Assembly (NCBI GenBank): GCA_027046105.1
Contig: JALTZQ010000227.1
Location: 1-28,771, forward strand
Length of the DNA: 28,771 nt
Direction: 5' to 3'
Source: Pyrodictiaceae archaeon
GTDB lineage: Archaea > Thermoproteota > Thermoprotei_A > Sulfolobales > Pyrodictiaceae
The position numbers and the translations under genes are program-made. The notes under the pieces were generated by a model that was given only the letters and a program-made list of their open reading frames with translations, did no database searches and had not been told where the DNA came from. Position 1 is the first letter of the stretch; the number at the start of each line of letters is the position of its first letter. Below are positions 1 to 28,771 of the stretch, piece by piece.

Positions 1-1566
1 GTACTAAGGACTAGCTTAGGGCCACGTGGCCTAGATAAAATGCTAGTAGACAGCTTTGGTGATGTCACAATAACAAACGACGGTGCAACAATGCTTAAAG
101 AAATGGAAATTCAGCATCCGGCAGCGAAACTCTTAGTGGAAGTCGCCAAAGCCCAAGACGCAGAAGTCGGTGATGGCACCACTAGTGCTGTTGTCTTAGC
201 TGGAACACTATTAGATAAAGCTGAGACATTATTAGACCAAAATATTCATCCTACAACAATAATTGAGGGATATAAAAAGGCACTAGCCTTCGCACTAGAG
301 GAATTACAGAAATTGGGTAAAAAGGTAGACACTAATGATAAGGAGACTCTAAAGAAGATCGCTGCTACATCCCTTTACAGTAAGTATGTTGGTAGCGGTG
401 CTACAATGGACAAACTCACTTCTATGGCTGTTGACGCTGTTCTTCACATTGCCGAACCAAGAGGGGACGGTACATATGAGGTTAGAGTAGACAACATAAA
501 GATCGAGAAGAAAAAGGGTGGTAGCCTACTTGACAGTCAATTAGTTTACGGCATTGTACTTGACAAGGAAGTCGTACATCCAGGTATGCCAAAGAGAGTC
601 GAGAATGCCTATATAGTGCTACTTGATGCACCACTAGAAGTTGAAAAACCCGAGATAACTGCAAAAATCAATATAACAAGCCCAGAACAAATCAAGGCCT
701 TCTTAGACGAAGAAGCCAGAATCTTAAAGGACTATGTCGAGAAGATCTATCAAATCGCAATTGAACGAATGAAGAAAGATGGCGTTGACCCCAGTAAGGC
801 AGGTATAGTTGTAATAACACAGAAGGGCATCGACGAAGTAGCCCAGCATTTCCTAGCTAAGAAGGGTATCATGGCTGTAAGACGTGTAAAGCGAAGTGAC
901 ATGGAGAAACTTGAAAGAGCAACGGGTGGCAGAATAGTCAGTAGCATACGTGACCTAACACCAAACGACATAGGTTTCGCTAAGCTAGTAGAGGAGAGGC
1001 GCGTTGGAAACGATAAAATGGTCTTCATAGAGGGGTGCCCGAATCCTAAAGCCGTGACAATACTACTACGTGGAGCCAATGACATGGTTCTTGATGAGGC
1101 GGAGAGAAGCTTAAACGACGCGCTCCACGTTCTAAGGAATATATTAAGAAGACCTATGATTGTACCTGGCGGCGGTGCTGCAGAAGTTGAATTAGCACTT
1201 AAGCTTAGAAAATACGCCGAAAGTGTAGGTGGTAAGGAGCAACTAGCAATAGAAGCATATGCAGAGGCCCTTGAAGAGATACCATTAATACTAGCTGAAA
1301 GCGCTGGTATGGACGCTCTACAAGTACTAATGGATCTAAGAAAGCTTCACGCAGAAGGGAAGTCTTATGCAGGTATTGATGTAGTCAACGCTAGGATTGA
1401 AGAAGATATGTCAAGAATAAACGTTATAGAACCTATACTAGTTAAGGAACAAGTGCTCAAGAGCGCAACTGAGGCTGCAACAACAATACTAAAAATAGAT
1501 GATGTAATTGCTGCTGCTCCAACAAAGAAGGAAAAAGAAGAAAAGGGCAAGAAGGGTGAAGAGTGA
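1..1566 (+). CDS. Thermosome (group II chaperonin) subunit, 5' end missing
   Basis: ATP-driven folding chaperone that forms double rings in the cytoplasm. The frame is open from base 1 and reads [14 protein letters not shown] before the first in-window ATG at 40. Because [10 protein letters not shown] is a conserved N-terminal thermosome motif, the true start lies upstream and only 521 residues are visible. Also visible are [10 protein letters not shown], the nucleotide-binding GDGTTS, and the C-terminal stretch [13 protein letters not shown]. The protein ends in a charged Lys/Glu tail ([13 protein letters not shown]) rather than the Gly-Gly-Met repeat found in some group II chaperonins. A T-rich stretch follows the stop and the next gene has its own promoter, so this looks like a separate transcription unit. 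Family assignment is secure; alpha versus beta subunit cannot be decided here. Confidence 0.97.
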
Positions 1567-1604
1567 ACATAAATCTTCTCATCTCACGTATTGAGTGAAT
1601 TAAA

Positions 1605-1617
1605 TGATATTTTTCTC
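1605..1617 (+). terminator. T-rich stretch, possible terminator of the thermosome gene
   Basis: About 40 bases after the thermosome stop the sequence runs TGATATTTTTCTC. Archaeal termination often needs only an oligo-T tract, and the next gene appears to have its own promoter. There is no hairpin, so this is a weak inference. Confidence 0.3.
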
Positions 1618-1662
1618 AAAGTCACTTGGGATAATCATGTCTTAACCCTCTTCTCTCTTCAA

Positions 1663-1726
1663 GAAAAACTACTTAACCTACTTAGCTGTGATCCTGCTTG
1701 CTCTTCTGGTATGGTTAGGGTAGGTG
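1663..1726 (+). promoter_or_regulatory. Candidate rpoK promoter and ribosome binding site
   Basis: An A-rich stretch (AGAAAAAC, a possible BRE) is followed by a TATA-like ACTTAACCTA at 1671-1680. A start site about 26 bases downstream would leave a leader of roughly 30 bases. AGGTG at 1722-1726 lies four bases before the rpoK ATG and matches the archaeal Shine-Dalgarno core. Confidence 0.4.
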
Positions 1727-1730
1727 CAAC

Positions 1731-2033
1731 ATGACACTATACAATGTATATGGTACCAATGAAGTGATACGAATAGGGCCACGAAAACTGACACGATTTG
1801 AAATAGCAAGAATAATCGGCGCACGCGCACTTCAGATAAGTATGGGTGCACCGCCCTTATTGGATGTCTCTAAGCTACCTCGCCATATAAGAGAAGATCC
1901 CGTTCTTCTCGCTAAGGCTGAGTTCGAGGCCGGGGTTCTCCCAATGACAATAATACGTTACACGCGCAGAGGAGACAGACAGGTCATACCTATACAATGG
2001 CTTCTTGACCGAACAAAGAGAGCATGGCGATAA
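1731..2033 (+). CDS. rpoK: DNA-directed RNA polymerase subunit K (Rpo6)
   Basis: Small assembly subunit of archaeal RNA polymerase, homologous to eukaryotic Rpb6 and bacterial omega. It stabilises the largest-subunit clamp region. The 100-residue product carries the family signature LTRFEIARIIGARALQISMG at about residues 21-40 and the C-terminal IPIQWLLDR region. Crenarchaeal RpoK is usually about 90-100 residues, so this is full length. The ATG at 1731 has GGTG just upstream. The gene lies immediately before topA, whose open frame overlaps its 3' end by 10 bases, although the real topA start is probably later. No other RNA polymerase subunit gene is nearby. Confidence 0.95.
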   Translation: MTLYNVYGTNEVIRIGPRKLTRFEIARIIGARALQISMGAPPLLDVSKLPRHIREDPVLLAKAEFEAGVLPMTIIRYTRRGDRQVIPIQWLLDRTKRAWR

Positions 2034-2098
2034 AAGAGAATGGAGCCTTAAGTACTCTGAGTTGTTTTAATCATATACCACTTGCCGTCTATGCCTCG

Positions 2099-2160
2099 TA
2101 TAGTTTAATAGCTGAAACTAGGTTCCACTATACCTCCTTACTCCAATACCTATCTTGGTG
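2099..2160 (+). promoter_or_regulatory. Candidate topA promoter and Shine-Dalgarno deciding a GTG start
   Basis: The 134 bases between the rpoK stop and the chosen topA start hold a TATA-like TATAGTTTAATAG at 2099-2111. A GGTG at 2157-2160 lies seven bases before an in-frame GTG at 2168. Both favour initiation at 2168 over the far-upstream ATG at 2024. Confidence 0.4.
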
Positions 2161-2167
2161 TAAAATA

Positions 2168-4231
2168 GTGAGAGTAGGGACTTGTATACTACCCGCTAGC
2201 TATACACTAATTATCGCTGAAAAACCAAAAGCTGCGCAAAGAATAGCACAAGCATTAGGAGGCGAACGTGCACGAAGATGTGTAGCATGGAAGGTACCCT
2301 ATTATATTTTTTATAGAGGCAGCAAAGCCTTTGTCGTGGGTTCGACTGTTGGTCATTTATTTGGTTTGACAACAAGTGATCATGGGTTCCCGGTTTTCTC
2401 GTATGAGTGGAAACCTCTATGGACTATTGAAAAGGAATCTACTTATACGAAACCCTATTATCGTCTTCTTGAAACTTTATCTAGTAGAGCCTTGCTTTTC
2501 ATAAACGCTTGTGATTACGATATTGAGGGAAGCGTTATAGGGTACCTCGTAATAAAGCAATTCGGTGATTTAAGACGTGCACGACGTATGCGCTTCTCAA
2601 CATTAGCGCCAAACGATATAAGGAGGGCATTTGAAAGACTAGAACCGCTTGACTGGCCTCTCATTGAGGCTGGACTGGCTAGGCACGAGTTAGATTGGAT
2701 TTGGGGCATAAATGTTAGCCGTGCACTAATGGAGGCTGTGCGGACTGTAACGGGTAGGAGTATTAAGTTAAGTGCCGGTAGGGTTCAATCGCCTACTCTT
2801 ATGGAGGCTTTACGCAGGGATATTAAACGGAAGCTCTTTGTTCCATTGCCCTACTTTAACGTTGAAGCTATAGTAGAAGTTAATGGTCAAGAGTATAAAT
2901 TATCTTTCGGCAATTATGAAGAGAGGCTAAGGGCAATTGAAGTAGCGAATAAGCTTAGGAGTGCGGGCTACATAATAGTTACACGCATTGACCATGCCCG
3001 GCGCGTTCTAAATCCACCACCACCATTCAACTTAGGTGACTTGCAGATGGAGGCAGCAAGAGTATATGGTTATGGTCCTGCTAAGACACAAGAGATAGCC
3101 GAGAAGCTTTATCTTGAGGCGTTAATAAGTTATCCAAGAACAAATAGCCAAAGGATTCCGCCAAGTATTGACGTAAGACAGATACTCGAAGGGCTACAAG
3201 CCCATCATGCCTATTCAGGGCTGGTACGTAAACTGTTGGCAACAATCCCTAATCCAAGACCACGGCAAGGATCTAAGGATGATCCAGCACACCCAGCTAT
3301 ACATCCTACTGGTATTATTCCTCGAGGGAGGCTTTCACGAGACGAAGAAAGGATCTATGACTTAGTTGTGCGCAGATTCTTAGCTTCAATGGCTCCTGCA
3401 GCAATTATCGAAAAAACAAACTTGACTCTCCGTGCTCCTGGAACTACTCTTACTACAAAACTACAGATAATGAGAATCATCAATAAAGGATGGCTTGATT
3501 ACTATCCATATATCAACATCAGCTCTATGCCCGCGGTTCCTTTAAGCCCCGGGGATAAGCTCAAGTTATTAAGAGTTACTATACGTAAGAATTATACAAA
3601 GCCTCCAGAGCCTTATACCAAAGCAACACTTGTTAAATGGATGGAGAGTAAGGGTATCGGTACTGAAGCTACTCGAGCACGAATCGTGGAGATATTATTT
3701 CAACGTAGATACTTGGTTTCAAAAGGGAAGGGGGGTATTGAGGTTACTGATCTTGGTTATACTGTTGCAAGTGTTTTAGAAAGATATTTCCCACAATTAA
3801 CCAGTGTTGATCTTACAAAGTATTTTGAAAGAAAACTAGAAAACATAAGACGTGGTGCTGAAAGCAGAGTAACCGTAATAGCAGAAGCCAAGAGAGTTCT
3901 TTCAAAGCTTATGAAAGAATATAAGACACTACACATGCGTAAAGCAGGTTTAGATATCGCTCGTAGCCTTGGCATAATATCTGTTAGAAGACCGTGCCTT
4001 ATCTGTGGACGTGAATCAGTCGAAAATAATGCATTCTGCCAGTTCCACTTAAAGGCATTCAAGAAACTTAAATCGGCATACAATGAGTGGGGGCGTCGAT
4101 TAGGTAAGATAGGATTCTACGAATACCTTGGATATATTAGCAAAATATCTAGCTCTGGTGCATGGATCAGAGACGTTGCTTTGTTTTTACTGAAACATAA
4201 GGATTATGTAGCCTATGTAGGGGATTCTTAA
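2168..4231 (+). CDS. topA: DNA topoisomerase I (type IA, archaeal)
   Basis: Relaxes negatively supercoiled DNA by single-strand passage through a covalent 5'-phosphotyrosine. The Toprim domain opens with LIIAEKP (Glu18) and contains the acidic CDYDIEG (Asp116, Asp118, Glu120). The active-site tyrosine is Tyr322 in SYPRTNSQRI. There is no helicase domain, so it is not reverse gyrase. The C-terminus has a CxxC...CxxH zinc-finger-like motif (CLICG and FCQFH), then a basic helical segment. I chose GTG 2168 because homology begins only a few residues later and GGTG sits seven bases upstream; this gives 687 residues. The frame stays open back to an ATG at 2024, but those 48 extra residues look like non-coding leader. 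The 3' end overlaps the convergent signal peptidase gene by 45 bases. Confidence 0.93.
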   Translation: MRVGTCILPASYTLIIAEKPKAAQRIAQALGGERARRCVAWKVPYYIFYRGSKAFVVGSTVGHLFGLTTSDHGFPVFSYEWKPLWTIEKESTYTKPYYRLLETLSSRALLFINACDYDIEGSVIGYLVIKQFGDLRRARRMRFSTLAPNDIRRAFERLEPLDWPLIEAGLARHELDWIWGINVSRALMEAVRTVTGRSIKLSAGRVQSPTLMEALRRDIKRKLFVPLPYFNVEAIVEVNGQEYKLSFGNYEERLRAIEVANKLRSAGYIIVTRIDHARRVLNPPPPFNLGDLQMEAARVYGYGPAKTQEIAEKLYLEALISYPRTNSQRIPPSIDVRQILEGLQAHHAYSGLVRKLLATIPNPRPRQGSKDDPAHPAIHPTGIIPRGRLSRDEERIYDLVVRRFLASMAPAAIIEKTNLTLRAPGTTLTTKLQIMRIINKGWLDYYPYINISSMPAVPLSPGDKLKLLRVTIRKNYTKPPEPYTKATLVKWMESKGIGTEATRARIVEILFQRRYLVSKGKGGIEVTDLGYTVASVLERYFPQLTSVDLTKYFERKLENIRRGAESRVTVIAEAKRVLSKLMKEYKTLHMRKAGLDIARSLGIISVRRPCLICGRESVENNAFCQFHLKAFKKLKSAYNEWGRRLGKIGFYEYLGYISKISSSGAWIRDVALFLLKHKDYVAYVGDS

Positions 4232-4663
4232 AGGAAGTCTGTGTCCCCATAAGTCTATGCTTACCACTTTCCCTTCTACATTATCATATGAGATTCCGTA
4301 TCTTTCCTGTAGTGTTGCTGTTATATTATCGGGGAAAGCATTAAAATCACCTTTAGTGACATAGTAGTATTTGCCGAATACAATGTTTATATCAACTACT
4401 CTATGAATCACGTAATGGCCGCTTAGTAGCGCTCTATATACTATTATGTCACCTATATGTATATTGTCCCCTGCCACGCGATGTATTAAAACTAGATCAC
4501 CACTCCATAAAGTTGGTATCATACTCTTACCTTCGACAACTACCAGTGGTTGTTGCACACCCGCCATGCTAGTTATGATGTATTTTAGGCTCAAAGCTAA
4601 TATCATAGCAGCTATCAGTGACGCTATGGTCTTAACTTCTTCTCTCAAAATACTACTCCTCAT
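4187..4663 (-). CDS. Type I signal peptidase (archaeal/ER type)
   Basis: Membrane protease that removes signal peptides from secreted proteins. One membrane segment lies at about residues 12-32 and the catalytic domain faces outward. Conserved boxes are visible: the catalytic serine in EGKSMIPT (Ser47), SGDLVLIHRV, the histidine that replaces the bacterial lysine (YVIHRVV, His87), and VTKGDFNAFPD with Asp106 and Asp112. This Ser-His-Asp arrangement is typical of archaeal and Sec11-like enzymes. At 158 residues it is of normal archaeal size. The start overlaps the end of the zinc-ribbon gene by 11 bases, so the two are probably translated from one mRNA. Its 3' end overlaps topA tail-to-tail. 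Confidence 0.93.
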   Translation of the reverse strand: MRSSILREEVKTIASLIAAMILALSLKYIITSMAGVQQPLVVVEGKSMIPTLWSGDLVLIHRVAGDNIHIGDIIVYRALLSGHYVIHRVVDINIVFGKYYYVTKGDFNAFPDNITATLQERYGISYDNVEGKVVSIDLWGHRLPLRIPYIGYIILMFQ

Positions 4664-4958
4664 CTATATCTATCTCTATTACCTCTCCTTCCCGTTTTCC
4701 GCTGGATTCTTGATGTGATAACCTTGATTTACTACTACCTGTTTCAACCTCAACCTCGTCACCGCCAACCTTCAGCTTCGATATCGTTGCTCTCCATTTG
4801 TGACCACAATTAGAGCATTCAAAGGACCCCATGACTGTTATTGTTATACGTCCTTTAGCATCGGGAAAGGGTGACACCAACTGCCATGTCTTCTTGGGTT
4901 CTACATGGGTTCCACAAACGGGGCAAATATGGGGATCACGTCGTCTACGCTTAGGCAT
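4653..4958 (-). CDS. C4 zinc-ribbon protein, apparently crenarchaeal, function unknown
   Basis: 101-residue basic-to-acidic protein. It starts with a Lys/Arg-rich tip (MPKRRRRDPH), then a four-cysteine zinc ribbon formed by CPVCG (Cys12, Cys15) and CSNCG (Cys48, Cys51), and ends in an acidic tail (EVIEIDIDEE). A basic start, one zinc ribbon and an acidic tail recall small transcription factors such as Elf1 or TFS, but the TFS catalytic DE pair is absent and I would not assign a function. The ATG at 4958 has GAGGAG directly upstream and a good TATA box further up. It is the first gene of a unit with signal peptidase. The family looks conserved in Crenarchaeota from memory of similar sequences, which is not verified here. 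Confidence 0.85.
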   Translation of the reverse strand: MPKRRRRDPHICPVCGTHVEPKKTWQLVSPFPDAKGRITITVMGSFECSNCGHKWRATISKLKVGGDEVEVETGSSKSRLSHQESSGKREGEVIEIDIDEE

Positions 4959-4978
4959 ATCTCCTCTACCGGTTGTAA

Positions 4979-5010
4979 GGTTGTTAAGCTGACTACTTGA
5001 AATTTATAGT
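4979..5010 (-). promoter_or_regulatory. Promoter of the zinc-ribbon/signal peptidase operon
   Basis: Read on the minus strand, CTATAAATT at 5009-5001 is a close match to the archaeal TATA box. It would place the start site near 4979, leaving about 20 bases of leader that contain the GAGGAG ribosome binding site. This is the clearest promoter-like match in the window. Confidence 0.55.
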
Positions 5011-5026
5011 GTTCTAGCCCTATTTC

Positions 5027-5854
5027 TCACACCTCATAGCCTTTCACAATTATTCTTGGATCATAGCTACCTAATTCTGAAGCCAATATCTTAGCTATCA
5101 TGTTTACATTGTAATGCCGCGTCTCAGTTCCCGGGATAGGTATCGAAACCGTGAATGTCGCCCTACTAGACTCTAAACTTGTTATCGCTACATCGATATC
5201 ATGAGGTCTATGTACTAGTTTCTTTGCAACTAGCATTTCTCTTAACTTATTCTCTATTTCGCCAAGTACCATCATTGCATTTTCCATACCTCGTGGTAAG
5301 TTGAGAGTTATTTGTAGCAATATTCTAGTCTGGTTTGCACTGAGATGACGTATTGGACTACTTAGTAGTAGACTATTTGGTATTATTATTGTTGATCCCT
5401 CATTCGTCCTTACTATTACTGCTAATGTTGTTAATCGTGTCACCTTACCTTTCACTCCCAAGCTTGGAACATCAATAATGTCTCCTGATCGAACATTATA
5501 CTGACTCACAATTAGGTAGTATGCTGTAATATCTGCTAATACTCTCCAGTTCGAGAAAAGAAGAGCTGCTATGAGGATTATTACAATGTATATTAGTTCA
5601 CGTATTTGTGTTATGACATAGAGTATTGATATAAGTGTTATTGCAGAGACTATTGCTTCGATGGGCGTATACATTTGTTCAGAAAGTTTTGCCGAAAGAA
5701 TATTCCTTTGTGCAAGCCTGCTAAAATAATACTTTATGAAACGTAAACCCACCAGGGCTGCAACGATTATTGCCACTACGATTATTAGCTGGTGAATAAT
5801 TGGAAAGTGAATGCTAAAGAGATCTTGAAGACTGGATGGCACACCATTACTCAT
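5027..5854 (-). CDS. MscS-family small-conductance mechanosensitive channel
   Basis: Membrane channel of the MscS fold, expected to release solutes when membrane tension rises. Three hydrophobic segments occur in the first 120 or so residues. The conserved beta domain follows: SGDIIDVPSLGVKGKV, then TNEGSTIIIPNSLLLSSPI. The pore helix region (SNWRVLADITAYYLI) lacks the Gly/Ala repeat of E. coli MscS, so conductance and gating may differ. I chose ATG 5854 because GGTG lies eight bases before it, giving 275 residues. A longer frame begins with ATG 5917 directly against the trkA stop but has no visible ribosome binding site. It follows the TrkA-type gene on the same strand and is probably co-transcribed with it. 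Confidence 0.88.
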   Translation of the reverse strand: MSNGVPSSLQDLFSIHFPIIHQLIIVVAIIVAALVGLRFIKYYFSRLAQRNILSAKLSEQMYTPIEAIVSAITLISILYVITQIRELIYIVIILIAALLFSNWRVLADITAYYLIVSQYNVRSGDIIDVPSLGVKGKVTRLTTLAVIVRTNEGSTIIIPNSLLLSSPIRHLSANQTRILLQITLNLPRGMENAMMVLGEIENKLREMLVAKKLVHRPHDIDVAITSLESSRATFTVSIPIPGTETRHYNVNMIAKILASELGSYDPRIIVKGYEV

Positions 5855-5917
5855 CTCTTGTACACCCTCTCTTCCACAAAGTAAGCTCAACAATGCATTC
5901 CTAATATTGCTCATCAT

Positions 5918-6577
5918 TTATCGAAATGCTTCTATGAATTCTTCTAGCCAGTCACGTCTTACAAGTGCTATTACCTGGTACCCAGGTTCCAGTCGTGTCA
6001 CTTCGCCTGGATCCTTTATCGTATTGCCATCGAATATTGCTAGTATGCGTGCTTTATCTCTTGGTATATTCACTTCATCTAGTGGTTTGCCTGCTGCTTC
6101 ATCACCTTCGCTTATCGTTATCGACACTAATTGGTAATTACCCGTAAATATTGGCAATAAGTTTACAGTAACATATTTCCCTTCTATTACTGATTCTATA
6201 ATTTTAGCTGTGACCAAGGGTTCCACGATAACATGTTCTATTCCAAGCTTCTGTATTAGGAAAGCTACGCGTTGATCACGTACCTTTATTATTATTCTTG
6301 GCACATTGTATTCGCGTGCCAGGGTCGCTATAAATAAATTTACCTCGTCCCTATTAGTAACCGCTACAACGACATCTATTGTGGTTAGATCCACATGTTC
6401 TTCGTAAACTGCTGGATCAGTCGCATCTTTTGCAATTGCTTGCACATCTGCTACTGCAACTAATGATTCTATCTTTGAAGAGTCCTTATCAACTACTATC
6501 ACGTCGTAGCCTTTCTCGGCAAGCGTCTTAGCAAGAATTGAACCTACCTTGCCCGCACCAATAACTAGCACACGCAT
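5918..6577 (-). CDS. TrkA-type potassium transport regulatory subunit (RCK N and C domains)
   Basis: Cytoplasmic NAD(H)-binding regulator of K+ channels or Trk/Ktr transporters. The N-terminal Rossmann fold has GAGKVGS (Gly7-x-Gly9-x-x-Gly12) and the acidic VVVDKDSSKIE that binds the ribose. A TrkA-C domain occupies about residues 135-219 (ITISEGDEAAGKPLDEVNIP). At 219 residues it matches single-repeat TrkA proteins. It has no membrane segments. No Trk/Ktr membrane subunit lies next to it; instead an MscS channel gene follows immediately. GGAT lies seven bases before the ATG. The family call is strong, but the partner channel is not identified. Confidence 0.92.
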   Translation of the reverse strand: MRVLVIGAGKVGSILAKTLAEKGYDVIVVDKDSSKIESLVAVADVQAIAKDATDPAVYEEHVDLTTIDVVVAVTNRDEVNLFIATLAREYNVPRIIIKVRDQRVAFLIQKLGIEHVIVEPLVTAKIIESVIEGKYVTVNLLPIFTGNYQLVSITISEGDEAAGKPLDEVNIPRDKARILAIFDGNTIKDPGEVTRLEPGYQVIALVRRDWLEEFIEAFR

Positions 6578-6666
6578 ACTCGTATCCAGGATCTCGTATA
6601 CTTTGGCAGTTAAGGATTAGTATTTTTACAAGTCTTAAGCTAGTCATTAGTCTACTTGGGGGCATC
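6578..6666. promoter_or_regulatory. Divergent promoter region between trkA-type gene and enolase
   Basis: These 89 bases separate two divergent genes. On the plus strand GTATTTTTAC (6629-6638) or CTTAAGC (6643-6649) could serve as a TATA box for enolase, with GGGGG (6658-6662) as ribosome binding site. On the minus strand AAGTATACG about 23 bases before the trkA ATG could drive a nearly leaderless transcript. The individual assignments are tentative. Confidence 0.35.
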
Positions 6667-8001
6667 ATGGAGTCCTTACCCGATAGATTCATAATACGTA
6701 GTGTACAGGGTAGGTGGATCGTTGATTCACGGGGCATTCCCACAATCGAAGTCGAAGTTAAGACTGGTGGTGGTCGAGGACGCGCAGCTGCTCCAGCTGG
6801 TGCTTCACGGGGAAGTTATGAAGCAGTTGAGTTAAGAGATGGCAACAACCGATTTGGCGGTAAGGGTGTCAGTAAGGCTGTTTCTGTAGTAAATAACATT
6901 ATAGCACCACGCCTAAAAGGTCTTGATTCTCGTAGACAACGTTTAATTGATATAGTTTTGTGCAAGCTTGATGGTACACCAAATAAATCTAGGCTTGGCG
7001 GTAATACTATAGTAGCTACATCACTTGCTGTGGCTAAAGCCGCTGCTAATACGATAGGAGTCGAGCTTTTTGAGTACCTCGGTGGACCTGGAGCATACGT
7101 TATACCGGTACCTTTTCTTAACATAATCAATGGTGGTGTACATGCAGGCAATGAATTAAGCTTCCAAGAGTTCATGATTGTCCCTGTGGGTTTCGATACT
7201 TTTAGTGATGCGCTTGCAGCGTCGCTTGAGGTTTATATGAAGCTTAAGTCTATTCTTAAAACTAGATATGGTGCTTCTGCTGTAAATGTTGGTGATGAAG
7301 GTGGTTTTGCTCCACCTCTTCGAGAAAATCGTGAGGCTTTGACGTTGCTTGTTGACGCCATTAGAGAGGCCGGTTATACCGAGGACTCTATAGTACTGGC
7401 TATTGATGCCGCGGCATCACAATTTTATCGTGATGGGAAGTATCTCGTAGATGGGAAGGAGCTTGATACCGATGCGTTTCTTGAATACTATCTCGACCTC
7501 GTTAACGAGTTTCCTATAAAAAGTATTGAAGACCCTTTCCATGAAGACGAATACAGTCTTTTTGCCAAGCTTACTCAAAAGCTTCGTCAAAGAAATATTC
7601 TTGTCGTTGGTGACGACCTTTATGTGACAAATTTGAGTAGACTGCTTAAAGGTATTGAAATGAGGGCTTCTACAGCTATATTAGTTAAAGTTAACCAGGT
7701 CGGTACTTTGAGTGAGACAATAGATGTTGTACATGCAGCTTTTAATGCTGGCATGCGAGCTATTATTAGTCATCGCAGTGGAGAGACTGAAGATACTAGT
7801 ATAGCTCATCTAGCAGTTGGCCTACGAACAGGCATCATAAAGGCTGGGGCACCAGCACGTGGTGAACGCACAGCAAAATATAATGAACTACTACGAATAG
7901 AGGAAGCGCTTAGCGGCGAAGCTGTATACCCAGGTTGGAACGTGTTTAGAATAGGTTATCCAATAACTGGACAGAGGTTATTACAGGGAGGAACCTATTG
8001 A
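6667..8001 (+). CDS. eno: Enolase (phosphopyruvate hydratase)
   Basis: Interconverts 2-phosphoglycerate and phosphoenolpyruvate in glycolysis and gluconeogenesis. It has the enolase N-terminal motif VDSRGIPTIEVEV and NVGDEGGFAPPL. The Mg2+ ligands appear in the barrel as IDAA, IEDPFHEDE and VGDDLYVTN. The catalytic lysine is in LVKVNQVGTL, and the family signature continues in SHRSGETEDTSIAHLAVG and KAGAPARGERTAKYNELLRIEE. At 444 residues it is of the expected size. The motif normally written KPNQIGT is KVNQVGT here, which is a mild variation. The TGA stop overlaps the TTG start of endonuclease III, so the two genes are likely translationally coupled. Confidence 0.97.
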   Translation: MESLPDRFIIRSVQGRWIVDSRGIPTIEVEVKTGGGRGRAAAPAGASRGSYEAVELRDGNNRFGGKGVSKAVSVVNNIIAPRLKGLDSRRQRLIDIVLCKLDGTPNKSRLGGNTIVATSLAVAKAAANTIGVELFEYLGGPGAYVIPVPFLNIINGGVHAGNELSFQEFMIVPVGFDTFSDALAASLEVYMKLKSILKTRYGASAVNVGDEGGFAPPLRENREALTLLVDAIREAGYTEDSIVLAIDAAASQFYRDGKYLVDGKELDTDAFLEYYLDLVNEFPIKSIEDPFHEDEYSLFAKLTQKLRQRNILVVGDDLYVTNLSRLLKGIEMRASTAILVKVNQVGTLSETIDVVHAAFNAGMRAIISHRSGETEDTSIAHLAVGLRTGIIKAGAPARGERTAKYNELLRIEEALSGEAVYPGWNVFRIGYPITGQRLLQGGTY

Positions 8002-8678
8002 GTGAATGCAGTGGCTTATTGCTCCTTAAGCTTATTAAGGACATAAAGTATAGTGAAAAGGATTTCGTTGGCTTCCTAGCATCAAGGAAATACAGTTCGT
8101 TATTTGAAATTCTTGTTGCCGTCATGCTAACACAAAATACCAGTGATGTAAACGCTTTTAGAGCATTACAGCGCCTGGAAAAACTCGTAGGACGCTTGAC
8201 GCCAGAAAGCATACTAAACGCTCCTCTCGAAGAACTTTCCAAAGCCATTCGCCCTGCAGGAATGCATAGACAACGTGCAATTAGATTACATGAAGTCGCT
8301 AAACTAGTTTGCAAAGAATACAAGTGTAGTCTTGACCACTTATGCAACCTTAATGTTAATGAAGCAAGATCGATTCTCATGGCTCTGCCAGGTGTTGGAG
8401 CAAAAACTGCTGACGTTGTATTACTTATGTATTGTGGTATGCCTGTATTTCCAGTAGATACACACATATTTCGGATATCCTTAAGGCTAGGGATTGTTGA
8501 TAAAAAAGATTACGATATAGTAAGTGGTTGGTTTCGCTCACGTATTCCTAGAGACAAATTACTCGATGTCCACCTCAAACTAATCATGATTGGGCGCTTG
8601 TTTTGTAAGCCACGTAATCCATTGTGTAGTAGTTGCCCATTACGGGTGTGTTGTAAACATGCACTTTCCTCGCTATAG
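7998..8678 (+). CDS. nth: Endonuclease III (DNA glycosylase/AP lyase, HhH-GPD with [4Fe-4S])
   Basis: Base excision repair enzyme that removes oxidised pyrimidines and nicks at abasic sites. The helix-hairpin-helix LPGVGAKTADVVL holds the catalytic lysine (Lys136), and Asp154 lies in VDTHIFRI. The iron-sulfur loop is complete: Cys203, Cys210, Cys213 and Cys219 in the Cx6Cx2Cx5C spacing. Length is 226 residues, within the family range. The start is TTG at 7998, supported by GGGAGG at 7986-7991 and by overlap with the enolase stop. The following THUMP gene overlaps or abuts its end. It could be called a thymine glycol or uracil glycosylase relative, but the residues fit Nth best. Confidence 0.94.
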   Translation: MSECSGLLLLKLIKDIKYSEKDFVGFLASRKYSSLFEILVAVMLTQNTSDVNAFRALQRLEKLVGRLTPESILNAPLEELSKAIRPAGMHRQRAIRLHEVAKLVCKEYKCSLDHLCNLNVNEARSILMALPGVGAKTADVVLLMYCGMPVFPVDTHIFRISLRLGIVDKKDYDIVSGWFRSRIPRDKLLDVHLKLIMIGRLFCKPRNPLCSSCPLRVCCKHALSSL

Positions 8679-9240
8679 ATATAAATGGTATATGAGAGGA
8701 CGGCCCCTCGTACTCATCGTAACAGCACCGCCTTGGAGAATTGAACGTGCCGCTGAAGAAATTGGTGATACACTATATGCTCTTGACAAAGATCTCATTA
8801 TTACCGTTAAGCATGAATACAGCGTTGCTTTAGTATATACATTCATTTCTCCAGAGAAATGTATTAAGGAAATTAAACGCACCCCACCTGCCTATGCCTC
8901 TCGTATATTACCTATTTATTTTCATGGGAACCCCCAAACTAATGATGCCATTGAAGCTGTCTCCCACCTACTTAACATTATCGACGCTAATGCACGAGAT
9001 AAAAGTATAGGTCTAGAGGTACAGGTACGTGGTAAATGCTTAGATAAGGGTACTATACTGTCTGTCCTCAAAAACCACTATCCTCTTCTTTCTGAGAATA
9101 AAAGTACCATTGATTATTTGATAAGAATCGAAGTTGTATGTCCTATGCTGCTTGCTGGCTTTGTTGTAGACAAGATGGACAGAGTTTCACGTTGGTGGCG
9201 CCAACTAGAGGACAAGAGACAGAAAATACAAAATAAGTAG
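8659..9240 (+). CDS. THUMP-domain RNA-binding protein (COG1818/Tan1-like)
   Basis: Predicted tRNA-binding protein. The pattern RPLVLIVTAPPWRIERAAEEIGD is followed by a region like the THUMP domain (IGLEVQVRGKCLDKGTIL, then DYLIRIEVVCPMLLAGFVV). No catalytic domain is attached, which resembles the small archaeal COG1818 proteins and eukaryotic Tan1, a partner for tRNA acetylation. That functional link is inference. I chose ATG 8659, overlapping the end of nth by 20 bases, because GGTG at 8646-8649 lies upstream; the product has 193 residues. ATG 8692 is the main alternative. The gene ends 34 bases before orc1/cdc6. Confidence 0.75.
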   Translation: MHFPRYRYKWYMRGRPLVLIVTAPPWRIERAAEEIGDTLYALDKDLIITVKHEYSVALVYTFISPEKCIKEIKRTPPAYASRILPIYFHGNPQTNDAIEAVSHLLNIIDANARDKSIGLEVQVRGKCLDKGTILSVLKNHYPLLSENKSTIDYLIRIEVVCPMLLAGFVVDKMDRVSRWWRQLEDKRQKIQNK

Positions 9241-9274
9241 TACTGCAAAACATGGATATGGGTAGACCGAAACT

Positions 9275-10513
9275 ATGCCTAGTGCACGTGACATAATCGA
9301 AAGTGTTCTCGGTAAACCATCAGTGTTTAAAAACAAAGAGAAACTCTTCCCAGACCATGTACCAAATTATCTCCCTCATCGTGAAGAACAGCTAAGGATG
9401 CTTGCCGAATATTTTAGAACTATCCTAGTGGAGCCTGGATCTATTTCCCAACGAGTACTTCTTGTCGGTGGTATAGGAACTGGAAAAACCGTAACCGCAC
9501 GTAGGTTCGGAAGCGATTTTAAACTATTAGCCCGGCAACGTGGCATAAAACTAGACTATGTACATGTTAACTGTCATCGCGACCGCACATTATACTTTGT
9601 TGTACAAGAAATAGCAAAACAATTACATATACCCATACCACCACGTGGTCTCTCTGTCCAAGAAATGTATTCAATAATACTCCGTTTTCTAGAAGAACGC
9701 GACAGATATGTGATAATAACACTTGATGAATTTGATTACTTCATAGAAGTGGCAGGAAACGATGCAGTTTACTTCTTAGTAAGAACATATGATGAACACC
9801 CAGAACTAGTGAAACGAATAAATTTCATTTTTATAGCACGTGATCTAACAAATCTTGGAAGACTGGATGCAGCAACAGAAAGCTATCTCATAAGGAACAT
9901 CGTTTACTTCAAACCATATACAAGCGATGAACTTTACGACATATTGAAATATAGGGTTGAGGAGGCTTTTCACCCAGGAACTGTAGCCGATGAAGTATTA
10001 AAGTACATCGCAGATATAGTAGGAGCTGATCACGGTGGTTCCGGTAATGCTAGATTAGCATTAGAAATACTACTGCTGGCCGGCGAGGTAGCTGATAACG
10101 AATCTTCTGACATGGTCACAATCGAGCATGTACGTAAAGCATATACAAAGACAAATCCCAACATCTCAATAATGACTGATAGTCTAAGATTCTTACAATT
10201 ACATGAATTACTAGTGCTGCTTGCTGCAATACGAACACTTAGAATTAAGGACGAACCCTATGTAAGAATAGGCGAGGTTGAAAAAGAATACCAAAGTATA
10301 TGTGAAGAAATGGGGCTTAAGCCACGCAAGCATACACAGGTTTACGAGTATGTCATGAACTTAAAGAAACTTGGTGTTATAGATGCACGAACTTCCGGTA
10401 AAGGTTTCCGCGGCAAAAGTACATTGATAAGCATAAACATAGGACCCCTTGAGGCCTTTGAGAAACGAGTATTAGAACTCATAGAAACTAAGAGGAGTAA
10501 TAACAATGATTGA
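9275..10513 (+). CDS. Orc1/Cdc6 replication initiator
   Basis: AAA+ origin-recognition and helicase-loading protein. Walker A is GGIGTGKT (residues 65-72) and Walker B is ITLDEFD (about 148-154). A sensor 1 region follows (FIFIARDLTNL), and a sensor 2-type segment with arginine occurs in GSGNARLALEIL. A C-terminal winged helix covers about residues 305-400. At 412 residues it is of normal size. Archaeal orc1 genes often lie beside an origin, but only 34 bases separate this gene from the upstream one and I see no origin-box repeats there. A small winged-helix gene overlaps its stop, so it appears to head an operon that also carries moaC. Confidence 0.95.
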   Translation: MPSARDIIESVLGKPSVFKNKEKLFPDHVPNYLPHREEQLRMLAEYFRTILVEPGSISQRVLLVGGIGTGKTVTARRFGSDFKLLARQRGIKLDYVHVNCHRDRTLYFVVQEIAKQLHIPIPPRGLSVQEMYSIILRFLEERDRYVIITLDEFDYFIEVAGNDAVYFLVRTYDEHPELVKRINFIFIARDLTNLGRLDAATESYLIRNIVYFKPYTSDELYDILKYRVEEAFHPGTVADEVLKYIADIVGADHGGSGNARLALEILLLAGEVADNESSDMVTIEHVRKAYTKTNPNISIMTDSLRFLQLHELLVLLAAIRTLRIKDEPYVRIGEVEKEYQSICEEMGLKPRKHTQVYEYVMNLKKLGVIDARTSGKGFRGKSTLISINIGPLEAFEKRVLELIETKRSNNND

Positions 10514-10781
10514 AGACTTTTTAGGTAGTAAGGGAAAGATAAAGATTTTGAAAGTACTGGCTAAGTACGGTCAAGTAAATATAACGTCGCTAGTAAAGCT
10601 TACAGGTTTACGCTATAGTCTAGTTAGGAAACATTTACACGAATTGATCGATGCAGGGTATGTTGAGGAAATAAATATAGGCAGAACTAGAATTTATAGC
10701 CTCCGCTACGATAATCCAAGATTACTCCTAGTACTAGATCTCATAAAAGCCCTAGAAGAGAACGAGTCTAAGTATAGGTGA
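10506..10781 (+). CDS. Small winged-helix DNA-binding protein
   Basis: A 91-residue protein that is essentially a single winged helix-turn-helix. An N-terminal helix (SKGKIKILKVLAKYG) leads to the turn (VNITSLVKLTGLRYSLVRKHLHELIDAGYVEE) and a wing (GRTRIYSLR), then a C-terminal helix that could dimerise. The form is close to ArsR/MarR-like archaeal regulators. The ATG at 10506 lies inside the end of orc1, with GAGGAG at 10492-10497 upstream. Its own TGA overlaps the GTG of moaC by three bases. Its position directly behind orc1 suggests an initiator partner or operon regulator, but nothing in the sequence proves either. Confidence 0.82.
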   Translation: MIEDFLGSKGKIKILKVLAKYGQVNITSLVKLTGLRYSLVRKHLHELIDAGYVEEINIGRTRIYSLRYDNPRLLLVLDLIKALEENESKYR

Positions 10782-11251
10782 AACTAGTCTTGAATCACAT
10801 AAAAATGATTGATATTTCAAAAAAAGAGCCTATGCTACGTGAAGCTGTAGCCTATGGAAAAATTCGTTTAAGAAAGGAAACTATACAGCTTATAAGACAC
10901 GGGAAAATCGAAAAAGGCAACCCTCTTAGATTAGCTGAGGTAGCAGGAATACTCGCCACGAAGACAACACCAATTCTATTACCCTTATGCCACCCTATTC
11001 CGATAACACATGTAAATGTAGAATGCAAAATAGCAGACGAAGAACATGTTGAATGCTTTGCAAACGTTAAGGCAATTGCACAAACTGGTGTAGAAATGGA
11101 GGCCCTAACCGCTGTGTCAGTAGCATTACTCAATATCTGGGATGCCGTCAAAAAGTATGAAAAAGACAATAAAGGCCAATACCCCTGGACTAGAATTGAA
11201 GAAATTCGAGTAATTTCAAAGACAAAAATAACTATAGACAGAAATGAGTAA
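10778..11251 (+). CDS. moaC: Cyclic pyranopterin monophosphate synthase (molybdenum cofactor biosynthesis MoaC)
   Basis: Second step of molybdopterin/tungstopterin synthesis, acting on the product of the radical SAM enzyme MoaA. Recognised by MIDISKKE, GKIEKGN, LLPLCHPIPITH, TGVEMEALTAVSVALLNIWD and the Asp-x-x-Lys pair in IWDAVKKYEKD. The usual C-terminal KSGGKSG is replaced by ISKTKITIDRNE, as in other crenarchaeal forms that I recall. The GTG at 10778 overlaps the previous stop, consistent with coupling; ATG 10805 (giving MIDISKK) is a plausible shorter start. No other cofactor gene is nearby. It ends 12 bases from the convergent rfcL. Confidence 0.95.
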   Translation: MKLVLNHIKMIDISKKEPMLREAVAYGKIRLRKETIQLIRHGKIEKGNPLRLAEVAGILATKTTPILLPLCHPIPITHVNVECKIADEEHVECFANVKAIAQTGVEMEALTAVSVALLNIWDAVKKYEKDNKGQYPWTRIEEIRVISKTKITIDRNE

Positions 11252-11263
11252 TACACTGTCAGG

Positions 11264-12703
11264 TTAAAACAATGTTCTTTGACCTTTATTTGACCGAGTA
11301 CGGGAAGATCTCCTCCGTCTACTAGTTGTTCCCGTACTAGTTCGACGCTCCAAACTAGTTTTTCTCCCACTTAGCATTGGCTGCACTGTCTTACTACTTG
11401 AACTTATAGTAACCGCCTCAGATACGCCCTCCCTAAGTTTTCTAACATAACCCATTACTTCATTCGCCATAGGTCCTGCAAGGTACTTAATCATTCCGTC
11501 AGTGAAATTGTATGCTATGGCTATTTTTGCTGCTAAATCAGGTCTTTCGCGAAATATTACTAGCAGATAAGGCAAAACATCGTTCTTCACTGTTGCTTTA
11601 GACATGTGCAATCTACGAGCCAAATGCTCAGCTATAGCTTCACGTACTTCTCGTGCCTCTTTGGTGCGTGCCATAAGTATTATTTTTTGTGGATATTGGT
11701 ATTTTGCCCAACGAAACCTACTTTTCTTTCTAGATAAGGCTACGCCAGGTCCAGCTAGATCGAAGACATATGAGAGTAAATCCCATGAGAGCGTTTTTCT
11801 TATGCGTCCAAGGTATTGATCAGCTCGCGCTAGTGCCTCATGTGCGCGCCAAACGTCTTCAAGATCAGTATATTGGTTTGCTATGTTCTCGTTAATCCAT
11901 TCTATAAGAGTCTCGTAATCTAGATTAGTATGTGTCACTGCTCGTTTAGCTTGCCAAGCATATTTTGACAAAAATAGGTTGCGTAACATTTCCCAAGGAT
12001 TATACTCTCTATCTCTACCAGAAACAAGTGCCTTCGCAATTCCTAGTGTAACTCTTCCATATCCCTCTGCAATTGCTTGTAAATCATTAATAGCAGACCT
12101 TAAATCGCCTTCAGCCCTTGAAGCAATGTACTTCAATGCATCTTCTTCACATTCTATTCCCTCAATACTGCATATCTTTTTAAGTACAAGGACTATGTCT
12201 CGTTCCGAGAGCCTATTAAATCCGATTAGGAGCGATGCATCACGAAGCGGTTTAAGCTTTTGATCCCAAGGATCATTGGCTGTCATTACAATGGGATGAT
12301 TTGTAATCGATATCAATTCTAATATAGCATCTAATCCCCCTTTATCTGCAGTACCAGATATGCCATCAACTTCATCTAGTAATATTATCCTTTTACGCCC
12401 AAATAAGCTGGATTGGGTAGCTGCTATTTTTGCCACTCTTTCAATATCTTCCTTTCTACGAAAATCAGAAGCATTCATTTCAACAAGCTCTAATTTATAC
12501 TCGTGGGCCGCTGCCTCAACAAGACTGGTTTTACCTACACCCGCGGGCCCATAAAGTAATGCTGCCTTTTTTTCAGGTATACGGCCACTGAGCCATTGTT
12601 GTAACCATGGAATGAACTGCCTCTTGGCTTGCTCCTGGTTTACTACCTCATCTATTTTTTTAGGCCTATACTTTACTATCCAAGGTATATGCCTATAAGC
12701 CAA
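11264..12703 (-). CDS. rfcL: Replication factor C large subunit
   Basis: Clamp-loader subunit that works with RfcS to place PCNA on DNA. From the chosen start, Walker A is GPAGVGKT (residues 52-59) and Walker B is ILLDEVD (107-113). Typical motifs [21 protein letters not shown] and [10 protein letters not shown] are present. The C-terminus is a Ser/Thr/Arg-rich basic tail ending in KGQRTLF, a PCNA-interacting motif at the very end. I chose TTG 12703 (479 residues) because GGTGGGGA lies about 11 bases upstream and homology starts at once. A GTG at 12754, overlapping the rfcS end, would add 17 residues but lacks a clear ribosome binding site. It is downstream of rfcS in one operon. Confidence 0.95.
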
Positions 12704-12737
12704 AATACTATCCCCACCTATTGTTAAGGCCCTGCTA

Positions 12738-13724
12738 CTAGGCTGGTGTACCACGAAGCTTCTTACCCAGCAACGATAACCAAGCTAGAAATGCATTCAA
12801 TTGTATCTCGTCATCCGCACCTTCTACTAATCTAAACTGTATTTCACCAGCATAATCAGCTATCATGACACGAAGATCTTCTGGAAGTTTCAATTCATTA
12901 CTAAACACTTCCCTATGTATTTGTTTTATTACATCCGTACCACTAAGCCCGTAATTTATCATCAATTGTCTAAGCTTATTCCTAGCCTCCATGAAATTAC
13001 CGTCAAGAGCAAGTTTTATCATTTCTCTTATCTCCCTAGGATGGGCTAACCCTACAACTTTATACACTGTTTCTGGAGTCACTCTACCTATTGCAGCTGC
13101 AGCTTGAAGTATATTTATTGCACGACGCATGTCACCCTCACTAACCTCATATATTGTTTCAAGTCCTTCCTCAGTATAGATACATCCTTCTTGTTCACAT
13201 ATCAATTTGAGACGGCCTATTACATCTTCTTTTTTCAGCGGCGTAAACCGGAATAGTGCACATCTAGACTGAATAGGCTCAATAATTTTGCTTGGATAAT
13301 TTGCTATTAAAATGAATCTAGTGGTTACAGTGTACATCTCCATTAACCTTCGGAGAGCTTGTTGTGCATCAGCAGTCATGTTATCTGCTTCATCAAGCAA
13401 AACTATCTTAAAGGGAACATCTTGTGGTGGACGGCTTCGGGCGAATTCTTTAACTTTGGTTCTTATGGTGTCAATACCACGCTCATCGCTAGCATTCAAC
13501 TCCAGCATAAACTGCATATAGTTTTCTCCATATAGGTCGTGTGCCAGGGCATGCGCTGCAGTAGTCTTACCAGTGCCCGGAGGGCCTACAAATAGAAGAT
13601 GCGGCATATTCTTTTCCTCAACAAACCTCTTAAGTCTTCTTACGACTTCTTCTTGATTAACAATCTCATCAAGACTTCTTGGTCGATATTTTTCTGCCCA
13701 TAGGAGCTCAGAAATACTACTCAC
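12738..13724 (-). CDS. rfcS: Replication factor C small subunit
   Basis: Clamp-loader ATPase, normally four copies per RFC complex. It has [19 protein letters not shown], Walker A GPPGTGKT (47-54), the DEAD box LLDEADNM (Asp111-Asp114), sensor 1 in LIANYPSKI, and the SRC motif QSRCALFRF carrying the arginine finger. The 328-residue length is normal, with no intein. The start is GTG 13724 with a strong GGGGAGGAG directly upstream on the minus strand. It heads the rfcS-rfcL operon and is divergent from gins23-mcm across 97 bases. Confidence 0.97.
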
Positions 13725-13821
13725 TTACTCCTCCCCGCTAAGCTAGATTCTATGCCTTGAACTCCAACCTATATTAAGGCTGCGAGCCAACTATAATCAA
13801 CCACTATGGGACGAGCGGATA
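13725..13821. promoter_or_regulatory. Divergent promoter region between RFC and GINS-MCM operons
   Basis: The 97-base space contains CTATATTAAG at 13769-13778. This is TATA-like on both strands and almost equidistant from the rfcS GTG (about 48 bases) and the gins23 ATG (about 50 bases). A second AT-rich element, ACTATAATCA at 13790-13799, is about 28 bases before the gins23 ATG and could instead drive a leaderless transcript. The minus-strand leader carries GGGGAGGAG for rfcS. Confidence 0.45.
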
Positions 13822-14400
13822 ATGGATATAGCAAGTATAGCTAAAAGTACAGTTGAACTCTACTTAAAGGCACAGAACTTATACTACGAAGTGAAACCTA
13901 CAAGAGTTATGGTTGTCAAAGATTTCGGGAGGATAACCGTTGATGGCTTTACAATGGAATTACAAAAAGGTACTGAAATAGAGCTTCCCAGATGGGTAGC
14001 CCGAATCTTATCTGAGGATGGTATTGCAGAGATTGTAGAAACAGGAATAGGAATTGAAGATATAGCACGTATACATTTTACAGTAGTATCAGCAAAGAAT
14101 CCTGCAGAGCTAGAACCCTTACCAAAAGACTTCTACAAACAAGTAATTGAATACTTAGACGGTCTTGAAAAAAGAATAAGAGCTGAGTTCAATCCTGCAC
14201 TATTAGAGGAGAAGCAACGCATCCTAATATATCTTGCAGAAATACTAAACAAACGCCTTACGCTAATACTCACTGCACTTAGAAGCCCAACCGCCATAGC
14301 TGAACTATCAACGAAACTATCAGATGAGGAAAGGATCCTACTAGAAATTCTACATAAGGTACTTGAAACATGGCGATTAAACATGACACCAAAGAGGTGA
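13822..14400 (+). CDS. GINS complex subunit Gins23
   Basis: Component of the CMG-like replicative helicase that holds MCM together with GINS and a Cdc45/RecJ protein. The small beta B domain comes first (about residues 20-75, VKPTRVMVVKDFGRITVDG), and the helical A domain follows (about 90-190). This B-then-A order is that of the Gins23 class; Gins51 has the reverse. The 192-residue length fits. Its stop overlaps the ribosome binding site of mcm, and a gins23-mcm pair is known in Sulfolobus. GINS sequences diverge strongly, so the call rests on both domain order and the mcm neighbour. Confidence 0.88.
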   Translation: MDIASIAKSTVELYLKAQNLYYEVKPTRVMVVKDFGRITVDGFTMELQKGTEIELPRWVARILSEDGIAEIVETGIGIEDIARIHFTVVSAKNPAELEPLPKDFYKQVIEYLDGLEKRIRAEFNPALLEEKQRILIYLAEILNKRLTLILTALRSPTAIAELSTKLSDEERILLEILHKVLETWRLNMTPKR

Positions 14401-14407
14401 TTATACT

Positions 14408-16495
14408 ATGAGCATAACTGTTGCTGAGGCAGAAGAGATCATAGATGTTAGAGAAAGATTCTATGAATTCCTAAGGAGTTTTAGGGATAGGTACGGTAAC
14501 TATAAGTATCAAGAAAGAATAAAGCAGATGATAACTATGGGACAAAGAGGATTAATAGTCGATTTCAACGATATCTACATATTCGATACAAGACTGGCAC
14601 ATGCGTTTATAAACACACCCGATGTAGCATTACGACAAGCTTCTGATGCCCTTAGAGAAGCTATTGTACAAGAAAATCCCGAGTATGCTGAACAAGTCCA
14701 AAAATTCAGTGTCAGAATAAGGGGCTTGCCACGCACAACACCATTGAGAAAAATACGCAGTGAATTCATAGGCAAACTCGTAATGATAGAGGGCATATTG
14801 GTTAGATCCACACCAGTTAAGGAGAAGATAGCAAAGGCCCGATTCCTTCACTGCACAGATGAAGGTTGTCACGAATTTGACTGGCCCGACGACGAAGTCG
14901 TTGGAGAATACATTGAGAAACCACCACTTTGCCCAGTTTGTGGAAAGAGAAGTGGCCAACTCCAGCTATTGCCTGAAAAATCACAATTTATAGACTGGCA
15001 AAAAATAGTTATACAAGAAAGGCCAGAAGAGATCCCCCCAGGACAACTGCCACGAAGCATAGAAGTTGTTTTAACCGATGAACTAGTTGATAGTGCAAGG
15101 CCAGGAGATCGTGTAGCAATAGTGGGCGTTGTACGTGTAAGACCAGATTCCATATCCAAAAAAAGGGTAATATACGAGCTTTTCATTGAAGCAAATCATC
15201 TTGAAGTTTCACAAAAGGTTCTAGAAGAGGTAGTTATAACGAGAGAGGATGAAGAGAGAATAAAACTACTTGCACGTGACCCATGGGTTAGGAAGAAAAT
15301 CATAGCTAGCATTGCACCTGCAATCTATGGTCATTGGGATATAAAGGAAGCCATAGCACTTGCACTCTTTGGTGGCGTGCCCAAAGTAACAGAGGATGGA
15401 ACACGTATACGTGGAGATATACACATTCTCATAGTTGGCGATCCCGGCACTGCTAAGAGCCAACTGCTCCAATACGCTGCGCGTATAGCGCCGCGAGGTA
15501 TCTATACTACAGGTAAGGGTGCAACCGCAGCTGGGCTAACTGCTGCTGTTATACGAGATAAGGCCACTGGAGAATACTATCTCGAAGCCGGTGCACTTGT
15601 CCTCGCTGACGGCGGTGTTGCCGCCATAGATGAGATAGACAAGATGAGAGACGAGGATAGATCAGCAATCCACGAAGCCATGGAGCAACAAACGGTAAGC
15701 ATCGCTAAGGCAGGAATAGTGGCACGGCTAAATGCAAGAACAACTGTTATAGCTGCAGGCAATCCCAAATTTGGCCGCTATCTACAGAATAGAACACTAT
15801 CCGAGAACATTAACTTGCCCGTAACTATATTGTCAAGGTTCGACCTAATATTCATACTAAAGGATAAGCCGAACCCAGAGGAAGACAGAAGACTAGCAAG
15901 CCACGTTCTACGTGTACATAAGGAAGCCGATAGAATCCGACCCGAAATACCACCAGACCTCCTAAAGAAGTACGTAAGCTATGCAAGAAGATATGTCAAG
16001 CCGAAACTAACTTCTGAAGCACAAAAACTACTGGAAGACTTCTACGTAGAAATGAGGAAAATTGGAGCTGATAACCCAGAAGCACCTATAGCTATTACCG
16101 CTCGCCAATTAGAGGCACTTGTGAGACTTGCAGAAGCACATGCACGTATGGCTCTTAAAAACGAAGTAACAGCAGAAGATGCAGAAGCAGCAATAAGACT
16201 AATGAAGTCATTCCTCGAAAGAGCAGGACTAGATGTGGAGACGGGTAGGATAGACATAGATGTCATAATGACGGGCAAGCCCAAGAGTAAACAAGAAAAG
16301 TTCTCACGCATACTAGAGATTATAGAACAACTCGAAAGTGAAAGCGACGAAGGATGTGCAAAAATCAAAGAGATTGTGCGTAAAGCAGTGAGTGAAGGCA
16401 TAGACTCCTCAATAGTTGATGAAGCCTTAAAAGTATTTAGTAGAGAGGGAATGGTCTTCGAGAAAAGTGTTGGTTGTTACGCCATTGTACGCTAA
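14408..16495 (+). CDS. mcm: Replicative DNA helicase MCM
   Basis: Hexameric 3'-5' helicase that unwinds DNA at the fork. The N-terminal domain has a zinc site formed by Cys149, Cys154, Cys175 and Cys178. The AAA+ core has Walker A GDPGTAKS (344-351), Walker B AIDEID (406-411), sensor 1 AAGNPK (449-454) and the arginine finger in SRFDLIF (Arg477). A C-terminal winged helix covers roughly the last 80 residues. At 695 residues it is of normal length, with no intein. The ATG is preceded by GAGGTGAT at 14394-14401, a full-length Shine-Dalgarno match that includes the gins23 stop. The 3' end overlaps a convergent small gene by four bases. Confidence 0.98.
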   Translation: MSITVAEAEEIIDVRERFYEFLRSFRDRYGNYKYQERIKQMITMGQRGLIVDFNDIYIFDTRLAHAFINTPDVALRQASDALREAIVQENPEYAEQVQKFSVRIRGLPRTTPLRKIRSEFIGKLVMIEGILVRSTPVKEKIAKARFLHCTDEGCHEFDWPDDEVVGEYIEKPPLCPVCGKRSGQLQLLPEKSQFIDWQKIVIQERPEEIPPGQLPRSIEVVLTDELVDSARPGDRVAIVGVVRVRPDSISKKRVIYELFIEANHLEVSQKVLEEVVITREDEERIKLLARDPWVRKKIIASIAPAIYGHWDIKEAIALALFGGVPKVTEDGTRIRGDIHILIVGDPGTAKSQLLQYAARIAPRGIYTTGKGATAAGLTAAVIRDKATGEYYLEAGALVLADGGVAAIDEIDKMRDEDRSAIHEAMEQQTVSIAKAGIVARLNARTTVIAAGNPKFGRYLQNRTLSENINLPVTILSRFDLIFILKDKPNPEEDRRLASHVLRVHKEADRIRPEIPPDLLKKYVSYARRYVKPKLTSEAQKLLEDFYVEMRKIGADNPEAPIAITARQLEALVRLAEAHARMALKNEVTAEDAEAAIRLMKSFLERAGLDVETGRIDIDVIMTGKPKSKQEKFSRILEIIEQLESESDEGCAKIKEIVRKAVSEGIDSSIVDEALKVFSREGMVFEKSVGCYAIVR

Positions 16496-16752
16496 GACTC
16501 ACTTAGACAACCATCTCTCTGAAGCCTTATTCTCCATAAAGAAACAGGTGTCCACATTATCCATGCTGGAATATGTTTTATGAACTCATAGGCCTCTTCC
16601 CAATTCTCAAGGCCAAGCTTATGCGCAAATTCCTCTAAACTCATAGGCCTATGAATGTACTCATGTACAACCTCTAGTACCTCCGGCGTTATCATTATCT
16701 CTTTTTCTCCAACCTTTACCACATACTCTCTACATTTCTCTGAAGCCATCAC
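16492..16752 (-). CDS. Conserved-looking hypothetical protein of 86 residues, convergent with mcm
   Basis: I do not recognise a family. The sequence is coherent and charged, with a helix-rich part (ITPEVLEVVHEYIHRPMSLEEFAHKLGLENWEEAYEFIKHI). This could be a helix-turn-helix followed by a short strand (AWIMWTPVSLWRIRL). No signal peptide or membrane segment is present. Start options are GTG 16752 or ATG 16749, the next codon. GGGGTGAT lies about 13-16 bases upstream and GGGAT immediately upstream. A TATA-like element sits at a suitable distance. Its stop overlaps the mcm stop. Codon use and length support a real gene; a role in replication is only suggested by position. Confidence 0.7.
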   Translation of the reverse strand: MMASEKCREYVVKVGEKEIMITPEVLEVVHEYIHRPMSLEEFAHKLGLENWEEAYEFIKHIPAWIMWTPVSLWRIRLQRDGCLSES

Positions 16753-16785
16753 GTATCCCTAGAAATCACCCCTTCATACCCAGTA

Positions 16786-16797
16786 GCTTTAATTGTT
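16786..16797 (-). promoter_or_regulatory. Candidate promoter of the 86-residue gene
   Basis: On the minus strand AACAATTAAAGC (16797-16786) resembles a TATA box. A start about 26 bases downstream would fall near 16765, leaving a short leader before the GTG/ATG at 16752/16749. This suggests the gene need not be read from transcripts passing through the GC-rich island upstream. Confidence 0.35.
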
Positions 16798-16804
16798 TAC
16801 TATT

Positions 16805-16887
16805 GGGGCGGTACCCGGGGGCGGAAGTTCTTGCGATAACATCAGCGGGTTATCCTTCAGCGCTGGAACGCGCGGGCATCCCGCCCC
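16805..16887. ncRNA. GC-rich structured RNA candidate with nested stems and an H-type pseudoknot
   Basis: This 83-base intergenic island has 56 G or C in otherwise AT-rich DNA, the classic sign of structured RNA in AT-rich hyperthermophiles. Perfect pairings are: P1 GGGGCGG (16805-16811) with CCGCCCC (16881-16887); P2 CCCG (16814-16817) with CGGG (16873-16876); P3 GTTC (16827-16830) with GAAC (16866-16869). Inside lie GATAAC (16835-16840) with GTTATC (16849-16854) and CAGCG (16843-16847) with CGCTG (16861-16865), which interlock as a pseudoknot. Strand is unresolved. Plus-strand loop lengths (2, 1 and 6) suit a pseudoknot. A minus-strand TATA-like CATTATTTTATGG (16930-16918) would start a transcript about 10 bases before P1. 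It is not a tRNA. A plus-strand ACA lies at 16891-16893, so an H/ACA guide is possible but its pocket looks small. No codon-like ORF explains the island. Confidence 0.6.
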
Positions 16888-16960
16888 TAGACAAATGCTG
16901 TTCACAATGCACTACTACCATAAAATAATGCTAGCTATACCGCCAGTATACTTAATTAAG

Positions 16961-17521
16961 TTATCTCTTCTTAACATGCTTGTCAAGAATGTTAATTAAG
17001 TTACCATAAATTTCGTCCACAATATGATCCCTATTTTCTAAGGTGACAGTAAACCATATGCCATATCTATCGAGTAATGGTTTTATACGTGCATCAGAAA
17101 GTCTGTAATGAGCGACAAGTATTCCGGGATGATTCATGCCAAGCAAATACTCTATAGCTTTTCTTATTTCAACCATCCTTAACTCCATAGGCCCTATTTC
17201 ATCGATAGCTATGACATTAGCATTACTACTCTGTTCGAGAACATAGTGTACCACTTTTACAGCTTCACTACATAGACGATACTTACCTATACGTGGTCCA
17301 CGACAATCCTCAATTTTAGCTAACCAAGTCTCAACAACGCCATCAATACTCCTTATTTTGAACCCTACTCTTCTCCCTTCACTGCGTACTTCAGGGCATA
17401 TAAAACCAACAACACTATAACCTTTATTTAATAGTCTATTGACAACCTTAGAGAATACCGTTGTTTTCCCAATTCCTGGACGGCCTGTTATCACTACAAA
17501 TCGTTTAATGGTTTTAGCCAT
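16961..17521 (-). CDS. THEP1-family nucleoside-triphosphatase
   Basis: P-loop NTPase of the THEP1 family, which hydrolyses ATP, GTP and other NTPs in vitro; its cellular role is unclear. Walker A is GRPGIGKT (residues 13-20) and the Walker B region is VIAIDEIGPMEL (103-114), a strong family signature. At 186 residues it matches the family. I chose ATG 17521 because GGTG lies eight bases upstream on the minus strand. An ATG at 17539 would place that GGTG inside the gene. It follows the permuted GTPase gene on the same strand with a gap of about 40 bases and is probably in the same unit. Confidence 0.93.
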   Translation of the reverse strand: MAKTIKRFVVITGRPGIGKTTVFSKVVNRLLNKGYSVVGFICPEVRSEGRRVGFKIRSIDGVVETWLAKIEDCRGPRIGKYRLCSEAVKVVHYVLEQSSNANVIAIDEIGPMELRMVEIRKAIEYLLGMNHPGILVAHYRLSDARIKPLLDRYGIWFTVTLENRDHIVDEIYGNLINILDKHVKKR

Positions 17522-17559
17522 ACATCCAACACCTATCATAGTAACATAATGAAACCTTG

Positions 17560-18384
17560 CTAGATCAGTGATCTAGTTACTCTATGTAGAGACCTTGTAA
17601 GATATTCCTCTGGTGGTACATAAAATCTCAATTTGCCCTCATGGTAATCACGAATGACAACTCGGGCAGCTTCTTCAACAAGTGGTTCACCGTCACTTTT
17701 ATATTTCCATCCACGTCTAAGAGCGATTAGCTCAAGTATACGATAGGGATCTTTTTCATCGATACCGTAAGCCTCCTTGACTGCTAAAGGGTTGTACTTC
17801 AACGCTCTTTCAAGTAACATTAATGCTGGCTTTACAGGGTCATTAAGTTGTTCGGGGGGACGTCCACGTATTATAGATTCTAGTGGATCGCCCTCGACCG
17901 GGATTATACCTGGCGTATCTATCATATACAAATTCTCGCCAATTCTATATAGTTGTGCTTGCCTTGTGTAACCGGGGCTACCAGGTATTGGGCTCGTTGA
18001 AGCTGAGTGTTTACCCTTTAGGGCATTAATTATCGTTGACTTACCCGTCTTTGGAAATCCTACAACCGCAACAATAGCTGGACTTACTTCCACAAGCTCA
18101 CGTATAGTTCTTCTTAGTATGCGTGTACCTTTTCTGTCACGAGCTGCAACATAAACACACCTATACCCTCTATCATTAAATAACTTCTTCCATTTTTCCG
18201 CAACATTTCGCGGAACAAGATCAGACTTATTTATAACTATTAACAGCTTCTTGTTAAGAGACATCGCTATTCTCTCAAGTCTCCGACTATGTGTAACCAT
18301 AGGGTCTCTTGCATCAACAACCTCCAACACTATATCAGCTCTTCTTATAATCCACGTTATGCTTCTCCACGACGCTAATATCAT
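17560..18384 (-). CDS. Circularly permuted GTPase, YlqF/RbgA-Nog type
   Basis: Ribosome-assembly GTPase family with G motifs in the order G4-G5-G1-G2-G3. G4 is NKSD (52-55) after VVDARDP; G1 is GFPKTGKST (109-117); G2 lies in GSPGYTR; G3 is DTPG (156-159). A helical C-terminal domain follows. Related proteins act in late large-subunit assembly (RbgA in bacteria, Nog2/Lsg1 in eukaryotes), so a 50S assembly role is expected by family. At 274 residues it is full length. GGGGGAG lies upstream of the ATG. It is downstream of polB, 61 bases away, on the same strand. Confidence 0.92.
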   Translation of the reverse strand: MILASWRSITWIIRRADIVLEVVDARDPMVTHSRRLERIAMSLNKKLLIVINKSDLVPRNVAEKWKKLFNDRGYRCVYVAARDRKGTRILRRTIRELVEVSPAIVAVVGFPKTGKSTIINALKGKHSASTSPIPGSPGYTRQAQLYRIGENLYMIDTPGIIPVEGDPLESIIRGRPPEQLNDPVKPALMLLERALKYNPLAVKEAYGIDEKDPYRILELIALRRGWKYKSDGEPLVEEAARVVIRDYHEGKLRFYVPPEEYLTRSLHRVTRSLI

Positions 18385-18445
18385 CTAGCTTCGCTCCCCC
18401 ACTATCATGCCAGTTTTTCTATCTTAATGCAAACTATTCATATAC

Positions 18446-20860
18446 TTACCTCTTTGACTGTTTGGACATAAAATCAAATAGGCTTCTCCTGACTGATGCT
18501 GCTACTTTCAATTGCTTATCTGTAACACCAAAGTAGCCAAGTATTCTTAACGCCGCTGGAACTACTTGGTGATCAATGTAATAGTCTATGTCGATCTGTT
18601 CCGGCTTGACCATAAAATAAGGCCATGCCCTATTAGAGATCTTGCCCCTTCCTTTAACGATTATGTACCCTATTTTCTCGCCAGGTACAACCTTATAACC
18701 TGCCTCTTTCATTCGTTTAGCTGCCATGACATGTGGCGCCTCAGTTTCGTAATCCTCTACTCTTTTTGTAAGAGTCTTCCATATTACGAGCTTCTCTATA
18801 GGCACACGATAATTTTTTAGTTCTGAAATCAGTTTTCTGACATAATTAATCGCTTCATTTACATGACCCGTAGTTAAAACTATTTCAGCAACCTTAGCTT
18901 GAGTCTCCTTGGCTAGTTCACACCAGTCTCCCCTTACCGCCTCAAAACCAACAATATCTATTCTACCATCCTCTAGCAGGCCAGCATATCTCTTCTTTGC
19001 CTCAGTAAAGAAGACCCTTTTGTAAATCTTATCTATTTTTATTTCGAAGCCTAACTCTTTTTCAACGAATTCAATAAGCCTTTCTACTTTATCGGGATCG
19101 TGCTTTACAAATAATGAGTCCGTATCACCATAAATAACTTTTAAGCCAAGTTTTCGAGCATAATCTATTACTGTAAGAATTAACTGACGACCCCAAGCCG
19201 TTACGGCCTCCGCACAGCGTAAACAATACCATCTAGCACCGGTCCATCCCATATATCCATAGCTTGCATTTGCAAGTATCTTGAGGGCTTTTTGCCTCTC
19301 ATCTAGTAAACGGTAATTCGGATCATCGGGACTATATTTTTTCATCTCGTTCCTTACTCTTTTTCGCAATTCAATAAGGTTTTGAAGTACGATTTTAAAG
19401 AATCCTGGTGGGTTTCTACGAAATCTGTGCCCCACTTCTGGTGCAGTATAACAACCTCCATATTTTTCACACTCATCCGGAGTATCGACTATAGTATCTG
19501 GACCGACATTGTACTTTATCATTATATTGGGATACATTGAACTAAAGTCCAGTACCGCTACATTCTCGTGCACCCCGCGAAGCGGTGAAAGTACTATCGC
19601 TCCACGATAGCTCTCTCCCCTTCGCTCAACACGGTTAGGTACTAATTCATTCATGTCGTACGCTGCACGGATCAAATACCATTCTAGACGAAAACCTACA
19701 CTCATTGCGCCAACTTGATCTAAAGGAACACCAGTAACATGAGATAATTGTATAGCGTAAGGCAGCAATTTTTCCGAGAGCCCATAGGTAGCTCTTACAT
19801 CATCTAACACATATCTTACTAATATGCTTCGTTTTTCCTCCTTCTCCCAGTATTCTGGTATTTGCCACCATTCAATATTTACACGTTCATTCCTACTCAT
19901 AACACCAAGATATTCCGCAACTTCTTCTAATGTCTTAACCTTTATTTCATGCATCTCTTCAGCATAATCATATAGATCAACATTTAATCGGCCTTGGATG
20001 GAAACGTGGCCGTGTACGCTCATTGATGGCTCGGCACCAATCCTACGTGACACATCAAGCTTAATGCCATTTATCCTTGCACGCTCAAGAAGATACGGCC
20101 AATCAAACCTATTACTATTATAGCCAACGATAATATCCGGATCATAACTACGTACATATTCAACAAAATCGGTAATAACTTCTTTATCACTATACATACC
20201 TTTGCCCTTATCCACTGCTTCAAAGACTCTTTCTTCATTCCTCGTTCTTACCCCTATAAGTATTATAGGATCACGGCTAGCCAGCGGTGAGCCATGTTTT
20301 GAATAAACCTCAATATCGAATGCAAGTACTCGTAAGTTAGGCAAATCTCTTCGGTCTAAAGGCTCGATGTTACCCACTATCTTATATACTCTTGACACAC
20401 GAAATCCATGCTGACGGCCCAAATCAACTACTTCCATGCGATACCAGCCAAAGGGAAAAAGCCTCTTGTCAATGATATACCTCATTGCAAACCTTATATC
20501 AGCCTCAAGAACATCCTCTACCTCGCTCATTTTCCTAATTTCTTCACGATACTCCCTAACAGCCTCCGGTACAACAGTTTTTATCTTCAGAGCTTTACGA
20601 GGTTTACCAAAAAATCGCTTATTGACAACATCAATTGACATTATTGGGCTCTTAGGCTTGCTTAGACCACGAATTTTAGACACTATATCGTTGACTCTAT
20701 TCTCGAAACTATGAGACACTAATGCATAAAAGTATGGCCTAAAATCCTTATCAAAAACTACTACCCTTTCACCATTACCATTGATACCCCACAGTATGAC
20801 TACGGGTTCACGACCTATTATCTCATAGCTTGAGTCCAAGAATAAAAAGTCTATCTTCAA
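18446..20860 (-). CDS. Family B DNA polymerase
   Basis: Replicative or repair polymerase with 3'-5' proofreading. Numbered from the chosen start, exonuclease motifs are FDIEVYS (Asp182, Glu184), GYNSNRFDWPYL and YVLDD (about 350-354). Polymerase motifs are A DFSSMYPNI (438-446), B KILANASYGY (527-536) and C YGDTDS (577-582). Near the C-terminus VRRSLFDF resembles a PCNA-binding motif. There is no intein. I chose TTG 20860 (804 residues) because homology to Pyrodictium-type enzymes begins with KIDFLFLDSSYEI and a GGGGGAT lies about 12 bases upstream. A GTG at 20902, overlapping the rimI stop, would add 14 unconserved-looking residues. Which crenarchaeal B paralog it is (PolB1 or PolB3) is not settled here. 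Confidence 0.95.
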   Translation of the reverse strand: MKIDFLFLDSSYEIIGREPVVILWGINGNGERVVVFDKDFRPYFYALVSHSFENRVNDIVSKIRGLSKPKSPIMSIDVVNKRFFGKPRKALKIKTVVPEAVREYREEIRKMSEVEDVLEADIRFAMRYIIDKRLFPFGWYRMEVVDLGRQHGFRVSRVYKIVGNIEPLDRRDLPNLRVLAFDIEVYSKHGSPLASRDPIILIGVRTRNEERVFEAVDKGKGMYSDKEVITDFVEYVRSYDPDIIVGYNSNRFDWPYLLERARINGIKLDVSRRIGAEPSMSVHGHVSIQGRLNVDLYDYAEEMHEIKVKTLEEVAEYLGVMSRNERVNIEWWQIPEYWEKEEKRSILVRYVLDDVRATYGLSEKLLPYAIQLSHVTGVPLDQVGAMSVGFRLEWYLIRAAYDMNELVPNRVERRGESYRGAIVLSPLRGVHENVAVLDFSSMYPNIMIKYNVGPDTIVDTPDECEKYGGCYTAPEVGHRFRRNPPGFFKIVLQNLIELRKRVRNEMKKYSPDDPNYRLLDERQKALKILANASYGYMGWTGARWYCLRCAEAVTAWGRQLILTVIDYARKLGLKVIYGDTDSLFVKHDPDKVERLIEFVEKELGFEIKIDKIYKRVFFTEAKKRYAGLLEDGRIDIVGFEAVRGDWCELAKETQAKVAEIVLTTGHVNEAINYVRKLISELKNYRVPIEKLVIWKTLTKRVEDYETEAPHVMAAKRMKEAGYKVVPGEKIGYIIVKGRGKISNRAWPYFMVKPEQIDIDYYIDHQVVPAALRILGYFGVTDKQLKVAASVRRSLFDFMSKQSKR

Positions 20861-20895
20861 GGGAGCCTTACATCCCCCATACAGTAAATAATGAT

Positions 20896-21378
20896 TTAAC
20901 ACTCATTAATTATCTTAACCATGAGAATTGCATGGTCGTTTTTACCATAGTAATTTGGTAATACACGCAAGGGTTTATATCCATGGGCCAAATAAAACTT
21001 TTGTGCAACATAGTTGTGATACGCGACTTCTAGCACGATAGCTTTATATCCCTCCCTTTCACACGCTGTTTCAAGCACCTTAAGTAGTCTAGAGCCAATG
21101 CCTTTACCTCTATACTCGCGCTTTACAGCTATGCTTATTAGGTGACAAAAACCTTGCCGAGCTAATCCAACAATGTAGCCTACAACATTTTCTTTACAAA
21201 CAGCCTTAAAGAACATGTTAGGGCTTATACTGTATAAGAAGCGTAAATACCAATAAGGATAAGCTTGTTTACCAAAAACTTCTACCTCAACACTATATAT
21301 TAGTGGTAACTCATCCTCTTCAACTAAATTTATGACAACATCAACGCATTCCACTTCGCACCAACCACATTGAATCAC
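20896..21378 (-). CDS. GNAT-family N-acetyltransferase, RimI/Ard1-like
   Basis: Transfers acetyl from acetyl-CoA, in this family usually to protein N-termini. The acetyl-CoA loop is REYRGKGIGS (Arg90-Gly-Lys-Gly-Ile-Gly95), preceded by the beta strand HLISIAV. The closing motif YVAQKFYLAHGYKPL is typical of RimI/Ard1 proteins. Length is 160 residues. GTG 21378 is the assigned start; GTG 21354 is a possible shorter one. The gene ends within a few bases of the polB start region on the same strand and probably shares a transcript with it. It is divergent from pelota. The exact substrate is not predictable. Confidence 0.9.
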   Translation of the reverse strand: MIQCGWCEVECVDVVINLVEEDELPLIYSVEVEVFGKQAYPYWYLRFLYSISPNMFFKAVCKENVVGYIVGLARQGFCHLISIAVKREYRGKGIGSRLLKVLETACEREGYKAIVLEVAYHNYVAQKFYLAHGYKPLRVLPNYYGKNDHAILMVKIINEC

Positions 21379-21454
21379 ACTATTATCATACTATGATAGC
21401 CCGCATTATTATTACTCTTGCACCGCAATTCATGTCTAAACTAGGGATTGAGGT
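21379..21454. promoter_or_regulatory. Divergent promoter region between rimI-type gene and pelota
   Basis: The 76 bases hold CATTATTATTA at 21404-21414, AT-rich and TATA-like on either strand. It lies about 31 bases before the minus-strand GTG and about 46 bases before the pelota ATG. GGGAT at 21443-21447 and GAGGT touching the ATG could serve as pelota ribosome binding sites. Direction-specific assignment is uncertain. Confidence 0.3.
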
Positions 21455-22537
21455 ATGAAGGTGTTGTACAAGGACTTAAAGCATAATACTATTAAACTCC
21501 AGCCAGAAACGACTGATGACTTATGGCTATTATCTATGATTATTGCTCCAGGCGATTACGTACGAGCTAAGACTATAAGAGAGATACATTTTGGGGAAAG
21601 AGGAAGTGGAAGGTCATCAAGAGTACCAATGGTTCTCGCTATTCGTGTTGAACACATTGAATTCCAACCATTCTCGACGAGATTACGTGTCAGAGGTATA
21701 GTCGTTGAAGGACCTGAAAAGTACGGAGTAAAGGGTAAGCGACATACGATAAGTATTAACCTAGGTACCCCAGTTGAAATTATAAAGCCTTCAAGTTGGC
21801 CAAGAGCTATCTTGGAGAAGATAGAATCCTCTATTGCAAACCCACCATTGCTTATACTATCAATCGACTACGATGAATACGCTATCGCATTAGTACAAGG
21901 ACAGGGAGTGAAGATTCTAGTCGAGGAAAACCTCGGTCTACCTGGCAAGGACGATCCTCGCAGAGAAGAACTATTACGTTCGATTATTAATAGCATAAAG
22001 AAGACACTTAACAGGCTTATCGAAGCCGAGAAACCTACTGTATTAATTGTGGCGGGTCCCGGTTTTCTGAAAAATACTATAGCTAATGAACTCAAGGAGA
22101 AAGTAAAAATTAAAATATTTATTGAAAATACTTCAATAGGTGGTATTGCAGGAGTACATGAAGCCATACGTAGAGGAGTCATTATTAAGGTATTGAGGGA
22201 GACTGCCATTTCCGCTGCCGAGAATTTCATTGAAAGATTTGAAAAGCTGTTGATTAAGGAGCCTGAAAGAGTAGCATATGGCTTACAAAGGATATTAGAA
22301 GCTGCTCGCAGTGGAGCTATAGAGGAACTAGTTATTGTGGACGAAAAACTACACGAATACAATGAAAATGAAAGAATGGTTATTGAGGATATACTGAGGC
22401 TAGCTGACTCGACAAGAGCAAAGTTAGTTTTTGTACCAAAGGATAGTCCTGCTGGACACAAAATACGTGGACTTGGAGGACTTGCAGCTATATTGCGATA
22501 CCCTATACCTTACGAAGAAGGCGCTCAAGCTGAATAA
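21455..22537 (+). CDS. pelA: Pelota (Dom34) mRNA surveillance / ribosome rescue factor
   Basis: Release-factor-like protein that, with aEF1A and ABCE1, dissociates stalled ribosomes. The N-terminal Sm-like domain (about 1-130) contains ETTDDLWLLSMIIAPGD and the Pelota-typical VRAKTIREI. The central domain (about 135-260) has LLILSIDYDEYAIALVQGQGVKI, and the C-terminal L7Ae-like domain covers about 265-355 (AIEELVIVDEKLHE, LVFVPKDSPAGHKIRGLGGLAAILRYP). There is no GGQ motif, as expected for Pelota and unlike aRF1. At 360 residues it is full length. Its 3' end overlaps the convergent radical SAM gene by 35 bases. Confidence 0.96.
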   Translation: MKVLYKDLKHNTIKLQPETTDDLWLLSMIIAPGDYVRAKTIREIHFGERGSGRSSRVPMVLAIRVEHIEFQPFSTRLRVRGIVVEGPEKYGVKGKRHTISINLGTPVEIIKPSSWPRAILEKIESSIANPPLLILSIDYDEYAIALVQGQGVKILVEENLGLPGKDDPRREELLRSIINSIKKTLNRLIEAEKPTVLIVAGPGFLKNTIANELKEKVKIKIFIENTSIGGIAGVHEAIRRGVIIKVLRETAISAAENFIERFEKLLIKEPERVAYGLQRILEAARSGAIEELVIVDEKLHEYNENERMVIEDILRLADSTRAKLVFVPKDSPAGHKIRGLGGLAAILRYPIPYEEGAQAE

Positions 22538-23522
22538 ATCGATTAGTGGAAGGTGAAATTTCTAGTACATCGCCATCGAAAAGATTAGCCATACGTGGAT
22601 GCGTAATACATTTACTATCAATACAAGGACCACAAACTACTTTTCGACATAACTTAGCATTTACGACACCAACTCTTAGCGTACCCTGAGGTGTTGGTTC
22701 CTCAAACCATGTATGAATGCGTATACTTTTACGTATCATTCTATTCCTCATCTGCACCATATCTTTGTATCTTGCTGGACAAAAGTGGACAGATACGCGC
22801 TTCGTATTCTTTCTAGCCCACTTAACAAGTTCTAGACCAGCACTATAACTACCCTTAACAACGCTACGCCCTATTACGATATCATAATTCCTTATGCGAA
22901 GTCTCACGATATTTGACTCCGACACCTCTAATTCATTTAAGTTAATAAAGTCAACACCCATATTGTCTAGCCAAAGAATTAGTTCCTTGATTTTATCTAC
23001 CTTATCTGGTAGAATTGGTATCTCTACACCTACACTCATATTGTTGCGAACAGCTATTGCCGTCCTTATTTTGTCATACAGCCATTCCTCCGTAGGATGG
23101 AATCTTATCTCATCAAGTCCCGCATCTTCAAGTTCACGAAGAATACTGGCTGTAGCATAACGTCCACTGGTGTAAAGGTGTATATGGAATTTATCGCCGA
23201 AAACTTCCTTAAGGTTTCTAATTATCCTTATAGTTCTTGAGGGTCGAAGAAGTGGATCCCCGCCCGTTATACTAGCTCCTTCTGCTCCTACACGAAACGC
23301 TTCATTAATGATATCGCTAATGGTGCTAGCTTTCTCTTCATCGACATACACTACATCATAACCAAGCTTGTGTTGCGATACGGGACAATAAAAGCACTTA
23401 TCATCGCAAAGACCTGTCACGAAGATAACTATTTTTGTTCCACGAATACAATAAATACAGCCTGTCGGTAATGAGCCTGTGTAAGCATAGATGTCATCTA
23501 CATGAACAAAATTCCTTATCAT
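22503..23522 (-). CDS. Radical SAM protein, COG2108-like (PFL-activase related)
   Basis: Radical SAM enzyme of unknown substrate. The cluster motif is CDDKCFYC (Cys39, Cys43, Cys46), and the SAM-binding glycine motif is ITGGDPLL (about 85-92). An extra CIYC lies just before (Cys22, Cys25). A C-terminal Cx4Cx2Cx4C group (Cys292, Cys297, Cys300, Cys305) could hold a second iron-sulfur cluster. This layout fits the uncharacterised archaeal COG2108 group. The 339-residue ORF starts ATG 23522 and overlaps the end of the nucleotidyltransferase gene by four bases, so the pair is almost certainly one operon. Family is well supported, function unknown. Confidence 0.9.
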   Translation of the reverse strand: MIRNFVHVDDIYAYTGSLPTGCIYCIRGTKIVIFVTGLCDDKCFYCPVSQHKLGYDVVYVDEEKASTISDIINEAFRVGAEGASITGGDPLLRPSRTIRIIRNLKEVFGDKFHIHLYTSGRYATASILRELEDAGLDEIRFHPTEEWLYDKIRTAIAVRNNMSVGVEIPILPDKVDKIKELILWLDNMGVDFINLNELEVSESNIVRLRIRNYDIVIGRSVVKGSYSAGLELVKWARKNTKRVSVHFCPARYKDMVQMRNRMIRKSIRIHTWFEEPTPQGTLRVGVVNAKLCRKVVCGPCIDSKCITHPRMANLFDGDVLEISPSTNRFIQLERLLRKV

Positions 23523-24283
23523 ATTATTGGTGAACCTCTCTCAAGCAATACATTACGGAAGTGTGGATTAGAGTTTGATAGTTTTCTCACTATTTCCTCT
23601 ATGTTTTCTCCTGGCTGAAGAACTATTTTAACGAAAACACCCGTACGCCCAATTTCGTCGCGACGACTGAGGACTCTGACACGCTCGAGAACAGTCTCGA
23701 TGCTAACACCAACAATTCTCGCTACTTCCGCCTCTCTCCCAATAACTGGGGATTCACGGTGACCCTCCCGTATAGGCTCTATCAACACCAATCGTTTATC
23801 TACACCTGGTACTCTTCTGCCACTTCTAATCCCATCAACCTCTAGTGCACCACCAAAGTAGTAGAACTCATACTCAGTCTTTGTTAACTTGGCTAGTGGA
23901 AATGAAACTGTTCTCTTCTCTTCTTCATCAAGTACTATGTAGGCTTTAGGTGTACTATGTGGCGTTGCTTGTATAATCAATTTGTAGTGTGGTCTATAAC
24001 CTGCTTTTTCGAGAGCCAACTCTACTATGTAGGATGGTACCGGGTATGGTATGAAAACATCTATGTCGCTTGTCGGCTTTACATCACCACGGGCAATGCT
24101 CCCGTGAACAATAGGGCGAAGACCCATTCGATTAAGTGCAGCCATAATAGTGTACGCTTCCTTTCTAAGTCTTCTAAGAAGTTCCCACTGTTTTTGCGTA
24201 TACATTACCACTTTGTATTCTCCAATACGCTCTATCTTATCCTTACTCACTATCTTAACTTCACCTCTAGGGCTATTCACCAT
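23519..24283 (-). CDS. Predicted nucleotidyltransferase, COG2413-like
   Basis: Pol beta superfamily nucleotidyltransferase. The catalytic motif is GSIARGD...SDIDVFIPY (Gly61-Ser62, Asp73, Asp75). The C-terminal half contains a possible helix-turn-helix (VIGREAEVARIVGVSIETVLERVRVL). At 254 residues it is larger than the minimal antitoxin-type (MNT) proteins, and no HEPN partner lies beside it, so a toxin-antitoxin reading is unlikely. Start ATG 24283 has no clear ribosome binding site. An in-frame GTG at 24250 has AGAGGTGA ten bases upstream and may be the true start, removing 11 residues. It is the first gene of a unit with the radical SAM protein. Confidence 0.85.
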   Translation of the reverse strand: MVNSPRGEVKIVSKDKIERIGEYKVVMYTQKQWELLRRLRKEAYTIMAALNRMGLRPIVHGSIARGDVKPTSDIDVFIPYPVPSYIVELALEKAGYRPHYKLIIQATPHSTPKAYIVLDEEEKRTVSFPLAKLTKTEYEFYYFGGALEVDGIRSGRRVPGVDKRLVLIEPIREGHRESPVIGREAEVARIVGVSIETVLERVRVLSRRDEIGRTGVFVKIVLQPGENIEEIVRKLSNSNPHFRNVLLERGSPII

Positions 24284-24301
24284 CTAGATTCTATTTGGAG
24301 T

Positions 24302-24348
24302 GGGGATAAATAACAGCGCTTGAGGGATAAATGTCTAGACATAGGGTG
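24302..24348 (+). promoter_or_regulatory. Candidate promoter and ribosome binding site before the ClC gene
   Basis: GGGATAAATAAC (24303-24314) resembles a TATA box and would give a start site near 24334. GGGTG at 24344-24348 is a Shine-Dalgarno-like site. The open frame of the transporter begins right after the TAA at 24349-24351, yet the next in-frame ATG/GTG/TTG is the GTG at 24424. A six-codon ORF (ATG 24331 to TAA 24351) covers the site. Confidence 0.35.
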
Positions 24349-24423
24349 TAAGCAACGATACTGCACCATATACGTGATTTAGTAAAACATCTAGCTGGCT
24401 TAGCATATTTTGAGAAATGGTTA

Positions 24424-26202
24424 GTGGCAGGTTCACTCATAGGTGCAGCAGCAGGCCTCTTCGCAACAGCATTTTACTGGTTACTTGGAATCATAACTAC
24501 AAGTGTAGCGAGAATAATGGGCGTAGACATAGACTTCACAACCGACTTAGCAGTTGTTGCCCTTGCAGCCGAGTCCACAAAGCTTTTCCTCGTAGCAATC
24601 CTTGTACCTCTAGGAGCACTACTCGGTAGTATACTTGTATACAAATTTGCACCAGAAGCTGAAGGCCATGGAACTGATGCAGTAATAAGAGCAGTCCATC
24701 GACGAGGAGGATATGTAGATACTCATGTACCTTTAATCAAAGCCATAGCGTCAGCTCTTACCATAGGCTTTGGTGGAAGCGGAGGAGTAGAGGGCCCAAG
24801 CGCACAAATGGGTGGCGGAATAGGAAGCATCATTGCAAGATTAATGAAGCTGGGATTGTTTGATAGAAGAATAGCGGTTGTAGCTGGAGTTTCAGGAGCA
24901 CTATCAGCCATCTTTAGAGCGCCAATAGGCACATCACTTTTCGCTATAGAGGTGCTGTATAAGCGCGACATGGAGGTTGCTGCATTTATACCAGCTATTA
25001 TAGCTTCTGTTGTTTCATTTACAATAACTGCTCCTCTCTGGGGATTCACAGAGATCTTCCCACAAGTAGAAGTTGAACCCTATAAGCTCTATGGCATACA
25101 CATGCTCATGGTTTATATGGGCCTTGGTCTCTTTACAGCACCTTTTGCACTTCTCTATGTAGTATTATTTCAAAGAGTGAAAGATGCGTTTGATCAATTA
25201 TCGTTAAGGCTGCCACACCCCGTACTAAAACCAACAATAGGGGCTATTGTAACAGGTATTATAGGCATTCTTATACCGGCTGTGCTTGGATCTGGACGAG
25301 GACTTCTATCAGAACTCCTAGCTGGCATGGGTAGTCTTCACGAGATTGCAGAAACCACTACGATATTAGTCCTACTCGGCATTGCAACTGCAAAAATGTT
25401 TGCAACAGCATTCTCAATAGGAAGCGGGGGTAGTGGCGGCGTTTTCGCTCCTAGCATTTTCATAGGAGCACTAATAGGTTATACCTATGGAGTGCTCGTG
25501 GAAGAAACCAGTGGTCTGCCTCCAGTGTTATTCTCCTATCTTGGCATGTCAGCTTTTTTCGCGGCAGTATCTAAGACTCCCTTAGCAACATCAGTCATGG
25601 TTGCCGAAATGACAGGTAGTTACCACTTAATAGTCCCTGCATTAATTTCTGCTGTCGTTTCGCGTGAACTGACTGGCAATATAAGTATTTACGAGTCACA
25701 AATGCACCATAGGCCAAGACCAGAAATAGTGAGTCTTGAGGTGTTACTTGAGCAGTTGGCGGGAATATCGGAAGCAAGGCAAATAAAATTGGCTGAGATA
25801 GTTGATAGGAGGTATAGGGCTGTAAAAATAACTGATTCTGCTTATAAAGCCATAGAACTTATAATGAAATATCATCAACACGTAGTTCCCGTCGTTGACA
25901 ACGATGGTAGGCCCGTAGGCTCCGTGGATGCAAGTCTATTAAGTTTCCTCCTTGAAACGCCACGAGCAGCAACTATAGGGAGAAGTATTTTGAGAAAACC
26001 ACCTATTCTCAGCACAACCGATAGCCTATACAATGCAATAGAGGCCCTCGTAGAATTCGATACAAGTTATGGCATTGTTGTAAACAGTGACGGAAAATAC
26101 TATGGCATTGTTACAGCGGCTGATCTAGCAGCAGCTGCCCTTAATCTGCTTGTAGGCCTACGTGAAGAAGAGAAAAAGGTTTTGAAAGAGGTGCTTCGTT
26201 GA
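24424..26202 (+). CDS. ClC-family chloride channel/transporter with C-terminal CBS domains
   Basis: Membrane anion transporter with about ten hydrophobic segments, then two CBS repeats from about residue 435 to the end that bind nucleotides or sense ionic strength. Filter motifs are GHGTD (81-85), GSGGVEGP with the external gating Glu123, and GGVFAP. At the inner proton-glutamate position of E. coli ClC (Ile-Glu-Glu), this protein reads Ile-Glu-Val, so H+ coupling may differ. GTG 24424 is the first canonical start. In-frame sequence from 24352 upstream of it (LHHIRDLVKHLAGLAYFEKWLV) looks like the normal ClC N-terminus, so translation may begin at ATA 24358 or CTG 24361. The gene stands alone between divergent and downstream units. 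Confidence 0.93.
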   Translation: MAGSLIGAAAGLFATAFYWLLGIITTSVARIMGVDIDFTTDLAVVALAAESTKLFLVAILVPLGALLGSILVYKFAPEAEGHGTDAVIRAVHRRGGYVDTHVPLIKAIASALTIGFGGSGGVEGPSAQMGGGIGSIIARLMKLGLFDRRIAVVAGVSGALSAIFRAPIGTSLFAIEVLYKRDMEVAAFIPAIIASVVSFTITAPLWGFTEIFPQVEVEPYKLYGIHMLMVYMGLGLFTAPFALLYVVLFQRVKDAFDQLSLRLPHPVLKPTIGAIVTGIIGILIPAVLGSGRGLLSELLAGMGSLHEIAETTTILVLLGIATAKMFATAFSIGSGGSGGVFAPSIFIGALIGYTYGVLVEETSGLPPVLFSYLGMSAFFAAVSKTPLATSVMVAEMTGSYHLIVPALISAVVSRELTGNISIYESQMHHRPRPEIVSLEVLLEQLAGISEARQIKLAEIVDRRYRAVKITDSAYKAIELIMKYHQHVVPVVDNDGRPVGSVDASLLSFLLETPRAATIGRSILRKPPILSTTDSLYNAIEALVEFDTSYGIVVNSDGKYYGIVTAADLAAAALNLLVGLREEEKKVLKEVLR

Positions 26203-26269
26203 TCGAACTAAGTGTTACCTCCAGATATACTCCAGTGTTAGTAGCCCCACCACACTAAGGGTTCTCTAA

Positions 26270-26325
26270 GATCTATAGATTGTGTCTGGAAGGCTACGAA
26301 AGGTACTATTTCAGCCACGAGGTGA
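26270..26325 (+). promoter_or_regulatory. Candidate cdvB promoter and Shine-Dalgarno
   Basis: GATCTATAGATT (26270-26281) contains a TATA-like core and would place transcription start near 26302. GAGGTGA at 26319-26325 sits five bases before the ATG at 26331. This full anti-16S match decides that start over the upstream in-frame TTG at 26280. Confidence 0.45.
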
Positions 26326-26330
26326 CACTT

Positions 26331-27248
26331 ATGGCAGCTATTCTGGCCCGGCTCCTTAACATATTTAGTTGGAGCCAACAACAAGAAGATGATTTCAAGA
26401 CAAAGGTTGATCATGCAATAGTCCGACTTGAACTAATACTTGAACGTGTAAACGAGCTAAGGTACAAGTTTGAGTCAAGGATTCACGAGCTAAGAAATAT
26501 GATAGTCACTCTTGTACGTCAAGGTGAAAAAACAAGAGCCGCAATCTATGCTGGTGAACTCGTACAAGTAAGAAATGTGCTTAAAATGGTTAAGACAGTA
26601 GAAAACATGATTATCATGACAAAAGAAAGGTTACGCACAGTTAGCGATAGCAGACAACTAGCTGAAGTACTTATGACATTTGGTGCAGCATTAGAGGAAG
26701 TCAAAGATCAAGCCAAGACATTATATCCCGGCTTAGCCTATGCCTTTGAAGAGATAAGCAAGAATGTAAAGACATTAATAGTCCAAACTAGTCTAGATGG
26801 ACTGGTTAACATAGATCCTGTTGTAATCTCGAATCAAGCACTAAATGTACTCAACGAAGCATTAAAACAAGCCGATGGAGAAATAAAGAAGAGCTTCCCA
26901 GAGCCACCGGTAGAGCCCATAATGAAAGTCGTTGAAAAACCAGAAAACAATGAAAACAAAACAAGTTTCGTAAAAGAGAAAACACCATCAGCTAAAATTA
27001 ACAAATATGAGAAGCCAAGCATAACAAGTAGTGCTGTACACCACGAGCAACAATCAACAAAGGCATCAATATCAAAGCTTCATCGCAGGCCGCGTGCCAA
27101 CATAGAACAATTGCTACTCGAGTATATACGTGAACATGGTGGTTTCCTCGACATACGTGACTTCATAGATAAGTATGGATTTAGCAGGGATGAAGTATTT
27201 CAAGCATTACATAGAATGGCCAAAAAGGGATTGATAACAATAGCCTAA
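26331..27248 (+). CDS. cdvB: CdvB, ESCRT-III-like cell division protein
   Basis: Polymerises at the division neck in Crenarchaeota and is remodelled by CdvC. The N-terminal ESCRT-III core is helical and charged (about residues 20-185: KVDHAIVRLELILERVNELR onward). A proline-rich MIM2-like segment, SFPEPPVEPI (188-197), is expected to bind the CdvC MIT domain. A Lys/Ser-rich linker leads to a winged helix (about 255-305, ANIEQLLLEYIREHGGFLDIRDF) which in Sulfolobus binds CdvA. Length is 305 residues from ATG 26331, chosen for its GAGGTGA. It is upstream of cdvC in one unit. In Sulfolobus cdvA precedes it, but here a ClC gene does. Confidence 0.95.
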   Translation: MAAILARLLNIFSWSQQQEDDFKTKVDHAIVRLELILERVNELRYKFESRIHELRNMIVTLVRQGEKTRAAIYAGELVQVRNVLKMVKTVENMIIMTKERLRTVSDSRQLAEVLMTFGAALEEVKDQAKTLYPGLAYAFEEISKNVKTLIVQTSLDGLVNIDPVVISNQALNVLNEALKQADGEIKKSFPEPPVEPIMKVVEKPENNENKTSFVKEKTPSAKINKYEKPSITSSAVHHEQQSTKASISKLHRRPRANIEQLLLEYIREHGGFLDIRDFIDKYGFSRDEVFQALHRMAKKGLITIA

Positions 27249-27294
27249 GATCAAACATACGTAGTACAAGATACTGTTGATAGAGGTTGAGGAC

Positions 27295-28410
27295 ATGGGT
27301 TCTGCACTACACCATCTAGAAGCAATGGCAAGGAGCTATGCCTTAGCCGCTGTTAGAGCCGATAGAAGCGGTAATATCGCTGATGCAATAGCAAATTATA
27401 AGAAAGCTATAGCTGTCCTGAAACGAATAGTACAGCTTTATCCTGATAATCCATTAATACACGTCTATCGTTCAATGATAAAAGAGTACGAAAAACGTGT
27501 TGAGCAACTAGAAAAGCTCGGTGTACCGGCAGGCCCAGCTGAAGCTGAGCAACTTGAGGATTGGGTATTAACAGAGAAGCCAAATGTGACATTCAATGAC
27601 ATAGCTGACTTAGAACACGCCAAACAGGCCATAAGAGAGGCAATAATCTATCCAGTCAAGAGGCCCGATCTCTTCCCATTGGGTTGGCCACGAGGAATAT
27701 TGCTATTTGGTCCACCGGGTTGCGGCAAAACAATGTTAGCAGCTGCTGTTGCAAACGAGGTAGATGGCGTCTTCTTTAACGTGGATGCTGCAACAATAAT
27801 GTCCAAGTGGCTTGGTGAGGCTGAGAAAAGGGTAAGACTACTATTCAACAAGGCTAGAGAAGTTGCCAAGAAAGGGAGGCCTGCAATTATATTCATAGAC
27901 GAAATTGACGCACTTCTCGGCATCTATGAAACTGAGGTTGGTGGCGAAGCCAGGGTAAGAAACCAGTTCCTTAAAGAGATGGATGGTTTACAAGACAAGT
28001 CCAATAAACTTCACGTTTACGTTATTGGTGCAACAAATAAGCCCTGGAGACTTGACGAGCCATTTATAAGGAGGTTTCAGAAACGCATCTACATTCCACC
28101 ACCTGATTATGAAGCAAGACTTAAACTCTTTAAAATGTATACGTCGAAACTAAAATTAGCTGATGATGTCGATTTGGATGAGCTTGCCAAAAAGACAGAA
28201 GGGTATAGTGCTAGTGACATTCGCGATATAGTAATGGAGGCGCATCTGAGAACTGTGCGTGAACTATTTGAGAAGAGAAACGGTGTTGGAGAGCCCAGAC
28301 CAATAACGATGGATGATTTCATTGAGGTACTCAAGAAGAGAAAGCCAAGCATAACAAGGGAAATGATAGAAGCTTATCAACAATGGTATGAGAAGTTTAA
28401 AGCAATCTAA
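27295..28410 (+). CDS. cdvC: CdvC, Vps4-like AAA ATPase of the archaeal division machinery
   Basis: Disassembles ESCRT-III (CdvB) filaments during scission. An MIT three-helix domain occupies about residues 1-75 ([21 protein letters not shown]). A short linker leads to one AAA domain: Walker A GPPGCGKT (139-146), Walker B IIFIDEID (198-205), sensor 1 GATNKP (245-250) and the arginine finger pair in FIRRFQKRI (Arg259, Arg260). A Vps4-type C-terminal helix closes the 371-residue protein. I chose ATG 27295 because GAGGTTGAGG lies just upstream; a TTG at 27277 is the longer alternative. It is 46 bases after cdvB on the same strand and probably co-transcribed. Confidence 0.96.
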
Positions 28411-28416
28411 GCCAAG

Positions 28417-28770
28417 CTATTCTAAGTCTTCATACTCGAATGGGCCATAGATGGTTAGTGAAGCAAAACCTCCTTTCTCAAATAGTTTTTCAAGTTCTGC
28501 GGGAGCAACCACACTACCCATCCTCGATGATGCAATTAGCACTCCCTTACAGAACTCCATGTAAAAACTATCACTCATTACGTCTACCTTGATAATATAG
28601 CACTTCTCATTCCACGACTCTATTTTCTTACTAATTTTCTCTCTAAGATCATGGAAGTTATCATATTCCATTCGAAGTCGTTTGACACTTGGTGCATTAA
28701 TGACTATTCGTGCAATCGTGGCTGGATCAATTAACCTACGTGATCTCTCCTCACTCCATTCGAGCCTCAA
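28417..28770 (-). CDS. Hypothetical protein at the window edge, possibly incomplete
   Basis: Not recognised. 117 residues are visible, soluble, with alternating helices and strands (RLIDPATIARIVINAPSVKRLRMEY, then YIIKVDVMSDSFYMEFCKGVLIASSRMG). No metal, nucleotide or membrane motif is evident. The first codon seen, TTG 28770, touches the window end, so the true start and ribosome binding site may lie outside. It is convergent with cdvC, only six bases from its stop. It could be a conserved crenarchaeal protein, but its position does not by itself tie it to cell division. Confidence 0.65.
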   Translation of the reverse strand: MRLEWSEERSRRLIDPATIARIVINAPSVKRLRMEYDNFHDLREKISKKIESWNEKCYIIKVDVMSDSFYMEFCKGVLIASSRMGSVVAPAELEKLFEKGGFASLTIYGPFEYEDLE

Positions 28771-28771
28771 T

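Follow-up and report, generated by a model that had tools for sequence, protein, structure and literature searches.

A conserved GC-rich element in a replication gene cluster of a Pyrodictiaceae archaeon probably encodes a diverged homologue of box C/D guide sRNAs

The stretch of DNA that we analysed (28,771 nucleotides from a Pyrodictiaceae archaeon, contig JALTZQ010000227.1; here called the window) contains a replication gene cluster at 11264-20902, in which Pfam recognizes AAA/RFC-like, Rep_fac_C, mcm and family B DNA polymerase genes. A 192-amino-acid ORF at 13822 in this cluster has no Pfam match at 1e-6. A short GC-rich element, 16805-16887, sits between two minus-strand genes, one for an 86-amino-acid protein (16492-16752) and one of the NTPase_1 (THEP1) type (16961-17539). 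Beyond the former, the next gene is mcm (14408-16495, plus strand). The 86-amino-acid protein has no Pfam match, yet close relatives of it adjoin mcm in two other loci (L164 and L181). The element has a GC content of 0.675 (56/83) compared with 0.412 for the window and ranks first among the 28,688 overlapping 83-base stretches of the window, which bears out the GC richness described in the earlier note on this DNA. Its folding energy is unremarkable for its composition on either strand (z -0.74 on the plus strand, -1.54 on the minus strand). What rises above chance is its conservation, visible as long invariant blocks across the first nine aligned sequences.

The earlier note could not assign the element to a known RNA family, and our Rfam search of the window agreed, giving no match at the gathering score. 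Up to E 10 there were two matches, both at chance level; the better one, RAGATH-10 on the plus strand, scored 14.1 bits against the 41.2 needed (E 2.5). Phage records searched with the element gave no match. ARAGORN found no tRNA or tmRNA in the window, so these identities were ruled out. An H/ACA sRNA was rejected by eye only: there was no constant ACA 3' of the closing stem and no conserved upper stem in alignment A4.

Copies of the element are present in related genomes. Among the best 80 of 321 loci from a THEP1 protein search, blastn detected a copy directly downstream of THEP1 in eight (L001, L002, L003, L004, L006, L007, L009 and L011). The weakest of these, in L011, had an E-value of 1.35e-4, and all other matches were at E ≥ 0.85. 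Ten of the 13 genomes of loci L001-L013 match the element at E 10 or better. In locus L008, THEP1 is present and so, judged by eye, is the 86-amino-acid gene, but there is no copy between them, and a search of its genome gave no match to the element. At the level of the order, a DNA similarity search matched 16 of 197 genomes at E 0.01, and covariance model R1, built from 17 sequences, matched 42 of 214 at E 0.1. Model R2 (31 sequences) matched 55 of 229 genomes of the class at E 0.01. Within a sample of the phylum, 15 of 398 matched at E 0.001, and all 15 were already among the class-level R2 matches. The GC-rich element is real and conserved. Additionally, the RNA adjoins other genes in G010, G031 and G185. 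Thus, it is more than just a leader for the 86-residue gene, a role that the earlier note had considered.

The RNA most likely lies on the minus strand. Among 423 helix cells in counted pairs, 48 are G-U when read on the minus strand (A-C on the plus strand), compared with 11 of the reverse kind. This wobble asymmetry, together with a D'/C' kink-turn motif that appears on the minus strand, is the basis for our choice, and it argues against the plus-strand reading of the earlier note. Promoters alone cannot decide the strand because AT-rich peaks of equal height (0.71) occur on both sides of the RNA. One peak, in 17 aligned loci, is about 35 bases before the RNA on the minus strand and corresponds in the window to the promoter-like element ATTATTTTAT (16920-16929). 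The other is about 10 bases beyond the opposite end and may serve the 86-amino-acid gene.

Read on the minus strand, the RNA extends from closing stem to closing stem over 16805-16887, with approximate ends that rest on a covariance-model match at 16800-16891 and on the conserved blocks. The closing stem, P1, pairs GGGGCGG (16881-16887) with CCGCCCC (16805-16811); 95.1% of its cells are paired and three of its four counted pairs show two-sided changes. These results support the structured RNA with a closing stem that the earlier note proposed and show that the stem is conserved. By alignment, 90 of 112 closing-stem cells are paired in A3 and 173 of 208 in A4, and all seven positions are paired in 6/16 and 12/30 relatives respectively. 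The inner helix (helix 2) is weaker, with 77.4% paired across 31 sequences. Over the whole structure, 87.0% of cells are paired and the covariation score of 0.298, against 0.120 in shuffles, was reached by 0 of 500 shuffles; two of five covariation measures failed against the shuffles (the number of pairs with two-sided changes was reached by 73/500 and the number of pair types by 186/500), and all the covariation figures are flattered, as the alignment had been fitted to the structure model. In two rows, L109 of A3 and L139 of A4, MAFFT put the C' box in the wrong place; both rows were retained.

Inside the closing stem, the order on the minus strand is CUGA (box D', 16857-16860), a loop (16845-16856) that varies from 4 to 18 nt in A4, and UGAUG (the box C' core, 16840-16844), which is the D'/C' kink-turn motif. 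Box D' is CUGA or CCGA in all 31 sequences of A4. The tandem pairs between the boxes are G.A in 31/31 and A.G in 30/31 sequences, and the pair after them is U.U in 20, U-A in 5, C-G in 3, C.U in 2 and U.C in 1. These internal boxes are predicted to form a kink-turn or K-loop, as expected of a box C/D sRNA. Such sRNAs also keep a constant distance of about 12 nt upstream of D'; here this distance, counted from the terminal helix and not from a box C, amounts to 12 gap-free columns in 31/31 sequences. Near the 5' end, at the place of box C (RUGAUGA), the window reads GGGAUGC, and near the 3' end, at the place of box D (CUGA), it reads CGGGUA (16812-16817), with CGGGU opposite GCCCG (16873-16877). 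Among the 33 members of the family that share the window's D guide, none has a consensus box C and none a consensus box D.

The D' guide, GCGCGUUCCAGC (16873 to 16862), is 12 nt long and ends one base before box D'. It is perfectly complementary to GCUGGAACGCGC of 16S rRNA (E. coli 738-749), where the 16S targets were read in the 16S of relatives, not in the window's own. A perfect 12-mer at the place of the D' guide occurred in 8 of 5000 shuffles of the RNA, and one anywhere in the RNA in 453 of 5000. Besides the D' guide, the window RNA contains another perfect 12-mer, to the 23S of one relative, and we take this match as chance. Fourteen genomes were examined, 13 of them with a readable 16S stretch, and in 12 of these 13 the genome's own D' guide keeps at least 10 unbroken 16S pairs. 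The D+5 rule predicts G741 (E. coli number) as the methylated base. One genome, G208 (L188 1682-1735), which is likely a metagenome assembly, lacks six 16S bases exactly at the D' guide target; this gap is either an assembly fault or real. The D' guides of L162, L176 and L180 differ from the others, and no 16S was found in the corresponding assemblies (G099, G114 and G016).

A second conserved strand, CUUCCGCCCC (16827 to 16818), forms nine Watson-Crick pairs and one G-U with 16S 655-664 in 9/9 genomes that have CUUCCGCCCC and a readable site. We take 16S 738-749 and 655-664 to be the 3' and 5' strands of helix 22. The calculated energy of CUUCCGCCCC is -19.8 kcal/mol for 655-664 compared with -13.4 for 760-769. 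CUUUCGCCCC, the D guide of other members, matches 16S 760-769 at 10/10 positions in 3/3 genomes read, and its energies are -17.9 kcal/mol for 760-769 and -17.0 for 655-664. The D guide of L181, CUUACGCCCC, has a mismatch to both sites. In genomes with readable 16S, site 655-664 is identical in 12/12 and site 760-769 in 12/13. Because the 16S sites are nearly invariant among these genomes and only the guide varies, no guide-target covariation could be demonstrated. The published rule for a guide asks for an unbroken run of nine or more Watson-Crick pairs with rRNA that includes the +5 base (PMC4644070). The D' side agrees with this rule, with at least 10 pairs in 12/13 genomes, whereas the D side falls short of nine, with at most seven in a row plus one G-U.

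The wider family connects the window RNA to box C/D sRNAs. The 56 members of alignment A5, a count that includes one probable false positive with neither guide strand intact (L179), contain eight with consensus boxes C and D (L164, L169, L171, L172, L173, L176, L177 and L181). Their model E-values are modest, from 9.6e-6 to 7.6e-3. The sequence GCGUUCCAGC is kept by 52/56 members and is common to seven of the eight with full boxes, L176 having GCGUUCCAAC instead; the D guide ends in CGCCCC in all eight. The RNAs of L164 and L181 each have an mcm gene (Pfam MCM) on one side and, on the other, a gene for a protein homologous to the 86-amino-acid one of the window, at 64% over 75 residues in L164 and 51% over 72 in L181. 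The D'/C' motif and these members point to a kinship with box C/D RNAs, a class to which the earlier note could not match the element. D guide CUUCCGCCCC is found in 33/56 members, and all of these lack consensus boxes C and D. D guide CUUUCGCCCC is found in 15/56; box D is of the CUGA or CCGA type in 14 of them, and box C has its consensus form in 6. This coupling of the D-guide letter to box loss may reflect one event in one clade.

In the position of box C, the window RNA has a GAU bulge followed by G (16877-16880), opposite an A at 16812, which together may form a kink-turn-like element. The three-nucleotide bulge and the first G.A are retained in 29/31 sequences, and the second pair varies, being C.U in 12, A.G in 11 and of other kinds in 8. 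The sequence of intermediate members, GGC-GAU-GA-CC / GG-G-GA-GCC, resembles in our view that of Kt-7. The window type retains the GAU bulge and the first G.A and has C.U as its second pair. The aligned series suggests a slide of the terminal element by which RUGAUGA became a GAU bulge followed by GA. According to PMC5061560, there are kink-turns, such as Kt-23, that are non-standard at the second pair. This RNA family is like Kt-7 and Kt-23 in having a three-nucleotide bulge and then G.A, and like Kt-23 in having U or C at position 2n. Unlike both, the window type has C at position 2b, so its kinking is only putative, and we refer to its terminal element as a putative kink-turn.

Based on these comparisons, we believe that the RNA is very probably a minus-strand, diverged homologue of an archaeal box C/D guide sRNA and that it pairs with 16S rRNA. 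It shares with these sRNAs the internal CUGA/UGAUG, the 12-nt guide before D' and the rRNA complement over the D+5 base, and some of its relatives have full boxes. It is unlike them in that both box C (RUGAUGA) and box D (CUGA) are missing from the window, and in its long GC-rich closing stem and variable spacing on the 3' side. The two outer boxes would thus have disappeared from this homologue, and a single letter of the second guide would have changed. Points against this reading are the missing boxes, the frequency of perfect 12-mers anywhere in shuffled RNAs, the gap at the target in G208, the short D-side pairing, the two covariation measures that shuffles reach and the modest E-values of some full-box members. 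Archaeal box C/D sRNAs bind L7Ae, Nop5 and fibrillarin and direct 2'-O-methylation. In our model, the RNA would be transcribed on its own from the minus strand and L7Ae would bind the internal D'/C' kink-turn. The D' guide would pair with the 3' strand of helix 22, where a fibrillarin complex would methylate G741; guided 2'-O-methylation of this base is on balance probable. Meanwhile, the CUUCCGCCCC strand would cover the 5' strand of helix 22. One RNA could thus hold both strands of the helix during assembly and so may act as a chaperone. More tentatively, we suggest a two-part change in a hyperthermophile clade, about which we have more doubt than confidence: the terminal kink-turn would have slid by one GA repeat (GAUGA) to a Kt-7/Kt-23-like form within the long GC-rich stem, and the one-letter change from CUUUCGCCCC to CUUCCGCCCC would have shifted the best 16S target away from 760-769 and onto the 5' strand of helix 22, so that what had been an ordinary dual guide came to clamp both strands of the helix.

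It is also conceivable that the same RNA no longer guides methylation and acts purely as an L7Ae-bound folding chaperone that clamps helix 22. The absence of consensus outer boxes from all 33 members with the window's D guide is consistent with such a function, as is the coverage of both strands of one 16S helix. Dual guides on opposite strands have been proposed as chaperones before: in PMC4644070, sR15 and sR17 of N. equitans are described as C/D box sRNAs with a proposed chaperone function at 16S helices 30 and 28. The window RNA is like them in that its two guides cover opposite strands of a single 16S helix, and unlike them in its target, helix 22, and in having no boxes C and D. However, D', C' and the 12-nt spacing are intact, as they should be if guiding by the D' side continues, and we consider a complete loss of guiding unlikely.

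We think it very improbable that the RNA is a cis-acting kink-turn element of the THEP1 or 86-amino-acid mRNA, bound by L7Ae. Its place between two minus-strand genes in the window is compatible with this possibility, and binding of L7Ae to archaeal transcripts has been published (PMC5539422), but the RNA is found beside different genes in G010, G031 and G185, and L008 carries both neighbours, the 86-amino-acid gene as judged by eye, without it. The pseudoknotted plus-strand RNA of the earlier note fares marginally worse still. The complementary words themselves are present in the window, both the closing pair GGGGCGG/CCGCCCC and the two pseudoknot stems, GATAAC (16835-16840) with GTTATC (16849-16854) and CAGCG (16843-16847) with CGCTG (16861-16865). 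The second AT peak and the sub-threshold RAGATH-10 match are likewise on the plus-strand side. However, each pseudoknot stem is fully paired in none of the 16 relatives in A3 and none of the 30 in A4, and for this reason we rejected the pseudoknot. The paired base changes that the earlier note had suggested looking for in its stems appeared in the closing stem, and the wobble asymmetry of 48 to 11 again favours the minus strand.

Our preferred reading, a diverged box C/D homologue, has consequences for how such RNAs are found. Box C/D RNAs are usually detected by their boxes; thus, box-less members would escape such scans, and the window RNA escapes Rfam too. In the consulted text of archaeal C/D sRNA surveys and related papers (PMC4644070, PMC7994747 and PMC5061560), neither this RNA nor a helix 22 target is named, and an orthologue may already be catalogued, for instance in the supplementary sRNA lists. 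The family ranges from full-box to box-less forms while the 16S target of its D' guide stays constant, and it therefore provides a natural series for the role of the terminal kink-turn. This series also bears on a possible role of guide RNAs as chaperones of rRNA helices at high temperature.

Some further features were seen in the relatives. In one genome the 16S match is split (G117:C7:244-412 and 1057-1288), with a distance of 644 bases between adjoining parts of the query, the pattern that an rRNA intron would produce. By eye, the mcm ORF of L164 (1590-3089) appears to begin within an intein, with …LILHN ahead of the MCM sequence, and Pfam detects only the C-terminal part of MCM in it. An Rfam scan of 18 relative loci returned tRNA matches only, and 11 of the 18 have a tRNA gene of 106-120 bases, a size that would accommodate an intron, within a few kb of the sRNA (for example, L164 114-222 and L146 1916-2021).
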